Shown here one piece after another: positions 1 through 64,000 of a stretch of DNA of 64,000 nt. Location of the stretch: NCBI GenBank assembly GCA_013349405.1, contig DUZS01000001.1, forward strand, positions 186,001 to 250,000. The letters are read 5' to 3'. Position 1 is the first letter of the stretch. Each line of letters starts with the position of its first letter. The notes under the pieces were generated by a model. It saw only the letters and a list, made by a program, of their open reading frames with translations. It did no database searches and was not told where the DNA came from. Position numbers and translations under genes: made by a program. Origin of the DNA: Desulfuromonadales bacterium. Its GTDB lineage: Bacteria > Desulfobacterota > Desulfuromonadia > Geobacterales > Pseudopelobacteraceae.

Positions 1-4
1 TGAT

Positions 5-1153
5 ATGCAGATATATGGAGTTTTTATCCCGGAAAAAAACAGGCTTCTCAGCTATTTCAGTCAGTTCAAGCAAGGCAAGGGTGGGCTTATCGTGTACCTT
101 GCACTTATCGGGCTTGTTCTTGGCGGTTTTGGCTTTGGCAGTATCTTTATCCTCGGCCATGGGCATACGATCAACACGTCCAGTCAGGTGCCGTGGGGGC
201 TGCAAATATCGACGTATGTCTATTTTGCCCTGGTCAGCGGCGGCTGTATCTTCACAAATTTTATCGGCAATATGTTTTTCCATGAAAAATACAAGCCACT
301 GGCATCGCGCGTTATTTTTATGGGATTGATCACCGCCATCGCGGGATTTGCCTCGCTGGCCTCCGAACTGGGGCACGTGGAGCGCATGTATATGTTCATG
401 ATATCGCCAAATCCCACTTCGCCGATGTTCTGGATGTCTGTCTGGTATACCGCCGATATCAGTATCCTGCTGGTGGAGTACATCAACATTCAACGAAACA
501 AACACTCGAAAGCCATGCTCTATACGTCTTTTATCATCCCGGTTATAACGTATTGTTCACTGGGCAGTCTTTTTGGGGCTGTCGGAACCATGCCCTATTA
601 TTACAGTTCCCTGTTGCCGATCTATTTTCTGTTCAGTGGCTTTTTGAGCGGTAATGCCCTTTGTGCAATTATTGCCGCCTTTCAGTCGAAAACATCGGGA
701 AACATGCGGCTGTTAAAGCCGTTCTTCAGGATGCAGAAGATTGCCCTTGCATCAGTCTTTGTGCTTACCTTCTGTCGTATCATTATCGGGTTATCAAGTA
801 ATTTGACCGGTTACGAGGTGTTTCGCGAAACGTTTTTCCAGAATGTGATATTTGGTATAGGAGGAGCGCTGGTGGTTCCATTTATAATTCTGATGTATAA
901 ACGCACCTTCGGAGGCCTGGTACTTTCGAGTCTGCTGGTGCTGTTAACCCAGTTCATGGCCCGTCTTGATCTTGTGGTAGAAGGTTTCAGGGTCCCTGTT
1001 TTCAGGGTCTATGATATGCCTGAGAGGATCAGCTATTTCCCGTCTGTTTTCGAGATTCTGGTGGTTCTTGCCTCTGTATCGCTTGTCGCTCTGGTGTATC
1101 TGATCAGCGAAAAAACAGGTCTTTTTGAAATTGCTGGAAAGGGAGGCCATTAA
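5..1153 (+). CDS. NrfD/PsrC-type membrane subunit of a quinol oxidoreductase
   Basis: The 382-residue protein is almost wholly hydrophobic, with about ten predicted membrane segments broken by short loops, the pattern of NrfD/PsrC/HybB-type subunits. These exchange electrons between the quinone pool and a partner ferredoxin subunit. The next gene, overlapping its tail region closely, encodes just such a four-cluster ferredoxin, followed by a triheme cytochrome, so the three probably form a menaquinol-periplasm electron transfer complex. The start lies only four bases inside the window, so its ribosome-binding site and any earlier start cannot be seen. A catalytic or larger cytochrome subunit may sit upstream, outside the window. 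The family call is firm; the electron donor or acceptor is not known. Confidence 0.85.
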
Positions 1154-1154
1154 C

Positions 1155-1871
1155 ATGAACCTGACTGAAAACAGAGATATTCTTGAAATTATGCAGTCTG
1201 ACCTGGAGCGTGCGCTTAAAAAACCACGAGCAGAACGTCGCTGGGCCATGGCGATTGACCTGAAAAAGTGTATCGGCTGCCATGCATGCACCACAGGGTG
1301 CATGTCAGAAAATCTGACACCACCTGAAATCCACTATCGTCCGGTAAAGGAAGAGGAGCTCGGCACGTTCCCCAATACCGGCATGCGTTTTTTACCCCGT
1401 CCCTGTATGCAGTGCGATGCACCAAGCTGTACCCAGGTATGCCCGGTGACGGCCACCTACAAAAGAGATGACGGGCTGGTCACAATTGACTACGAAAAGT
1501 GCATTGGCTGTCGCTACTGTCTCGTTGCCTGTCCCTACGGTGCCCGTTCGGCAGATGTCGGTCTCTATTTCACCGGGGACTTTCGCGACAAGACGTATGA
1601 AGTAGAGAATTCAGGAGAATATGGAAAAAGGTCGAAACGGACCAGCCACTGGCGTTCACCAATCGGGAATGCCCGTAAATGCCATTTTTGTATCCACCGC
1701 GTTGAAAAAGGCGAGCTGACACGTTGTACGACAACGTGTCTGTCGAGTGCTACGTACTTCGGAGATATTAATGATCCGAAGGCCCTCATTACAAAGTTGA
1801 TTTCAAAAGTCAATGTTATGAAGTACAAGGAAGAGTTCGGGACAAAGCCGATGGTTTTTTATCTGACATAA
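1155..1871 (+). CDS. Four-cluster 4Fe-4S ferredoxin subunit (NrfC/PsrB/DmsB-like)
   Basis: This 238-residue iron-sulfur protein carries electrons between the NrfD-type membrane subunit encoded just upstream and a periplasmic or catalytic partner. Cysteines fall in four groups: C39-C42-C45-C49, C84-C87-C92-C96, C116-C119-C122-C126, and a last group near residues 177-200 (KCHFC then TRCTTTC), giving four predicted [4Fe-4S] clusters. I chose the ATG at 1155 because it follows a GGGAGG ribosome-binding site; an in-frame ATG at 1125 lies inside the upstream gene. It has no obvious Tat signal, so it could face the cytoplasm or travel with a Tat-bearing partner outside the window. The subunit type is clear; the complex it belongs to is inferred. 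Confidence 0.88.
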
Positions 1872-1904
1872 TTGCCGTATTACAGTGAGTTGGGGGGAGG
1901 AATC

Positions 1905-2249
1905 ATGAAATCAAAATCAATCTGGATGATGACAGTAGTTTCTGTTTTGCTGAGCGGACTCGCGTACGGTGCAGCCATGCAAGATATCATCTATAAGGGT
2001 GATACCGCTTCAGACGAGGTAATATTCCACGGCGATCAGCATTTGCAGAGAGGTTTCAAATGTAACGACTGCCACAATAAGGAGATGTTCCCGGCAAAGA
2101 AAAAGGGGGCAACAGTCATAACCATGAAGGCCATTCAGCAGGGTAAACTCTGTGGAAAGTGCCACAATGGAAAAATTGCGTTCGGCGTCGATCATCACTG
2201 CAACAGATGTCATCCCAAAAAAGGGGCGGATACGCTTATTTATGACTGA
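1905..2249 (+). CDS. Periplasmic triheme c-type cytochrome
   Basis: The 114-residue product starts with a Sec signal peptide (hydrophobic stretch ending near AYGA) and has three CxxCH heme sites (CNDCH, CGKCH, CNRCH) with extra histidines for bis-His ligation, as in the cytochrome c7/c3 superfamily. It should shuttle electrons in the periplasm. A strong GGGGGGAGG site precedes the ATG at 1905; the longer reading frame from 1872 begins right after the ferredoxin stop and lacks a site. As third gene of the NrfD-ferredoxin operon it is probably the complex's periplasmic electron partner. It is longer than classical c7 cytochromes (about 70 residues mature) and has wider heme spacing, so I do not assign it to the PpcA group. 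Confidence 0.87.
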   Translation: MKSKSIWMMTVVSVLLSGLAYGAAMQDIIYKGDTASDEVIFHGDQHLQRGFKCNDCHNKEMFPAKKKGATVITMKAIQQGKLCGKCHNGKIAFGVDHHCNRCHPKKGADTLIYD

Positions 2250-2350
2250 GTGCAGACAATGAAGCTGCTGGACATTTTACATCGATATGCTAAGATTAAA
2301 TTAAATTTTTACACCGGTTCGCCGGAAAACCACTGCAAAGGAGCTCCACC

Positions 2351-2608
2351 ATGAAGAAAATTTTGACCCTGTTAGTTGTTGCACTGACTGCTGTTTCGTT
2401 TGCCTCTGTAGCCATGGCCACCGAACACGAGAAAAAAGCAGAAGGAAAATCAGCTGAAGCTGCCGCACCGGCTACTGAAAAGAGTGAAAAAGCAGAGAAA
2501 AAAGACACAAAGAAAGAGAAAAAAGCTAAAAAAGAGAAAAATGACGATAAGAAAAAAGATGAGGCCAAACCTGCCGTCAAGGGTAAAAAAGAACTTTCCG
2601 GCTGCTGA
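2351..2608 (+). CDS. Small Lys/Glu/Ala-rich exported protein, C-terminal Cys
   Basis: I do not recognise a family. The 85-residue product has a clear signal peptide (about 24 residues, ending AMA|TEH). The mature part is almost entirely Lys, Glu, Ala and Asp, with KKEKK-type runs, and ends in Ser-Gly-Cys. It is probably disordered and highly charged in the periplasm. The ATG follows AAGGAG at a good distance. A hairpin terminator follows directly, so this is the last gene of its transcript; about 100 bases separate it from the triheme cytochrome, which may be co-transcribed. The low-complexity composition could fool gene finders, but the signal peptide and ribosome-binding site support a real gene. 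Confidence 0.7.
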   Translation: MKKILTLLVVALTAVSFASVAMATEHEKKAEGKSAEAAAPATEKSEKAEKKDTKKEKKAKKEKNDDKKKDEAKPAVKGKKELSGC

Positions 2609-2632
2609 GTTATCTATTATAGCTGAAAATGT

Positions 2633-2669
2633 GGAGGCATAAGCCCACCGGCTGATGCCTCCTTTTTTT
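2633..2669 (+). terminator. Rho-independent terminator
   Basis: An 8-bp perfect stem (GGAGGCAT / ATGCCTCC) with a 14-base loop is followed by seven T residues. It ends the transcript of the Lys/Glu-rich exported protein and separates it from the convergent LysR gene. Confidence 0.85.
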
Positions 2670-2713
2670 GTGCCGGGTGACATAACCGGAAATAAAAATT
2701 CGATTTTCGGGGA

Positions 2714-3673
2714 CTACGGCGCAAAAGGCTGATTAACAAAGGCAATATTGCACGATGAAGCGTCTATCTGGGCCGGCGCTTTGTTGAAAACGCCCCTGAT
2801 CTCCTCAATGAAATTGCCCAGTAACGGTGATGATGGAGAGGCGCCGCTGATGATAAGAGTGCGTTTGTAGGCGTGTCCGAAGCCGGTGACTCGATGGGTG
2901 CGCAGGGCGCCTTCATTAACTAATTTATCGACGACCGATCTGGAAATGAATGCGAGGCCGTTGCCTTCAAGTACTGAACAGATGATCATGTGAAGATCGT
3001 CATGATAAATTATCCTGTTAAATTCAGCGCAATCCCTCCCCAGTTTTTTCATATTGTAGTGAAACAGTTTGCTCGAACAGCAACCTTCCTTTCTGGTGTA
3101 AAGATCAAAACAGGTCAACTGATCAAGTGTCATTTCCTCACTCGTAAGGGCCAACTGCGGAGAACTGACAAAGAGAACTTCATCTCCCGGCAGGTCAAAT
3201 GTTTCAAACTCTTCAAGTTCATAATCTTCATTATGCTCAATCACGCCCACTTGGTACAAGCCCTTCCGCATCCCGTCAACAACTTTATCCGGAGTTTCAA
3301 AAAAGAACTTCAATTCAGACATATCCGGCTTGAGCAACATGAAGCCCTTCATTATGTCAGGCAGGTACGAAACGCCAAAAGAAGGTGTACAGCAGAAAAT
3401 GATTCCTGCTTTGGGAGAAGGCAGGCGAAGATCGGCCAGCAGGTCGCTTTCAAGCTGTAGCATCTTCTCTGCTTTTTCTATCACAATCCGCCCCGCGTCA
3501 GTTGCTATAAGTATCGGCCCACTACGATCGACAAGTGAATAGCCGTACTGTTCTTCTAAAAATTTGATTCTTCGGGATACTGCGGATTGAGTAATAAAAA
3601 GATTGTCTGCCGTTCTGGAGAAGTTTCCAGTAACAACTAAATCTATAAGTGTCTGTAAATATTCAGTTTTCAT
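2714..3673 (-). CDS. LysR-family transcriptional regulator
   Basis: The product (319 residues from this start) has the standard LysR N-terminal winged helix-turn-helix in its first 60 residues (TADNLFITQSAVSRRIK pattern) and a periplasmic-binding-protein-like effector domain. Two adjacent Cys residues (KEGCCSSK) lie in the effector domain. It is transcribed divergently from the small exported protein and porin-cytochrome cluster at 3897-10505, the usual place for a LysR protein that controls its neighbour. I prefer ATG at 3673 to the one at 3685 because family members start a few residues before the first helix; neither has a strong ribosome-binding site. The effector is unknown. Control of the conduit is inferred from position and from dyads in the intergenic region. 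Confidence 0.9.
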   Translation of the reverse strand: MKTEYLQTLIDLVVTGNFSRTADNLFITQSAVSRRIKFLEEQYGYSLVDRSGPILIATDAGRIVIEKAEKMLQLESDLLADLRLPSPKAGIIFCCTPSFGVSYLPDIMKGFMLLKPDMSELKFFFETPDKVVDGMRKGLYQVGVIEHNEDYELEEFETFDLPGDEVLFVSSPQLALTSEEMTLDQLTCFDLYTRKEGCCSSKLFHYNMKKLGRDCAEFNRIIYHDDLHMIICSVLEGNGLAFISRSVVDKLVNEGALRTHRVTGFGHAYKRTLIISGASPSSPLLGNFIEEIRGVFNKAPAQIDASSCNIAFVNQPFAP

Positions 3674-3685
3674 GCATTGCACCAT

Positions 3686-3896
3686 AAACCCGGGTATTTT
3701 TGCGCAAAGCGCATAGCTTTATGACAAAGTTTCATTTCAACAATAGCAGATGATTATGCTAGTTTGTTTAAAATTTTTTAAAATTTTGATTTACATAGGA
3801 TATTTCGATTTTGCAAAGGCTGGCGTGTCTGAAGTTAAATTTTTTATTCACTTTTAACATAATTCGCCAGGTTTGAAAAACAGGAAATAATACCAA
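3686..3896. promoter_or_regulatory. Divergent intergenic region with LysR-type dyads
   Basis: This AT-rich stretch between the LysR gene and the conduit cluster holds two dyads: GCGC-AAA-GCGC at 3702-3712 and ATGA-N7-TCAT at 3721-3735. The second fits the T-N11-A pattern of LysR boxes. Assignment as the regulator's own site is inference. Confidence 0.4.
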
Positions 3897-4199
3897 ATGA
3901 TTGTTATCAAAATAGTTATGTCGACACTTTTCATCGTTTCATACAGCTCTATCAGTTGGGCTGATTCCATTGTTTTCAGCTTTTCAGATGGAAAAAAACA
4001 AACAGTAATTCTCGACTCCCCCTTAAAATCAATATCGTCAGTCCAATATCTTCCCTCCATTAATGAAAATCCGGCAGTCCCACAGGCAGAAAGTGTGGGG
4101 CTGCCTCCGCAGCGTGAAACAAAACAGCCCCTGCAGCAGAAAGAGCCTGCCAAGCCGATTGTCAGGTTCAAATGGGCAGAGCCAATAGCTGGACAATAG
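3897..4199 (+). CDS. Small exported protein at head of conduit cluster
   Basis: The family is unknown to me. The 100-residue product has a signal peptide of about 22 residues (ending ISWA|DS), a short beta-rich segment (SIVFSFSDGKKQTVIL), and a Pro/Gln-rich tail. It could be a small periplasmic or surface accessory protein. An AGGAA site lies about eight bases before the ATG. It is the first gene transcribed away from the LysR regulator and is followed, after a perfect 10-bp hairpin, by the rhodanese-like lipoprotein. The hairpin lacks a T-run, so read-through into the cluster is possible. I have moderate confidence that it is a real gene. Confidence 0.6.
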   Translation: MIVIKIVMSTLFIVSYSSISWADSIVFSFSDGKKQTVILDSPLKSISSVQYLPSINENPAVPQAESVGLPPQRETKQPLQQKEPAKPIVRFKWAEPIAGQ

Positions 4200-4210
4200 A
4201 ATCAAGTGGG

Positions 4211-4237
4211 TATGCCCTCTTGCAGGCAGAGGGCATA
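4211..4237 (+). other. Perfect 10-bp hairpin without T-run
   Basis: TATGCCCTCT pairs perfectly with AGAGGGCATA around a 7-base loop. There is no T-run, so it may be a processing or stability hairpin, or a partial terminator, between the small exported protein and the rhodanese-like lipoprotein. Confidence 0.5.
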
Positions 4238-4348
4238 ATGCCGAACCAGTTCAAATAATCACGAAGGAGGTGAATGGAAATAAAACAGTCATAAGGTGAA
4301 GCGCCATGGTAACGGTTGTATTCTCACACTATTTTATGGGGAGGAATT

Positions 4349-5755
4349 ATGTCGGAAAGAATGCAGAAGAACAGAAGAACAGCACTAATCGGAACAGCGA
4401 TGGTTGCTTTGCTTTCCCTGTGGGGCTGCGGGACAAAGGGCTATGATGACGTTGCTGCTCAACGGAGTGCGGCCTTGGCCGCTGCAGTTACAACGACGAA
4501 AGCACCGGCCATTATTGATGCAGCAACCCTCAAGGGTTGGGTCGATGAAGGTAAGCTTAATGCCCCCTATGGGAGCAGTGACAGGGTGGTGGTGGTTTCA
4601 ACGTCTCTGTTTGCTAATTGGACTACCAGCTCGAAAGGGCACATCCCGGGCGCGGTACGTTTGGACACAACGGAGACAGGTCAATCCCGTATAGAAGGTC
4701 TTGCTCTCGCCACCAGTATGATGCCTGATGGCCCGACAATGGACGTTATTATCAAAAGATTGGGCATTGATGCGAACACGACGGTTGTGTTTTCGCTTCC
4801 TAAAAACTCGTCACTATATGATCAATCAGTGCCATTCTGGAACTTCCGGTATTGGGGCTTTGCGCGGGAGCGTCTGAAAATTCTGAACGGCGGCGACGAT
4901 GCATGGGATGTTGCCGGTCTTCCGCTGACAAAAGATAAAACTGACAAGTATACTCCTTCAACGTACAGTGTAAGCAAAAATGCCGCACTGAAGGATGTCG
5001 TCCGCTACTCACTCAGCGAAATGATTGGTAAGGTTGACGCCATACTTGCCGATCCAGCTTTGAAAGAGACATGGCAGATGATTGATGTCCGGGGTTTTGC
5101 GACTACCCCCTACATGACCAATGCCTTACGACTTTCAAGCCCGACAATGTACTTGACTCGGTTGGACAGCGATGCAACGACAACACCACCCACACTGAGA
5201 AACTATGTGTACCCTGACAAACAGACGTTCGAGACAAAAATTGCGGACTTAACTAACTTTCCCGTAAGAGATGGCGCCACGAATGTTGTTGCCTCGGCAA
5301 CCAAAAAGACCATCTGCATGTGTGGGTCTTCAATCAGCGCATCTCCTACTTTTGTGCTTTTTGATGCCGTTCTCAATGTCCCGGAAGGTGATATTGCCAT
5401 GTATGACGGGTCATCCAGTCAATGGAATAACTATAACACGGCACGTTTGACTGCTGCATATCCTAATACGATTGCTACAGTCGCTCAAAGAAACGCATGG
5501 TCATTCAATGTATATACCAGCCCTGTCAATCCGCTTGCAATCAGCAAAAATAGAGCACAAGGTGCTTTCCCGTCTACCGTGACAAGTGCTTTAGCCGGCA
5601 TCTGGGCTATATTCTCGCCGGTTCTCGGCCCGACGCATGTAGATATGAACCAGATTGAAAATATAGATAGGGTTTATATCAGGCCTGCTGCTGCTCCAAG
5701 CACACCCACTTCAACTACACCAAGCGGTGGCAGCACTTCCGGTGGTGGCTGCTGA
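4349..5755 (+). CDS. Rhodanese-like lipoprotein (ExtH-like)
   Basis: The 468-residue product begins with a lipoprotein signal (VALLSLWGC lipobox, acylated Cys27), so it should be anchored in a membrane, probably the outer one. The rest resembles a tandem rhodanese (thiosulfate sulfurtransferase) fold. The first domain lacks an obvious active-site Cys. The second has CMCGSSISA, with Cys325 at the catalytic position and an extra Cys323. The tail is Ser/Thr/Gly-rich and ends GGGC. The ATG at 4349 follows GGGGAGG; the frame open from 4316 has no ribosome-binding site. In Geobacter sulfurreducens a rhodanese-like lipoprotein opens the extHIJKL conduit cluster, and here too the next genes are a porin and multiheme cytochromes. 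Whether it transfers sulfur is not established. Confidence 0.78.
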   Translation: MSERMQKNRRTALIGTAMVALLSLWGCGTKGYDDVAAQRSAALAAAVTTTKAPAIIDAATLKGWVDEGKLNAPYGSSDRVVVVSTSLFANWTTSSKGHIPGAVRLDTTETGQSRIEGLALATSMMPDGPTMDVIIKRLGIDANTTVVFSLPKNSSLYDQSVPFWNFRYWGFARERLKILNGGDDAWDVAGLPLTKDKTDKYTPSTYSVSKNAALKDVVRYSLSEMIGKVDAILADPALKETWQMIDVRGFATTPYMTNALRLSSPTMYLTRLDSDATTTPPTLRNYVYPDKQTFETKIADLTNFPVRDGATNVVASATKKTICMCGSSISASPTFVLFDAVLNVPEGDIAMYDGSSSQWNNYNTARLTAAYPNTIATVAQRNAWSFNVYTSPVNPLAISKNRAQGAFPSTVTSALAGIWAIFSPVLGPTHVDMNQIENIDRVYIRPAAAPSTPTSTTPSGGSTSGGGC

Positions 5756-5812
5756 TTCATTATCTGACTATAAATGTGCATAAGAACAGACCTATTTGAA
5801 AGGAGTTCACAG

Positions 5813-7009
5813 ATGAAAAAAAATATACTTGGCGGTCTGCTCACGGGCGCCGTGCTTTTTGCCGGCACAGCTTTTGCGGGGCCTCAGATGACTTTTGGCC
5901 CGGAAGACAAGGGTGTGTTGCAACTGGACTACAAAGGCCAGTTTCAGATGACGGCACGGGATTCCGGATCAGGAGCCAATAATGAAGACAGCACTGCCAA
6001 CTTCAATTTCCGCCGTAACAGGATCGCCTTGATGGGAATGTATGGCGACATGATGAGCCTCTACGTCCAGACCGAGTTCACTGAAGAGCAGAACATCACT
6101 ACTCTCGGTGTAACTAACAGCAGCAACCTGAAGACTGAATTCCAGATGCTTGATGCAGTCATGCGCTTCGACGTTGATAACGCTTTCAAGGTGAACGTCG
6201 GCAAGTTTAAGTACAATCTTTCCCGCGAGAACCTGGAAGCGTGCGAGATGCCGCTGACCCTCGATCGTTCGCTCTTTATCCGCCCCGCCTACACCACCAC
6301 GCGTGATCAAGGGGTCGCTGTATGGGGCAACCTGTTCAATGACGTGTTCCAGTACCGTGCTGATATTATGGAGGGGCGTAAAGCTGTCTCCGGCGACATC
6401 GCTCCCAGTTCCAGCCTCCGCTACTCCCTTCGCGGCCATGTGACGCTGCTCGACCCTGAGAGCGATTATGGCTACAAGGGAACCTACCTGGGGAAAAAGA
6501 AGGTTTTGACCTTTGGAGCCGCCTATCAATTCGAGCCTGAAATTGCCTATGGCGATATGCTTGCAAAGGCGGACAAAAAAGATTACACCGCCTGGACTGT
6601 CGACGCTTTCTTTGAGTATCCGCTTGCAGGAGCCGGCACGGTGACAGCTTCCGCTGCCTATGAAGATGTTAATCTGGATGATGCTTATAAAGGCGCCAAT
6701 CCGGACCCGGGCACAATTGGTCTCAACGGGCAGAAAAACGGCTGGTACGTTAAGGGGGGCTACATGCTCCCAACCGTGCCGCTCCAGTTCTTCGGTCGTT
6801 ACGAAAAGTGGCAATTCGCCAGCCTCAACAATATTTTCGACCAGAAAATTGACTGGTATGGTGGCGGCGCCAATTATTTTTTCCGTGACCAAAACCTGAA
6901 ATTAACCATGGAAGTGTCACGCACCGCCTTCGACAAGGAAGGCACGGTTAATGGATTGGTGAGTAAGGATTTCACAACATTCATTACCCAGTTACAGTTG
7001 ATTTTCTAA
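5813..7009 (+). CDS. Outer-membrane beta-barrel porin of a porin-cytochrome conduit
   Basis: The mature protein follows a signal peptide ending FAGTAFA|GP. It has the alternating polar/hydrophobic strands, aromatic girdles and C-terminal phenylalanine (QLQLIF) typical of an outer-membrane barrel, with a phosphate-selective porin O/P-like layout (DYKGQFQM start, FRRNRI motif). It probably surrounds or anchors the cytochromes encoded downstream, so electrons can cross the outer membrane. ATG at 5813 follows AAGGAG; the frame open from 5774 has no site. It lies 57 bases after the rhodanese-like gene and is followed by a strong terminator, so lipoprotein and porin can be expressed without the cytochromes. 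Its role as an electron conduit rather than an ordinary porin rests on context. Confidence 0.82.
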   Translation: MKKNILGGLLTGAVLFAGTAFAGPQMTFGPEDKGVLQLDYKGQFQMTARDSGSGANNEDSTANFNFRRNRIALMGMYGDMMSLYVQTEFTEEQNITTLGVTNSSNLKTEFQMLDAVMRFDVDNAFKVNVGKFKYNLSRENLEACEMPLTLDRSLFIRPAYTTTRDQGVAVWGNLFNDVFQYRADIMEGRKAVSGDIAPSSSLRYSLRGHVTLLDPESDYGYKGTYLGKKKVLTFGAAYQFEPEIAYGDMLAKADKKDYTAWTVDAFFEYPLAGAGTVTASAAYEDVNLDDAYKGANPDPGTIGLNGQKNGWYVKGGYMLPTVPLQFFGRYEKWQFASLNNIFDQKIDWYGGGANYFFRDQNLKLTMEVSRTAFDKEGTVNGLVSKDFTTFITQLQLIF

Positions 7010-7032
7010 TCAGCATAGTGAAAATTTTAGTA

Positions 7033-7074
7033 AAAGAGACCTGCCAGGTTGCGACCTGCCAGGTCTCTTTTTTA
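7033..7074 (+). terminator. Strong terminator between porin and 12-heme cytochrome
   Basis: A 15-base stem with a single mismatch (arms built on AGAGACCTG and CAGGTCTCT) and a 4-base loop is followed by six T residues. It lies inside the conduit cluster, so the cytochromes either have their own promoter or depend on read-through. Confidence 0.88.
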
Positions 7075-7139
7075 TTCAGAATACGTAAAGTGACGTGCTA
7101 TAGTCGGGCACTTTTAAACAGTAAAGGCTCCTTTCCGAA

Positions 7140-9002
7140 ATGTTGACCACTTCAGCCACCCACGGCAAAAGCAATAAGCTACTCCTGCTTTTATTTTGTA
7201 CCCTGACGCTTCTGTCCGGCTGTCAGAGAGGGGTGCCCCAATCCTCCTGTGTCCGATGCCACAAAGACTTGGAACATGCTTCCAAAAGCCACGGCGACTG
7301 TGTATCGTGTCATGGTGGCAAACCGCTTGAAGAGGAGAAAGGAAAGTCGCATCAGGGTGTATTTGGCATAGCCAATCCTGAATATATGGGCCGCTGGGAG
7401 AGCGGCTGTGCTCCCTGCCATAAATATCAATTTGAGCGGATGAAGAGCAACCTGATGTACACCGCTGCCGGGATGATCCGTAATACTCAGCTTACCTGGG
7501 AAGGTGAAGACGGCAACAGCTATACCGCCCATGGTGAAAAACAGTATGATGCTGATGGCAAGCCGTTTTCACCCAAACCGGTTGCCGAACTGGACAACCT
7601 TTCCGGTGAACTGTATCGCAAATTCTGCTCCCGATGCCATGTTGGCGCGCAAACGACCGGTGTCTACGCTGCCAGTCATGGCTCCGGTTGTGCGGCCTGT
7701 CATTTCCCGTGGAATAATGAAGGGACCTACGAGGGCTCTGACAAGACCATGAAAGGAAGGGCAGGCCATTCTGCCAGCCACACCATGACCCCGCTGCCGG
7801 ATACCCAGGTCTGCGCACGCTGCCACAACCGGAGTGGGCGCATCGCCTTTTCCTATCAGGGGCTGTACGACGGTAACAACGCCCTGGTGCCGACCAGGGG
7901 GGGCGAAGCCGGCCCTGTGATGACCAGCGGTGCCCGCAATCTGACCCATATTTCGCCGGATGTGCACTTTACCGCCGGGATGGAGTGCATCGACTGCCAC
8001 ACTTCGCGTGATGTCATGGGTGACGGCTTTGCCTATCGCAACATGTATCTGCAGACCGAGATCGCCTGCGAAGATTGTCACGGCGGCGCTGTTGAGCTGC
8101 CGCGCTATCGTGAGATCACCCGCGAAAACGATGAAGCGCTGAGGGAGTCCCGTTCCTACAAAAAGCCGGTTACCTCCGGAATGCGCATGATTCAGACCGC
8201 AAAGGGGCGCAACTATTCAAACGTATTCTACAAAGACGGCACAATCTGGCTGCAGGGTAAACGGAGCGGCAAGCTTCACCGCAGCAAGGTTATCACCGGC
8301 ACGCCGGAACATACGATCGCCGGACATGGGCGTCTCGAATGCTATGCCTGCCATTCGCGCACTTCGGTGCAGTGTTACGGCTGCCACACCCGCTATGACA
8401 AGGGGAAGACGGGGATGGACTTCATCAAACAGGAGGAAACGCCGGGCGCTTTCAGCGAGACGGAGGATTACCGCATGCTTTATCCCTTCCCGCTGGCACT
8501 TAACCAGCGCGGCCGTATCTCCCCGGTGACACCCGGCTGCCAGACTTTTGTCACCGTGGCCGAAGCGGATGGCTCCCTTTCCAGGTCGGAATATGTTACA
8601 CAATTCAAAGGGTCGCAACAGCTTCGCTTCGCACCGTTCTATTCACACAATACCGGCAGAAAGTCGCTTGGCTGCAGCGAATGTCACGGCAGTCCGGCTT
8701 TTCTCGGTTTCGGCCAGAATATCATTGCGGGAAGCAGCATTACGGGGACTCTCATCTGCGAACGCTCGGACAGCAAACCGCTCGATGGTTTCTTGACCAT
8801 GAAAAACGGAAAAGTACGTGCGTACTCGGCCGTAACCCGGGAAAATTCACGGCCATTGAACGGAGCAGAAGTGAAGCAGGCACTGTCGGTCAATCTCTGT
8901 CTTCCGTGTCACGATAAAGCGCGTGATCCGATCTACCGGAAAGGAATAAACCATCGTGCGTTGGATGATGCTCTTCATCGTCGGCTTTTGTCTGGCCAAT
9001 AG
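7140..9002 (+). CDS. Outer-membrane lipoprotein dodecaheme c-type cytochrome
   Basis: The 620-residue product has a lipoprotein signal (LLSGC lipobox, Cys about residue 29) and twelve CxxCH heme sites spread along its length (CVRCH, CVSCH, CAPCH, CSRCH, CAACH, CARCH, CIDCH, CEDCH, CYACH, CYGCH, CSECH, CLPCH). It should be a surface or periplasm-facing cytochrome of the porin conduit, passing electrons across the outer membrane. No strong ribosome-binding site is visible before the ATG at 7140; GTAAAGG lies about 12 bases upstream. Its 3' end overlaps the next cytochrome by 47 bases, so the two are translated together. The last hundred residues before the final heme have few heme sites. Substrate (metal oxide, electrode or other) cannot be read from sequence. 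Confidence 0.88.
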   Translation: MLTTSATHGKSNKLLLLLFCTLTLLSGCQRGVPQSSCVRCHKDLEHASKSHGDCVSCHGGKPLEEEKGKSHQGVFGIANPEYMGRWESGCAPCHKYQFERMKSNLMYTAAGMIRNTQLTWEGEDGNSYTAHGEKQYDADGKPFSPKPVAELDNLSGELYRKFCSRCHVGAQTTGVYAASHGSGCAACHFPWNNEGTYEGSDKTMKGRAGHSASHTMTPLPDTQVCARCHNRSGRIAFSYQGLYDGNNALVPTRGGEAGPVMTSGARNLTHISPDVHFTAGMECIDCHTSRDVMGDGFAYRNMYLQTEIACEDCHGGAVELPRYREITRENDEALRESRSYKKPVTSGMRMIQTAKGRNYSNVFYKDGTIWLQGKRSGKLHRSKVITGTPEHTIAGHGRLECYACHSRTSVQCYGCHTRYDKGKTGMDFIKQEETPGAFSETEDYRMLYPFPLALNQRGRISPVTPGCQTFVTVAEADGSLSRSEYVTQFKGSQQLRFAPFYSHNTGRKSLGCSECHGSPAFLGFGQNIIAGSSITGTLICERSDSKPLDGFLTMKNGKVRAYSAVTRENSRPLNGAEVKQALSVNLCLPCHDKARDPIYRKGINHRALDDALHRRLLSGQ

Positions 9003-10155
9003 TCTCGAGGCAACAGCCGCTCACGTCGGATTGGTGTGCGGCTCATGCCACCGTCAGGGGGGAAGCGCCAGTGATCCGGCCTCCCGTGATGGCCGGGCGC
9101 ATGGCTGTGTCGGTTGTCATCAGGGGCATGAGCGGATTTTCGATCACGCCATGGGGCAGCGGAGTGGCGAGAAACAGTTTGTACAGCGGAGCTACGGGCG
9201 CTTTGATGGCGATTTCTGGGATAAGAACTGCACCTCCTGCCACCTGAAGGGGTGTCTCGACTGCCACGGTGATCGGGGTATATCTAAGCCGTCAGTTGCC
9301 GCCTGCCAGCGCTGTCACAACGGTTATTACACCGGATGGGACTATTCGGGACGGGCTCCCCGTGAAGACAACATGCGCTACCAGCGGGGCATTGCCGTTA
9401 ATGGTGCTCCGTTCCTGAAGATGTTGCCTGATGTGCATTATCGTGCCGGCATAACCTGTGGCGCCTGCCATTCGATGAGCAGTCTTGCTGAAGGAAAGAA
9501 GTCTTCCAAAGGGTGCCGGGATTGCCATACGCCGAGTCAGAAAATAGTGGAGCACCGTATTACTGCTCATTTGCAGCGACTGGAATGTTACGCCTGCCAT
9601 TCGGCCTGGGCAGCGCAGGAGTACGGCACCTTCTTCCTGCGCTTCCGCGATCAGCAGATGAAAGATGATTTCGACCTTTCGCCAGGGCCAAGCCCGGAGT
9701 ACCTGCGCAGCGCCTATCTGAAAAAACAGGATGCGCCGCCGCTCGGGATCAATGCCGCCGGGCGGGTCAGTCCGATCCGGCCGATGTTCATTGCTTACTA
9801 TACCGACATTATGCGGGCCAGGAACGGCGGTCCGGAGAATACGCTGCTGGCCGCCGAGTGGCGGGCATACTTTCCCCATACCGTTCAACGTGGCACTGTT
9901 CCCTGTGAGGGGTGCCACGACAACCCGGCCCGCTTCATGCTTGAACCGGAATCGCGGCGGATCTTCAATCTTCAAAAGGACGGCATGGGATTGGAGTCGT
10001 TCTGGCTTCAGAATGGACAGCGTGTCAGCAACGGCACTTTTATGGAAGCCGCCCGCTACCTGCGCATGAGCAGCAAAAGCCCGGCATACACAAAGGCATA
10101 TGTGGAAAAATGGAAAACCTTTCTCAATCGCGTCGAAAATTCATCACGACCCTGA
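8956..10155 (+). CDS. Secreted nine-heme c-type cytochrome
   Basis: The 399-residue product has a signal peptide ending near EATAA|HV and nine CxxCH sites (CGSCH, CVGCH, CTSCH, CLDCH, CQRCH, CGACH, CRDCH, CYACH, CEGCH). It shares local patterns with the 12-heme protein, such as DVHYRAG/DVHFTAG before CGACH/CIDCH and RLECYACHS, so the two are probably related. It starts with GTG at 8956 preceded by AAGGA; an in-frame ATG nine bases on is the alternative. It overlaps the upstream cytochrome by 47 bases and the Rieske gene by 46, which argues for tight co-translation. The likely role is the periplasmic or second cytochrome of the outer-membrane conduit. Confidence 0.87.
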   Translation: MRWMMLFIVGFCLANSLEATAAHVGLVCGSCHRQGGSASDPASRDGRAHGCVGCHQGHERIFDHAMGQRSGEKQFVQRSYGRFDGDFWDKNCTSCHLKGCLDCHGDRGISKPSVAACQRCHNGYYTGWDYSGRAPREDNMRYQRGIAVNGAPFLKMLPDVHYRAGITCGACHSMSSLAEGKKSSKGCRDCHTPSQKIVEHRITAHLQRLECYACHSAWAAQEYGTFFLRFRDQQMKDDFDLSPGPSPEYLRSAYLKKQDAPPLGINAAGRVSPIRPMFIAYYTDIMRARNGGPENTLLAAEWRAYFPHTVQRGTVPCEGCHDNPARFMLEPESRRIFNLQKDGMGLESFWLQNGQRVSNGTFMEAARYLRMSSKSPAYTKAYVEKWKTFLNRVENSSRP

Positions 10156-10505
10156 CCCTGCTGCTTGCTTCGGGAGGTCTGCTGGTACGGTACCTTACCC
10201 CGCGCACGGCCGGAAAACGCCGGGTACTGGTCAGCGCTGCTGCCTCAGATGTGCCGCCGGGGGGGGCTCTGGTGTTTCGCACCGAACGGGTGGTCCTCAT
10301 GAAGAATGACGCCGGCTTCTACGCCCTGAGTCTTATCTGCACCCATCTTGGCTGTACAGTGGTTGTTACGGAGGATGCGCTCTCATGTCCCTGCCACGGG
10401 AGTCGCTTTGACAGGGAGGGCAAGGTTCTTACCGGTCCTGCGGATCGTTCATTGACGCGGATGCAGGTGGAGGTGCGTGGAGATCGGGTCGAAATAATCG
10501 GGTGA
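10110..10505 (+). CDS. Tat-exported Rieske [2Fe-2S] protein
   Basis: The 131-residue product has a twin-arginine signal or anchor (SRRKFITTLTLLL near residues 7-19) and both Rieske ligand boxes: CTHLGC and CPCHGS, with two Cys and two His for a [2Fe-2S] cluster plus the disulfide Cys pair. It therefore resembles the high-potential Rieske proteins of cytochrome bc complexes, but no cytochrome b gene is nearby. Instead it overlaps the nine-heme cytochrome gene by 46 bases, so it is probably made with it and may link a periplasmic or quinol-derived electron flow to the porin-cytochrome conduit. The cofactor call is firm; its partner is inferred from overlap alone. Confidence 0.9.
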   Translation: MENLSQSRRKFITTLTLLLASGGLLVRYLTPRTAGKRRVLVSAAASDVPPGGALVFRTERVVLMKNDAGFYALSLICTHLGCTVVVTEDALSCPCHGSRFDREGKVLTGPADRSLTRMQVEVRGDRVEIIG

Positions 10506-10530
10506 GGCAGGGCTTCGCGTTTTACCAACC

Positions 10531-10998
10531 CTAATTGATGGCTATCATTGCATACCCCTTGTTCTGATAGCCAATAAATGAATTGAAGACGTTGGCAACT
10601 AATTTGATTTCCTGGATAAGTCCGGCGGGGTCAGCTTTGAATACCCGCATTGCCACAGCACACGCTTCAAAGCGTACTCCCTTCTTCTTTAAAGATTGGA
10701 ATAGAGCAACAGCCTCATCGTCAAGTGCGGCGACGGACAGAAGTTTCACTCCGGGCCCGCGAAAAGCTACTATCATGTCAGGCTTGACCCCCTGCGCTAC
10801 CATCCCTTCCAGGGTCTCATCAAAGAGCTTCAAATTGAACGTCAGCTTATCAACATCTGCAACCCGCACATCAAAAATAACCTTGGCGAGTTTGAGTCCG
10901 GCAAGTGCTTCGCGGTCATCCGGCTTCTGTGCAGCATACAGTGCGGGGGAGCAGATCAGCATTAACGCCATTACAATTATCATCGTTCGTAAATACAT
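10531..10998 (-). CDS. Exported DsrE-like protein
   Basis: The 155-residue product has a signal peptide (ending LYAA|QK) and a DsrE/F-like alpha/beta fold: a VIFDVRVADVDKL opening strand, a central PDMIVAFRGPGV segment, and a conserved Cys in the FEACAVAMR motif at the place used for persulfide handling in DsrE/TusD relatives. It is likely a periplasmic sulfur-handling or sulfur-sensing protein. ATG at 10998 follows GGAG; the frame open from 11037 does not have one. It is convergent with the conduit genes and 25 bases from the Rieske stop. A sulfur-binding link with the rhodanese-like lipoprotein of the same cluster is attractive but unproven. Confidence 0.72.
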   Translation of the reverse strand: MYLRTMIIVMALMLICSPALYAAQKPDDREALAGLKLAKVIFDVRVADVDKLTFNLKLFDETLEGMVAQGVKPDMIVAFRGPGVKLLSVAALDDEAVALFQSLKKKGVRFEACAVAMRVFKADPAGLIQEIKLVANVFNSFIGYQNKGYAMIAIN

Positions 10999-11207
10999 AT
11001 GTTGGTCTCCTTTTGTGTTGCAATTTTCCACAGGCATGAAGTTACCCGCCGTTTGACGAGTATGTCTAAATATACGGGTAAATCAGCGTGATGTGATCGA
11101 ATAATAAAAGGAATTATTACAGATTAACAGTGAAAAGTGTTAAGAGCTTTCGTGCCAATGTGCACGGTACTATTTTATTATACGGCTAAAAATTTCAGGT
11201 GGGTTGA

Positions 11208-11236
11208 TTGACATAGTAACTATCATAGTCTATGGT
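11208..11236 (+). promoter_or_regulatory. Promoter with internal operator for the toxin-antitoxin pair
   Basis: TTGACA (11208-11213), a 17-base spacer and TATGGT (11231-11236) form a good sigma-70 promoter. The dyad ACTAT-C-ATAGT (11219-11229) sits inside the spacer, a fitting site for autorepression by the antitoxin. Confidence 0.65.
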
Positions 11237-11266
11237 ATAGCCAGAATCAGAAGGAGGAGGTAACAT

Positions 11267-11545
11267 ATGCAGTCAATGACAACTATGGATTTGAGAAAGA
11301 ACCTGGGGCAAATCCTTGATATGGTGGCGGAAAAGAACGAGTCCGTGACCATCTCCCGCGCCAACAAACCGCTGGCAGTAATTCTTTCCATTGCCGAATA
11401 TGAGGAGAAGGTTCAGAAAAAAAACAGGGGGCAGAGACTTGAAACACTGTCCGGAGCCATGGATGACTGGCGTGAGCGTAACCGGTCGGTCACAAAGCAG
11501 GTGGATGCTGTGCAGGCGGTGCGAGAGAGCAGGGATTCCCGATGA
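11267..11545 (+). CDS. Phd/YefM-family antitoxin
   Basis: The 92-residue product shows the Phd/YefM N-terminal DNA-binding fold (MTTMDLRKNLGQILDMV...VTISRANKPLAVILS) and a charged, probably disordered C-terminal arm that would wrap the toxin. AAGGAGGAGG precedes the ATG. Its stop overlaps the start of the PIN toxin gene in an ATGA arrangement, which couples translation. It should neutralise that toxin and repress the operon through the dyad in the promoter spacer. The family is clear; the exact cognate interaction is inferred from overlap. Confidence 0.88.
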   Translation: MQSMTTMDLRKNLGQILDMVAEKNESVTISRANKPLAVILSIAEYEEKVQKKNRGQRLETLSGAMDDWRERNRSVTKQVDAVQAVRESRDSR

Positions 11546-11952
11546 TAGTGCTTGATTCTTCTGTTGCACTGAAATGGATCTTTGCCGATGAAGACGGAGC
11601 GGAGCATGCAGAGCGTATCCGCAATGAGCATATCTCGGGTAAAAATGAAATTGCCGTTCCAAGTCTGTTTTTCTACGAAATTGCTAACGTTCTTGCCACC
11701 AAGGTCAAAATCTCCACAGATGAGGCGCTGGAAGCATTCGAGCTTATCAGCGCCTTTGAATTCAACGTTCACGAACTCGACGTTTCCGAATATATGGAGG
11801 CAATGACCCTCGCCATGAAACAGAAGGTCAGTGTCTATGATGCCTGCTATCATCTGCTCGCCAGCCGACTTGGCTGCCATTTTTTTACTGCCGACCGGAA
11901 GTTTTGGGAAAAGGTAAGGGGATTCGGAGTTGCTGAGTTGCAGGGAAGATAA
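11542..11952 (+). CDS. vapC: VapC-like PIN-domain ribonuclease toxin
   Basis: The 136-residue PIN-domain protein should cut RNA, commonly tRNA or rRNA in VapC relatives, when freed from its antitoxin. Acidic metal ligands are visible: the N-terminal Asp (VLDSSVALKW), the central YDACYHLLA and the C-terminal TADRKFW. It overlaps the Phd-type antitoxin by four bases. Length is normal for VapC. The RNA target cannot be deduced. Phd-type rather than VapB-type antitoxin is common for such PIN toxins, so the pair looks intact. Confidence 0.88.
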   Translation: MIVLDSSVALKWIFADEDGAEHAERIRNEHISGKNEIAVPSLFFYEIANVLATKVKISTDEALEAFELISAFEFNVHELDVSEYMEAMTLAMKQKVSVYDACYHLLASRLGCHFFTADRKFWEKVRGFGVAELQGR

Positions 11953-12232
11953 CACACTATTTTCCACCTCGAGGGCGGACTTCCATTCCTAAATCTGGTC
12001 TAACTTTACCCCCTCCACAAGCAACAAATAAATCCAAGCTATTGAAGTAGAATCATAATCCTGCCTAAAGGTTCGCGCAGTTGACGCGTTCGGACAGTCT
12101 TTTTTGCCCGACCGGTGTCGAACTGCCTGGTTGAAACTTCGTCTTTTTAACTTTGTCTCATGTCAAGGGCAGACCCTTCCGACATGTTCTCCTTTGTTTG
12201 GTGTGTTATACGCCAAAGCGTATGTTGCGGAA
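11953..12232. other. Intergenic stretch, nothing recognised
   Basis: This 280-base stretch between the PIN toxin and the exported protein at 12233 holds only short open frames without ribosome-binding sites. I see no RNA gene or clear terminator. Confidence 0.5.
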
Positions 12233-12751
12233 TTATTTTCCAGTGCTGCTGTAAACCTGAAGAACGATAAACCGATCGTTTTCTTCTACGATTCTGAATG
12301 AAGTTTTTCCATCACCAGGCAAGATAATGCTCACCTCTTCAGTCGCTTCGGACTCCGGCTCTTCAGGAACCGGCTCAGTTTCGGCAATAGACGATGACTG
12401 TTCCTGCTGCTGTTCCAGCTCTTCTGTAACTGCCTCACCCTGATCCGGCTTCTTTTCCTCTTCAACCGGCGAAGATTCACGATCCTGAACAATCAGCGTC
12501 TGCAGCGGTTCAAACTGATATTCCACCGGAGTATCGAACTGTACTTTAAGACGATCGATACTCACCGATTGGGCCTGCTGCAGGCTTTGCGTTGCCCCAC
12601 CCTGCGCTGAGGAAGTGTTGTCCCGACGCTGCCGTTCCTGTCGCTCTTTTATGTCTGCCGGAAGAGGAACAAGCCGTAGCGGATCAATCGCTTGGCAGAT
12701 GGAGACTCTCACCACTGTCAGCAGTAATGTTAAAACAATCGCGTAGCGCAT
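12233..12751 (-). CDS. Exported protein with acidic Glu/Gln/Pro-rich middle
   Basis: I do not recognise a family. The 172-residue product has a signal peptide (RYAIVLTLLLTVVRVSICQA), a charged coiled segment (ADIKERQERQRR), a beta-like stretch around LKVQFDTPVEYQFEPL, a long acidic Glu/Gln/Pro-rich linker, and a short folded-looking end (SFRIVEENDRFIVLQVYSS). It may be a periplasmic spacer or a surface-anchored adaptor. ATG at 12751 follows AGAGA; the frame open from 12784 has no site. About 200 bases upstream of its start lies one copy of a 69-base repeat whose other copy lies upstream of the BNR-repeat gene, so the two may share control. Confidence 0.6.
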   Translation of the reverse strand: MRYAIVLTLLLTVVRVSICQAIDPLRLVPLPADIKERQERQRRDNTSSAQGGATQSLQQAQSVSIDRLKVQFDTPVEYQFEPLQTLIVQDRESSPVEEEKKPDQGEAVTEELEQQQEQSSSIAETEPVPEEPESEATEEVSIILPGDGKTSFRIVEENDRFIVLQVYSSTGK

Positions 12752-12952
12752 TGATGATCTCTCTGTTACATGAAACACAACCACCGGAAACCTTAAAATA
12801 AAAATGATTTCAGATGGTTGTGTCTGGGTCAGTTCAGGACTTATTTCTCACTGGCGAAGTAAATCGGGTATGCATGGCTCCGATCAGTGGTCGTACCGAA
12901 ACAGAACATCTATTACCAAATACATTAAATCTGGATTGCCATACGGCTCATC

Positions 12953-13021
12953 TATCATAGTTGATTTCCGCGTTTCAACTTTAATTAATATAACTAATTT
13001 ACCTTAACAATATATTATCAT
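12953..13021. repeat. 69-base imperfect direct repeat, copy 1
   Basis: It matches 15045-15113 at 63 of 69 positions in the same orientation. It contains a dyad AGTTGA-N10-TCAACT (12959-12980) and the palindrome TTAATTAA. It lies upstream of the minus-strand exported protein at 12233-12751. Confidence 0.8.
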
Positions 13022-13058
13022 TGCAGGATTTCACTTCCTCGTAACTTTTTATCCCGCT

Positions 13059-13506
13059 TTGCTACATCCAGGAATATTCGGAGTATTCAGGGGAATATAC
13101 ACTCATGAAGAACTTTACCCAAGGGGTGGTGGTTACCTGTTTCAAGGGAGGTTCAACTCCAGCGTCCTCGATGAAATCCATCTGCTTGCCGCTGTGAGTT
13201 TACGTCGGATTAAATCAGGTGCGGGCTGCCATGGTGCCCTGTGCATGGGACTACCCATGGTCGAGTGCTGCTTATCACACGAACCGGCCAAAATCTGATC
13301 CGCTGGTAAAAGATCGCACACATTTACGGGTTGAAACAGACTGGGAAGAGTATCTTTCGGGCGGCATATCACTGGCACTTGGTCAACTGCGCATGGCAAC
13401 GCAAACAGGCCGCCCTGCCGGAGATGATGCGTTTATCGCAAAGATGTCTGACCTGACCGGACGAAACTTGAGAAAAGTAAAGCCCGCCCTGCTGATAAAG
13501 CAATAA
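13059..13506 (+). pseudogene. Broken REP-associated tyrosine transposase (RAYT, Y1_Tnp)
   Basis: Two frames together spell the C-terminal half of a RAYT transposase: GYLFQGRFNSSVLDEIHLL in one frame, then, after a frameshift near 13197-13200, YVGLNQVRAAMVPCAWDYPWSSAAYH and the usual C-terminal region. The family pattern is G-H-L-F-Q-G-R-(F/Y) followed by N-P-V-R-A-G-M-V and (D/E)WPWSS. The N-terminal half with the HUH metal site is missing. RAYTs mobilise REP-type palindromes, and at least four C-rich palindromic repeats occur in this window. The gene is dead by frameshift and truncation. Confidence 0.75.
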
Positions 13507-13655
13507 TCTCTATTTTGTCCCTTGAATCTGAGACGCAAAAAAACCGGGCTTCATATCAACAAATGACATTTCGGCATCCCGCCTGTCTCAATGAAAACCT
13601 TGGCTTTCTCTCCTGCCCTCACGGGCAGTTCAGCTTTTCGCATATCACATGGCAA

Positions 13656-13690
13656 ATATGATACCCCGCAGAAGCTACGGGGTATCATAT
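13656..13690. other. Perfect 13-bp inverted repeat
   Basis: ATATGATACCCCG pairs perfectly with CGGGGTATCATAT around a 9-base loop. It lies 77 bases downstream of the BNR-repeat gene stop on the minus strand and may end or protect that transcript, although no T-run follows on either strand. Confidence 0.55.
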
Positions 13691-13766
13691 CAGTAATTTA
13701 GATGTAATAATTAAAGCATTGACACAAAATATTCATCATAGCAGTTAAGAAGGTAGTCGAACGTCA

Positions 13767-14984
13767 CTATTTTTCTTTGGTGAAATAATGCGGCGGATTG
13801 AGGCCGACAGAAGTGCGGAGTTCCATCCCGACCTTCCCGTCGGCGTCAACAGTCAGACTTGGCCTGGTCAACTGATTATTGAACGTGGTCGCAGCACTCC
13901 AGGTAACGCCAAGATCCGTACTCCGGTACATTTTTGTACTTTCGCCACCGTTAGCAGTCCAGTAGCTTGCAGCCGCCGTCAGCTTTTTTAACTTGTCAAC
14001 AACAATACTCAAACGACCGGAAAACATATCGGTAGCAGGAGCGGTTGCAATTGTTTTTTTGCTCCATGATGACCCGCCATTGCTGCTCTTGAAAAAATTC
14101 AGGGTCGTCGAGTCTGATGCCCGTACCATGTATATGGTGTTTGTATCAAAAGTTGTAATGCTCCCCTGACCGTATGGCGTTGTCGGGGCGATGGCGACAA
14201 CTGGAGTTGTCCAGCCGGTTGCGGTCTGCTTTATGTACTGGTATCCAGCTGCTCCGGGGGTTATCGAATAACCGGCGGCAACATGCACTTTTCCCTTACT
14301 GTCGATGGCGGTGGCGGGAATAGGTTCCCATCCGTTGGCATCATTCCAGGCAGGAAACGGCAGTGCAACCGGTTCATTGAAGGCAGAATCAAAGCGGCTT
14401 GCGGTTGTGTAATACAGCTTGTTGTCTGCCCCCTCGAAAACGACATGAATGGTTCCGGTTGAGTTGGCAAGGATTGAAACAACTTCTGGAAGAGATTTGG
14501 TCAGAGCAGAGCCGTTAATTCTCAGCGGAGCACTCCAGACGGTAAGATCGGAGGCATCGGCAGAAGAATAATAGATTCCGTCCGTCACGCCGTCATTTTG
14601 TTCCCAGGTCACATGAACGACTTTTTTCGTCGGGAATGCGGCATCGCCACTGATGGCAATGGCAACACCCTGACCAAGCGTGCCCGGCGCTGTTTTGGTG
14701 ATGTCAATCGATCCCCCCCACGTCAAGCCGCCATCATTACTCTGGACAACCTTGATGGCGTCACGTCCCGCCCCGGTTGAGTCGGTTATGAATGCGGAAT
14801 AATAGTTTGTCCCGTCTGTGACCAGGGATCTCCCGGCAGAGCGACAATTACCTTCGAAGATTTTTGTGGTTGATACCGTCATGCCCATAACCGGTGCTGT
14901 CGGAGCTGCTGTTGCGACAACCGGTATTGCCAGAATCAGGGAAACAGCGAGACTCTTTGCCAATGTTTTAAATTTTTCTTTCAT
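13767..14984 (-). CDS. Secreted BNR/Asp-box repeat (sialidase-fold) protein
   Basis: The 405-residue product has a signal peptide (about 26 residues, ending VATAA|PT). At least three Asp-box motifs of the S-x-D-x-G-x-x-W type are visible: SNDGGLTW, SSNGGSSW and STDLGVTW. These mark a beta-propeller like that of exo-sialidases. The arginine triad of true sialidases is not evident, so a binding or structural surface role is as likely as a glycosidase. AAGGAG precedes the ATG. A 69-base repeat lies about 60 bases upstream of the start, probably in its promoter region. It is flanked by mobile debris and could be an acquired surface gene. Confidence 0.75.
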   Translation of the reverse strand: MKEKFKTLAKSLAVSLILAIPVVATAAPTAPVMGMTVSTTKIFEGNCRSAGRSLVTDGTNYYSAFITDSTGAGRDAIKVVQSNDGGLTWGGSIDITKTAPGTLGQGVAIAISGDAAFPTKKVVHVTWEQNDGVTDGIYYSSADASDLTVWSAPLRINGSALTKSLPEVVSILANSTGTIHVVFEGADNKLYYTTASRFDSAFNEPVALPFPAWNDANGWEPIPATAIDSKGKVHVAAGYSITPGAAGYQYIKQTATGWTTPVVAIAPTTPYGQGSITTFDTNTIYMVRASDSTTLNFFKSSNGGSSWSKKTIATAPATDMFSGRLSIVVDKLKKLTAAASYWTANGGESTKMYRSTDLGVTWSAATTFNNQLTRPSLTVDADGKVGMELRTSVGLNPPHYFTKEK

Positions 14985-15044
14985 TTCATTTACTCCTTAC
15001 GTTCAGGTTGATGCTGCCGATGGCAGAAAATAATGAGGCAGGCA

Positions 15045-15113
15045 TATCATAGTTGATTTCTGTATTTCAACTTTAATTAAAATAACTAATTTTCCTTAAC
15101 AATATATTGTCAT
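15045..15113. repeat. 69-base imperfect direct repeat, copy 2
   Basis: It matches 12953-13021 at 63 of 69 positions. It carries the dyad AGTTGA-N10-TCAACT at 15051-15072 and lies 61 bases upstream of the BNR-repeat gene start, overlapping the left edge of the 435-bp inverted-repeat element. Confidence 0.8.
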
Positions 15114-15546
15114 CTCAACTTTCGCAGTTGTATAAAACATTATAACATATCGATATCATTAATAGTATAGCGTATCAAAGTGTAGTAAAGTAGGTTTGTT
15201 CCCCAACAAATCGACTTACACACAAGGAGACGCTATGCAGCAGACTGTATCAGAAACTACCTCTGTTGAAAACCAGATCAACTTGTTCTTTCATAATCAT
15301 TTACTCGGTAAACGCCCCGGTCGTGCCAACGTGTTGGCAACATGCCTGGTTAGTATCGGCTATGACGTTAAATTAGAGCGTGTTGTCGGGTTTTCCAAAG
15401 AGCAGATAGAATGCTTTGTGCAGCAGTTTATTGAGCTGCTACCACCGGTTTTCAGAGAACGATTACTACTTTTAGCCACTACAAACGGTAAAAAATAAAA
15501 AATATCAGAGTGTTACCGCAAAATTAGCAACTGCGAAAGTTGAGAT
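15112..15546. mobile_element. 435-bp element bounded by perfect 19-bp inverted repeats
   Basis: The bases at 15112-15130 and the reverse complement at 15528-15546 are identical over 19 positions. Each arm itself holds the quasi-dyad CAACT-N5-AGTTG. The interior carries one small gene (15235-15498) with a good ribosome-binding site. No target-site duplication is visible. It could be a non-autonomous mobile cassette or a gene enclosed by two operator or processing sites. Not matched to a known insertion sequence. Confidence 0.5.
15235..15498 (+). CDS. Unknown 87-residue protein inside inverted-repeat element
   Basis: I do not recognise this protein. It is 87 residues with no signal peptide, mostly helical by eye: an N-terminal helix (VENQINLFFHNHLL), a basic turn (GKRPGRAN), then two amphipathic helices (FSKEQIECFVQQFIELLPPVFRERLLLLA). 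The size and basic patch would suit a small DNA-binding or partner-binding protein. AAGGAG sits seven bases before the ATG at 15235; the frame open from 15196 lacks a site. It is the only gene between the perfect 19-bp inverted repeats, and the surrounding 12.9-15.9 kb holds other mobile debris, so a mobile-element passenger or antirestriction/regulatory function is possible. That is inference. Confidence 0.6.
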   Translation: MQQTVSETTSVENQINLFFHNHLLGKRPGRANVLATCLVSIGYDVKLERVVGFSKEQIECFVQQFIELLPPVFRERLLLLATTNGKK

Positions 15547-15548
15547 CC

Positions 15549-15860
15549 TGACCATCCAAAAGCGGACAATTCATTTGCTACAAAACCGGACAAGTCTATT
15601 TGCTCTTGACACAGCAATCTTTATTATGGACTACGAGTCAACATTATTCCTCTGTCGGAAAATCGTGACTACCAATCACTTTCGAAAAATTGATGCAATG
15701 TTCGATATACCCATCCGAATCATCTGAAGGATTTGGAGGCCGCTTTACTCATGCCCAAGAGAGAGTCCAAGGGTAGAGTAGAGAACATCTTTCACCCTTC
15801 CCCTCATCAAACCGGACATGCAATTTTCCCGCGTCCTGCTTTCAGATGTTCTTCCAACCC
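15549..15860. mobile_element. Insertion-sequence and group II intron remnants (probable)
   Basis: At 15558-15605 two similar blocks (GCGGACAATTCATTTGCT and CCGGACAAGTCTATTTGCT) look like the multiple terminal repeats of IS21-type elements. On the minus strand around 15795-15850 the pattern GCGGGAAAATTGCATG-TCCGGTTTGATGAGGGG resembles a segment conserved in bacterial group II intron retroelements. No transposase or reverse transcriptase frame survives. This is pattern memory, not a database match. Confidence 0.4.
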
Positions 15861-15940
15861 ACTGTTGTTTCTCCCGCGATGTCAAAATAGGGACATCCAT
15901 GGTCCGCGACATACGGCTAAAAAAAACTGCTAAAAAAAAC

Positions 15941-15969
15941 TTGACACACTGATTTTAATGTTGTAAACG
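15941..15969 (+). promoter_or_regulatory. Putative promoter for the riboswitch-controlled operon
   Basis: TTGACA (15941-15946) is a perfect -35 element; a 17-base spacer puts a weak -10 (TAAACG) at 15964-15969. It lies about 30 bases before the first GEMM-I aptamer, so transcription would run through both riboswitches. Confidence 0.45.
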
Positions 15970-15994
15970 CATAGCGCTCAACACTTAATGAGAA

Positions 15995-16074
15995 GATGAT
16001 CGATAATGCTAAACCATCCGCGAGGATGGGACGGAAAGCCTACAGGGTCTCACCGAGACAGCCGGGATGACGAA
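15995..16074 (+). promoter_or_regulatory. GEMM-I cyclic-dinucleotide riboswitch, copy 1
   Basis: The aptamer shows the GEMM-I signature: GCTAAACC, a CATCC-GCGA-GGATG hairpin, GGGACGGAAAGCC, a second hairpin closed by GTCTC-ACC-GAGAC, and AGCCGGG. The GCGA tetraloop fits the conserved tetraloop-receptor contact. Bases 16000-16066 are identical to 16144-16210 in copy 2. A terminator using the AGCCGGG strand follows. In Geobacter many GEMM-I riboswitches (GEMM-Ib) respond to 3',3'-cGAMP rather than c-di-GMP; the ligand here is inferred from that, not proven. Confidence 0.9.
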
Positions 16075-16110
16075 ATGTCCAAAAAGATATTCAGCCCCGG
16101 CTATTTTTTT
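16060..16110 (+). terminator. Riboswitch 1 expression-platform terminator
   Basis: AGCCGGG, the conserved 3' strand of the aptamer, can pair with CCCGGCT at 16096-16102, followed by seven T residues after one A. Because the same bases are used by the aptamer, ligand binding should prevent the terminator and turn expression on. Confidence 0.75.
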
Positions 16111-16138
16111 GCCTGATCATCCCAGCTCAAACATTCGC

Positions 16139-16221
16139 AGTTCTCGATAATGCTAAACCATCCGCGAGGATGGGACGGAAAGCCTACAGGGTCTCACCGA
16201 GACAGCCGGGTTGCCGATAGA
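16139..16221 (+). promoter_or_regulatory. GEMM-I cyclic-dinucleotide riboswitch, copy 2
   Basis: It repeats copy 1 exactly over 67 bases (16144-16210) and continues with GGGTTGCCGA, closer to the family consensus at the 3' edge. A second terminator follows and then the ribosome-binding site of the LamG gene. Two aptamer-terminator units in series should give a tighter or steeper response than one. Confidence 0.9.
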
Positions 16222-16255
16222 TAATAGTCTCATATAATTGGCCCCGGCATCTTTT
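16205..16255 (+). terminator. Riboswitch 2 expression-platform terminator
   Basis: GCCGGG of the aptamer (16205-16210) can pair with CCCGGC (16243-16248), followed by ATCTTTTT. As with copy 1, aptamer folding and termination are mutually exclusive. Confidence 0.72.
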
Positions 16256-16312
16256 TGTCCGGACGTATCGTTCACCATCAGGCACCATTTCACTGAACAG
16301 AGGAGAGAAAAA

Positions 16313-17638
16313 ATGTCAAACAAAATGACTCGAACAGTCAGAGCAGGTCTTGTCGGAGCACTGCTTTTCGGGGGAGCAGCAGTTGTACAGGCGGCCCAGT
16401 CCTTTGATCTGGCAAAAGATTTTGCCATCAAGAAAAACCCGAACGGTCCATGGAGTTATGGCTACTCTGCGACTCGCGGATCCGCTTTCAAGCTTTTCAA
16501 CACAACATTCGATCAGATGATCTATGGCGGACACATGATTGCCTGGCAGCTGCCTTATGGCGATCCAACGTTTGCCGGGGCAGAACAGCCAATCGTCAAG
16601 GCTCTGGAAGCTATTGACCAACATTGGTCTGTCTTTACACCAACAGGTACGGTTACCATGCACCCCGGACCTGCCGGAGACAACAGCGTGATCCGCTGGA
16701 CCGCTCCCGAAACAGCGACCTACAAAATCGACGGCGCATTTACCGGGCGCGATATCAACGGGACTACCACCGATGTTGCCGTACTCAGTGGCAACGTTCA
16801 GATATTCTCTGAAAATGTCTTCGGTTTTAATAACCCCTACCCGTTCACCGCTACCATGCCGGTGCATAAAGGCCAAACCGTCGATTTTACTGTCGGCTAC
16901 GGCGGCAATGGCTATATATGCGATTCCACCGGCATTGCCGCAACAATCACCAAAATCAGCGGTAAAGTATGCCTTCCTCCGACAGGCCAGATCGCCTGGT
17001 GGCCGGGTGATGGTTCCGCTGCGGATATCACCGGGGGCAATAACGGCACGCCGAACGGCGTAAGCTACGCTGCCGGAGTTGCCGGTCAGGCGTTCAGCTT
17101 TAACGGCACCAGCAATGTGACCGTTCCGGACAGCGAACTTTTCACATTTGGCATCAAGCCGTTCACCATGGATCTCTGGGTAAACTTCAACGAGTTGCAG
17201 GGGCGTGATCCCTTTATCGCCCACGATGACGGCGGCGGTTACTACAATAAATGGATTTTCTGGTACGATGCGCTGGCAACCGATTATGGTCATAATACGG
17301 ATGTTGCTGGTCCCGCGCTGCGCCTCCATGTCAACGGTGATGGCGGCAACGTTGACCCCATTTCCTATCCGTGGAACCCGACACCGGGCAAATGGTATCA
17401 CGTGGCCCTTACCCGCAGCGGCAACGATTTTACCCTGTACATTGACGGTGCGGCGGTGAAAAAAACCAACGTATCGGTGTCATTGCCCAACCCGACGTCA
17501 CCACTCACTATCGGCAGCGCCGAGGCATACAACCTGAATGGTCTTGTTGACGAAGTAGAAATGTACAATCGCGCCCTCAGCGCAAAAGAAATCAAATCAC
17601 TCTATCTGGATGGTAAAAACGGCAGATGCAAAAAATAA
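16313..17638 (+). CDS. Secreted LamG/concanavalin-fold surface protein
   Basis: The 441-residue product has a signal peptide (ending VVQAA|QS). An N-terminal beta domain of about 200 residues (FDLAKDFAIKKNPNGPWSYG start) resembles those found in secreted carbohydrate-binding or extracellular-matrix proteins. The C-terminal 215 residues form a LamG-like jelly roll (IAWWPGDGSAADITGGNNG, FTMDLWVNF, WYHVALTRSGNDFTLYIDG, VDEVEMYNRALSAKEIKSLY). It is probably a secreted lectin or adhesin. GAGGAG precedes ATG at 16313; the frame open from 16238 would overlap the terminator and is unlikely. Two GEMM-I riboswitches lie directly upstream, so cyclic dinucleotide levels should set its expression. The next gene, 46 bases on, is also secreted. 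Confidence 0.82.
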   Translation: MSNKMTRTVRAGLVGALLFGGAAVVQAAQSFDLAKDFAIKKNPNGPWSYGYSATRGSAFKLFNTTFDQMIYGGHMIAWQLPYGDPTFAGAEQPIVKALEAIDQHWSVFTPTGTVTMHPGPAGDNSVIRWTAPETATYKIDGAFTGRDINGTTTDVAVLSGNVQIFSENVFGFNNPYPFTATMPVHKGQTVDFTVGYGGNGYICDSTGIAATITKISGKVCLPPTGQIAWWPGDGSAADITGGNNGTPNGVSYAAGVAGQAFSFNGTSNVTVPDSELFTFGIKPFTMDLWVNFNELQGRDPFIAHDDGGGYYNKWIFWYDALATDYGHNTDVAGPALRLHVNGDGGNVDPISYPWNPTPGKWYHVALTRSGNDFTLYIDGAAVKKTNVSVSLPNPTSPLTIGSAEAYNLNGLVDEVEMYNRALSAKEIKSLYLDGKNGRCKK

Positions 17639-17684
17639 CAGTCAGTGCCTGAGAGCACGACAATAAACCCACAAGGAGAATTAC

Positions 17685-18542
17685 ATGAAAAAGAGTCGTT
17701 CCGCCGTATCCCGTATGCTTCTCGTAGCACTGTTCGTTCTGGTAGTGGCAGCGGGCAATGTCCTTGCCTCTGAGATGTTTTTTGAGAGCTTCAATGCAGC
17801 CGGTGTTGATAACGGCCCGACAGTGGACACCATCTTTACCCTTACCAAACCAACTGCAATTTCCTCGATTGTTAACTACCACTGGAATTATTCCCAAGGT
17901 CAGGACCCGAATCTTGTTGCCGGCTGGATCGGCATCGAGCAGATCGTAGCGGGAGCTGCAAATGTGGAAATGGGCAAATGGCCGGCAGTCGGCAGAGTCG
18001 GTGCTTATGGCATGACCAATGTTCTGTGGGTGGCAACTGCCAACGTGCTTCTCGGACCGGGAACCTACAAAGTAACCGATTCAAATCCTGAAACCTGGTC
18101 ATATGCAGCTTACAGTTACGCTCCTTATGGGTGGCCTGACGGCGCAAACTGGGAAATCAATAAAGGCTTCAGCCAAATCTTCTCCGCTGCCTCGGCGACA
18201 GCAACCGTACCGGCAAATGGTGCAACTGCAGTATCAACAAGGCAGCCGCTGACAGTAAACTTCAGCGAAAACGTGGTACAAGGTCCGGCCTGGGACAAAA
18301 TTACCGCTACGTATCTTAATTACTCCGGAACAAAACCGGTCGTTACCACGATACCGCTGAGCAAAAGTCTCAGGAACAATGTGCTGAAACTTACTCCCAA
18401 AACTCCATTCAAGGGGCATGCTCTGATAACTGTTACAATACCGGCCGGTAGCGTTGTTGATCTTGGTGGTACTTCCAGTAGTGGAGCCCTCGATCCAGCC
18501 CCTTCAAAGGCATACCAGTACACGTTCACCACAGCACCGTAG
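17685..18542 (+). CDS. Secreted protein with C-terminal SbsA Ig-like domain
   Basis: The 285-residue product has a signal peptide (ending NVLAS|EM). The middle 150 residues are aromatic and Gly-rich with YHWNYSQGQ and GTYKVTDSNPETW patterns that I cannot place. The last 100 residues match the Ig-like_5/SbsA type (TVPANGATAVSTRQPLTVNFSENV...LKLTPKTPFKGHALITVTIPAG), common in surface-layer and adhesive proteins. AAGGAG precedes the ATG. It lies 46 bases after the LamG gene without a terminator, so it should be in the same riboswitch-controlled transcript. A role in the extracellular matrix or surface attachment is likely but inferred. Confidence 0.78.
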   Translation: MKKSRSAVSRMLLVALFVLVVAAGNVLASEMFFESFNAAGVDNGPTVDTIFTLTKPTAISSIVNYHWNYSQGQDPNLVAGWIGIEQIVAGAANVEMGKWPAVGRVGAYGMTNVLWVATANVLLGPGTYKVTDSNPETWSYAAYSYAPYGWPDGANWEINKGFSQIFSAASATATVPANGATAVSTRQPLTVNFSENVVQGPAWDKITATYLNYSGTKPVVTTIPLSKSLRNNVLKLTPKTPFKGHALITVTIPAGSVVDLGGTSSSGALDPAPSKAYQYTFTTAP

Positions 18543-18563
18543 TACACTGGAATATTTAAATCT

Positions 18564-18644
18564 AACCCCCCTCAGTCCCCCCTTACCTAAGGGGGGAAGC
18601 TTTGAAGTCTCCCCTTAGATAAGGGGAGATTTAGAGGGGTTAAT
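18564..18644. repeat. C-rich palindromic repeat, copy 1 (full)
   Basis: Two successive hairpins (CCCCCCTTACC-TAAGGGGGG and CTCCCCTTAGAT-AAGGGGAG) are enclosed by AACCCCCCTCAG and the inverse AGAGGGGTTAA. Related copies lie at 21703-21778, 38613-38647 and 41926-42004. The element could also act as terminator of the secreted-protein operon. Confidence 0.8.
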
Positions 18645-18816
18645 TGCGGAAATGCACGAATTTATAAGTGTTACACGGCAGTAGGTATGAGCAGATAAAA
18701 AGCGAGACCGTTTTCCCGGGGCCGCTCCGGGATGCCCGCGGGCAATGCCTGTTTCTGGCAGCTGATAGCAATGGCATAAGAAGTTCGCGGGAAATAAGAA
18801 CGAATCATGTGTGTGC

Positions 18817-18853
18817 AAAAAGAGCCAAGTTCTCCACAGAGCTTGGCTCTTTT
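18817..18853. terminator. Bidirectional terminator-like hairpin
   Basis: AAAAGAGCCAAG pairs perfectly with CTTGGCTCTTTT around a 13-base loop, with T-rich ends on both strands. Confidence 0.7.
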
Positions 18854-18973
18854 GCGGTGCATACTGTGGCGGCAGTGAAAACATCCATTTACGAGAGAAA
18901 AGAAACTGATGCAACGCGGATTATCGTGTAGCTTGCTGCGAGGTAGTTTATTTCCAGCTGCGCAATAGCGAGA

Positions 18974-19001
18974 GCGGGGTACACAAAAACGCGCACCCCG
19001 C
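18974..19001 (-). other. Hairpin downstream of the MoxR/VWA operon
   Basis: GCGGGGT pairs with ACCCCGC around a 14-base loop, just after the stop of the 134-residue gene at 19005. It has no T-run in the right place, so it may stabilise the transcript end rather than terminate it. Confidence 0.4.
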
Positions 19002-19004
19002 TAC

Positions 19005-19409
19005 CTACAGATCCCCGGTCATCTCCTGCAGCAGGTAGAGTTTGGGGTTGACCGTGCGGACGCACTCTACGAGCTCCCGCAGCTTTTCCTCATCAAGCCC
19101 GCACTCCTCATCAACCCCTTGAAACCAGGGGAATCCTTTGGGGAGGGGTGTCAGAGTGCCATCGCGGAGTAGCAGCACATCCACCATGTCGTTTACCCGC
19201 CCCTGCGCTTCCCACGGATCGCGATAATTAAACTGGCGGGCTATGACGCTCATCCCCATGCCGTTCGGGAAAAGTGCTTTGACTTCAAAGGAAAATTCCC
19301 GCGGGGCACTATAACTGTCACTTCGTCCGGAGCGGACCATCACCTCTGCTCCGGCTTCCTGCAGTATTTTCCCGACCGACTCTGCGGTCATGGCACTGTA
19401 TGTCTCCAT
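19005..19409 (-). CDS. Unknown protein of a MoxR/VWA operon
   Basis: I do not recognise this 134-residue soluble protein. It has an alpha/beta look (SFEVKALFPNGMGMSVIARQFN, MVDVLLLRDGTLTPLP) and an acidic helical end (DEEKLRELVECVRTV). GGAG precedes the start at 19409, two bases from the end of the VWA-like gene, so it is the third gene of a tight operon with the MoxR-type ATPase and the VWA-like protein. It may be a substrate, adaptor or inhibitor of that pair. The inference rests only on gene order. Confidence 0.65.
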   Translation of the reverse strand: METYSAMTAESVGKILQEAGAEVMVRSGRSDSYSAPREFSFEVKALFPNGMGMSVIARQFNYRDPWEAQGRVNDMVDVLLLRDGTLTPLPKGFPWFQGVDEECGLDEEKLRELVECVRTVNPKLYLLQEMTGDL

Positions 19410-19411
19410 AG

Positions 19412-20584
19412 TTATTTCTCCATGCGTAATGCGACGCCCCAGGGAGCCGGCTTTTCGCCAGCGGCGGTCAGCACCCAGAGGGTTGGAAACTCCATTGCCT
19501 CCGGTGTCGGCCCGATTCCGTCGGTAAGGTATATTACTGCCGCCGGGAGCGGCTGCATAGTTTTAGCGTAGGCGAATACCGGCCTGAGATCGGTGAATCC
19601 GCCACCGTCGTAGCGCTCGACAACCGCGGGTGTGCCGCTGAACGATTGTATTTTCTGGATGCGGCTGTTGGCGTACAGCACGGTGATTGCGGCATCGCGA
19701 CCCTGGGCGATGTGGAGCAGCTCCCGGGCAAATGATTCCCGCAGCTCGACTGAATTGGTCGAATCACTGACATCAATTCCTACCAGCAGGTTGAGGCGTC
19801 GCCGCTTTCTGATTCCCGGTGTTGTGTGTTCAAAACGGCGATGTTCGCGCATCCAGGAGCTTCTCCGTCCGGTGCGGCCGGCGGTGGCAATGAATTGACG
19901 GAGAATCTGGCGCCAGGGGAGGGGAGAGGGGCGCAGCAGCGCGTCCACAACGCTCCGGAGTTCTGCCGGAGTTTCTCCATCGCTCCCCCGCAGGCTCTCC
20001 CGGGTAATCGCCCGAATGGTCTCCTCCGCCAGTGCCAGCGGCGTGCTGTCGGCATCGTGCCACTGTTCGTGACTGTCAAGTGTCGTCGCCGTATCGCTGC
20101 CGCGTCCCTCACCCGCTGCCCCGCGCTCCGACTGTTCCGCATCGCCAAATCCGCCGCCGTCAAGATTGCCAGTATCAAAGGGGCGGACAAGCTGCTGATA
20201 ATATTCTTCGGCTGCCAGTCCTTCGGCACAGGCGAAATGCTCAGGGAGGAGCGCGCCGGGAGGAAGAGCGGCGATGCCCGGATTGATCGCCAGATCACAG
20301 GAAATATCCCAGTCATGCTGGTTACGACCTTTGCGGCGGAGCGGATGGAGGTGCAGCAGATGTTTGACGAGGTGCTCGAGCAGTGCCTGCTGCTGTGGTG
20401 GAGTCAGGATGGCAAACGGGGTGGGATCAACCGTCAGGACAGGGATGCCGTTACGCAGCGTTACCCCGGCCTCTTTGCCCTGCAGCGGGCATAGTTCACG
20501 GCGGAGATTAAGAATGAAATGCCCATAGAACGGGCGTTCCCGCAGCAGGCGCACGACGGCGTTTTCAAGCGGGCTGCCGTTCAT
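19412..20584 (-). CDS. VWA-like protein with DUF2201-type metallopeptidase-like N-terminus
   Basis: The 390-residue protein has an N-terminal domain of the DUF2201 kind, in which a zinc-protease-like helix appears as HLVKHLLHLH; the usual catalytic Glu of HExxH is replaced by Lys, so peptidase activity is doubtful. A low-complexity Gly/Asp/Glu linker follows. The C-terminal VWA-like domain has the metal-ion adhesion motif DVSDST, and downstream YDGGGFTDL and YLTDGIG. It overlaps the upstream ATPase gene by four bases (ATGA). MoxR-type AAA+ ATPases and VWA proteins work together in metal insertion or complex maturation; the target here is unknown. Confidence 0.82.
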   Translation of the reverse strand: MNGSPLENAVVRLLRERPFYGHFILNLRRELCPLQGKEAGVTLRNGIPVLTVDPTPFAILTPPQQQALLEHLVKHLLHLHPLRRKGRNQHDWDISCDLAINPGIAALPPGALLPEHFACAEGLAAEEYYQQLVRPFDTGNLDGGGFGDAEQSERGAAGEGRGSDTATTLDSHEQWHDADSTPLALAEETIRAITRESLRGSDGETPAELRSVVDALLRPSPLPWRQILRQFIATAGRTGRRSSWMREHRRFEHTTPGIRKRRRLNLLVGIDVSDSTNSVELRESFARELLHIAQGRDAAITVLYANSRIQKIQSFSGTPAVVERYDGGGFTDLRPVFAYAKTMQPLPAAVIYLTDGIGPTPEAMEFPTLWVLTAAGEKPAPWGVALRMEK

Positions 20585-21639
20585 GCCTCGCGGGAAATGG
20601 TCTGGATGGCGTCGAAAATAACAGTATCGTACCGGTCTTTGGCAATGCCGAGGGCGACCTCGGGGATTTTGAGCAGCGACTTGACGAAGCCGAAGCGGAG
20701 ATCGCGCGGCAGTACGGCGATGTAGGCAACCAGATTGGCTTCCTGCTCATCGCTGAGTATCGGCGCTGCCTGCAGCGTTGCGACAAGATCGTTGATTGTC
20801 GCTGCCTGGACATCATCACGCTGTTGTTCGGCCTGCCCGGCAACGAGCGGCCAGTCGTTGAGAATCTGGGCAGCAGCAAGAGGCCGCCCCTTACTGTCAG
20901 CCAGCCAGCGCATAAAAGTGATGGCGGCCTCTGTGCCGATAATGCCGGCGTAGACCTCCATTTCGAGCTCGCCGGGAAAGCGGCACTGCTGGCGCAGGAT
21001 GCTGACCATTTCCCAGCCGCGCTCGGTCGGTTCAACCTGCAGCTCCATCGGCGCCCCCTGACGGGCCAGCATCCCGGAGTTGCCCGCCAGGAACCGGCGC
21101 ACGTCACCGGATAGTTCCCGCCGTGCGGCATATGTGGCCCAGCATTGATAATCGGTCTCAACGAACAGCATCACCATACGGTCGATCAGAGCGCGGTCGA
21201 GCGTCGCCACCTGATACGTGCCGTCCGGGGGATTGATGCTGACCACAACCTTATGGCGTTTGGAAAGGTGATGGGTATGGAGCGAGCGGGACAACCCCTC
21301 GGCGGGCGGCTCCACAAATTGAAAGATCGCCTGCAGGGTATCCTCCTGCTGCGCCCGGTTCAGCTCATCGCAGTGCACCACGGTCGGCGCGGCATCATCG
21401 CCCGGCCACCACGACGGCCGTGACCAGCGCATGACCTCGCCATCGCGAAAGGGGATGCCGACCAGATCGCCCACCTCCATCTGCCCGAGGCGAAGTGACA
21501 CATACTGTCGTTCGATCTCCCGGCACGCCTGAATAATGCCGGCACTCTTGCCGACGCCGCGATGACCGACCACGCACGGGGTCAGGTCGGTTTTGGTGAT
21601 GATTTCCTTGATGACGACTTTCATCTGTTCGATGTTCAT
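20581..21639 (-). CDS. MoxR-type AAA+ ATPase
   Basis: The 352-residue ATPase has Walker A (GHRGVGKS, near residue 25), Walker B (VVHCDELNRA) and sensor regions (VVVSINPP; TLDRALIDRM) of the MoxR class. These proteins use ATP hydrolysis to remodel partners, usually with a VWA protein encoded beside them, as here. ATG at 21639 follows GGAG; the frame open from 21681 lacks a site. It is the first gene of a three-gene operon with ATGA coupling to the VWA-like gene. A C-rich palindromic repeat lies just upstream of its promoter region. Confidence 0.87.
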   Translation of the reverse strand: MNIEQMKVVIKEIITKTDLTPCVVGHRGVGKSAGIIQACREIERQYVSLRLGQMEVGDLVGIPFRDGEVMRWSRPSWWPGDDAAPTVVHCDELNRAQQEDTLQAIFQFVEPPAEGLSRSLHTHHLSKRHKVVVSINPPDGTYQVATLDRALIDRMVMLFVETDYQCWATYAARRELSGDVRRFLAGNSGMLARQGAPMELQVEPTERGWEMVSILRQQCRFPGELEMEVYAGIIGTEAAITFMRWLADSKGRPLAAAQILNDWPLVAGQAEQQRDDVQAATINDLVATLQAAPILSDEQEANLVAYIAVLPRDLRFGFVKSLLKIPEVALGIAKDRYDTVIFDAIQTISREA

Positions 21640-21702
21640 TATGGCTCTCCGGCGGGGAAATTCTTCTTGAGAGTGATACATGTGCTGCTGCTTGTTAATG
21701 CA

Positions 21703-21778
21703 AATCCCCCTAAATCACCCTTTCTGAAGGGGGACTTTTAAAAGCTCCACCCTTAGTAAAGGGAGGTTTAGAAGGTTT
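21703..21778. repeat. C-rich palindromic repeat, copy 2 (diverged)
   Basis: It has the same two-hairpin layout as copy 1 (AATCCCCCTAAATCACCC, CTTTCTGAAGGGGGA, then CTCCACCCTTAGTAAAGGGAGG and TTTAGAAGG), with more substitutions. It lies upstream of the MoxR operon. Confidence 0.7.
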
Positions 21779-21951
21779 TGTTTTTATTTTGCCGTTACCC
21801 CACTTTTCAATAATCCCCCGGATGCTTTGAAACAACCATATGGTAACAAACCGACACTCTTTACATTTCAAGGCTCTTGCTGACTTTTTCAATAATTGAT
21901 TTTAGTGAGCCTTTGAGTTACCAGAAAGAAATGACTCCTTGAGCATACACA

Positions 21952-23127
21952 TTACAAGGAATGTATCCCCACCAACGCTGCCAATTTTCTCCACGGAACA
22001 ATAGAAATATTCCCGTTGGCAAACGACGTAGTGCCTCCATACACCAACAGAGCCGGTCGATCCGGAATTCCTGACAGTTCGCACCACTTGCGTAAAGATG
22101 TCATAAAATCTGAAGCAACTGTCTGGCCGGACTTTATCTCAACGGGCGTTAAATTGCCGCCATCTTCAAGCAATAGATCGATCTCCAGTCCTTTGCTATC
22201 CCGCCAGAAATAGATGTCCGCCTGTCTTCCCTCATTTAACCTACTCTTTAGAAACTCTGTTACCACCAGATTTTCAAATAAAGCTCCCCGCTGGGCGTGG
22301 AAGCTCAATTGTTCCTCCGTCCGAATACCCAGCAACCAGGCGGCTATCCCGGTATCAATGAAATAAAGCTTCGGAGCCTTAACCATACGCTTGTTATAGT
22401 TGTTGAAATGCGGACGCAGTAAAAACACAATGTAGCTTGCTTCAAGCACCGAAATCCAGGCCGCTGCCGTGTTATGCGTGATGCCGCAGTCTGAGGCAAG
22501 AGAAGAGAGATTAAGTAATTGACCTGTGCGCGCCGCGCACATCCTGATGAATCGCTGAAAGGCGGAAAGGTCGCGGACGTTAATAAGTTGGCGGACATCC
22601 CGTTCAATATAGGTATTAATGTATGCGGGAAACCAGTCCATTGGGCTGAGGTCACGATCATAGAGGGGTGGGTACATTCCTGACGACATTACCTGGTTGA
22701 CGCTTTCCGGGAGCTTGTTGCCCCTTTCCAGTTCATCCATGGCAAAGGGGAGCAATTGGATCATACCTACTCTACCGGCCAGAGACTGTGTTATTCCAGA
22801 CATGAGACCGAACTGCTGTGAGCCGGTCAGAATATACTTCCCTGGAACCGGGTGGGCATCAACAAAATTTTGTAGATAGGAAAAAATGTGCGGGGAGCGC
22901 TGAACCTCGTCGAGGATCAGGCCGTCAGGGTAATTGGAGAGGAGTCCACGTGGATCACTTTCTGCCAGCAACCGTGTATCAGGATCTTCCAGAGTCAGAT
23001 ACGGTTTATCGGGGAAGGCACTTCTTGCAAGGGTTGTTTTGCCTGACTGCCGAGGGCCGGTAATCGCAATAACCGGGAATCCTTTGGCAAGACGCATAAT
23101 AGTGTCATGAGCGGTACGCTTGATCAT
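21952..23127 (-). CDS. AAA+ ATPase with C-terminal DUF4143 domain
   Basis: The 391-residue protein has Walker A (GPRQSGKTT) and Walker B (GLILDEVQRSP) in an N-terminal AAA domain, an LTGSQQF sensor, and a C-terminal DUF4143 domain containing the restriction-endonuclease-like signature (GLEIDLLLED...PVEIKSG). Proteins of this type are widespread, often in variable regions, and their function is not settled; the nuclease-like motif D-x(n)-E-x-K appears intact here (EIDLLL, VEIKSG). It stands alone between a palindromic repeat and a PIN toxin gene, consistent with an accessory gene. Function not assigned. Confidence 0.85.
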   Translation of the reverse strand: MIKRTAHDTIMRLAKGFPVIAITGPRQSGKTTLARSAFPDKPYLTLEDPDTRLLAESDPRGLLSNYPDGLILDEVQRSPHIFSYLQNFVDAHPVPGKYILTGSQQFGLMSGITQSLAGRVGMIQLLPFAMDELERGNKLPESVNQVMSSGMYPPLYDRDLSPMDWFPAYINTYIERDVRQLINVRDLSAFQRFIRMCAARTGQLLNLSSLASDCGITHNTAAAWISVLEASYIVFLLRPHFNNYNKRMVKAPKLYFIDTGIAAWLLGIRTEEQLSFHAQRGALFENLVVTEFLKSRLNEGRQADIYFWRDSKGLEIDLLLEDGGNLTPVEIKSGQTVASDFMTSLRKWCELSGIPDRPALLVYGGTTSFANGNISIVPWRKLAALVGIHSL

Positions 23128-23249
23128 AGCCGGATTCTATCAGCGTTGCACAATTTGTCAATTGAATTTACAAACTGTGCAACCGCCTCCTGAAGCTTAT
23201 CGGAGGACGAATCGAAATGCTCTTTCCAAAACATGTCCCGACCCATTAT

Positions 23250-23690
23250 TTAAACATCACCACTCTCCCCAATCTGATTCAAAAAATTTGCCGGAGTGAT
23301 TATTTTTGTTTGCTGGAAAAACTGAAGAACCAGCAGATCTTTGTCACCGGTAATAAGCCACGAAGCCTGGCCATTCGCAGCAACAGCGAGGAATTTATCA
23401 TCATGCGGGTCACGACAGGTGCCTTTGATTCCATTTACAATTTCAATGACCTCAAAGTAGGGAAGGATTTCTGCTGTTACGATTGTTCGCAGTTCACCGG
23501 GAGTGAGAGAAAATTTGGGATACTCAAGAACACGCTGTAACTCGTCAAAAGTTTCTCTGGAAACAAGCGGAATAATGGTTTTGGTTTTCCAAAGGGTGCG
23601 CAGGCGCTCAAGACGTCCACCGAACAGAAAGCAGGAAACAAGGACGTTCGTATCGATAACTACCAGCGAAGGAGCTAGTTTCTTGCCCAT
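23250..23690 (-). CDS. PIN-domain toxin
   Basis: The 146-residue PIN-family protein has the N-terminal VVIDTNVLVS motif, a central Glu (SRETFDELQRVL), and the C-terminal DPHDDKFLAVA and LITGDKDLL acidic residues that bind Mg2+ or Mn2+. It is the putative RNase toxin of a type II module. Its start overlaps the end of the AbrB-like antitoxin gene by 16 bases, which couples translation. It belongs to the PIN family typified by COG1569 rather than to classical VapC. The RNA target is unknown. Confidence 0.87.
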   Translation of the reverse strand: MGKKLAPSLVVIDTNVLVSCFLFGGRLERLRTLWKTKTIIPLVSRETFDELQRVLEYPKFSLTPGELRTIVTAEILPYFEVIEIVNGIKGTCRDPHDDKFLAVAANGQASWLITGDKDLLVLQFFQQTKIITPANFLNQIGESGDV

Positions 23691-23905
23691 TGTATCGCCT
23701 CGGTCACATCATTTTCGACAATCCCAAGACGTTCCATTTTTTTCCGTATTTTTTCCAGTGACGGGTCTATCGGCACTATTTTTACCGGCGTGAGGATAAT
23801 CCGGTTATTATCGACACTGGCATCAAACAGATCAATACCTGGAAAGTTCCCGACAACTTCTTTTGGCAGGGTCAACTGGTTCTTAGATGTTTTTCGTGCA
23901 AGCAT
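23675..23905 (-). CDS. AbrB/MazE-like antitoxin
   Basis: The 76-residue protein begins with a swapped-hairpin AbrB-type DNA-binding domain (KTSKNQLTLPKEVV...DASVDNNRIILTPV), followed by a helical arm (KIRKKMERLGIVENDVTEAIQWAR) that should bind the toxin. AGGAGG precedes the start. It lies upstream of and overlaps the PIN toxin gene. It should neutralise the toxin and repress the pair; the operator was not identified. Confidence 0.85.
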   Translation of the reverse strand: MLARKTSKNQLTLPKEVVGNFPGIDLFDASVDNNRIILTPVKIVPIDPSLEKIRKKMERLGIVENDVTEAIQWARN

Positions 23906-23963
23906 ATTCCTTACCTCCTTACTTACAGCTTATCTCATTTCATTATTGGCTTCAATTCAAATT

Positions 23964-24638
23964 TCACACATACCGGAGCGGATCGCTCAACCCCGCTTCA
24001 GCAAAACCCTTCAGGCGCAGGCGACAGGAATCACACCTTCCGCAGGAAAACCCTTCTTCGGTCGGATCGTAACAGGAATGAGTCAAGGCATAATCAACAC
24101 CAAGCGCCACCCCGCGCCGGATGATATCTGCCTTGCTCAGGTTGATCAGCGGTGCGTGAATTTTCAGTGGCACAGCACCTTCGACGCCAGCCCTGGTGGC
24201 CAGATTGGCCATTTTCTCATACGCTTCTATGTATTCCGGGCGACAGTCCGGATAACCGGAATAATCGAGGGCGTTGACACCGATATAGATATCCGATGCC
24301 CCCAGAACCTCGGCCCAGCCGAGGGCAAACGAGAGAAAAATGGTGTTACGCGCCGGTACGTATGTTACCGGAATATCATCGCCGACCCCCTCTTTCGGCA
24401 CGTCAATATCCGCCGTCAGGGCACTCCCCCCCATCAGGCGCAGATCAAATTCAACCACCAGATGTTCCTCCGCTCCAATTCGTTTGGCGTTCTGCCGTGC
24501 GACTGACAGTTCAACGCTGTGGCGCTGCCCGTAGGAAAAACTGATGGCATAAGGGATAAAACCGTCTGCTCTGGCGATTGCCATGCAGGTGGTGGAATCA
24601 AGGCCGCTGCTGTATAGTACTACCGCTTTTCGTTGCAT
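23964..24638 (-). CDS. queC: 7-cyano-7-deazaguanine synthase QueC
   Basis: QueC turns 7-carboxy-7-deazaguanine into preQ0 with ATP and ammonia, on the way to queuosine in tRNA. The 224-residue product shows the PP-loop (SSGLDS, residues 9-14), the GQRHSVE motif, the [11 protein letters not shown] segment, [16 protein letters not shown], and the C-terminal zinc cysteines (C.., CGRCDSC). Length is standard. Other queuosine genes are not next to it here. It lies between two toxin-antitoxin modules, but shows no sign of being itself part of the mobile set. Confidence 0.97.
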
Positions 24639-24730
24639 GAGAGGTGTCTCCCTGGTTTTTAGAATGCATCACACGGTGCGTATCCTATGTATCACAATTG
24701 ACAGCGCAAATACATAGTTCGTAACTTTTT

Positions 24731-24753
24731 TATTAGTAAAGTGACTACTAATA
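24731..24753 (+). promoter_or_regulatory. Operator dyad for the Phd/VapC pair
   Basis: TATTAGTA and TACTAATA form a perfect 8-bp dyad with a 7-base centre, about 40 bases before the antitoxin start. It is a likely antitoxin binding site. Confidence 0.55.
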
Positions 24754-24789
24754 TGCTAATAATGTGGTTACCAGGTAGAGGGGGTTATT

Positions 24790-25050
24790 ATGCTTTCAGT
24801 GGGAATCAAGGAGTTAAAGACCAGGTTGAGCAGTTATATTGATTCGGTCGAGCAGGGCGAGGAGGTTGTTGTCACTGAACGTGGTCGTGAAGTTGCGCTC
24901 ATTATTCCTATTACTCCTGAAAGGCGTGCCTTGGCTGGTCTTGTCAGGGAGGGGAGGGCTCGTTATGGAAGCGGTAAGCCAAGGGGTGTTTCAGGAATCG
25001 AACTGATAGGAAAACCACTTTCAGAGACTGTGCTTGAGGAACGCCAGTGA
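24790..25050 (+). CDS. Phd/YefM-family antitoxin
   Basis: The 86-residue protein has the Phd/YefM N-terminal fold with the classic sequence (VGIKELKTRLSSYIDSVEQGEEVVVTERGREVALIIPI) and a C-terminal toxin-binding arm. Its stop overlaps the PIN toxin start by four bases. A perfect dyad lies upstream, suitable for autorepression. It is not closely alike to the antitoxin at 11267, so the two modules are separate acquisitions rather than a recent duplication. Confidence 0.88.
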   Translation: MLSVGIKELKTRLSSYIDSVEQGEEVVVTERGREVALIIPITPERRALAGLVREGRARYGSGKPRGVSGIELIGKPLSETVLEERQ

Positions 25051-25478
25051 TTCTGTATCTGGATACCAGCAGCCTTGTAAAGCTGTATGTGCCGGAGCCG
25101 GATGCGGATATGATAAAAACTCTGGTTGCGGAAGCAGCATCAGTAGTAACAAGCCGTATCACTTGTCCGGAGTTTTATTCAGCGGCAACGCGACGCCTGA
25201 ACAGTAAGGAAATTACCAGAAAAAATTACGAGCTTCTCTGTGCTGCCTTTTCTGCTGACTGGCAGCAGATGTATGCGCTTGATTTTGATGAAATTGAAGC
25301 GGGCAAGCTGGTTTGTAAGCATGGACTGCGCGGAGCCGACGCCATTCATCTTGCGTCGGCAACGCAACTGGTTCGTTGTGACGCTTCGCTGGATATAGTT
25401 TTTTCCTCTGCTGACCGGAAGTTGAATGAGGCTGCAGAAAAAGAAGGGTTTACGCTTGAAGTCGGCCAACGCCTTTAA
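25047..25478 (+). CDS. vapC: VapC-like PIN-domain ribonuclease toxin
   Basis: The 143-residue PIN protein has the motif LYLDTSSLVKLY with the first catalytic Asp, the acidic CPEFYSA position, GADAIHLASA, and the late SADRKLNEAA. It should act as an Mg2+-dependent RNase when its antitoxin is lost. It starts within the antitoxin stop (ATGA-type overlap, GTG start). Length and motif order are normal for VapC. The target RNA is not deducible. Confidence 0.88.
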   Translation: MILYLDTSSLVKLYVPEPDADMIKTLVAEAASVVTSRITCPEFYSAATRRLNSKEITRKNYELLCAAFSADWQQMYALDFDEIEAGKLVCKHGLRGADAIHLASATQLVRCDASLDIVFSSADRKLNEAAEKEGFTLEVGQRL

Positions 25479-25655
25479 ATAGTGCCGGTAAACAGTAGTT
25501 TGTCCTTCTGAAAGTCTGAATGTCTGGATTATGAATTGCAATTCTACGCATATTGAGTACAATACCTCCACTTTTCTCATGGGTCTCCGCCGGGGAAAAT
25601 AATCATCCTAACGATGAGGTCTGCCGGATTGCAGGCCTTTTTCAATTGAGGCGAT

Positions 25656-25943
25656 ATGCGACTGAAAGAAGAACAGATCCGCGGACTGGCGGAAAAAGTT
25701 TACAGCGATCTGGTGGCTGAAAACCTGATAACGCCGCGGGGCGAACGGGGGGCTGTTGTTGCCGGGATTGCCGGTGCCATTGCCAAAAACTTTGCCGCCG
25801 AGCAGAAGCTGGAGCGCGATGCGGAGAAATTGCTCGATGAAACGCTTGATGCCATGGGGAGCGGCGCCGCCCAGATTGACCGCCGCCGCATGCTGAAGAT
25901 GGTCAAGGATAAGCTGGCGAAAGAGCGCAAGATAGTTCTTTAA
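25656..25943 (+). CDS. DUF507-family protein (first of pair)
   Basis: The 95-residue protein matches the DUF507 pattern (MRLKEEQIRGLAEKVYSDLVAENLI...DRRRMLKMVKDKLAKERKIVL), a small helical soluble protein found mainly in Deltaproteobacteria and related groups, function unknown. It is followed nine bases later by a second family member. Both are present together in Geobacter relatives as far as I recall. The pair may form a heterodimer, but this is inference. Confidence 0.82.
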   Translation: MRLKEEQIRGLAEKVYSDLVAENLITPRGERGAVVAGIAGAIAKNFAAEQKLERDAEKLLDETLDAMGSGAAQIDRRRMLKMVKDKLAKERKIVL

Positions 25944-25952
25944 GGAGCTGAC

Positions 25953-26213
25953 ATGTCATTATCAGAAGACCGTATTTCCACAATGGCCCATGAAATAATC
26001 AGCTGCATCTGGCGGGATGATCTTGCAGATGTGTCTGATGACAGCAGGGCGCTGCGACGGGTCAAACAGTCACTGGAAGCTTTTTTCGGTGCCGTGGATG
26101 AGATTGAGGAAGCGGTCAAGGCGAAACTCCGCAACAAGGCTCCCGGCAGCCGGGATTATGACGTCCTCTATCAAAAATTCTACCATGATGAAATGGCCCG
26201 GAGAAAGCTGTAG
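25953..26213 (+). CDS. DUF507-family protein (second of pair)
   Basis: The 86-residue protein is a second DUF507-type sequence (MSLSEDRISTMAHEIISCIWRDDLADV...YDVLYQKFYHDEMARRKL). AAGGAG precedes the start. Its stop codon TAG is the first three bases of a GTAGGGGCGC palindromic repeat, so the repeat has landed on, or shaped, the gene end; the last residues still look family-like, so little or no sequence seems lost. Function unknown. Confidence 0.8.
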   Translation: MSLSEDRISTMAHEIISCIWRDDLADVSDDSRALRRVKQSLEAFFGAVDEIEEAVKAKLRNKAPGSRDYDVLYQKFYHDEMARRKL

Positions 26214-26300
26214 GGGCGCACCGATGTGCGCCCTGTTGTGGCGGATGACAAAACCAATAGTGCCGATTATTCCGGCAGGGCGCGAGCGCTGCGCCCCTAC
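26210..26300. repeat. GTAGGGGCGCA palindromic repeat
   Basis: Outer arms GTAGGGGCGCA (26210-26220) and TGCGCCCCTAC (26290-26300) are perfect inverse complements; inner GGGCGCA/TGCGCCC repeats make a cruciform-like layout. It is a different family from the C-rich repeats and supplies the stop codon of the preceding DUF507 gene. Confidence 0.8.
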
Positions 26301-26368
26301 GGATTATTTTTAGACTTTACGGCCATGGGCACATGCTCACGGCCCTTTTCACAAAAAGGTGGAACATA

Positions 26369-28462
26369 ATGGTGCAAAACATCAGGCCGATTTTTCTGGC
26401 CTGTATCAGTGTCATCTTTTTAACCTTCCCGGCTCTTGCACTGCCTGCTGATGACTATTTGAGTCGCGCAGCAGAACAGTATCGGGAAAAAGATTTCGGA
26501 GACGCCTATACGCTGGCCGGAAAATCCGCCGATTTGACACAGCGCTCATTTCTGCGCGGCATGGCTGCCCTTCGCCTGGACAAATTTGAAGAGGCGGTGA
26601 CTTTTCTGGCTGAAGCAGAACAGAAATTGCCGCTGGTAGCCGATTATGCCGCTTTTTATCAGGCGGAGGCGCTCTTTAAATTGAAACGGTACCCTGCGGC
26701 TTCTGCGAAAGCGGCTGCCATCCCATCGGCCTTTCCCGCATCAAAACTGATCCGCCGGGCAGAAAAACTGGGCGCCGATATTCTCTACGAAGCGGGCGAT
26801 TACAAGGGTGCCCTCAAGGCATACCAGTTATACATCGAGAAATATGCTTCGGGCGGTGATGCTGTTGATGCGAGCTTCTCCTCGGCACGATGTCGGGAAG
26901 AGCTCGCTGACCTCAGCGGTGCGCTGTCGGTCTACCGGAGTATCTGGCTTAATAATCCTGCGTCACCTCTTGCGGCAAAGTCGCAGGAGCGCCTTAAGCT
27001 ACTGGAGAAAGGGTCACTCAAGGTTGCTCCTTATTCGGCTGAAGAACTTTTGAAGCGCGCTTCCACGCTCTATGCCCAGAATGAGTTCACCGCCTCCCTG
27101 AAAACCCTGGAAATGATCACGGCGGAGGCTCAGCCTTTGGCCGTTGCCAACCGGATCGATCTTCGCACCGGCATGGCCCGCTATCGACTGCGCCAGTATA
27201 AGCAGGCTGAAAAAGAGTTTGCCAAAGCGACCGCCAGTCCTCTCACCGGAACACGCTCGGAAGCCCGTTTCTGGCTGGCCAAGTCGCTTGATCGTCAGGA
27301 GCTGAAAGAGCGCGCTCTGGCGATGTATCTGGAATTGGCCGGCGAAGGGAAAAAGCAGGAATTTGCTGACGATGCCCTGATTGAGGCGGCCGAATTACAG
27401 CGCGGCCTCGGACAGTATGGTGAAGCGGTCCGGCTGTACGATCAGGCGCTCAAAGTCTCTTCTGAATCAAAAACGATTGCCCGGCTGACCTGGGATTCGG
27501 GGTGGTGCCGCTATCTGGGGGGTGAATATCCGGCGGCGGCGGAGATTTTCAAGAGACTGTTAAACGACGAAACACAGCGTGAAAAGGCGCTGTACTGGCT
27601 CGCCCGGGCCTTGGACAAGAAGGGTGAAGCGGCGGCGGCAGCTCCCTATTTCCGTACTCTGCTGGAAGAATTCCCTGCCGGTTTCTATGCCACCTGGTAT
27701 CGAGATCAAAAAGGGCTCAAAGACAATCGTGAAGCGCTCGGCGGTCGTGATGTTCTCGCGGAACTCCCGTTCCTGGCCGGATTTGACAAACCGCGCCTGC
27801 TGGCATCACTCGGTCTGCTTGAAGAAGCCCGCTCAGAGGCAGCCGCCATCCGGAAAAAAACCGGTGAAAAAAAAGGGCAATTCCCGGCACTTGCCCGGTT
27901 GTTACTCGAAATGCATGACTATGGCTCGGCAATTGCGCTGTTTATGCAGAACCGCCCGGTTGCCTGGGAAAAGGGGACACTGCCTCTCTGGACGGCCGGT
28001 TATCCCTTGGCCTATACAGAGCTTGTCAGTCAACACGCCCGTCTGAATGGGCTTTCAGAGGGGATGGTGTATGCCCTGATCCGTGCTGAAAGCGGCTTTG
28101 CCCCGGCAATAAAATCGAGCGCCGGAGCGATCGGCCTGATGCAGATGATGCCTGCCACCGCAAAGATGACTGCGCGTGAAAAAGGGGAATTCAATCCGCA
28201 ACAGCTGATTGTCCCCGAGTACAATATCCGTCTCGGTACGAAGCACCTCCGTGACCTGATGAAAGAGTACAATGGCGATGTGGTTTCAGTGGCTGCGGCA
28301 TATAATGCCGGCTCGGCGGCGCTGGAGCGATGGAAGAAAAAATACCGGGGGCTGAATATGGATGAGTTTATTGAGAATATTCCCTATGAAGAAACCCGTA
28401 ATTATGTGAAAAAGGTGTACGCCTCTGCGGCCACCTATCGCCAGTTGTACGGGTTGAAATAA
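26369..28462 (+). CDS. Soluble lytic murein transglycosylase with TPR-like N-terminus
   Basis: The 697-residue Slt70-type protein cleaves peptidoglycan between MurNAc and GlcNAc in the periplasm. It has a signal peptide (ending PALAL|PA), a long superhelix of TPR-like repeats (about residues 30-520), and a C-terminal goose-lysozyme-like SLT domain: LIRAESGFAP with catalytic Glu574, GAIGLMQMMPATA, and AAYNAGSAALERW. ATG at 26369 follows AAGGTGG; the frame open from 26333 has no site. It lies 36 bases before mutS and may be co-transcribed. Confidence 0.92.
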   Translation: MVQNIRPIFLACISVIFLTFPALALPADDYLSRAAEQYREKDFGDAYTLAGKSADLTQRSFLRGMAALRLDKFEEAVTFLAEAEQKLPLVADYAAFYQAEALFKLKRYPAASAKAAAIPSAFPASKLIRRAEKLGADILYEAGDYKGALKAYQLYIEKYASGGDAVDASFSSARCREELADLSGALSVYRSIWLNNPASPLAAKSQERLKLLEKGSLKVAPYSAEELLKRASTLYAQNEFTASLKTLEMITAEAQPLAVANRIDLRTGMARYRLRQYKQAEKEFAKATASPLTGTRSEARFWLAKSLDRQELKERALAMYLELAGEGKKQEFADDALIEAAELQRGLGQYGEAVRLYDQALKVSSESKTIARLTWDSGWCRYLGGEYPAAAEIFKRLLNDETQREKALYWLARALDKKGEAAAAAPYFRTLLEEFPAGFYATWYRDQKGLKDNREALGGRDVLAELPFLAGFDKPRLLASLGLLEEARSEAAAIRKKTGEKKGQFPALARLLLEMHDYGSAIALFMQNRPVAWEKGTLPLWTAGYPLAYTELVSQHARLNGLSEGMVYALIRAESGFAPAIKSSAGAIGLMQMMPATAKMTAREKGEFNPQQLIVPEYNIRLGTKHLRDLMKEYNGDVVSVAAAYNAGSAALERWKKKYRGLNMDEFIENIPYEETRNYVKKVYASAATYRQLYGLK

Positions 28463-28498
28463 CAGGCAGCAACTCCACCAGGCGAAAGGCACGAACTG

Positions 28499-31111
28499 AT
28501 GGCAGAGCAGACACCCATGATGCGGCAATATCTTGAGATCAAGTCGGGCTACCCGGACGCGATCCTGTTTTTCCGCATGGGGGATTTCTATGAAATGTTC
28601 CTCGATGACGCGCTGCTGGCTTCCAGGGTTCTTGATATTGCCCTGACATCGCGCAATAAAGGGAGCGGTGACGAAATTCCCTTCTGCGGCGTCCCGTACC
28701 ACTCTGTTGCTCCCTATATTGCCAAACTGATTGAAACCGGCCACAAGGTGGCAATCTGTGAGCAGGTCGAAGATCCAAAGCAGGCCAAAGGCATTGTTCG
28801 GCGCGAGGTTGTCAGGGTCGTTACCCCCGGTCTTCTGATCGAGTCGGAGAGCCTCGTCCCGGATGAAAACAATTATCTGCTGGCACTCTGCGAAATTTCC
28901 GGCGGCAGCTGGGGGTGTGCCTGGCTGGATGTCTCCACCGGCGAATTCCGCGCAACCGAGCAGGCTGGTGCGGCGGCCGCCCTGGCAGAAGCGGTCGGGA
29001 TCAACCCGCGTGAGATTCTGCTCTCCGATTCCCTTGATCGTGATGGTCTTCCGGCAGATCTCCGCGCTTTCCTGAGCGAGCGGATTATCTCCCGGGCTCC
29101 CGGCTGGATCTATGATCGTGACTATGCGACCAAACTTCTTTGCGATCACTTTGGAGCAGTATCTGTTGAGGCGCTCGGACTTGACGGGGCTCCGGCGGCG
29201 CTGCTGGCCGCTGCTGCCGCACTCTATTATCTGCGTGAAAACCGCAAGGCGGCGCTGCCGCATATCCGGGATATTATCGTCTCCCGGCGCAGTCAGCATC
29301 TCGCGCTTGACCCGGCCACCCGCCGCAACCTGGAGATCACCGCCAGTATGGCGGAAGGGAAACGGACCGGCTCACTGCTCGGCTGTCTTGACCGCACCGG
29401 CACGGCTATGGGTGCCCGACGTTTGAAGCAGTGGCTCAGCTATCCGTTGATTGAGCTTGCGCCGATCAGGCAGCGGCTTGATGCCGTCGCAGAGCTGCTG
29501 GAACTGCCGGACGTGCGGGAAAAGCTTGCCGCGCGCCTGAAACATGTTGCCGATCTGGAACGGCTGAACGGCCGCATCGGCATGGCCAGTGCCGGCGGCC
29601 GTGACCTGCGGGCACTGCATGATTCACTGGTTCATCTGCCGGCGTTGCTGGAACTGCTCGCGGGCACGGAGAGCTCACTGCTGCAGTCGCTGCTGGTGGC
29701 TCTTGATCCTCTTGATGATATCTGCCGCCTGGTAGAGCGCGGTATTATCGAAAACCCGCCATTTTCACTGCGTGAGGGGGGAATCATTGCGCCCGGATAC
29801 CATGCCGAGCTTGACGAGCTGCGCGCCATCAGCAGTGAAGGGAAGGGTTTTATTGCCCGCCTTGAAGCTCAGGAGCGGGCCCGCACCGGCATCTCAACCC
29901 TCAAAATCCGTTACAACCGGGTCTTCGGCTACTCTATCGAGATCACCAAAAGCAATCTTGCCGCGGTTCCGGCTGATTACGTCCGGCGCCAGACGCTTGC
30001 CAATGCCGAACGCTACATCACTGAGGAGTTGAAGAACTACGAAGAGAAGGTATTGGGAGCTGAAGAGCGGATCTGCACGCTCGAATTCACGCTGTTTCAG
30101 GAAATTCGCGAACTGGTGGCCGGTCAGGCTGAGCGGATCTCCCGGACTGCCGATTGCGTCGCGATTCTCGATGTATTGATTTCTCTGGCAACGGTTGCCG
30201 GCGAGCGCAATTACTGCAAGCCGCTTGTTGATAATTCGGCTGTCATCGACATCCGCGACGGTCGCCATCCGGTGATCGAAGCGATGAAGCTCGGTGAACG
30301 CTTCGTGCCGAACGATACGCTGCTGGATGCTGAAACGAATCAGCTGTTGATGATCACCGGCCCGAATATGGCGGGTAAATCAACCTATATGCGACAGGTG
30401 GCGCTGATCACCCTGATGGCTCAGGCGGGCAGTTTTGTTCCGGCCTCTGAGGCGCACATCGGCATTGCCGACCGCATTTTCACCCGGGTCGGTGCGGGCG
30501 ACAACCTGGCTCGCGGCCAGTCGACCTTCATGCTGGAGATGATGGAGGCGGCCGGAATTCTTCGTAATGCCACCCCGCAGAGCCTGATAATTATGGACGA
30601 AATCGGTCGCGGCACCTCGACCTTTGACGGTGTTTCCATCGCCTGGGCCGTTGCGGAGTATATCCACGACACCCCCACCTGTCGCAGTCGGACGCTCTTT
30701 GCCACTCACTACCATGAGTTGACGGAACTGGCTGTGACCCGTGAGCGGATCAAAAACTTCACCGTGGCGGTGCGGGAGTGGAATGACCAGATTATTTTTC
30801 TACGTACGATCATCCCCGGCGGCGCGTCCCATTCTTACGGGATTCAGGTGGCCCGTCTCGCCGGCATGCCGTCTGATGTCATTGAGCGTGCCAAGGAAGT
30901 TCTGCGCAATCTTGAAAACGGTGAGTTTGAGGAAGGCGCCCCACGCCTGGCCAAGAGCAGCAGGAAGCCGCAACGTGAGCCGTCACCCCAGTTTTCACTG
31001 TTTGAAACCAGCGAAGATCTGTTGCGTCAGAGGCTGAAAAAGCTTTCTATCGCCACCCTGACCCCTCTTGAAGCACTTAACCTGTTGGATGAATTGAAAC
31101 GGATGGTCTGA
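28499..31111 (+). CDS. mutS: DNA mismatch repair protein MutS
   Basis: MutS finds mismatches and small loops in DNA and starts repair with MutL. The 870-residue product shows the mismatch-wedge motif F30-Y-E32 (GDFYEMF), the connector, lever and clamp regions, Walker A (GPNMAGKST, from residue 621), [13 protein letters not shown] Walker B and [10 protein letters not shown]. It has full family length. The C-terminal 80 residues hold the usual tetramerisation region. The upstream gene is a transglycosylase, the downstream one a cNMP-domain transporter. Confidence 0.98.
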
Positions 31112-31144
31112 CTCACTACAGCAGCATTCCCGGAAAAAGGTGCC

Positions 31145-33064
31145 ATGCAGAATATCGACTTTGACAATATTCCCCTCTTGAAAAACCTTAACCGCCTTGA
31201 ACGTGCCGGTCTGGTGCCCCGTCTGGTCCGGGAAGAACGAAGCATCGGTGAAATCATCGTCAATCAGGGGGATCGTGGAGAAGCCCTCTATATCGTACTG
31301 GCCGGAACGGTTGGTGTCAGCAGGTTCGATTCCTGCAGGGAAAAACAGGCTGTCGCAACACTAGGCCCGGGCGAATGTTTTGGTGAAATGTCACTGCTTG
31401 CCGGTTTACCGCGTTCTGCCAGCGTGGAGGCAAAGACAGCGGTGTCATTGTTGCGACTCTCACGAAATAACTTTGAAAAGCTTCTCCAGAGTAATCCTAC
31501 TGTGAGTTATCATCTGGCCACTCTTCTGGCACGGCGATTCGGTGAAGACCCTACCGGGTCAGAAAACGGTGCAGATACAAGCAAAAACCACATACCGGAT
31601 CTGACCATTGAAGCGGCTCATCATCCCGGTTCGCTGATATCAAAAGGTGGTGTGGCGATTCGCGGGCTATTTGCCAACAGCGCTGTCATATCACTGCTGG
31701 GCACTCTTCTCATCTGCGCCTTTTCGTATACCCTGCTTTCACATCAGGGGCTCAGCAAAGCCCATGCAGTTCTGACTACCCTGCTGTTCGGGGCGACCAT
31801 TCTCTGGAGTCTGGACGTCTTCTCCTATCACGTTGTTACCATCGCGCTGCCGCTGATTGCCGTTCTCTTCGGCGTTGCCGCTCCGGAAAAAGCATTTTCC
31901 GGTTTTTCGTCGCCGTCATGGTTTCTGGTGCTGGGGGTCTTTGCCATTACAGCGGCCATCTCCCGCACCGGTCTTATGTACCGCCTGGTGCTGCTCATTG
32001 TCCGGCGTTTTCCGCCACATTATGGCATGCAGACGTTTGCTCTGGCACTTTCCGGGCTGCTCCTGACGCCGGTTATCCCATCGTCAAACGGCCGGGCCGC
32101 GCTTGCCGGGCCGCTTGCGGCGACCATCTGTGAAACACTGCGCTTCCGCAAGGGGAGCCGCGGAGCCATAGGAATTTCCCTCTCCTGCCTGCTCGGCTTC
32201 GGCCATATGTCATTTATGTTCATGAATGGCACCGCAACCTGTTTTCTCGCGCTTGGCCTCCTCCCTCCAGATGTTATCAGCAGGGTCACCTGGACTTCCT
32301 GGCTGGTGAGTTCGCTCCCGCTTGCCCTTGCCTATTTCCTGATCAGTTTCGTCATGATCATGTTTCTCTATCGCCCGAAGCTAGAGAGACAAAATCGTGC
32401 GCAGGTTATCACCGCCCAACTGAAAGCTCTGGGGCCGATGACCCGTCAGGAAAAGGTGTCACTGGTAACCGTTGTCGTGTCACTCGTCGCCTTTGCCAGT
32501 CAGTCGCTGCACCAGATCAACGGTGCCTGGATTGCCATGTTGAGTTTTCTGATCCTTTTTGCCAGCGGGGTGCTGAATGAAAAATCAGTCCGTACTGACA
32601 TTGACTGGAATTTTCTGATCTCATTCGGCGCTCTGGTAGGTTTCGGTGCGCTTATATCCACCAGCGGCCTCACCGATGTCGCTGCCGCAAAGATCCGCCC
32701 CTGGCTGCTCGGAGCTTCCGGCTCACCATTTTTTTTTCTACCCGTGGTCTCTCTTGCCACTCAGCTGATCCGCTTTGCGCTGCCGCTGCCGGCAGCACTG
32801 CTGGTCGGTATCCTCTCAATTGTTCCGCTCAGCTCAACCATTGGTATTCACCCTTTTGTTATCGCCCTGGTGCTGCTGGTTTCGGTTAATCCCTGGATCG
32901 TTCCGTATCAGAACAGTATCTATCTCAATATGCTGGAAAGTACCGAAGGGAAGCTCTTCACCCATAAGCAGGCGCGCCCGCTTGCTTATATGCAGGCAGG
33001 TGCGGTACTGCTGGCGATCATCAGCGCGATTCCGTGGTGGCGATTCATCGGGATGATCCGCTGA
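31145..33064 (+). CDS. cNMP-binding-domain fused SLC13/DASS-type anion transporter
   Basis: The 639-residue protein starts with a cyclic nucleotide-binding domain (residues about 10-135: VNQGDRGEALYIVLAGTVGV...GECFGEMSLLAGLPRSASVEA) and continues with about twelve membrane segments of the DASS/ArsB-like ion transporter superfamily, with the paired SNGRAAL/PSSNG and late SxxT-type re-entrant loops. It probably moves dicarboxylate, sulfate or another anion, gated by a nucleotide or by another ligand of the CRP-like pocket. The phosphate cassette reads GEMSLLAGLPRSASV, close to cAMP binders. AAGG precedes the ATG. Substrate and ligand are not determined. Confidence 0.85.
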   Translation: MQNIDFDNIPLLKNLNRLERAGLVPRLVREERSIGEIIVNQGDRGEALYIVLAGTVGVSRFDSCREKQAVATLGPGECFGEMSLLAGLPRSASVEAKTAVSLLRLSRNNFEKLLQSNPTVSYHLATLLARRFGEDPTGSENGADTSKNHIPDLTIEAAHHPGSLISKGGVAIRGLFANSAVISLLGTLLICAFSYTLLSHQGLSKAHAVLTTLLFGATILWSLDVFSYHVVTIALPLIAVLFGVAAPEKAFSGFSSPSWFLVLGVFAITAAISRTGLMYRLVLLIVRRFPPHYGMQTFALALSGLLLTPVIPSSNGRAALAGPLAATICETLRFRKGSRGAIGISLSCLLGFGHMSFMFMNGTATCFLALGLLPPDVISRVTWTSWLVSSLPLALAYFLISFVMIMFLYRPKLERQNRAQVITAQLKALGPMTRQEKVSLVTVVVSLVAFASQSLHQINGAWIAMLSFLILFASGVLNEKSVRTDIDWNFLISFGALVGFGALISTSGLTDVAAAKIRPWLLGASGSPFFFLPVVSLATQLIRFALPLPAALLVGILSIVPLSSTIGIHPFVIALVLLVSVNPWIVPYQNSIYLNMLESTEGKLFTHKQARPLAYMQAGAVLLAIISAIPWWRFIGMIR

Positions 33065-33158
33065 ACAGGGTGGCTGAGATGATTGATGATGACTTTATTT
33101 GGAAGTATGGTACATTCAAGCCCATTCTATAGCTTACCTGGACTGCCTGGGAGGGTGC

Positions 33159-33956
33159 GTGAAAAAGATTGCCTTTGTTTTGTGCATATTGTTGGTTGGT
33201 GTTAGTCTTGGCTGGGCAAGCGGCATGAAGAAGAAAAAGCTGCAGCCTTACGAGTATGGAAGCGTTTCAATAAACAGTTTCTCCCAGCAGGCAGGGATGC
33301 CGCCGGTACTGTTTGATCACTGGTCGCACCGCCAGTATGCGACGTGCAGACTGTGTCATGTTGATATCGGTTTTGGCATGACCGCCGGCTCGACAAAGAT
33401 TCGGGCGGTCGATAACATGAAAGGCTATTACTGCGGCACATGCCATAACGGCAAGCAGAGCGCCGTTTTTAAAAAGAAGGTATTTGAGTCGTGTGCCAAG
33501 GAGTATAACAGAGACGAATACAAGCGCTGCACTATCTGCCATGTTCTCGAAAGGAGCAGCGCCAGAGAAGATGACTTTGAGCGCTTCGCAGAAAAGATGC
33601 CCAAAGATCGACTCGGTAACGGTATAAACTGGGAAAAGGCAGAGGCACAGGGATTGGTAGCGCCTGTCGACCAACTGGAAGGTGTTTCGGCTGTAAAACA
33701 GAAGCTTAAAGTGCAGCCGGACTTTTCACTCAAGGCGAAGGTTGACGGGATGCCGGACATCATCTTCTCTCACAAAAAACATACGGTCTGGAATGGCTGT
33801 GAAGTCTGTCATCCGGATATCTTTGTCGGTATTAAAAAGGGGGCGACGAAATATTCCATGGTTGAGATCTTTGAAGGAAAATACTGTGGTGTATGCCATG
33901 ACAAGGTCGCATTCCCGCAATCAGACTGCACGCGCTGCCATAGCAAGCAACCGTAG
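33159..33956 (+). CDS. Periplasmic hexaheme c-type cytochrome (c7-like)
   Basis: The 265-residue product starts at GTG 33159 after GGGAGGG and has a signal peptide (VLCILLVGVSLGWASG). Six CxxCH sites (CRLCH, CGTCH, CTICH, CEVCH, CGVCH, CTRCH) fall into two triheme halves, each with an FDHWSH or FSHKKH histidine motif before the first heme, so it looks like a fused pair of c7-type domains. It is closely related to the cytochrome at 34288. The two flank a small Cys-containing exported protein in one operon. It is likely a periplasmic electron carrier. Confidence 0.88.
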   Translation: MKKIAFVLCILLVGVSLGWASGMKKKKLQPYEYGSVSINSFSQQAGMPPVLFDHWSHRQYATCRLCHVDIGFGMTAGSTKIRAVDNMKGYYCGTCHNGKQSAVFKKKVFESCAKEYNRDEYKRCTICHVLERSSAREDDFERFAEKMPKDRLGNGINWEKAEAQGLVAPVDQLEGVSAVKQKLKVQPDFSLKAKVDGMPDIIFSHKKHTVWNGCEVCHPDIFVGIKKGATKYSMVEIFEGKYCGVCHDKVAFPQSDCTRCHSKQP

Positions 33957-33964
33957 GAGCTGAT

Positions 33965-34291
33965 ATGAAAAGAAAGCCGGGCATGGTTTATTCTCTCAGC
34001 ATCCTGATTGTCGCTCTGTTGCTCTCTGCTGCACCGCGGCGTGGAGTCTGCGCTGATCCTCCCTGGCGGATTGAGTTTGATGAAACATGTGCGAATACTG
34101 CTTCGGCCATGGATTTTTCTCAGGCGCAACTTCAGACGCTGATCACAAGATGCGAAAAACTGCAAAAAGCCGTGGAACAACTGGATGAATCAACGCGAAA
34201 AGTGTTCCTGAAAAGAGTGCTTATGTGCAAAAACCTGTATCAATTTGTACTTGATACAAAAAAAAGAGCCGTTGAGGGCGCGGCACAATGA
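33965..34291 (+). CDS. Small exported Cys-containing helical protein between two cytochromes
   Basis: I do not recognise a family. The 108-residue product has a signal peptide (ending GVCA|DP) and an all-helical mature part with three Cys residues (ETCANTA, ITRCEKL, VLMCKNLY). AGGAG precedes the ATG. Its stop overlaps the start of the next hexaheme cytochrome gene (ATGA), so the two are translationally coupled. It may be an assembly factor or a small subunit for the cytochromes. That rests on position. Confidence 0.7.
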   Translation: MKRKPGMVYSLSILIVALLLSAAPRRGVCADPPWRIEFDETCANTASAMDFSQAQLQTLITRCEKLQKAVEQLDESTRKVFLKRVLMCKNLYQFVLDTKKRAVEGAAQ

Positions 34292-35115
34292 AAGACTATC
34301 GGTTCGGGAAAAACGGCATTATGGCGCTGTCGCTTGTGATAACGGTATTAGTGCGGGTTTGCTTCAGCCACGCTGCTGACCGGTCTGAACTCGTAAACGT
34401 CATTAAGACCATACCGCCGAACGGGCCGTTCTGGAAATACGGAACGTTGGAAATGCGCCGGAAAACCAAAAAGGCGGGCATGGCTGCGGCTGTTTTCCCC
34501 CACTGGAGCCACAGGGCCCGCTATACCTGTCGTGTCTGCCATGAGGAGCTTGGCTTCAGTATGCGCGCCGGTGATACCGGAATCTCGAGAGCACAGTACG
34601 TCTCCGGCAAGTACTGCGGAGCGTGTCATAACGGTGTCACCGCTTTTACCGTTCAGGAAGGGGCGGTGCGCCATTGTGACAGATGTCATATGAAAGACAC
34701 CGCAGCATTGGAGAAACAGTTTGATGCATTTGCCGAGAAGATGCCGTTTGCCAAATTCGGTAACGGTATTGATTGGGCAGCGGCGCTCAGAGCCGACGGA
34801 ATCCGTCCCCAGAATGCGCTGTCAGGAGAAAAAGAGATCCTGCCGCTTCCGGAAAAACTGAAAGTGCCGATGAAGCTTGGTACTGCGGCGCCTCGCAGCG
34901 ATGTGGCCTTTTCCCATGAAGAGCATTATTTAGAGTTGGACTGTTCCGCCTGTCATCCGGATATATTCAATATCAAAATGAAGGGCACCAAGGCCTTTAC
35001 CATGGAAAATAATATCTTCGGTAATTATTGCGGTGTCTGTCATATGCGGGTTGCCTTCCCGATGAATGACTGCAAACGCTGTCATGCACAAATGTCGGGG
35101 AGTATTTTACCGTAA
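34288..35115 (+). CDS. Periplasmic hexaheme c-type cytochrome (c7-like)
   Basis: The 275-residue product has a signal peptide (about residues 12-30, ending FSHAA|DR) and six CxxCH sites (CRVCH, CGACH, CDRCH, CSACH, CGVCH, CKRCH). The domain layout, the FPHWSH motif, the FAEKMPFAKFGNGIDW linker and the CHPDIF motif match the cytochrome at 33159, so the pair arose by duplication around the small gene. It shares an operon with that gene and likely works in the same periplasmic electron pathway. A short RRM gene follows 13 bases later. Confidence 0.88.
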   Translation: MKDYRFGKNGIMALSLVITVLVRVCFSHAADRSELVNVIKTIPPNGPFWKYGTLEMRRKTKKAGMAAAVFPHWSHRARYTCRVCHEELGFSMRAGDTGISRAQYVSGKYCGACHNGVTAFTVQEGAVRHCDRCHMKDTAALEKQFDAFAEKMPFAKFGNGIDWAAALRADGIRPQNALSGEKEILPLPEKLKVPMKLGTAAPRSDVAFSHEEHYLELDCSACHPDIFNIKMKGTKAFTMENNIFGNYCGVCHMRVAFPMNDCKRCHAQMSGSILP

Positions 35116-35128
35116 GAAGGTATTGATT

Positions 35129-35398
35129 ATGGGGATCGAGGTATATGTCGGGCAGATTTCCGGCATGGTTTCTGAGGATGAAATGCGTAAGTTATTTTCA
35201 GTTGTCGGTACGGTGAGCTCTGTTCATCTGGTAATTGATCCGGTTTCAGGGGAGTCCCGCGGCTGCGGGTATGTGAGAATGTCAAGCGAGGAAGAAGCCA
35301 GAGAGGCTATCGATCTCTTGAACGGTGCCAGGCTCGGTGATCGCCAGATCGTGGTAAAACATGCTCCGCCGAAAACTTTCAGGAAAAAGGGGCATTAG
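35129..35398 (+). CDS. RRM-domain RNA-binding protein
   Basis: The 89-residue protein is a single RNA recognition motif: RNP2 as VYVGQI near the start and RNP1 as RGCGYVRM, with the usual beta-alpha-beta spacing. Such free-standing RRM proteins occur in several bacterial groups and may act as RNA chaperones. ATG at 35129 follows AAGAAGG; the frame open from 35066 lies inside the cytochrome gene. The RNP1 Phe at one aromatic position is replaced by Cys (GCGY). RNA targets unknown. Confidence 0.9.
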   Translation: MGIEVYVGQISGMVSEDEMRKLFSVVGTVSSVHLVIDPVSGESRGCGYVRMSSEEEAREAIDLLNGARLGDRQIVVKHAPPKTFRKKGH

Positions 35399-35490
35399 CG
35401 CCGCATTCCTCTCTGCCGGTTGAATTCTGACCGGCTTTCTGCTACAAGAACAGCTACTTTCTTCCCATAGAATTATTAAAAACGGACTTC

Positions 35491-36750
35491 ATGAAACGAT
35501 CTCTGCTCACAATATCCTCCCTGCTGCTTTTCTGCCTGCTCATGCCGTTTCCAGCGCTGGCGTCCAAAAAGAAAATAGTTACCTTCAGTGAACAAACCTC
35601 GGCAACGACACGTCCCCCGGCTCTTCTTAACGGGATGAAGCATTGGTCTAACCCCGATTATACGCGGATTTCACTGGAGCTTGACCGGGACGTCACCTGG
35701 GAGGCGCATGAGCTCGGTACGGGCGCACCCGGTAAACCAGGCCGGGTGTATCTCGATCTGAAGCGAACAAGGCTGGGGAAAAGTGTCAAGGACATCACCA
35801 TCGGTGACGGGTTGCTGAAAGGCGCCCGGGTCGGTCAGTACAGACCAGACGTGGTTCGAGTAGTGCTGGATACGGAAAACATTAAAGACTTTAAGGTCTT
35901 TCCTCTCTCAGATCCGGCACGATTGGTGATTGATGTCCGTGGCGAACGACCGGCAGAGATATCACGTCTGGAGCCGGTCGTCAGTGCCGTGCCGGAACGG
36001 GTTGCAGTGTCAAAACGTGATGAACAGTTTGTCAGTGCCGATAAAACTCAAAAAAATCCGAAAAAACCGGTCATTTCGAAAATCAGGCGGATTGTGGTGG
36101 ATCCTGGTCATGGCGGGCACGATCCGGGAGCTGTCGGCCCGAGTGGTCTTCAGGAGAAAGATGTCGTACTGGAGATAGGGCTCAAGTTACGGGATCTGTT
36201 CAAGGAGGAGTTGGGACTGGATGTTGTCATGACACGTTCGACCGATATCTTTATCCCGCTGGAGGAGCGTACCGCCATTGCCAACAAGGTGGGTGCCGAC
36301 CTGTTCCTGTCTGTTCACGCCAATGCCGCACCTAATCGTACCGCTGCCGGGATAGAGACCTATTATCTCAATCTGGCCAAAACTGAAAAAGTTGCGCAGC
36401 TGGCTGCCAAGGAGAACGGTACCTCACTCGAAAATGTCAGTGTGCTGCAGGCCATTCTGTTTGACCTGATGGCAAACTATAAATTGAACGACTCAGCCCA
36501 TCTGGCCGATGAAGTACAAAAATCCCTCTATAAAAAAATCCGCACCAGTTACAGCGATGTAAAAAATCTGGGGGTCAAGCAGGGCCCTTTCTACGTCCTC
36601 GTAGGAGCGTCCATGCCAAGCATCCTGGTTGAAACAGCCTTCCTTTCAAATGTGACGGAAGAATCCCGTCTTAATGACCCTGCCTATCGGGTTATGGCTG
36701 CCGAAGGTATATTCGACGGAGTCCGCAGCTACATCATCAGCTTGAAATAA
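35491..36750 (+). CDS. N-acetylmuramoyl-L-alanine amidase with AMIN domain (AmiC-like)
   Basis: This enzyme cuts the amide bond between MurNAc and the peptide, mostly for daughter-cell separation. The 419-residue product has a signal peptide (ending PALA|SK), an AMIN domain (about residues 45-150) for septal or peptidoglycan targeting, a linker, and an Amidase_3 catalytic domain with zinc ligands in VDPGHGGHDPG (His), QEKDVVLE (Glu) and SVHANAA (His), and the catalytic Glu in LVETAFLSN. Length and order are standard for AmiC. No ribosome-binding site stands out. Confidence 0.94.
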   Translation: MKRSLLTISSLLLFCLLMPFPALASKKKIVTFSEQTSATTRPPALLNGMKHWSNPDYTRISLELDRDVTWEAHELGTGAPGKPGRVYLDLKRTRLGKSVKDITIGDGLLKGARVGQYRPDVVRVVLDTENIKDFKVFPLSDPARLVIDVRGERPAEISRLEPVVSAVPERVAVSKRDEQFVSADKTQKNPKKPVISKIRRIVVDPGHGGHDPGAVGPSGLQEKDVVLEIGLKLRDLFKEELGLDVVMTRSTDIFIPLEERTAIANKVGADLFLSVHANAAPNRTAAGIETYYLNLAKTEKVAQLAAKENGTSLENVSVLQAILFDLMANYKLNDSAHLADEVQKSLYKKIRTSYSDVKNLGVKQGPFYVLVGASMPSILVETAFLSNVTEESRLNDPAYRVMAAEGIFDGVRSYIISLK

Positions 36751-36854
36751 CCGCCCCCGCCAATCGATCAGGTGGTACGACTTTGTTCTTGACCTTTCAG
36801 CGTAGAGTGGTAAAGTGGATAAAATTTATCTTGTTTGAATAGAGGGGGATATCG

Positions 36855-37322
36855 ATGCCACTGGAAGGAATGAAAGCTCCTGATTTTTTGCTGGAGGGGA
36901 GCGATGCTAAGCAGCACTCAGTGAAACAGTATGCAGGAAAAACGATGGTTATTTATTTTTACCCGAAGGACAATACTCCCGGCTGCACCAAGGAAGCATG
37001 TGGTTTTCGTGACAACTATACTGAACTGACGGATAAAGGTGTCGTTGTGCTTGGCGTGAGTAAGGATAGTGTTGCCTCGCACAGTAAATTTATTACCAAT
37101 TACGCACTGCCGTTTGTCTTGTTGAGTGACCCGGACTGCTCCATGATGCAGGCATACGAAGCGTATGGTGAGAAGGTTATGTGCGGGAAGAAAACGCTCG
37201 GTACGATTCGCTCAACTGTGGTCGTCGGACCGGATGGAATAGTTAAAAAACAGTGGTCAAAAATTGCCAAAGCTGAACAACAACCGGATGAGGTGCTGAC
37301 CTACCTTCGGGGATTACGGTAA
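36855..37322 (+). CDS. bcp: Thioredoxin-dependent peroxiredoxin, Bcp/PrxQ type
   Basis: The 155-residue enzyme reduces peroxides with thioredoxin. The family motif is clear: PKDNTPGCTKEACGFRD, with peroxidatic Cys44 and resolving Cys49 five residues on, as in Bcp/PrxQ. GGGGG precedes the ATG. Extra cysteines occur later (DPDCSMM, VMCGKK). It is followed by a rubrerythrin-like gene, so the two may form an oxidative stress unit in an anaerobe. Confidence 0.94.
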   Translation: MPLEGMKAPDFLLEGSDAKQHSVKQYAGKTMVIYFYPKDNTPGCTKEACGFRDNYTELTDKGVVVLGVSKDSVASHSKFITNYALPFVLLSDPDCSMMQAYEAYGEKVMCGKKTLGTIRSTVVVGPDGIVKKQWSKIAKAEQQPDEVLTYLRGLR

Positions 37323-37408
37323 TTTCTATGAAGTAAATTTCTATTGATGCGCACCTTGATACACAGTAGCATGCAGCACGATTTTTTTACTACGGAGGCA
37401 CACTGCAG

Positions 37409-37864
37409 ATGGAGAGATTTGTTACCCTGGATGAAATCGTTAAATTTGCCGTTGAGCGCGAAGAGACCGCCTTTAAGCTTTATACGCGGGCAGCAGAGCT
37501 TTCCACCAGCATCTCCTCCCGAAAAATGTTTGAAGAGCTGGCTCAGGAAGAGTCTACCCACAAGGATGTTTTCGTGAAAATTGACGAAGACAAGGCGGAC
37601 CATCACAAGCTCTGCACTCTTCCGGAATCAAGCGTTGCCAAATATCTGGCAGACGTACCGTTCAAGCCGGATATGAGCTACAGCCAGATCATAGCCAGCG
37701 CCCTCAAAACAGAGGAAAACGCCTACCAGCTTTATAAAACCGCTGCCGGCATGACCGACGATCCAAAACTGCAAAAGGTACTGATGAATTTTGCCGATGT
37801 CGAGTTGGGGCACCGACGCCGTTTGGAAGCCATTTATGATGAGCGTGTTCTGACGGAGGGGTGA
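37409..37864 (+). CDS. Rubrerythrin-like ferritin-fold diiron protein
   Basis: The 151-residue protein has the ferritin-like four-helix bundle with paired iron ligands: EREETAFKLY and EELAQEESTHKDVF in the first half, and KTEENAYQLY and DVELGHRRRLE in the second. It lacks the C-terminal rubredoxin domain of full rubrerythrins. It likely reduces hydrogen peroxide or handles iron. It follows the bcp gene by 86 bases and is closed by a strong terminator. Confidence 0.85.
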   Translation: MERFVTLDEIVKFAVEREETAFKLYTRAAELSTSISSRKMFEELAQEESTHKDVFVKIDEDKADHHKLCTLPESSVAKYLADVPFKPDMSYSQIIASALKTEENAYQLYKTAAGMTDDPKLQKVLMNFADVELGHRRRLEAIYDERVLTEG

Positions 37865-37893
37865 TGCTGCTGAGGTGTTATGTGCTGTTTACA

Positions 37894-37925
37894 AAAGGCG
37901 ACCGGATTGGGTCGCCTTTTTTATT
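37894..37925 (+). terminator. Rho-independent terminator
   Basis: AAAGGCGACC and GGGTCGCCTTT form a 9-10-bp stem with a short loop, followed by a T-run. It ends the bcp/rubrerythrin unit. Confidence 0.88.
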
Positions 37926-37991
37926 TCTTTTTAGCGATCAGGTTACATTTCAGTGTGACATTTAGTATTGATATAAAATTGTTTTATTATT

Positions 37992-38023
37992 GCTTGACTT
38001 GCACGTAAACGGAATATTATAGT
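37992..38023 (+). promoter_or_regulatory. Promoter/operator of the mutase operon, shared with 62390
   Basis: TTGACT (37994-37999) with TATAGT (18-base spacer) or TATTAT (15-base spacer) forms the promoter. A partial dyad TTGACTTG-CACGTAAA lies across the -35 and spacer. Bases 37992-38014 match 62390-62412, ahead of the thiolase operon, at 20 of 23 positions. The pattern is like the TTGACGT-N2-ACGTMAA sites of LiuR-type regulators, an inference. Confidence 0.6.
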
Positions 38024-38068
38024 GTCTGCCACACTTGACCACATTCAGAATGATGCTCGGGAGAAAAT

Positions 38069-38611
38069 ATGTCAACTGCCGCACACGCTGGAAATGAGGG
38101 GGTTACACTGCTCTCACAGTTAAGCAGAGAAGAGTTGATTAAAATAATCATAGATGATGCCAAAAACTGGCTGGCCCATGACGGGGTGTGGTTTCAGGCG
38201 GTTGAGAAACAGTACGGTATGGACGCTGCTGTTGCCGTTGATACCGAAGCCTGGCGCTCCTTTACTGTGATTGAAGCCAAACGGATCATGGAGCGCCTCG
38301 GAATGAAACCGGGGGGCGGCATAGCGGCGCTGGTCGAGTGTTTGAAACATCGTTTTTATGCCCGCATCAACTTGCAGGATGTTGTTGAGCAGAGCGATAC
38401 CCGCGTCGTCTTCCGGATGCTTGACTGCCGCGTGCAGTCGGCCCGCAAGCGCAAAGGGCTGGCCGACCATCCCTGTAAATCGGTCGGTATTGTTGAATAC
38501 AGTGAATTTGCCAAAGCGATCGATCCCCGTATCCAGACCAGGTGCCTTGCCTGCCCCCCCGATCCGCACCCTGAAGAGTTCTGGTGCGCCTGGGAGTTTA
38601 CGCTGGAATAA
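38069..38611 (+). CDS. Unknown soluble protein upstream of fused mutase (DUF6125-like)
   Basis: The 180-residue protein recalls the DUF6125 or 'cytosolic protein' group, a tentative match. It has an N-terminal helical half ([27 protein letters not shown]) and a C-terminal alpha/beta half with Cys residues at [17 protein letters not shown] and [12 protein letters not shown], which could form a redox or metal site. GGGAG precedes the ATG. It is the first gene behind the shared acyl-CoA-type promoter and lies 56 bases before the mutase gene, so a role in acyl-CoA metabolism is plausible. A half copy of the C-rich repeat sits between the two. Confidence 0.7.
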
Positions 38612-38612
38612 C

Positions 38613-38647
38613 CAACCCCCTCAATCCCCCCTTGTCAGGGGGGAGCT
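38613..38647. repeat. C-rich palindromic repeat, copy 3 (half)
   Basis: A single hairpin unit (AACCCCCTCAATCCCCCCTT-GTC-AGGGGGGAG) lies in the 56-base gap between the unknown gene and the mutase, just before the mutase ribosome-binding site. It may affect mutase expression. Confidence 0.7.
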
Positions 38648-38667
38648 TAAAATTATCGGAGGAGACT

Positions 38668-41600
38668 ATGACCACTGCCGCAGTTGAGCCACTCAAAACT
38701 ACCCACAAAGTCAGGATTGTCACTGCAACCAGTCTTTTTGACGGGCATGACGCGACGATTAATGTTATCCGCCGCATTCTGCAAGCTTCGGGAGCCGAGG
38801 TAATCCATCTGGGGCACAACCGCTCGGTGGATGAGATCGTGACCGCTGCCATCCAGGAGGATGCCCAGGGTATTGCGGTCAGCTGCTACCAGGGGGGGCA
38901 TGTCGAATTTTTCCGGTACATCATCGACCTGTTACGGGAGCGTGGTGAAAGTCATATCAAGGTCTATGGCGGTGGCGGCGGGGTGATCGTGCCGGATGAA
39001 ATTGCCGAAATTGAAGGATACGGCGTCCGCAAAATATTCTCTCCGGAAGATGGCCGCCGCATGGGACTGCAGGGGATGATCAACCTGATCCTTCAAGAAT
39101 GTGATTTCGCCCAGGAGCGGGATGTGGCGGCAGAGACGTCCCGGCTGGCGCAGCGGGATATCCGTGCCGTTAATACCCTGATCACGCTGGCTGAGCAGGC
39201 GGTCCATGATCACGCCTCAGGCTACTCAACTCTCCGTGGCTCTATCAGGGAGATGGCGCAGGATGTGCCGGTTGTCGGCATCACCGGAACCGGCGGGGCG
39301 GGTAAAAGTTCTATCACTGATGAACTTGTCCTGCGCTTCTCCCGTGACTTTCCTGATAAAAGTGTTGCAATTCTGGCAGTAGACCCCTCCCGTCAGCGCA
39401 CCGGCGGTGCTCTGCTCGGCGACCGCATCAGGATGAATTCCATCAACTCAAACCGGATTTACATGCGCTCGCTTGCAACCCGTGACTCCCAGACCGAACT
39501 TTCGGCGGCGATTCAGGATGCCATTGATGTTGTGCGGGCGGCCGGATTTGACCTGATTTTCGTCGAGACCAGCGGTATCGGCCAGGGGAATGCCGGTGTC
39601 GTCGGGATCTGTGATGTCTCGCTCTATGTCATGACGTGCGAGTTCGGTGCGCCGACCCAGCTGGAAAAAATCGACATGCTCGATTTTGCCGATGTTGTCG
39701 CCATCAACAAGTTCGAGCGCAAGGGGGCCGAAGATGCCCTCCGCAACGTGCGCAAACAGTACCGCCGTAACCGTAATCTTTTCGATGTCACCGATGATGC
39801 GCTGCCGGTGTTCGGCACTATCGCCTCGCAGTTCAACGACCCCGGCACCAATGTCCTCTATCGGGAACTGCTGGAGATCATCAACGGCAAAAAAGGAACG
39901 GCGTGGCATTCATCTCTCCAGATCACTGAAACGGAAAGTCTGAAGAAATATATCATACCGCCGGATCGGGTTCACTATCTCGGTGAGATCGTTCAGGCGG
40001 TGCGCGGCTACCGCAGGCAGGTCAAAGATCAGGCTGAGATTGCGCGCAGACTTTTTCAGCTGAACGGAGCCCGTGAGGTTTTGTCAGAAGCCGGGACTCT
40101 GGCTGAACTGGACAGGCAGGTGACGATTTTTGATTCGCGGCTGCTTGAGGAGCCGAAGAAAATCCTGAAAGAGTGGCCGGAGTTGAAGGCGTCCTATCGT
40201 CGCGACCAACTCGTCACCAAAGTCAGGGACAAAGAGATCAGGAGTGATCTTTACACAACAACCATTTCCGGTACCCGTATTGCCAAAGTATGTCTCCCCG
40301 AGTTTGCCGACTGGGGTGAAATTCTACGTTGGTGCATGCTTGAGAATGCTCCGGGGTACTTCCCCTACACCGCCGGGGTTTTCCCGTTCAAACGGGCCGA
40401 AGAGGATCCCAAGCGTCAGTTTGCTGGCGAAGGAACACCGGAGCGGACTAACCGGCGTTTCCACTACCTCTGTAAGGACGATGACGCCAAACGCCTCTCC
40501 ACCGCCTTTGACGGCTTGACCCTCTACGGTGAAGACCCGGACTATCCGCCTGATATCTATGGCAAGATCGGCGAGAGCGGTGTTTCCATCTGTACCGTTA
40601 CCGATATGCAGAAACTGTTCGCCGGCTTTGACCTCTGCGCCCCCAATACGAGCGTTTCGATAACCATTAATGGACCGGCGCCGATGATGCTGGCATTTTT
40701 CTTCAATGCCGCCATTGAACAGCAGGTAGATCTGTTTCGGGAGAAAAACGGCAGGGAACCGTCCCCTGATGAATACCGTGAAATCCGGGTCTGTACGCTG
40801 CAGACGGTGCGCGGCACAGTTCAGGCGGACATCCTCAAGGAGGATCAGGGGCAGAATACCTGTATCTTCTCCACCGAGTTCGCCCTGAAGATGATGGGGG
40901 ACATGCAGCAGTACTTCATCGAGCAGAAGGTACGCAACTACTACTCGGTTTCGATCAGCGGCTATCATATCGCCGAAGCGGGCGCCAACCCGATCAGCCA
41001 GCTCGCGTTCACCCTCTCCAACGGTTTTACCTTTGTCGAATACTACCTGGCGCGCGGCATGCACATCGATGACTTTGCCGCCAATCTCTCCTATTTTTTC
41101 AGCAACGGTCTCGACCCGGAATATACGGTCATCGGCAGGGTGGCCCGCCGCATCTGGTCGGTCGCTATGCGTGAGAAATACGGCGCCAATGATCGTAGCC
41201 AGAAGCTCAAGTACCATATTCAAACTTCGGGTCGCTCGTTGCATGCCCAGGAGATGAATTTCAACGACATCCGCACGACGCTGCAGGCGTTGATAGCGAT
41301 CTACGACAACTGCAATTCGCTCCATACCAATGCCTACGATGAAGCGGTGACAACGCCGACCGAAGACTCCGTGCGGCGGGCGATGGCGATTCAGATGATC
41401 ATCAGCAAAGAGTTCGGCCTGGCCAAAAATGAGAATTCACTGCAAGGGTCATTCATTATCGAGGAGTTGACCGATCTGGTTGAGGAGGCGGTCATGGCCG
41501 AATTTGAACGGATTGACCAGCGGGGCGGGGTGCTCGGCGCCATGGAGACGCAGTATCAGCGCTCGAAAATCCAGGATGAATCGATGCTGTATGAACATAA

Positions 41601-41916
41601 GAAGCATTGCGGTGAACTGCCGATTGTCGGGGTTAATACCTTCATCAATCCGCGTGCCGATGAAGAGGGTTTCAACGCGCCGGGTGAACTGGCACGCGCT
41701 TCCAAAGAGGAGAAGGAACAGCAGATCCTCAATCTGCGGGCCTTCCAGCAGAGCCATAAAGATACGGCGCCGGCCGCTTTGAAGCGTCTGCAGGAAACGG
41801 CCGTTGCGGGGGGTAATATATTTGCCGAATTGATGGAGACAACCAAAGTGGCGTCGCTGGGGCAGATTTCGCATGCTCTGTATGAGGTTGGCGGGAAGTA
41901 TCGCAGGAATATGTAG
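38668..41916 (+). CDS. icmF: Fused isobutyryl-CoA mutase (IcmF)
   Basis: IcmF interconverts isobutyryl-CoA and n-butyryl-CoA with adenosylcobalamin and carries its own GTPase chaperone. The 1082-residue product has the family order: B12-binding domain first (D25-G-H27 with the lower-ligand His, SGAEVIHLG), then a MeaB-like G domain (GTGGAGKSS, near residue 207; NKFERKG), then the two-part acyl-CoA mutase barrel. Size matches known IcmF (about 1090). ATG at 38668 follows GGAGG; the frame open from 38584 reads through the repeat. Related substrates (isovaleryl or pivalyl) are possible. It fits the C4 acyl-CoA and PHA genes in the right half. Confidence 0.93.
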
Positions 41917-41925
41917 GGGGAATGC

Positions 41926-42004
41926 AAACCCCTCCAAACCTCCCCTTATCAGGGGAGGCTTACAGTCTCCCCCCTGATAAGGGGGGACTAAGGGGGGGTG
42001 GTTT
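41926..42004. repeat. C-rich palindromic repeat, copy 4 (full)
   Basis: Two hairpins (CCTCCCCTTATC-AGGGGAGG and CTCCCCCCTGATAAGGGGGG) enclosed by AAACCCCTCCAAA and the inverse GGGGGGTGGTTT. It lies between the mutase and the nitroreductase gene, and may cut or slow the transcript there. Confidence 0.8.
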
Positions 42005-42036
42005 ATAAGTTTTGAGAAAATTGATTGGAGCAAAGC

Positions 42037-42570
42037 ATGGACATTTTTCAAGTATTTCGAGATCGGCGCAGCATCCGCAAATACAAGGATACACCGGTTG
42101 AGCCCGACAAGATCGAGCAGATTCTTGATGCGGCTCGTTTGGCACCATCGTGGAAGAATCTTCAGTGCTGGCGTTTTCTGGTCTTGACTGAACCGTTGAG
42201 AAAAGAGGCATTACTCTCGGCCTTCGCGGAGGACAACCCGGGGAGAAAGGCGTTCATCCAGGCTCCGGTTGCCATAGTGATCTGCGCCGATCCGGTTGAA
42301 TCGGACGTAAGCCACGGTATTGATTATTTTATTGCCGATGCGGCCATCGCTTTTGAACATATCTGTCTAGCCGCCCATGCCGTAGGGCTCGGTACCTGCT
42401 GGATGGGGCTGTTTGATGAAGATGATATGAAGGCAAAGCTCGGTATTCCCGACACCATGCGGGTTGTCGGCGTCACGCCGCTCGGGTATCCGGACCAGGA
42501 ACCGAAGCAGCGACCGCGAAAAGAGTTGAAAGAGATCGCATTTTTTAATGAATGGGAGATGCCATGCTGA
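42037..42570 (+). CDS. Nitroreductase-family flavoprotein
   Basis: The 177-residue protein has the nitroreductase family start (FQVFRDRRSIRKYKDTPVEPDKIEQILDAARLAPSWKNLQCWRFLVL) with the Arg/Ser FMN-phosphate contacts, and the C-terminal GLGTCWMGLFDE and VVGVTPLGYP motifs. It should be an FMN-dependent NAD(P)H oxidoreductase dimer; substrate unknown. ATG at 42037 follows GGAG; an in-frame TTG at 42025 is less likely. It overlaps the start of the next gene by seven bases, so the two form a unit. Confidence 0.9.
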   Translation: MDIFQVFRDRRSIRKYKDTPVEPDKIEQILDAARLAPSWKNLQCWRFLVLTEPLRKEALLSAFAEDNPGRKAFIQAPVAIVICADPVESDVSHGIDYFIADAAIAFEHICLAAHAVGLGTCWMGLFDEDDMKAKLGIPDTMRVVGVTPLGYPDQEPKQRPRKELKEIAFFNEWEMPC

Positions 42571-43733
42571 CACGCACGGAAATAATGCACAGAGTAACCA
42601 TGATGCAGGCACAGCTCCAGGCCAAAGGGATGGACGGAGCGTTGTTTGTCTTCCCGATAGATGTCTTTTACTTCTCCGGAACCCGCCAGAACGCCACTCT
42701 CTGGCTGCCGATGGTTGGTGAGCCGGTGCTGCTGGTACGCAAGAGCTTCTCCCGTGCCAGAGCCGAGAGCGTCCTGAACGATATCCGGCCATTTCCGTCC
42801 AGCAAGGAATTCCCGGCGCTGTTCGGAGAGCAGCAGCTGAAGATCGGCTTTACTTTCGATGCCGTTCCGGTGCAGCAGCTTAATTTCTACTCAAAATTGC
42901 TGCCGGGGCGGGAGTTTATTGACGTTTCGTCGGTACTGCGGGAAGTCCGGTCAATCAAGTCGTTATATGAGCTGCAGCAGATCAAGGCGTGTGGAGATGC
43001 GCTTTCGTCGGTCTACCTGCAGGTTCCGGAATTCTTGAATGAGGGGATGCGTGAGCTTGATCTATCTGCCGAATTTGAATACCGTCTCCGCAGGGCGGGT
43101 CACGAAGGGATTACCCGCATGCGCGCCTACAGTCAGGAGCTCTCTGGTGGTGGACTGGCGGTATCGGCCGGCGGCGCAAGCTACGGCTTCCTTGATGGCC
43201 CGGTTACCGGAAAAGGACTCTCCACCGCTTCACCACAAGGGGCATCACGGGATGTTATCGTCAGGAATGTGCCGGTGCTGCTCGATTATACCGGCACCTT
43301 TAACGGCTACATCAGCGATATGACGAGGATTTTTGTCATCGGTACGCTTGATCCCGAACTGGTTCGTGCCTTTAATCTGGCGCTGGAAATTCAGAACTTT
43401 GTTCAGAGCGAGCTGAAACCGGGTGTCATTTGTGAAGAGGTTTTCTTTAAAGCACTGGAAATGGCGGAGAAGGGTGGTTTTGGGAGCAGTTTCATGGGGA
43501 TGCCGGGAGAGCAGGCGCGTTTTGTCGGCCACGGTATCGGCCTTGAACTCGATGAGTTTCCGGTGCTAGCCCAGGGTTTCAAGATGCCGCTCCAATCGGG
43601 ACAGACTATTGCCGTCGAACCGAAATTTAATATCCCGGGCAAAGGAGCGGTCGGCATTGAAAATACCTTTGCCGTCACCCCCGATGGCGGTCTCAAGCTG
43701 ACTGATATTCCGGATGAGGTGGTGTATTTGTAG
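42564..43733 (+). CDS. M24-family metallopeptidase (Xaa-Pro aminopeptidase-like)
   Basis: The 389-residue protein has a creatinase N-terminal domain and a pita-bread M24 catalytic domain. The five dinuclear metal ligands are visible: LLDYTGTFNGYISDMTR (two Asp), VGHGIGLELDEFP (His), AVEPKF (Glu) and GIENTF (Glu). It should remove the N-terminal residue before proline, or act as a dipeptidase on such substrates. ATG at 42564 follows GGGAG; an ATG at 42552 is the alternative. It overlaps the nitroreductase gene. Confidence 0.92.
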   Translation: MLTRTEIMHRVTMMQAQLQAKGMDGALFVFPIDVFYFSGTRQNATLWLPMVGEPVLLVRKSFSRARAESVLNDIRPFPSSKEFPALFGEQQLKIGFTFDAVPVQQLNFYSKLLPGREFIDVSSVLREVRSIKSLYELQQIKACGDALSSVYLQVPEFLNEGMRELDLSAEFEYRLRRAGHEGITRMRAYSQELSGGGLAVSAGGASYGFLDGPVTGKGLSTASPQGASRDVIVRNVPVLLDYTGTFNGYISDMTRIFVIGTLDPELVRAFNLALEIQNFVQSELKPGVICEEVFFKALEMAEKGGFGSSFMGMPGEQARFVGHGIGLELDEFPVLAQGFKMPLQSGQTIAVEPKFNIPGKGAVGIENTFAVTPDGGLKLTDIPDEVVYL

Positions 43734-43787
43734 GAAAATGCACCTGTTTGATCTGAGACCAAATGAGTTGCAAAGTTGATTTATTGT

Positions 43788-43807
43788 GGCTACAATAGGC
43801 TACAATA
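43788..43807 (+). promoter_or_regulatory. Adjacent 10-bp direct repeats before relB-like gene
   Basis: GGCTACAATA is repeated twice without a gap, ending 17 bases before the antitoxin start. The TACAAT core also fits -10 elements. These are probable antitoxin operator half-sites. Confidence 0.5.
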
Positions 43808-43824
43808 TCATGGAGGTGATACTC

Positions 43825-44139
43825 ATGTCAGAAACCATCATTAGAGCTCGCGTTGACGAACTGGAAAAACTTGAGTGTGAGTCGATTTTTAAAAACCTGG
43901 GCCTCACTATGAGCGAGGCGGTCCGGCTCTTTATCCGTCAGGTCAATACAGTGAAGGGTTTGCCTTTTGAACTGAAGCTTAACGCCACTGCCGCTATTGA
44001 ACATGATCGCTGGTTTAGAGAGCACGTTGAATCGGTACTTGCAAAAATGAATCAGCCGGGTAGGGTATCGACTTCTCATGAGGACGTTGGTACGCGACTA
44101 AAAGCCAAGCAGGCAGCTCTTCTTAAAAAGGCGGCCTAA
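43825..44139 (+). CDS. RelB/DinJ-family antitoxin
   Basis: The 104-residue protein has a ribbon-helix-helix N-terminus (ETIIRARVDELEKLECESIFKNLGLTMSEAVRLFIRQV) followed by the GLPFELK motif typical of RelB/DinJ, then a helical toxin-binding tail. GGAGGTGA precedes ATG at 43825; the frame open from 43786 has no site. It is followed one base later by a RelE/ParE-type gene. Its operator is likely the tandem GGCTACAATA repeats upstream. Confidence 0.88.
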   Translation: MSETIIRARVDELEKLECESIFKNLGLTMSEAVRLFIRQVNTVKGLPFELKLNATAAIEHDRWFREHVESVLAKMNQPGRVSTSHEDVGTRLKAKQAALLKKAA

Positions 44140-44140
44140 C

Positions 44141-44449
44141 GTGCCTGGCGTGGATGTCGTTTGGGAGCCAGAGGCCGAAGCAGATTTAGATTCGATTCTT
44201 GAATATATTGCAAAAGATAACATCGAAGCTGCTATATATGTGACAAATGAAATATATCAGCAAGTTTCAATGATGTTAGCCCCTGTTTCCCGTCGAGGGA
44301 AAAGGGGGAGGGTGGCCGGCACAATGGAGCTTGTCATTCTACGGACTTCGTACATTGCTGTGTACGTTAAGAAGGGAGCACTCCTGCGGATTATCAAGAT
44401 ATTGCATGGATCTGAGGTGTTGCGGTTTGGGGCGTTGAAAGTCAGATAA
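44141..44449 (+). CDS. RelE/ParE-superfamily toxin
   Basis: The 102-residue protein has the RelE/ParE opening (VVWEPEAEADLDSILEYIAKDNIEAA) and end (LRIIKILHGSEVLRF), with basic residues in the middle (RRGKRGRV). It should be a ribosome-dependent mRNase or gyrase inhibitor held by the RelB/DinJ-type partner. It starts with GTG one base after the antitoxin stop, so translation is coupled. Which of the two activities applies cannot be told from sequence alone. Confidence 0.87.
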   Translation: MPGVDVVWEPEAEADLDSILEYIAKDNIEAAIYVTNEIYQQVSMMLAPVSRRGKRGRVAGTMELVILRTSYIAVYVKKGALLRIIKILHGSEVLRFGALKVR

Positions 44450-44546
44450 TAGAGTGGTAAACCGTGTGGTTGAGGGAATTGAATAGTTTCTGGTACGGAT
44501 GAGGAAAAAAAGGATGATTATGAAGATAGTGCGGGCGGTGGTTAGT

Positions 44547-45431
44547 TTATTTCCTGACGGCGAGCGCAACTCCGACGACGGTTACCACCATGCCTGCCAG
44601 TGCCAGTATGCCGAGGCGTTCCCCGAAAACAAAGAAGGCGAGCAGGGAGGTTACCGGTGGCACCAGATAAAACAGACTTGCCACCCGTGACGCCTCACCG
44701 CGCCGGATAAGCATGTGCAACAGGCTGATGGCACCGAGAGAGAGCACCAGCACGAGCCAGGCTAACGCAAAGATAAAATTGGCGGTCCACTGTACCCGCA
44801 TTGTTTCAAACAGTGGAGCTGCAAGCGCCATTACCAGTGTTGACGCACTGAACTGGATGACACCGCCGCTCCGCATGTCCATGGCAGCGCAGTAGCGTTT
44901 CTGGTAGATGGTGCCGACCGTGATGCCGAAGAGGGCCAGTATCGACATCAGAACACCCTGCGGGTTACCACCGGCAAACGAAATTTTATCCAGCAGGACC
45001 ATCACTACTCCCACCAGACCAAGACCAAAGCCGAGCCACTGTTTACCACTGACTTTTTCGCCGAGCAGTCTGCCTGCAACAACTGCGGTAAACAGAGGCT
45101 GCAAGCCGACGATCAGTGACACAATTCCTGATGGCACACCCTGATTGATGGCGGAAAACACACCGCCTATATAGAGCGCATTGACCATGATGCCGGCAAA
45201 CGCGATATGGGCAGTCTGAGCGAGGCTGGCTGGCCAGGGAGCGCGCATTGCGATCGTTACGGTCAGGAGCAGCAGTGTTACAAACCCATAGCGCCAAAGG
45301 AGAAAGGTAAAAGGCTCCGCATAGGGGAGCCCGAATTTCCCACCAATGAAGCCGGTGCTCCAGAGCATGACAAAGAGGATGGGTGCAGCAATCACTCCGT
45401 AGCTGTCCCGATGTGGTGTGGATGGTGTCAT
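44547..45431 (-). CDS. EamA/DMT-family transporter
   Basis: The 294-residue protein has about ten membrane segments in two EamA repeats (first APILFVMLWSTGFIGGKFGLPYAEPF, second GVLMSILALFGITVGTIYQKRY), as in drug/metabolite exporters of the RhtA/YdcZ-like group. The end of each repeat shows the VSLIVGLQPLFTAV and VPPVTSLLAFF patterns. The start is uncertain (ATG 45431 or GTG 45446) because no ribosome-binding site stands out. Substrate unknown. It stands alone between a toxin-antitoxin pair and a phasin. Confidence 0.87.
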   Translation of the reverse strand: MTPSTPHRDSYGVIAAPILFVMLWSTGFIGGKFGLPYAEPFTFLLWRYGFVTLLLLTVTIAMRAPWPASLAQTAHIAFAGIMVNALYIGGVFSAINQGVPSGIVSLIVGLQPLFTAVVAGRLLGEKVSGKQWLGFGLGLVGVVMVLLDKISFAGGNPQGVLMSILALFGITVGTIYQKRYCAAMDMRSGGVIQFSASTLVMALAAPLFETMRVQWTANFIFALAWLVLVLSLGAISLLHMLIRRGEASRVASLFYLVPPVTSLLAFFVFGERLGILALAGMVVTVVGVALAVRK

Positions 45432-45482
45432 CCGAAGAAAATACACTCGGAGCAGGGTGGTGTCAACGCACTTTCACCGCAC

Positions 45483-45517
45483 AAAAAAAAGGGCAGCCAC
45501 AGCGGCTACCCTTTTTG
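45483..45517 (-). terminator. Terminator downstream of phasin gene
   Basis: On the minus strand AAAAAGGGTAGCC pairs with GGCTGCCCTTTTT (one wobble) and is followed by T residues. It ends the phasin transcript. Confidence 0.8.
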
Positions 45518-45542
45518 CGTCCCAATGATGAAACGATACTGT

Positions 45543-46070
45543 TTACTTGGCAGCTTTTGCCTGAACAGCAGGAGCAACAGCAAAAACGTCTGTCGCAACT
45601 TTTTTAGCCAGGGCAAAATTGTTAACGACATAATTCTGGAAAGAATCAAAACCGAAATTGAAAGAGTCATTCCAGAAGGTAACGATCGATTTTGCTTCCT
45701 TGGGGAACTGCTTGGTAGCGGCATCAACAAGAGTCTTCGTTTCATTCTTGATTACCACAACCTGGCTGAAAGCATCGTTGTAGAAGCTTTCAATAGCTTC
45801 AAGGCTCTTTACCGGCGCGGTAGCTGCAGTAAGATCCAACTCAAGGCCATTACCAATGTGCTTCTTCAGGTTGTCAAGAGCTTTCTGATTTTCTTTGAGG
45901 CAGGTGGTGACAGCTTTCTTTCCTTCTTCTGGGAAAGAAGGTACTGCAGTCAGAAGGACGTCGGTTGCTGCTAATGCCTGACCGGAAATTGTATTCAGAG
46001 CGTCAAAGCTGGTGTTAAGTGCGGTTTTGTTAAAGGCGGCTGTCTCTTTGGCGAAATTTGTGGTTTCCAT
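45543..46070 (-). CDS. Phasin-family PHA granule protein
   Basis: The 175-residue, wholly helical protein matches the phasin pattern (FAKETAAFNKTALNTSFDALNTISGQALAATDVLL...SLEAIESFYNDAFSQV...NNFALAKKV). Phasins coat PHA granules and set their size. It is clearly paralogous to the phasin at 61585. GGAG precedes ATG at 46070; the frame open from 46082 lacks a site. It is divergent from an XRE-type regulator, which may control it, and lies near phaE-phaC. A very AT-rich upstream region suits strong expression. Confidence 0.88.
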   Translation of the reverse strand: METTNFAKETAAFNKTALNTSFDALNTISGQALAATDVLLTAVPSFPEEGKKAVTTCLKENQKALDNLKKHIGNGLELDLTAATAPVKSLEAIESFYNDAFSQVVVIKNETKTLVDAATKQFPKEAKSIVTFWNDSFNFGFDSFQNYVVNNFALAKKVATDVFAVAPAVQAKAAK

Positions 46071-46270
46071 GTGTATCTCCATTTCTGTGTGGTTTGACTA
46101 CGATTAATTTATCTATAAACAATATTTATACGCATTTTAAATAAAAGTCAAGATAAAAATTTAAAATATGTTTGAATATTGCTTTTTGTTATAAATAAAT
46201 ATATACCATATAAACCGTTTGTATCCATTTATTGCGGCTAAATCAAATATAAAGAGAGTGAATACCCAAA

Positions 46271-46900
46271 ATGATCACCAAAGAACAGAAAGACCTCTTC
46301 CGGAAATCGGTAGGCAAACTTCTTGAGAAACGGCGTCTGGAAAAAGGGTTGAACCGCAAGGAATTAGGAGTGGCGCTCGGTTATGAAGGTAACAGTGCGA
46401 TACAGATCGTTGCCCGTTTTGAGTCAGGTCGTGCGGGCGTTCCGAAAGCGAAGATCGAAAAGCTGCTGGAAATTCTCAATATCACGAATAAAGACTTTGG
46501 CCTTGTCGGCTCAAAATCGGTGAAGAATTTCATCGCCGCCAGCGGTTTTCTCAGCTCGCCGGCGGCCCCGTGGAGCAACGTTATGGTCGATTTCATGGAG
46601 GCCAGCGAGGCCAGCATGATGAAGCAGGCGCTTGCCGATGAAGACAGTACCGAGGATGTTGCAAGCGACACCCAGGATGATTCGTATCAGGATGTCATTC
46701 GCATCATGAGGCTCTGCCGGGTTCAGAAAAAAGAGGTGACACTTACCATCTTCGAGCGACTGGATATGTTGGACACTCTCTGCGAAGGTGATGAAGACAA
46801 GCTTTCGGAGATGCTCGTCACGTTGAGAATTGAACCGGTTGCGGCGTATCAGGAGATCGAAAAAGTGTTGATGGAGCGGTTGAAAGGCGGGAAAAATTGA
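46271..46900 (+). CDS. XRE-type regulator, possible PHA regulator
   Basis: The 209-residue protein has an N-terminal XRE helix-turn-helix (KLLEKRRLEKGLNRKELGVALGYEGNSAIQIVARFESGRAGVPKAKIEKLLEIL) with a longer turn than usual, a Ser/Asp-rich linker, and a helical C-terminal domain (FERLDMLDTLCEGDEDKLSEMLVTL) that I do not recognise. It lies divergently from a phasin gene and directly before phaE-phaC, the position held in other bacteria by PHA regulators such as PhaR. It is not homologous to PhaR as far as I can see. The role is inferred from position. Confidence 0.78.
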   Translation: MITKEQKDLFRKSVGKLLEKRRLEKGLNRKELGVALGYEGNSAIQIVARFESGRAGVPKAKIEKLLEILNITNKDFGLVGSKSVKNFIAASGFLSSPAAPWSNVMVDFMEASEASMMKQALADEDSTEDVASDTQDDSYQDVIRIMRLCRVQKKEVTLTIFERLDMLDTLCEGDEDKLSEMLVTLRIEPVAAYQEIEKVLMERLKGGKN

Positions 46901-47073
46901 AATTGTTTTTATGTTTTCACAACAGATGCTGCTATTGTTTATTTTTTACTCACTTTTTGCTTGCATAAAACAAAATGAGCGGGTATATCTTTGTTTAAGT
47001 TTTGTTTATCCCTCTGTTTGCCTTCGGTGGGATTTTAAATTCAAAAACTACGTTCCGATGAGAGGGGATATGT

Positions 47074-48498
47074 ATGCAGGATTTTTTTAAACAGGAGCCG
47101 GATTGGCTGAAGAGCTGGCAAGAGAGCCAGGAGACGTTGACAAAGCAGTTTGCAGGGTTGAGTGGAGAGTGGGCGAAAATTATACCCGGCGGCCAGAAAA
47201 AGGAGCCTGAATTTTTTGATGGCTGGTTCAAGTCGCAAGGCGATCTGGAACAACAGTTCAAGGAATTTGGCACACGCATGAACGAAATGATGAGCAATGT
47301 CTGGAGCAACAAAATTCCTGCTGACATGATGAAGTACATGAATACAAGTTTCATAGAGCAGTACTACAAAAACTGGCTTGCCAATATCGAGCTCCCGGGC
47401 GGGATTAAAAACCCGATGGGTCTTGATGGAGGCTGGCAGCAGACAGCCAACTTTCTCCGCTCGTTTATGGAGAAGGAAAATCCATTATTCTCGTCTTTCA
47501 ACAGCAACAAAATGAACGACCAGATGAGCAGTGTCTTTGGCATGTTCAAGGGGGCGATGGGGAATGAAGGGAGTGCCTTCACCGATATGTTTACGAGCTA
47601 TCAGAATCAGTTCGGTAAATTGTTTGAGTCCTCCACAGCGCAGGGTACCGAAAAATTGTCCGATGCTTTTGACGCCTGGGTGACAGAAGTTGGAAAACAG
47701 CTTGCAGCGCCAAAAGTAGGAATCAACAGGGAACAGGCTCAAGACATGTCCCAGGCATTGTTGCTGTCTCAAGAATACTTCAAGGCGCATTCGAAAATGA
47801 CGAAGCTTGTTGAGGAGACCTCCCGCAAGGGTAACATCCGCTTCCAGATGAAACTGAGCGAAGCCGCTCTGAAAAATAAACCGGTGGATAAATTTACCGA
47901 TTTTTGTACGCTCTGGGCTGGTGAAAATGAAGCGGTTTTTCTTGAGGTCATGGGTACACAGGAGTTTGCCCGGCTGCAGGGTGATTTTACTGATGCCGGC
48001 CATCGATTGAAGATTCAGTGGAACAGGCTTGCCGAAAAGGCGCTGGAGCCTACTCCGATTGCTCTTAAACGCGACCTCGACCTTGCAATCGGCGAGATTC
48101 ATCAATTAAAACGGGACATGAAAGCATTCCGTCGCGAATTTCAGACAGTACAAAAAGAGGCGCTGGCTGCACGGGGGGCGCAGGCTGCAGCGGAAGAAGA
48201 GGCCAAAAATATAAGGGTCGCCGCGAAAGCTGCCGAGATTGCTGCGCAGGATGAATTGAAAAAGGCAAAAGCGGTTGTAAAGGCTGCCGAAGTTACAGCA
48301 CAGGAAGAGCTGAAAAAAGCGAAAGAGGCTGTAAAAGCAGCTGAAACTTCCGCACAGGATGAAGCAAAAAAAGCGAAGGCTGCCGAGGCTGCGGTGGCGG
48401 CATTGTCAAAACAGGTACAGACCGACAATAAAACCGTTATAGCTGTACCTAAGGCTGCACCTAAGACAACCACTAAAACCAAGTCCAAGAACGTTTAG
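47074..48498 (+). CDS. phaE: Class III PHA synthase subunit PhaE, with C-terminal repeats
   Basis: PhaE pairs with PhaC in class III synthases to make PHA from 3-hydroxyacyl-CoA. The first 350 residues match the family (WLKSWQESQETL, DWFKSQGD-type GWFKSQGDLEQQF, IEQYYKNWLANIELPG, late RLQGDFTDAGHRLKIQWNRLAEKAL). Family members are usually about 350-370 residues; this one has 474. The extra part holds three 18-residue repeats (AAE-x-x-AQ-(D/E)-E-x-KKAK, residues about 386-439) rich in Lys, Ala and Glu, likely helical, then a Thr/Lys tail. GAGGGG precedes the ATG. phaC follows 11 bases later. Confidence 0.9.
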   Translation: MQDFFKQEPDWLKSWQESQETLTKQFAGLSGEWAKIIPGGQKKEPEFFDGWFKSQGDLEQQFKEFGTRMNEMMSNVWSNKIPADMMKYMNTSFIEQYYKNWLANIELPGGIKNPMGLDGGWQQTANFLRSFMEKENPLFSSFNSNKMNDQMSSVFGMFKGAMGNEGSAFTDMFTSYQNQFGKLFESSTAQGTEKLSDAFDAWVTEVGKQLAAPKVGINREQAQDMSQALLLSQEYFKAHSKMTKLVEETSRKGNIRFQMKLSEAALKNKPVDKFTDFCTLWAGENEAVFLEVMGTQEFARLQGDFTDAGHRLKIQWNRLAEKALEPTPIALKRDLDLAIGEIHQLKRDMKAFRREFQTVQKEALAARGAQAAAEEEAKNIRVAAKAAEIAAQDELKKAKAVVKAAEVTAQEELKKAKEAVKAAETSAQDEAKKAKAAEAAVAALSKQVQTDNKTVIAVPKAAPKTTTKTKSKNV

Positions 48499-48509
48499 GG
48501 GAGGACACG

Positions 48510-49625
48510 ATGCAAACGTTTCCAAATAAATTCAAAGAATCTCTGGACGAATTCACCTCGTTCGCCGCCAATCTTAAAAAAGGGGTGGAAAATCTTTCCT
48601 CCCTTAATAAAAACGACTCCGGTTTTGCCGATGACCATGACAGTTGCGGAAGCTGTAAAAGCTGCCGCAGATGCTGTTCTCTGAAAGAGGTGGTGTTTCA
48701 GGATGGCAAGCGCACGCTTTACCGCTACAAGCAGCGGGTAAAAAGGGGTAACGCCGCGCCGATTCTGATGGTGTATGCCATGGTCAATCGCTACACGATG
48801 CTCGACCTTCAGCCAAATCGTTCCATGATACGCAACCTGCTTGATGAAGGGCAGGATCTGTACATAATCGACTGGGGCTATACCGATAGAATGGATCGCT
48901 TCATGACAATGGAGGATTACATCGACGGGTTCATCAACGACTGTGTCGACGTTATTCGTGAGAAGCACAAACTCGACGCCATTAATTTGATGGGGATTTG
49001 CCAGGGGGGCACCTTCTCGGCGGTTTATGCCGCACTGTACCCGGAAAAAGTTAAAAATTTCATCCCAATCGTCACACCGATCGACTTCGATACGAAAGAC
49101 GGCCTGCTGAATGTGTGGGCTGCAGAATTCGATGCCGATCTGCTGGTGGATGCATATGGTAACGTTCCGGGTGACATGATGAATCAGGCATATACGATGT
49201 TGCAGCCGTTCTCACTGAACATAAACAAGTATATCAATATGGTGAACATTATGGGGGATCCGGATAAGATGGCCGACTTCCTCCGCATGGAAAACTGGAT
49301 TTTTGATAGCCCCGATCAGCCGGGTGAAACTCTGCGTAAGTTCCTCAAAGATTTTTACCAGGGCAACAAACTGGTAAAAGGGGAATTGATGATGGGGGGG
49401 CGTAAAGTTGATCTGAAAAACATCACCATGCCGGTACTCAATATCTACGCTGAATTCGACACACTGGTACCGCCCGTTTCGTCAAAGGCGTTACTTGACC
49501 ACATTGGCAGCAAAGATGCGCAGGAGATGACATACCCGGTCGGCCATGTCGGTATGTTTGTGTCGGGAAAAACGCAGAAAACTCTGGCCCCCAGAATTTC
49601 CGAGTGGCTGAACGCGCGAGTGTAG
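48510..49625 (+). CDS. phaC: Class III PHA synthase catalytic subunit PhaC
   Basis: PhaC polymerises 3-hydroxybutyryl-CoA and related units. The 371-residue product has the lipase-like box GICQGG with nucleophile Cys164, and catalytic Asp317 (AEFDTLVPP) and His346 (VGHVGMF). Each is exactly 15 residues later than in the Allochromatium enzyme (149, 302, 331). The shift is explained by an N-terminal insert near residues 42-58 holding five Cys (C46, C49, C52, C55, C56; CGSCKSCRRCC), not found in the class III enzymes I know. GGGGAGG precedes the ATG. phaE lies directly upstream and a reductase downstream. Confidence 0.95.
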   Translation: MQTFPNKFKESLDEFTSFAANLKKGVENLSSLNKNDSGFADDHDSCGSCKSCRRCCSLKEVVFQDGKRTLYRYKQRVKRGNAAPILMVYAMVNRYTMLDLQPNRSMIRNLLDEGQDLYIIDWGYTDRMDRFMTMEDYIDGFINDCVDVIREKHKLDAINLMGICQGGTFSAVYAALYPEKVKNFIPIVTPIDFDTKDGLLNVWAAEFDADLLVDAYGNVPGDMMNQAYTMLQPFSLNINKYINMVNIMGDPDKMADFLRMENWIFDSPDQPGETLRKFLKDFYQGNKLVKGELMMGGRKVDLKNITMPVLNIYAEFDTLVPPVSSKALLDHIGSKDAQEMTYPVGHVGMFVSGKTQKTLAPRISEWLNARV

Positions 49626-49676
49626 ATGGTATACGTTTCACCAGGCAGCAAACTATCACATATTTTAGGAGATGAA

Positions 49677-50438
49677 ATGGTAATTAAAGGTAATGTTTTT
49701 GTAGTTACTGGTGCTGCACGTGGGCTGGGCCTGGCTTTTGCCAAAGATCTGGCAGATTTTGGCGGCAGATTGGCGCTGGTTGATCTGGACTTGGAGGGGT
49801 TGGAAAAAGCTGCATCTGTACTGCGTGAACAGGGAGTAGAGGTGCGCTGCTATTCCGCAAACGTCGCTTCTGAAGAAGAGGTTGTCGCTCTTTTTAATAA
49901 CGTGCAGAAGGATTTTGGCCAGATCGACGGTCTCATCAATAATGCCGGCATTACCCGTGATGCCATGCTGGTAAAGCGCACCAAAGATGACGATATTGTT
50001 ACGATGTCATTAAAAGACTGGCAGCAGGTAGTCGACGTCAATCTTACCGGTACCTTTCTCTGCGGCCGTGAAGCCGCAGCACATATGGTTAGAGGAAATC
50101 GCAAGGGTGTAATAGTCAACATCAGCAGCATCTGCAGAAACGGCAATATCGGCCAGAGCAACTATTCGGCGACGAAGAACGGTGTTGCCGCGCTGACTTC
50201 CACATGGGGCAAGGAGCTGTGCCGCTATGGCATACGGGTCGGCGCGATCGCCCCCGGTTACGTCAACACGGAAATGGTGTCGCAGATCCGTCCTGATGTA
50301 TTAGGGAAAATCACGGCACTGGTGCCGCTGGGACGTTTGGCCGAACCGTCGGAGATCGCTCACACGGCTCGCTATATCATTGAAAACGACTACTTCTCCA
50401 GCCGAACCATAAGCGTGGATGGTGGTTTCCGCCTTTAA
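49677..50438 (+). CDS. SDR-family 3-oxoacyl reductase next to phaC
   Basis: The 253-residue short-chain dehydrogenase has TGAARGLG for NAD(P) binding, NNAG, the catalytic Ser (VNISSICRNG) and YSATKNG, and the C-terminal EIAHTARYIIENDYFSSRTISVDGG. It likely reduces acetoacetyl-CoA or another 3-oxoacyl thioester to the (R)-3-hydroxy form for PhaC, as PhaB/FabG do. AGGAG precedes ATG at 49677; the frame open from 49626 starts at the phaC stop but lacks a site. A strong terminator follows. Assignment to PhaB activity is by position; another reductase at 57604 has a better PhaB signature. Confidence 0.88.
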   Translation: MVIKGNVFVVTGAARGLGLAFAKDLADFGGRLALVDLDLEGLEKAASVLREQGVEVRCYSANVASEEEVVALFNNVQKDFGQIDGLINNAGITRDAMLVKRTKDDDIVTMSLKDWQQVVDVNLTGTFLCGREAAAHMVRGNRKGVIVNISSICRNGNIGQSNYSATKNGVAALTSTWGKELCRYGIRVGAIAPGYVNTEMVSQIRPDVLGKITALVPLGRLAEPSEIAHTARYIIENDYFSSRTISVDGGFRL

Positions 50439-50466
50439 GCGTTCCTGTGGGCAGGTACCACATAGT

Positions 50467-50504
50467 GAAAAAGCCCCTTTCTCAGTGAGAAAGGGGCTTT
50501 TTTT
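50467..50504 (+). terminator. Strong terminator ending phaE-phaC-reductase
   Basis: AAAAGCCCCTTTCTC and GAGAAAGGGGCTTTT pair perfectly (15 bp) around a 3-4-base loop and are followed by T residues. Confidence 0.93.
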
Positions 50505-50565
50505 GTGGTGCTGAATAACGTTTTGAAGCGTGTTTAGCAGCGTATGTTTCTGTGAAGCTTTTGCA

Positions 50566-51399
50566 CTAGAACTTGTACGTTGCAAGGACTCCGGCCGTCA
50601 TCTGGGTTGAACTTCCCCCGTCCTTCACAACAGGGCTGTTCGAGGCGCCATCGCCGACGAGCTCCGTAAGCCGCACCGCCCCGATTAATCCCCAATGTGG
50701 ATCAATACGATACCGGCCAATTACTGCGGCTGCCACGTCCTTGATTCCTGCCTCAGCAGTATGATAGCCGATCTGGGTATTCCCGTTGAAGATAGGACCG
50801 CTGAAGTATGTCTCCATGTAATTACTGCTCGCATACGTCGTGGAGAGATTAAGACCCAGCGAAGCGTCTTTAGTGATAGCGTAGGTGTAACCGCCTGACA
50901 GTGTCGCCAATAAGCCTTTGTGTGCATCGGCTACGTCCTGAGCCATCTCAAAACGTGCGTTCCATTCGTTGGCCTGGAAGCCGACAAAACCGCCTAATTC
51001 GACAGCTGCATCTACTACTTTAATGGGATGATTTTTGAAATAGCTATTATCGATGTCAGATGGCTTCCTTTCACCACGGTAGCGGAGCAGGGGGCCTGCC
51101 TGCCATGTTTTATCTTCGACTATATTGACTGTCAGCGTTCCTCCCATAAGCTGCAGGTACTGCCCGGTCGCCATCTGGGCACGAAAGAAAGGTACAAGGG
51201 CACCATTGTAGTCTTTGGACCCCTCATATTGGGGTAGAGCCGCTAATCCAAGTCCGACCGTATATGTTGGTGCCGTGACTGTCTGAGTCGTCCCGTCATC
51301 GAGATCTCCGCCCACAGTAGTTGCAGCAAAACTGCTGGAGGCCATACTGAGCATGAAGGCTGAAATTACCACCATTACTTTTTTTAAATCTTTTTTCAT
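50566..51399 (-). CDS. MipA/OmpV-family outer-membrane protein
   Basis: The 277-residue product has a signal peptide (ending SSFAA|TT) and the MipA/OmpV pattern (TYTVGLGLAALPQYEGSKDYNGALVPFFRAQ ... GPLLRYRGERK ... ending GVLATYKF). The fold is a small outer-membrane barrel that may scaffold murein enzymes or sense stress. GGGAG precedes the start. It is oppositely oriented between the PHA operon and the carboxylase gene, with no functional link visible. Confidence 0.85.
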   Translation of the reverse strand: MKKDLKKVMVVISAFMLSMASSSFAATTVGGDLDDGTTQTVTAPTYTVGLGLAALPQYEGSKDYNGALVPFFRAQMATGQYLQLMGGTLTVNIVEDKTWQAGPLLRYRGERKPSDIDNSYFKNHPIKVVDAAVELGGFVGFQANEWNARFEMAQDVADAHKGLLATLSGGYTYAITKDASLGLNLSTTYASSNYMETYFSGPIFNGNTQIGYHTAEAGIKDVAAAVIGRYRIDPHWGLIGAVRLTELVGDGASNSPVVKDGGSSTQMTAGVLATYKF

Positions 51400-51792
51400 G
51401 ATTCGCTCCCTTTTTGAAATTACCCTTAATTAAATATCCTGATCCGCGCCGGACCAAGTGAACATGTTTGCATAATATGTATATCAAACGTTTATTGCAA
51501 CAAAAACAAGTGTCACAGTGCAAACTGACACACTTTGGAAATGTTGTCTGTTCTGTAAATCAATAAGTTATCTGTTCCGATTATTTCATAGAAAAATTAA
51601 AAAGTTACTTACTACTTGTATTTTGTTCTTGAATCTAACTCTGTTTTATAATATCAATGGTACGTATTTAAATCAGCGATAAATCACAGTTTAATCGGTA
51701 CTCTCGTACCGCTTTCAGAGATAATCAAATGCCCCTTGATTAATCCTTGATTCGTATTCTTGATTCACCATTTTACCGAGAAGGAGCCACTT
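51400..51792. promoter_or_regulatory. AT-rich divergent region with a carboxylase promoter
   Basis: TTGTTC (51623-51628), an 18-base spacer and TATAAT (51647-51652, perfect consensus) form a promoter about 140 bases before the carboxylase gene. The long untranslated leader has no aptamer I recognise. Elsewhere the stretch is AT-rich, with no gene seen. Confidence 0.5.
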
Positions 51793-54700
51793 ATGCCAAC
51801 TGCACCATCAACCGACCGCTTCTTCGAACTAGCCGAACAACTCGCTTCCGATTTTTCACTGCTCAAGGGGGTCAGTCGCTCGAACCGTGCCCGTCAGAAA
51901 CAGGAGGTAGAACTCGCCCTGACCGGCCTTGTTGACCACCGCACCGTTGAGAAGACAACCAAACGACTCAAAAGTCTCGATGTTGATGCCTATATCAGGG
52001 AAACCGTCGAACCCTCGGAGCAGAAGGGGCGCATCGGTTTCAAGGCTGTCCTGAAACAGCTGAAACTAAAAATCGTTGAAGAAATCTCTTTCGGGCCACT
52101 TTACTGCGTTGAGGCCGAGTTTGATTTTAAAGGCTACCAGCGGCGTCTCTGTCTACTGGGTCAGGACCGCAATACCAACAATGGCGTGTGGGGGCCGGAG
52201 CATCACCACAAGGCCATTGAAATAGTGCGTAAATATGAACGGTATTCAGTGCCGGTAATCACTTTCATCGACACTCCGGGTGCTGACGCCGGTGAAGCGG
52301 CCAATGCCAACAACCAGGCCCATTCCATCTCTCACTTTATTGCCGAGATGGCAAACCTCAATGTTCCTTCAGTCGGCATCATTCTCGGTAACGGCTATTC
52401 GGGCGGTGCCATCCCGCTCGCTACCACCAACATTCTGCTCTCGGTGCGCGACGGAGTACTTAACACCATTCAGCCCAAGGGACTGGCTGCTATCGCCCGC
52501 AGCCTTGATCTCAGCTGGCAGGAGTGTGCCAAGTATGTCGGTGTCAGTGCCTATGAACTGTACCAGCAGGACTTTGTCGACGGCATCATTGACTACGTGC
52601 CTGGCGAAAAAGGCCCCCAACTGGAGAATTTACGCAATGCTATTATATCGGCTGTCTCAGCTGTAGAGAATCGCGCCGTTACCTTTGTCAAAGAGACCGA
52701 CGGGGTTATGGACCACTATCGGGAAAATCTGCTCCGCTATATCAACCCTTCGGAAAAGCTTAAAGCGCTTAACAGTCTTTCGGCACTTTCCCGCACCCAT
52801 TTTGCGACCGAGTATTGCAGTGTTTTCGGCATCACGTATCGCTACATGCGCTATCTCAGTTTGCGCGGCCGTATCAAATCAACCTCTTCAGCCAGCTACA
52901 GCCGCTCCACCAACCTGGCCACACCGAGGGGTGACCTGTCGTTGCGTGTCCAGGAAGAACAGGCCAATGCCTTTGCCGGCTGGCTGGAAAAACCTCTCCA
53001 TATTCGATATGATGACCACTTGTCAGCCAGTTACAAAACCTATCTCGACCGCAAGCAGAAGCTCTGTGATGAGCGTGGCCGCCTCTCAAAGCTTATCCTT
53101 GGTGATCCGGGCGTTAATTTTGGCAGAGCGCAGCAGACAACCTACCTGACCTACGGTTTCCACTTGTACAATCTCTGGAAGTCGTGGAGCCAGAATAACT
53201 TTGTCGCACTGATTAAATATCTCGGTTCGTCAACAACCACGATCCCTCCTTCAAGTGCTGCAGAAATGACGGTTCTTGACGTCATCACCCTCTCTGATTT
53301 CCGTGAGGGGATGATCCTTGAATGTCAGAACTGTATCATCTTCGACCTCGTCTACGATCAGATCATCTCCGATCTGCGCCCGATTGCCGCTGAAGCCAAG
53401 GATACCAATACCTTCTCGAAAAAATCGTTCCGCACCCTGCTGGAGTCGTCAATTAACGCCGCAACGACCAAACTCAAGAAAATGTTCGGCGAGGGAGCCG
53501 TTGATGAAGCCAGCCTCGAAGACAACTTTTACAGTTGGCTGAATACACTCCTGCAGCATCCGCAGATGAAAGACTTTATCCGCCCCGTGCAGGAGTGGAA
53601 AAAGATTCAGTATCCCCGTATTTCCGAACCGCTCTTTGCCATCGTCACCTTCCTCTTTGAAAAACTGCTGCTTGAATACGTTGAATCAGAACGCGAAGGG
53701 CGCGACTATGACGGCCGCATCAAGCTGCGCGACCTCGGCATGAAAGATTTCTGGAACCGCTTGACCACCGCCTATAACGACCTGTTGATTCAGGATGTGC
53801 TGCTGCAGGACAAGCGCTCAAAAAAAGCCCGCTTTGAAACGATAGTTGCCGAGTTTTTCACCGATTTCCGCGAACTCGACAGCGATTTGATGACTGCTGA
53901 TCCGGCACATTTCCCCGGTTTCCGCCTCTCCATCGAGAAGGCTCTTGATGCCGGCATTAAACCGTGCGGCATACTGACCGGTCTTGCCAAACTGAAAAAG
54001 GATGGAGATCATCCTGCTACGAGGGTCGGGGTAGTGATATCGAATCTCGATTTCCAGGCGGGGGCGTTTGATATGCCGTCGGCGGAGAAATTCTGCAATC
54101 TTCTGCTCCAATGCGCCCGCCGCAAACTCCCGGTCATTGCCTTTGTCTCTTCAGGCGGTATGAATACCAAGGAGGGAGCCGGCTCACTCTTCTCCATGTC
54201 GATTGTCAATGACCGCATTACCCGCTTCATCAGGGACAACGAGCTGCCGATCATCTGCTTCGGTTTCGGTGACTGTACCGGCGGCGCCCAGGCATCTTTT
54301 GTCACGCATCCGCTGGTACAGACCTACTATTTCTCCGGCTGCGGCATGCCGTTTGCCGGGCAGATCGTCGTCCCCTCCTATCTCCCTTCAACCGTAACGC
54401 TGTCCAACTATCTCAGCTGTGTGCCCGGCGCCATGCAGGGATTGGTCAAACACCCGTTTAATCATGATCTTGATAAACAGCTCCGCGCCATCGATCCAGC
54501 CATACCGACGCCGGTGGAAAGCGTCATGGATGTCTGCCATCGTGTCTTCAAAGGGCTTTATCGTCCTGATGCCGATGGTGCCTCACCTGAAAATAACTCA
54601 CTGGTGGACGAACGCTCGCTGCTAAGGCCGGTTAAACGCACCCTGATTCACGCCCGCGGCTGTACGGCCGCCAAACTGATCCTGGTCGCCCAGCGTGAAG

Positions 54701-56364
54701 GCATTGAAGTCGTACTGGTGCAATCGGATGCTGATATGGATTCGGCGGTCGCCGCGCAGCTCACCGATAAGGACACCTTGGTCTGCATCGGCGGCAACAC
54801 CCCCGACGAGTCATACCTCAACGCAAAATCGGTACTGCGCATTGCCGAACAGCAGAAAGTCGATTCACTCCACCCCGGCATCGGCTTCCTCTCGGAAAAC
54901 GCCGACTTTGCCCTCATGTGCCGCAATCGCGGTATAAACTTCGTCGGTCCCTGGTTCTCCAGCATGGAGCTGATGGGCAATAAAACCAACGCCATCGACA
55001 CCGCCACCAAAGCCGGTGTACCTGTCGTACCGGGCAGCCATGGCATCATCGGCAGCGTGGAAACCGGCATGGAGGTCGCTGACACCATCGGTTACCCGGT
55101 CCTGCTCAAAGCCGTTCACGGCGGCGGCGGCAAAGGCATCAAAGTCGTCGAAAAACCGGAAGATTTCCGCGAAACATTCTTCACCATCTCATCGGAAGCA
55201 CGGGCCGCCTTTGGTTCAGGCGACATCTACCTGGAAAAATACGTCACCAACCTGCGTCATATTGAGGTCCAGATCCTCCGTGATGCGCATGGCAACTGCC
55301 GCATTCTCGGCCTGCGTGACTGCTCCGTGCAGCGTAACAACCAGAAAATCTTCGAAGAGTCCGGCTCGACCATGCTGCCGAAAAACCTCGAACAGGACGT
55401 CTACGGCTACGCCGAACGTATCGCGCATCAGGTAGACTACGTCGGTGCCGGAACCGTCGAATTTATCTTCAACCTCGACGAAATGGCCATCTACTTCATG
55501 GAGATGAACACGCGACTGCAGGTTGAGCATCCGGTGACAGAACAGGTAACCGGCGTGGACATAGTTGCCAACCAATTCCGGATAGCCGGTGGCGGTTCGA
55601 TTGCAGACATTGTCTACAAACCTCACGGCTATGCCATTGAAGCCCGTATCACTGCAGAGCGGACAGCTGTTGAAGGGGGAGCAATCTCCTTCATCCCAAC
55701 CCCCGGGAACGTCACCCTGTTCAGCATCCCCGCAGCCGACCACATCAAAGTCATCAAGATGATTGAAGCCGGCAAGCCGATAACCCCTTACTACGACTCA
55801 TTAATGGCACAGGTAATTGTTACCGGTAAAAACCGGGACGACGCCGCCGAAAAACTGCTTGCCGCCCTCGAAGACACCGTCATACAAGGGGTTCACACCA
55901 ATATCCCGCTGCTTAAACGGGTCCTCAAAGACGAAATTTTCCGTAAAGGGATATACAACACCCAGTACCTCCCCGGCTTCCTTGAGCGTATCAATGTTGA
56001 GGAGATGATTGCAGAAGGTGAGGTCGCCTCCGGCTCCGCGCAGGTTACACTCGACCGCTCCGCAATCGAAATAGAGGGAAGCCGGGAACTCAAAGTCCTC
56101 TCCCCTTCTACCGGAGTTTTCTACGACTCCTCATCACCCACCGAACCGCCATTTGCTCCGGTCGGCAAGTCGGTAAAGCTGCGCGATACAATCGCCCTGC
56201 TGGAAGCCATGAAGCTTTTTGCGCCGGTATCTCTGAATACCTGTAACCCTGGCGGTGTCTTCTATGATGCCGATAAACTGTATGAAATTGTTCGAATTAT
56301 TCCCTCTCCCGGGCAGGCGGTCAACAAAGGGGATCTTCTCTTCGTCGTCCGGGAAGCGGCTTGA
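51793..56364 (+). CDS. Single-chain biotin-dependent acyl-CoA carboxylase (CT-BC-BCCP)
   Basis: One 1523-residue chain holds a whole biotin carboxylase system. Residues about 90-290 look like the AccA half of carboxyltransferase (PVITFIDTPGADAGEAAN, GNGYSGGAIPLA); about 300-715 are unfamiliar and mostly helical; about 720-935 look like the AccD half (FGFGDCTGGAQASFV, SSGGMNTKEGAGS); about 945-1400 are biotin carboxylase (HGGGGKGI from residue 1109, EMNTRLQVEHPVTE); the end carries biotin at Lys1474 (EAMKLF). The alpha-before-beta and CT-before-BC order differs from classical ACC chains. Substrate unknown (acetyl-, propionyl- or butyryl-CoA). GGAG precedes ATG at 51793. Thiolase and reductase genes follow. 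Confidence 0.88.
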   Translation: MPTAPSTDRFFELAEQLASDFSLLKGVSRSNRARQKQEVELALTGLVDHRTVEKTTKRLKSLDVDAYIRETVEPSEQKGRIGFKAVLKQLKLKIVEEISFGPLYCVEAEFDFKGYQRRLCLLGQDRNTNNGVWGPEHHHKAIEIVRKYERYSVPVITFIDTPGADAGEAANANNQAHSISHFIAEMANLNVPSVGIILGNGYSGGAIPLATTNILLSVRDGVLNTIQPKGLAAIARSLDLSWQECAKYVGVSAYELYQQDFVDGIIDYVPGEKGPQLENLRNAIISAVSAVENRAVTFVKETDGVMDHYRENLLRYINPSEKLKALNSLSALSRTHFATEYCSVFGITYRYMRYLSLRGRIKSTSSASYSRSTNLATPRGDLSLRVQEEQANAFAGWLEKPLHIRYDDHLSASYKTYLDRKQKLCDERGRLSKLILGDPGVNFGRAQQTTYLTYGFHLYNLWKSWSQNNFVALIKYLGSSTTTIPPSSAAEMTVLDVITLSDFREGMILECQNCIIFDLVYDQIISDLRPIAAEAKDTNTFSKKSFRTLLESSINAATTKLKKMFGEGAVDEASLEDNFYSWLNTLLQHPQMKDFIRPVQEWKKIQYPRISEPLFAIVTFLFEKLLLEYVESEREGRDYDGRIKLRDLGMKDFWNRLTTAYNDLLIQDVLLQDKRSKKARFETIVAEFFTDFRELDSDLMTADPAHFPGFRLSIEKALDAGIKPCGILTGLAKLKKDGDHPATRVGVVISNLDFQAGAFDMPSAEKFCNLLLQCARRKLPVIAFVSSGGMNTKEGAGSLFSMSIVNDRITRFIRDNELPIICFGFGDCTGGAQASFVTHPLVQTYYFSGCGMPFAGQIVVPSYLPSTVTLSNYLSCVPGAMQGLVKHPFNHDLDKQLRAIDPAIPTPVESVMDVCHRVFKGLYRPDADGASPENNSLVDERSLLRPVKRTLIHARGCTAAKLILVAQREGIEVVLVQSDADMDSAVAAQLTDKDTLVCIGGNTPDESYLNAKSVLRIAEQQKVDSLHPGIGFLSENADFALMCRNRGINFVGPWFSSMELMGNKTNAIDTATKAGVPVVPGSHGIIGSVETGMEVADTIGYPVLLKAVHGGGGKGIKVVEKPEDFRETFFTISSEARAAFGSGDIYLEKYVTNLRHIEVQILRDAHGNCRILGLRDCSVQRNNQKIFEESGSTMLPKNLEQDVYGYAERIAHQVDYVGAGTVEFIFNLDEMAIYFMEMNTRLQVEHPVTEQVTGVDIVANQFRIAGGGSIADIVYKPHGYAIEARITAERTAVEGGAISFIPTPGNVTLFSIPAADHIKVIKMIEAGKPITPYYDSLMAQVIVTGKNRDDAAEKLLAALEDTVIQGVHTNIPLLKRVLKDEIFRKGIYNTQYLPGFLERINVEEMIAEGEVASGSAQVTLDRSAIEIEGSRELKVLSPSTGVFYDSSSPTEPPFAPVGKSVKLRDTIALLEAMKLFAPVSLNTCNPGGVFYDADKLYEIVRIIPSPGQAVNKGDLLFVVREAA

Positions 56365-56398
56365 GCTTCGCCACAAATTCTTTGAAAGGAGATCAATA

Positions 56399-57571
56399 AT
56401 GAGAGATGTGTATCTGATTGGCATCGGCCAGACAAAGATGACGAAAAATGCCGGAATTCGTGGGCGGTATATGGCTGAGGAGGCCATGGAAAAAGCGGTT
56501 GCACACGCAGGAATCGACTGGAAGCAGATCGGTATCCTTGTTACCGGCAATATGACCGCCGGCAGACTGACACATCAACAGCAGTTAGGGGCTTTGCATG
56601 CGGATGTGGTCGGTCTGCGCGGCATTGAGGCGGCAACGGTAGAAGCGGCCTGTGGTTCGGGAGCTGCTGCAACACGCTGGGGAGTGATGGCCGTCGGAGG
56701 TGGTTTTCACGATGTAGCCCTTGTTTGCGGCAGTGAGCGGATGACTCAGGCACCTCTCGAAGATACGACCGCCGCTCTGGCAACGGCAGCAGACTGGGAA
56801 CTTGAAGGCATCAATGGCGAATCGTTCGTTTCTTTGAATGCCCGCCTTATGAAACAGTATATGCAGACCTATGGCGTTACAGCACAAGACTTCGGACACT
56901 TTGCGATTACCGCCCACGACAACGGCTTTACCAATCCGCATGGATTCCTCCATAAAAAAATAGATATGGAGATGTACCTTCACTCCCGTATGCTGGTGGA
57001 TCCGGTCAAGCTGCTTGATGCTCCCCCGATTTGTGATGGCGCCGCATCGATTGTTCTCGCAACCAAGGAAGTCGCCCGGGCGGCGCATCGCCAGGGTCTG
57101 CCGATGATAAAGATAGCCGGCTCCGCCATTGGCACAGACTCGCTTGCCCTTGATGCACGTCGTGATATGATGGTACTTGACGGTGCGGCGCTGTCTACGC
57201 GCAGAGCCATGGCTGATGCCGGAGTCCGGCATGAGGATATCGACATCTTTGAACTGCATGACGCCTACACGATCATTACGACCTTAAGTCTTGAAGCGGC
57301 CGGTTTCGCAGAAAAAGGTAAGGGAGTACACTTCGGCAAGGATGGTGAAATCTCTCGTACGGGCAAACTGCCCATATCGACGTTCGGCGGACTCAAGTCC
57401 CGTGGGCATCCTGTCGGAGCAACCGGGGTGTATCAGTTGGTGGAAACGTATATGCAGCTGACCGGCACTGCCGGCGAAAATCAGGTGCCGGATCCGGAGT
57501 TCGCCCTTGTCCAGAATATCGGGGGAACCGGCGCAACCGTTGTCAGTCACATTTTGCAACGCTGCTCATAA
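56399..57571 (+). CDS. Thiolase-superfamily enzyme (SCP-x/acetyl-CoA acetyltransferase type)
   Basis: The 390-residue thiolase has nucleophile Cys85 (EAACGSGAA), HDAY in ELHDAYTI, and GLKSRGHPVGATG with the second-site His; the last Cys of degradative thiolases (CxG) is replaced by NIGGTGA, typical of the SCP2-thiolase-like branch. It may act on acetoacetyl-CoA or a longer 3-oxoacyl-CoA, or in some relatives need a partner OB-fold protein (none is seen here). AAGGAG precedes ATG at 56399, 34 bases after the carboxylase, and the reductase gene follows, so the three form an operon. Confidence 0.88.
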   Translation: MRDVYLIGIGQTKMTKNAGIRGRYMAEEAMEKAVAHAGIDWKQIGILVTGNMTAGRLTHQQQLGALHADVVGLRGIEAATVEAACGSGAAATRWGVMAVGGGFHDVALVCGSERMTQAPLEDTTAALATAADWELEGINGESFVSLNARLMKQYMQTYGVTAQDFGHFAITAHDNGFTNPHGFLHKKIDMEMYLHSRMLVDPVKLLDAPPICDGAASIVLATKEVARAAHRQGLPMIKIAGSAIGTDSLALDARRDMMVLDGAALSTRRAMADAGVRHEDIDIFELHDAYTIITTLSLEAAGFAEKGKGVHFGKDGEISRTGKLPISTFGGLKSRGHPVGATGVYQLVETYMQLTGTAGENQVPDPEFALVQNIGGTGATVVSHILQRCS

Positions 57572-57603
57572 AAGAGAAATTATAATTTATTAAGGAGAAC
57601 GAC

Positions 57604-58440
57604 ATGGGAGTTATGGATCTTACTCAAGACGACAATGTTTCAAAACGAACCGGCAACAAGCTCGCAGGGCGCGTCGCGTACGTCACGGGAGGCACCCGGG
57701 GCATCGGTGCGTCGATATGTCGCAGCCTTGCCAGCCAGGGAGCGATAATCGCCGCCGGATACACCGGAAATGAAAAGGCAGCGGGCGAGTTTCGTGATAC
57801 TTTCACCGCGACATACGACACGTCAGTCAGCGTGCATAAGGGAAATCTGGGGGAGCCGGCCGACTGCCGCCGCACCATCGATGAGGTGATTGAGATGCAT
57901 GGCCGGCTCGACATCCTCGTCAATAATGCCGGCATCACCTGTGATAAAACCGTGCTCAAGATGATGGATGACGATTGGTTCAGCGTGCTCAATGTGAATC
58001 TGTCCGGCGTGTTCTTCCTCTCCCAGGCGGCTCTGCGTCACATGGCCGAGCGCGGCAGCGGACGCATTGTCAACGTTTCAAGCGTTATCGGGGAGATGGG
58101 CAATATCGGTCAGGCGAACTACGCCGCATCAAAGTCGGGACTGTTCGGTTTGACCAAGACGCTCGCCCGGGAAGCTGCCTCATTGCTTGCCCGGTCGGGG
58201 AAACTGACCGACCCTGATGGGATTGGCCTTACCATCAACACGATCACTCCCGGATTTGTATCAACGGAAATGCTCGAGCATATTCCCGAAAAGGTGATGC
58301 AGAAGATTCTGTCCCAGATTCCGCTTGGTAGACTTGGCAAGCCGGAAGAGGTGGCGCGCGTTGTTCATTTCCTCGCTGCCGATGCGTCCTCCTACATTAC
58401 CGGGCAGGTCTGGGGAGTGAATGGCGGCATGGATATGTGA
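57604..58440 (+). CDS. phaB: Acetoacetyl-CoA reductase (PhaB-like SDR)
   Basis: The 278-residue short-chain dehydrogenase has TGGTRGIG, NNAGIT and YAASKSG, and closely matches the PhaB signature (AAGYTGNEKAA, GITCDKTVLKMMDDDW). It should reduce acetoacetyl-CoA to (R)-3-hydroxybutyryl-CoA with NADPH, the monomer for PhaEC. An insert (SLLARSGKLTDPDGIG) occurs between the active-site helix and the TPG motif, giving a longer chain than the usual 247. GGAG precedes the ATG. A terminator follows. Confident as a family; PhaB rather than FabG rests on the signature. Confidence 0.85.
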   Translation: MGVMDLTQDDNVSKRTGNKLAGRVAYVTGGTRGIGASICRSLASQGAIIAAGYTGNEKAAGEFRDTFTATYDTSVSVHKGNLGEPADCRRTIDEVIEMHGRLDILVNNAGITCDKTVLKMMDDDWFSVLNVNLSGVFFLSQAALRHMAERGSGRIVNVSSVIGEMGNIGQANYAASKSGLFGLTKTLAREAASLLARSGKLTDPDGIGLTINTITPGFVSTEMLEHIPEKVMQKILSQIPLGRLGKPEEVARVVHFLAADASSYITGQVWGVNGGMDM

Positions 58441-58466
58441 TTGCGTATTGTCTTGCCAGAAAAAAC

Positions 58467-58505
58467 AAAACGCCCTGCTTCGACAAAAAAAGCGGGGCGT
58501 TTTTG
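58467..58505 (+). terminator. Rho-independent terminator
   Basis: AAAACGCCCTGCTT pairs with AAGCGGGGCGTTTT (one mismatch) around an 8-9-base loop, followed by T residues. It ends the carboxylase-thiolase-reductase operon and, on the other strand, the ABC binding-protein gene. Confidence 0.85.
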
Positions 58506-58523
58506 TTTTTGCGTTGGTGCCGA

Positions 58524-59519
58524 CTATTTTTTAGTCAGGATCCCATTTTTTATGACCTTGTTAGCGCTGGTAATAATGTCCTGCGGGATGGTCAAGCCGA
58601 GCTGCCTGGCCACATCGAGATTAACGAGAAGGTCCGTATCCAACGTTTTTGTCATAAAACGGGTTGGAATCCGCTCCCCCTTTTTCCCCTTGAGGATTTC
58701 ATCAATCAATTTCCCGGTGGCCCGCCCCATCTTGTAGTAGTCGAATCCCCACGCCATCATGACTGGGTGCGGTTCTGCTGAAGTAGTGTCTGCCGACATG
58801 ATCGGCACCCTGTGTTTCAACGCGACTTCAGTTACGGAACTCATGGCGGAAACAACCGTGTTATCGGTGCTTATATAGAGCGCATCGACGCGCCCGATGA
58901 TCGACTGGGCTGCCTGCTTCACTTCAGCAGACTTCGTAACGGTAGTTTCCACGTACTCGATTCCAAGCTCCTTGCAGGACTGTTTGACAACGCCGGCGAT
59001 AACGGCGCCATTTACCTCGGAGCCGGTGTAGATGTGGCCGAGCCGTTTAATTTTTTTGACCTTAAGCAGCAGTTCGATCTGTTTTTTGACCGGTGTCATG
59101 TTGGAATACCCGGTAACGAACATCTCGCCTTTGTCCAGGGAAGCGACCAGACCCGCCCTTACCGGATCGGTAATACCGGAAAAAACGACCGGCGTGTCTT
59201 TCAGGGTTTTAACCAGCGCCTGGGCCGTCGGAGTGGCAACGCCGACAGCCAGGGTAACCTTTTCCGACTGGAATTTTTTCGCTATGGCTGCGGCGGTCGT
59301 GATGTCGCCGTTGGCATTTTGCAGGTCATACTCAACGGGAACTTTCAGATCGGCGAGTTCATCCTGGATGCCTTTCACGATCGCATTCAGCGCGGGGTGT
59401 GATACAACCTGGGAAATGCCGATGAGCGGCTTCTCCGGCGATGATGCTGCCGCTGTTGCTGCAAGAAATGAAAAAGAAACCAAAAAAAATGACAGTACCA
59501 TGCTGATTCTTTGTTTCAT
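58524..59519 (-). CDS. ABC-type substrate-binding protein (TrpX/YtlA-like), orphan
   Basis: The 331-residue product has a signal peptide (ending TAAA|SSP) and a type I periplasmic-binding fold: IGISQVVSHPALNAIVKGIQDEL, the ABC_sub_bind hallmark, plus VFSGITDPVRAGLV and TDNTVVSAM. Known relatives bind tryptophan, tyrosine or other aromatic compounds. GGAGGGG precedes ATG at 59519; the frame open from 59558 has no site. No permease or ATPase gene is next to it, so its partner lies elsewhere or it acts as a sensor. Confidence 0.87.
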   Translation of the reverse strand: MKQRISMVLSFFLVSFSFLAATAAASSPEKPLIGISQVVSHPALNAIVKGIQDELADLKVPVEYDLQNANGDITTAAAIAKKFQSEKVTLAVGVATPTAQALVKTLKDTPVVFSGITDPVRAGLVASLDKGEMFVTGYSNMTPVKKQIELLLKVKKIKRLGHIYTGSEVNGAVIAGVVKQSCKELGIEYVETTVTKSAEVKQAAQSIIGRVDALYISTDNTVVSAMSSVTEVALKHRVPIMSADTTSAEPHPVMMAWGFDYYKMGRATGKLIDEILKGKKGERIPTRFMTKTLDTDLLVNLDVARQLGLTIPQDIITSANKVIKNGILTKK

Positions 59520-59583
59520 CGAATCCCCTCCTGTGATGGTATAGGTATGCTGTTGCATAGTTCAAGAGAGCATGCGGTGAAGA

Positions 59584-60657
59584 CTATTCTCCGCAGGCAG
59601 CTGTTTCCAGAAATGAGCGGCTGAGACCGACCTCTTCTCCTGCCCGCAGAATTTCTTCCCACGTGACCTCTTCGATTTGAATTCCTGTTGCCGACCGCTC
59701 GGCAAACTTCTGTCGCTCCGGATCACCGGCCACCATTACCGCCCCGCCAGGAACAGACGGAGGCGACGCTTTTACATAATTGACGACGGCGTCTATTTCC
59801 GCCTGCATCCAGGCATGGTCAACCAGGCGGCGAGGGTCAACGACAAAGGTCAGCATGTTGTTGACGATACCGCCAAGCCGTGGATTGCCGGGCTGAATGG
59901 TGCCGCCTCCTGTCAGTACGCCGGCGAGAAGTTCACAGAAGAGGGCGAGGCCGAACCCCTTGTGTTCCCCGAACGGGAGCAGTGCCCCCCGTGGCTGCTG
60001 GAATATCACCCGTGGATCGGTAGTCGGTTCTCCTCCGGCGTCGAGGAGTTGTCCCGCCGCGACAGATTCGCCGCGGTTCATGGCAACTCTGGCTTTGCCG
60101 ATGGGTATCCTGCTGGTGGCCATGTCAAGCAGGATCGACGGGGTGGATGCGGTTTCCGGCATTGCCATGCAGACCGGATTGGTTGAATAGCGGGCGTCTC
60201 TGCCGCCGAAAGGGGCAACGACCGGATCATGATCGATGACATTGACAAAATGAAGTGAAACGACTCCTGCCGCAATGCTCTGCTCGCCATAGGTGCCGAC
60301 TCTGCCGATATGATGGGCGTTACGGAGCGCCATGACTACCAGGCCGGTTTCACGGCAGCGTTGAATGGCGGCTGTCATCGCCTCGGCGGCGACTCTCTGG
60401 CCGTAGCCTCTTTGGCCGTCGAACACCAGGATCGCGCCGTCATCGCGGATCAGAGTGGCCGCCGTGCCGGGGCGCAAAATTCCTCTCTGCACATTTCTGA
60501 CATAGGTAGGGAGCATGCCGACGCCATGGCTGTCATGGCCGGTCAGGTTGGCCCTGACAAGATGCTCGGCGACGAGGTGTGCTTCTGCGTCGTCACTGCC
60601 GCTCCGGAGTAAAATAGCGTGTATCACGTTTTCCAGCTGCTGCCCGGCGATACGCAT
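59584..60657 (-). CDS. Ldh2/malate dehydrogenase-family oxidoreductase
   Basis: The 357-residue protein belongs to the MDH2/LDH2 family (NAD(P)-dependent 2-hydroxyacid or ureidoglycolate dehydrogenases): the DSHGVGMLP motif with the catalytic His (residue 47), RNAHHIGRVGTYGE, and DMATSRIPIGKARVA. It likely oxidises or makes malate, lactate, sulfolactate or a related acid. AAGGA precedes ATG at 60657; a GTG at 60663 is the alternative. It stands 64 bases from the ABC binding-protein start in the same direction and could be its co-transcribed partner. Confidence 0.88.
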   Translation of the reverse strand: MRIAGQQLENVIHAILLRSGSDDAEAHLVAEHLVRANLTGHDSHGVGMLPTYVRNVQRGILRPGTAATLIRDDGAILVFDGQRGYGQRVAAEAMTAAIQRCRETGLVVMALRNAHHIGRVGTYGEQSIAAGVVSLHFVNVIDHDPVVAPFGGRDARYSTNPVCMAMPETASTPSILLDMATSRIPIGKARVAMNRGESVAAGQLLDAGGEPTTDPRVIFQQPRGALLPFGEHKGFGLALFCELLAGVLTGGGTIQPGNPRLGGIVNNMLTFVVDPRRLVDHAWMQAEIDAVVNYVKASPPSVPGGAVMVAGDPERQKFAERSATGIQIEEVTWEEILRAGEEVGLSRSFLETAACGE

Positions 60658-60794
60658 CGGCACTGTTCCTTACAGACGGCAGTTCAACCGGCTGATTTTA
60701 TAGCGGTAATCTTTAAGAAGACGTGGATGTGTTATGCAGAAGAATGTCTGTGCTGTCAAGAAAATGAAGCGCCGGGCTTTTCGTCGTATTGAGC

Positions 60795-60831
60795 AAAAAA
60801 ATAACCCTCTGGAAGCCGGAGGGTTATTTTT
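60795..60831. terminator. Bidirectional terminator
   Basis: AAAAATAACCCTC and GAGGGTTATTTTT form a long stem with an 8-9-base loop and T-rich ends on both strands. It separates the Ldh2-type gene from the CBS gene; on the minus strand it ends the CBS transcript. Confidence 0.85.
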
Positions 60832-60913
60832 CAGCTGTTTTTAATAGAGATGGCAGATCAATTTACTGGTAACGATCAGGTCTTTTTCAATGTAGTGATA
60901 AACAATAAAAAAA

Positions 60914-61399
60914 TTAAATTTTATTTAATTCTCTATGGAGAAGATTCCTGAGATTCTTGTCCGACTGGACATCATCAAGTATCGATTGAAGAGAATTTAT
61001 TTTTATAGTCTGTTCTGCGATGATCAGCTTCACCACATCACCGATTGATACCACTCCGGTGACACGCCCATTCTCGACGACCGGTAGATGGCGCACCTGC
61101 TTCTCCGTCATCAGGTCAATACACTCTTTTGCAGAGCTGTTGAGCGTTACCGTGATGACTTTGTCGGTCATAATATCTCTGACCAGTGTCTCATTGGACG
61201 ATCTGCCCATCAATAATACTTTACGGGCGTAATCGCGCTCTGAGAGTATGCCTACCAGAGTTTCTCCGTCCATTACAGGGAGTGCTCCGACATTTTTTTC
61301 TGCCATAAAAGTAATAGCTTCTAACACTGTCGCGTCAGGAGCAATCGAAAAAACACTCACTTCTTCTTTCGTCTGCTGAACATCCTTTACTAATTTCAT
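60914..61399 (-). CDS. Tandem CBS-domain protein
   Basis: The 161-residue protein is two CBS domains (about residues 15-75 and 80-135), with the GALPVMDGETLVGILSERDYAR and RHLPVVENGRVTGVVSIGDVVK motifs. CBS pairs bind adenine nucleotides and usually act as energy or ligand sensors; stand-alone ones bind partner proteins. A short helix follows. GGAGG precedes the start. It lies between the phasin and Ldh2-type genes, and no partner can be named. Confidence 0.92.
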   Translation of the reverse strand: MKLVKDVQQTKEEVSVFSIAPDATVLEAITFMAEKNVGALPVMDGETLVGILSERDYARKVLLMGRSSNETLVRDIMTDKVITVTLNSSAKECIDLMTEKQVRHLPVVENGRVTGVVSIGDVVKLIIAEQTIKINSLQSILDDVQSDKNLRNLLHRELNKI

Positions 61400-61509
61400 A
61401 GTTGTTTCCTCCGGAAAATATAATTATTTTTCGCAGATTCTAGCAACTCATCAAGCAGTAGTAAAGCATCATTTTCTCATTTTCATAATATTGTTCTCTT
61501 TTTCAAATG

Positions 61510-61564
61510 ACAACGGCAGTCACTGCGTCCTGGTACCAACCTTGATCGCACTGCTGCCGTTGCT
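61510..61564 (-). terminator. Hairpin downstream of second phasin
   Basis: CAACGGCAG and CTGCCGTTG pair perfectly, extended by CACTGCG/CGCA, about 20 bases after the phasin stop on the minus strand. The T-run is weak (GTCATTTG), so termination is probable but not certain. Confidence 0.6.
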
Positions 61565-61584
61565 TGTTTTTTTAAAAAGAGGAC

Positions 61585-62112
61585 TTATTTTGCAGCTTTC
61601 TTTTCACTCTTAGGAGCTTCAGCAGCTAATTCACCCATGACTTTACGAGCCAGCGCAAAATTCTGGGTTACTAAATTCTGGAAACCCTGGTAGTTGCTGT
61701 TCAGTGTTCCGTTCCAGAAATCGACAACCGGTCTGGCTTCTTTCGGGAGTTGCTCGCTTGCTTTTTTGAGCAGTTCGTTGGTCTCTTTCTGTAACGCGTC
61801 TACCTGATTGAAGGCACTGTTGTAGAGGCTTTCGATAGCCTCAAGGCCTTTAACTGAAGCATTAGGGCTGGTCCAATCGATTTCCAGGCCGGATTCAACA
61901 AATTTTTTCTGGCTGGTGAGGCCCTTCTCATTTTCTTTGAAGAAAAGATCAACGACCTTTTTCCCTTCTTCAGGAACATTTGCAGTCGCATCAAGAATCT
62001 GATTTGCTGTTTTTGCGGCCTGGCTTGAAATTGTGCTGAGGGCTTCAAAACTCTCTTTTACGGTTTTTTTGTTGAAGTCTAAAATTTCCTGGGCAACATT
62101 CTGTTTTGTCAT
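61585..62112 (-). CDS. Phasin-family PHA granule protein
   Basis: This 175-residue helical protein is a paralogue of the phasin at 45543. They share SFEALSTISSQA/SFDALNTISGQA, VPEEGKKVV/FPEEGKKAV, LEAIESLYNSAFNQV/LEAIESFYNDAFSQV, and NFALARKV/NFALAKKV. It should coat PHA granules. AAGGAGA precedes ATG at 62112; the frame open from 62175 has no site. It is divergent from the thiolase operon at 62453, which feeds PHA, and has a very AT-rich upstream region like the other phasin. Confidence 0.88.
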   Translation of the reverse strand: MTKQNVAQEILDFNKKTVKESFEALSTISSQAAKTANQILDATANVPEEGKKVVDLFFKENEKGLTSQKKFVESGLEIDWTSPNASVKGLEAIESLYNSAFNQVDALQKETNELLKKASEQLPKEARPVVDFWNGTLNSNYQGFQNLVTQNFALARKVMGELAAEAPKSEKKAAK

Positions 62113-62389
62113 TTTCTGTCTCCTTTTTTTTGTTTTTTTGTAAGATTGGAGCACTCTCCCGAGGGCAATAAACAATATTTAAACAAAAAATAAATAAATG
62201 TCAAGAAAATAAGTGCAAATAAAATAATTATTATTTATGGATTGTTCGCCTATCTCCGCTTGACATATAAATCGGTATAGTGGTACTTATTTACTCTAAT
62301 AGGGTTTTTTCTTAATTCAAGCGATATGTAAACAATGTATGCGTTCAATGCGAATGAATTCTCATAAGATATAAAGTTGTTTTATAGAC
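62113..62389. other. AT-rich divergent region, phasin side
   Basis: No gene seen. The stretch is strongly AT-rich, with poly-A/T blocks at 62160-62240 and a short TTGACA-like element at 62261. It should hold the phasin promoter on the minus strand. Confidence 0.4.
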
Positions 62390-62420
62390 GCTTGACATGT
62401 ACGTAAACTGAAAGTATATT
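62390..62420 (+). promoter_or_regulatory. Promoter/operator of the thiolase operon, shared with 37992
   Basis: Perfect TTGACA (62392-62397), a 17-base spacer and TATATT (62415-62420) form a strong promoter. Bases 62390-62412 match the mutase-operon promoter at 20 of 23 positions, including the ACGTAAAC block. A TATAG-N2-GCTTGAC prefix is also close between the two. Confidence 0.65.
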
Positions 62421-62452
62421 TCAGTAAATTTTCTCAGGTAGAGGAGCATTTC

Positions 62453-63628
62453 ATGGATGAGGTGTATGTAGTAGAAGCATTGCGAACGCCCTTTGGCTCA
62501 TTTGGCGGTGTGTTATCCGATATTGAAGCACCACAACTCGCGGCCACAGTTATAAAGAGCCTGTTGGAAAAAACCGGTCTGCCGGTCGAGGCTGTCAGTG
62601 AAGTTATTATCGGTCAGGTTCTTTCCAGTGGTTGCGGGCAGGCGCCGGCGCGTCAGGCAATGCGCGCTGCAGGGCTTCCTGACTCCACCCATGCCATGAC
62701 CATCAATAAAGTCTGCGGGAGCGGGTTGAAGGCGTTTATGCTTGCCAGCGACAGCATAAAACTTGGTGAATCCGAGGTGGTCATCGCCGGTGGTATGGAG
62801 AATATGAGTCTGGCGCCGTACATGCTCACGAAAGGTCGCAACGGCTATCGCATGGGACATGGCTCACTACTAGATCTTCTGGTCTACGACGGTTTGCAGG
62901 ACCCCTATACGGGGCGTCATATGGGTGAAATCGGCGAGGAGAGTGCCGGGCGTGCCGCTCTGACCCGTGAGGAACAGGATGCTTTTGCGGTACGTTCATA
63001 TGAACGCTCACAGGCGGCTGTTACGGGTGGTATTTTTGCCGATGAGATTGTTCCCGTTGTAAAAAAAGGGAAGAAAGGTGATGAAATAGTTGATAGTGAC
63101 GAAGAGCCGTTCAGAGGTGATTCCAGCAAGTTCGGGCAGCTCAGGGCAGCATTTAAGAAGGATGGTACGATCACCGCCGGAAACGCGTCGACCATCAACG
63201 ATGGGGCTGCTCTTGGTCTGTTGACCAACGAGGCCGGCCTCAAAAAATACGGATTCAAGGCGAAAGCCCGTATGGTCGCTTCCGCCACGGCCAGCCGCCA
63301 TCCGGATTATTTCCCTGAGGCTCCGATGAGTGCTATTGAAAATGTCTGTGCCAGAGCGGGACTTTCTCTTGGCGACATCGATCTGTTTGAAATTAACGAG
63401 GCTTTTGCCTCGGTGCCTTTGCTGGCCATCAAAAATCTGAATATCCCGATTGAGAAGGTAAACGTCAATGGTGGCGCATGTTCAATCGGCCATCCTCTGG
63501 GTGCCAGTGGAGCCCGTCTGGCAGCGACAATCATTCGCGAACTGCATCGTCGCCAACTGCGTTACGGCCTGGCTACCCTCTGTATCGGCGGCGGTGAAGC
63601 GGTAGCGGTAATTTTTGAAAGGGTATAG
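62453..63628 (+). CDS. Acetyl-CoA C-acetyltransferase (PhaA/AtoB type)
   Basis: The 391-residue thiolase joins two acetyl-CoA into acetoacetyl-CoA, or splits it. Nucleophile Cys88 (NKVCGSGLK), the NEAFAS motif, GGACSIGHPLGASGAR (second-site His) and the CIGGG end with the second catalytic Cys are all present, in the order and length of PhaA/AtoB. GAGGAG precedes the ATG. It is the first gene after the shared promoter/operator, and the next gene is a 3-hydroxyacyl-CoA dehydrogenase, so the direction may be butyrate metabolism, PHA, or both. Confidence 0.95.
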   Translation: MDEVYVVEALRTPFGSFGGVLSDIEAPQLAATVIKSLLEKTGLPVEAVSEVIIGQVLSSGCGQAPARQAMRAAGLPDSTHAMTINKVCGSGLKAFMLASDSIKLGESEVVIAGGMENMSLAPYMLTKGRNGYRMGHGSLLDLLVYDGLQDPYTGRHMGEIGEESAGRAALTREEQDAFAVRSYERSQAAVTGGIFADEIVPVVKKGKKGDEIVDSDEEPFRGDSSKFGQLRAAFKKDGTITAGNASTINDGAALGLLTNEAGLKKYGFKAKARMVASATASRHPDYFPEAPMSAIENVCARAGLSLGDIDLFEINEAFASVPLLAIKNLNIPIEKVNVNGGACSIGHPLGASGARLAATIIRELHRRQLRYGLATLCIGGGEAVAVIFERV

Positions 63629-63637
63629 GGGGAATAA

Positions 63638-64000
63638 ATGATCACGTCAATTGGAGTTCTCGGTGCAGGACAGATGGGCAACGGCATCGCTCATGTTTTT
63701 GCCCAGCAGGGCTATCAGGTAGTACTGTTTGATATTGCCCAGAATCAGTTGGACAGGGCGCTTGTAACGATACAACAGAATCTGGAACGGCAGGTAAAAA
63801 AAGGTGCATTACCGGAATCGCTGGTTGGTGAAACGCTTGGTCGGATAACGGTCACCCAGGACATGAACGGCCTGGCGAATGTCGATTTTGCCGTAGAGGC
63901 GGTGACCGAGCATGAGCCGCTCAAGCTGGAAATTTTCCGGAAACTCGACGGGATCGTAAAAGCGGGGTCAATCCTTGCCTCGAACACATCATCCATTCCG
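63638..64000 (+). CDS. 3-hydroxybutyryl-CoA dehydrogenase (N-terminal part, runs off window)
   Basis: The 121 residues seen start MITSIGVLGAGQMGNGIA, the GxGxMG NAD-binding motif of the HbdA/PaaH family, and go on to VDFAVEAVTEHEPLKLEIFRKLD and SNTSSIP, all in the family order. The enzyme should oxidise (S)-3-hydroxybutyryl-CoA to acetoacetyl-CoA or the reverse. GGGGGAA precedes the ATG, nine bases after the thiolase stop, so the two are one operon. The frame is open to the last base; the rest lies beyond the window. Confidence 0.92.
   Translation, partial: MITSIGVLGAGQMGNGIAHVFAQQGYQVVLFDIAQNQLDRALVTIQQNLERQVKKGALPESLVGETLGRITVTQDMNGLANVDFAVEAVTEHEPLKLEIFRKLDGIVKAGSILASNTSSIP

Follow-up and report, generated by a model that had tools for sequence, protein, structure and literature searches.

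Two closely similar aptamers of one riboswitch class stand in series before genes for secreted proteins in the window, the whole 64,000-nucleotide stretch of DNA analyzed here. This arrangement introduces two questions, namely which second messenger the pair senses and whether both copies are working sensors. We addressed them by covariance-model searches, folding and comparison with related genomes.

Two GEMM-I riboswitches in series

The Rfam covariance scan gave two plus-strand matches to the c-di-GMP-I (GEMM-I) family RF01051, at 15998–16074 (copy 1; 44.5 bits, E = 1.9e-05) and at 16142–16218 (copy 2; 51.6 bits, E = 3.6e-07). Both exceed the gathering score of 35 bits, in agreement with the initial annotation, which had placed two GEMM-I riboswitches in series here. 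In other words, one gene is preceded by two complete aptamers of the same class, and each of them is coupled to an expression platform of its own. We also considered the family RF03167 (c-di-GMP-I-GGC), along whose whole model both copies align. However, their scores of 46.1 (copy 1) and 57.4 bits (copy 2) fall under its gathering score of 59 bits, so that membership was rejected, and both copies carry an A at the A47 position, where the RF03167 consensus has G. Matches to SAM-II, NEAT1_2, SCARNA7 and a plastid intron were far under cut-off and were taken as chance.

The two copies have in common an exact run of 67 bases, which starts at 16000 and at 16144, and they are 97% identical over 74 bases. 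The first mismatch is A16067 versus T16211, and a further one, A16070 versus C16214, lies four bases past the run, at the position that pairs with the ligand. The copies had previously been described as identical; this holds for the 67 shared bases, but the difference at the contact base just beyond them had been overlooked.

Further elements are found nearby. On the minus strand, 13570–13644 holds a third GEMM-I match, an eroded one that scores 33.5 bits (under the 35-bit cut-off) and has G as its specificity base, and just beyond it a short plus-strand ORF (13219–13506) looks by eye like a transposase fragment, without a Pfam match. Directly upstream of the riboswitch pair, a group II intron remnant (RF00029, 41.5 bits) lies on the minus strand at 15773–15843, which suggests mobile-element debris at the riboswitch site.

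Folding placed a terminator behind each aptamer. In terminator 1 (16060–16110, plus strand), AGCCGGG at 16060–16066 pairs with CCCGGCT at 16096–16102, followed by a T tract at 16104–16110; in terminator 2 (16205–16256, plus strand), GCCGGG at 16205–16210 pairs with CCCGGC at 16243–16248, followed by a T-rich tail. These segments fold at −18.7 and −26.1 kcal/mol, respectively, which is 2.8 and 4.3 SD better than shuffles, and shorter cuts of them fold at −17.5 and −20.3 kcal/mol. Neither was recovered by a simple terminator scan, which gave 0 hits where 1.0 would arise by chance; the scan accepts loops of 3–8 bases, and those of the two terminators are presumably too long for it. Without ligand, the terminator-bearing fold is favored, at −34.5 kcal/mol for copy 1 and −37.3 kcal/mol for copy 2; when the aptamer helices are imposed, the values are −25.6 and −30.3 kcal/mol. 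Folded by themselves, the aptamer segments reach −19.0 and −24.7 kcal/mol. Alternative folds, each with a T-rich stretch, are seen for both units, which bears out the earlier proposal that each aptamer has its own terminator reusing the AGCCGGG strand.

Part of this strand sits in helix P3 of the Rfam structure. Given that P3 and the terminator have the strand in common, the ligand-bound aptamer and the terminator should be mutually exclusive, and an ON switch is predicted. Without ligand, each AGCCGGG strand would pair with the downstream CCCGGC arm and halt transcription; ligand binding would keep the strand in P3, and the polymerase would pass. The pilM riboswitch of G. metallireducens has been reported to be an ON switch with the same strand-sharing logic (PMC9262584). 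From the modelled folds, we infer the ON direction for both units of the window.

The predicted target gene (16313–17638, plus strand) encodes a protein of 441 aa, probably secreted, with a signal-peptide-like start by eye and a C-terminal LamG domain (PF13385, E = 4.3e-26). Starting 46 bases past it on the same strand, the probable second gene of the operon (17685–18542) encodes an Ig-like (Big_5) protein (PF13205, E = 1.2e-13), also with a signal-peptide-like start. These matches, on the strand of the riboswitches, uphold the LamG and Ig-like secreted proteins that had been noted downstream, and we infer that the riboswitches control this operon. The LamG protein was matched in 11 of the 39 genomes of the genus, the host's own included; the sole full-length match is that of the window, and the others are partial, covering mostly the LamG half. 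The LamG protein was therefore rejected as a conserved riboswitch partner within the genus.

No promoter is established for the pair. A weak candidate, TTGACA-17-TAAACG, lies upstream of copy 1 (15941–15969, plus strand), and it is one of 13 matches in the window at up to one mismatch, with 10.5 expected by chance, that is, at chance level. A separate promoter scan gave four promoter-like sites versus 1.1 expected, including TTGCCG-16-TATAAT at 16211–16238 and a weaker site at 15978–16007 that overlaps aptamer 1. Elsewhere in the window, two pairs of small same-strand ORFs (11267–11952 and 24790–25478) resemble antitoxin–toxin pairs of the PIN type, as judged by eye from the ORF list.

Specificity base and predicted ligand

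In the structure of a Geobacter cGAMP riboswitch, A14 immediately precedes P2 (C15–G40) and touches the ligand (PMC6274999). Based on the mapping from this structure, the contact bases of copy 1 on the plus strand are G16008 (Vc2 G20) and A16070 (Vc2 C92 position); those of copy 2, also on the plus strand, are G16152 (Vc2 G20) and C16214 (Vc2 C92), mapped by position and confirmed in the sequence. Both copies have G at Vc2 position 20, and neither has the A (position 20, or A14 of the Geobacter structure) of the cGAMP-type GEMM-Ib aptamers. Because of this G, the ligand of both copies is predicted to be c-di-GMP.

It has previously been reported that the A20G change in the Geobacter aptamer Gmet_0970 turns its selectivity from cGAMP to c-di-GMP (PMC6456294), and that D. 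acetoxidans aptamers with G prefer c-di-GMP (PMC9481103). The Gmet_0970 mutant resembles the window copies in that it combines G at position 20 with a Geobacter aptamer of the cGAMP type; however, it is laboratory-made and single, whereas the window aptamers are natural and in tandem. Position 20 is also described as a selectivity factor and no hard filter (PMC9262584), and a riboswitch of G. sulfurreducens has been reported to respond to both messengers (PMC6456294), so that specificity for c-di-GMP is not assured.

The rest of the aptamer resembles the Geobacter cGAMP subtype in both copies. We examined how often this backbone carries each base. A pattern search in 141 genomes of the order gave 889 A-type backbone matches in 121 genomes and 13 G-type matches in 12 genomes. 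The genome of the window was the one among the 141 to give a G/G pair spaced in a similar way. We also compared 25 tandem pairs, consisting of five from the host and 20 fetched loci that were not selected by base (two of the 20 share an aptamer); 24 of them are A/A, and the window pair is G/G. This count excludes the locus L030, whose A/A pair precedes a third, G-carrying aptamer built on a different backbone.

Judged by its riboswitches, the host is probably a relative of Geobacter. Its assembly (3.43 Mb, 60 contigs) holds 22 GEMM-I matches, 21 of them above cut-off, and five tandem pairs by spacing, on contigs C1, C7, C13, C14 and C18. The specificity base is A in 15 and G in seven of the 22 aptamers, a count that includes divergent aptamers judged by eye (L001, L004, L016, L019 and L022). 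There are also 21 GGDEF matches, and among the 18 whose motif was examined (all except L088, L102 and L105) the GD position reads GS in L103 and GN in L096. A serine, S347, has been reported for the cGAMP synthase GacA (PMC6456294). Going by the motif, the serine of L103 appears to occupy the same position, and L103 (G000:C44:3864-4334) is a candidate Hypr-type cGAMP synthase. With a GS-type protein among its GGDEF matches, both messengers are plausible in the host.

These results bear on 3',3'-cGAMP, the messenger sensed by most Geobacter GEMM-Ib aptamers and also named in the initial annotation, as a possible ligand of the pair. The cGAMP-type backbone, the 15 A-type aptamers among the 22 host matches and the GGDEF protein with the serine reported for cGAMP synthases all speak for it. 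However, the comparison of the specificity base gives G, not A, in both copies, and it is the A-to-G change at this base that flips the selectivity of Gmet_0970 (PMC6456294). We consider cGAMP a very improbable ligand of this pair.

The contact base of copy 1

In the Geobacter structure, the junction consists of J1/2 (A9–A14) and J1/3 (G74–C75); C75 bonds the ligand guanine, and the two main bonds between them are present in 97–99% of simulation frames (PMC6274999). The two unpaired bases before P1 in the RF03167 alignment are G-A in copy 1 and G-C in copy 2. The canonical contact set G, A, C is complete in copy 2, and the set of copy 1 is G, A, A. Across the 141 genomes of the order, 886 of the 887 backbone matches, from 121 genomes, have C at the contact position, and copy 1 is the single match that does not.

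A contig scan, in which records of the host's own genome were possibly excluded, gave one more non-C case, L109, with A and U as contacts. Outside the strict backbone, other bases do take the place of C: L016, from the host genome, and L109 have U, and the third L030 aptamer has G. G20 and C92 have been described as less conserved than A47 (PMC9049102). At the equivalent position of V. cholerae Vc1, C104G abolished the capture of c-di-GMP in vitro, and neither C104G nor C104A lowered reporter activity in cells (PMC4744006). Copy 1 is probably impaired as a sensor, but it is not certainly dead, because its looser relatives vary at the contact base.

With moderate confidence, we propose that the locus is a tandem transcriptional ON pair of c-di-GMP-I riboswitches in which copy 1 is a weak c-di-GMP sensor and the operon is gated mainly by copy 2. 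The A that replaces the C pairing with the ligand guanine would probably weaken copy 1 as a sensor and leave the copy 1 terminator to attenuate largely without regard to ligand. Expression of the secreted LamG and Ig-like proteins would then depend mainly on copy 2. A copy 1 that terminated permanently would leave the operon nearly off, and this counts against the proposal.

The initial annotation had suggested a steep or AND-type switch. Such a switch depends on having two sensors that work, and A16070 of copy 1 stands where 886 of 887 matches have C. In the fuller form of this reading, c-di-GMP would be bound by both aptamers, which together would make a pseudo-cooperative ON switch of greater steepness and stringency. 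Pairs of c-di-GMP-I riboswitches in tandem are common, with 347 doublets and 12 triplets class-wide (PMC9481103), and a natural triple tandem controls more tightly than the double or the single (PMC4759541). In addition, copy 1 scores above the Rfam cut-off, and other well-scoring aptamers also lack C at the contact base. Within the backbone, however, copy 1 is alone in this among the matches of the order, and we regard two working copies as rather unlikely.

Both copies would also work if A16070 were a sequencing or assembly error and the true base were C. The A is a single-base singleton in a 60-contig assembly, as would be expected of an error; however, the neighboring difference at 16067 shows real divergence of the copies at this place, and an error seems improbable to us. 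Alternatively, copy 1, with its G, A, A set, might have gained a different ligand, which would make the pair a two-input gate. Changes of contact bases shift the choice of ligand in this class, and an engineered G20A/C92U mutant is reported to bind c-di-AMP (PMC9049102). However, the G, A, A set was seen once in the backbone searches, and the contig scan (own genome possibly excluded) gave no other, so we give this possibility hardly any weight. As a separate observation, the A/U pair of that engineered mutant is found naturally at the two contact bases of L109, a Geobacteraceae aptamer at 1432–1506 of JAMXLF010000091.1.

Tandem GEMM-I riboswitches in Geobacter have already been published, and the window adds two unusual bases to them. 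G. sulfurreducens has 17 GEMM-I riboswitches, several of them in tandem (PMC6456294). Its GEMM-I/GEMM-Ib tandems, for example upstream of GSU2885, likewise have two serial aptamers before an operon, and transcription drops at the riboswitches without ligand (PMC6456294), as is also predicted for the window pair. By their published description they answer cGAMP, whereas both aptamers of the window carry G at the specificity base, and copy 1 also departs from C92 with an A. The triple tandem Bc3-5 of Bacillus thuringiensis likewise lines up complete c-di-GMP ON riboswitches ahead of a single operon (PMC4759541); by its published description, it differs in having three units versus the two of the window, and other target genes. 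These results suggest that, within a natural regulon, a signalling RNA could be shifted between second messengers by one base, and that two seeming duplicates can differ where they touch the ligand.

Origin of the copies and mixed tandems in related genomes

The near-identity of the copies had been taken as a sign of recent duplication or gene conversion. We compared 31 tandem pairs over a 61-base core, a set that leaves aside the third L030 aptamer and those aptamers whose neighbor lies about 1 kb away (L046, L049, L074 and L075). The window pair is the most alike (61/61), but two other pairs reach 60/61 and eight more 58/60 or 59/61, so that 10 of the 30 others are at about 0.967 or above. 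Over the full 77-base match, the window pair agrees at 72/77, fewer positions than the 74/77 of a second host pair. With A in place of G, the window core recurs verbatim in at least seven aptamers among the matches listed, all from other genera, and likewise in four fetched loci (L034, L037, L039 and L052) from other genera. The alignment score of the 5' flanks of the copies is reached by 156 of 500 shuffles, so that it does not stand out. That of the 3' flanks is reached by 2 of 500, a likeness that may be explained by shared terminator constraints.

Given that near-identical tandems are common and that the core recurs with A elsewhere, the identity is weak evidence for a recent duplication. 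Together with 5' flanks at the level of shuffles, this means that duplication or gene conversion as read from the identity is not supported. Judged by these alignments, the likeness of the copies is mostly that of a strongly conserved family consensus. The one real hint is the rare G in both copies, which suggests one common origin.

We also analyzed the 11 G-type matches found in other genomes. Six of them have an A-type aptamer no more than 300 bases away in the same orientation. The order is A then G in L076, L077, L078, L079 and L082, and G then A in L085. L076, L077 and L078 are similar in sequence and belong to one genus, and they are probably one ancestral pair. As for the others, an A-type aptamer lies about 1 kb upstream of the G-type one in L074 and L075, no second aptamer was found within the loci L080 and L081, and the G-type match of L083 is at a contig end. 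The genes downstream were examined by eye in four of the six mixed tandems. Judged from the translations, their products include proteins that carry CxxCH motifs or repeats of Ig- or fibronectin-like segments in L078, L079 and L085, and a lipoprotein resembling an L,D-transpeptidase in L082.

If the bases mean the same here as elsewhere, then the six mixed tandems are predicted to be two-signal gates. More broadly, and only tentatively, we suggest that Geobacter-like genomes might redirect a shared cGAMP backbone to c-di-GMP through a single base change and set A-type and G-type aptamers one after the other. The upstream sensor of the window pair would then have become an attenuator after the loss or change of its ligand base. 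The six other genomes, probably with fewer origins, would hold natural gates that require cGAMP and c-di-GMP together, placed in the cases examined ahead of surface or electron-transfer genes. The combination of c-di-GMP and c-AMP-GMP is absent from the logic gates in Table 2 of a review of tandem riboswitches (PMC9481103). A literature search by title and start of abstract gave no paper on mixed c-di-GMP/cGAMP tandems; the two founding papers of 2015 lie outside its coverage, and we claim no novelty. If the mixed tandems do bind two messengers, they would offer, in relatives of Geobacter, a simple and testable case of genes that heed both cGAMP and c-di-GMP, and, if true, this would bear on how brief contact with metal particles is separated from lasting biofilm growth.

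Finally, L030 is itself a triple (1300–1713, minus strand), in which two A-type aptamers are followed by the third, of the other backbone, with G at both contacts and a score of 63.2 bits.
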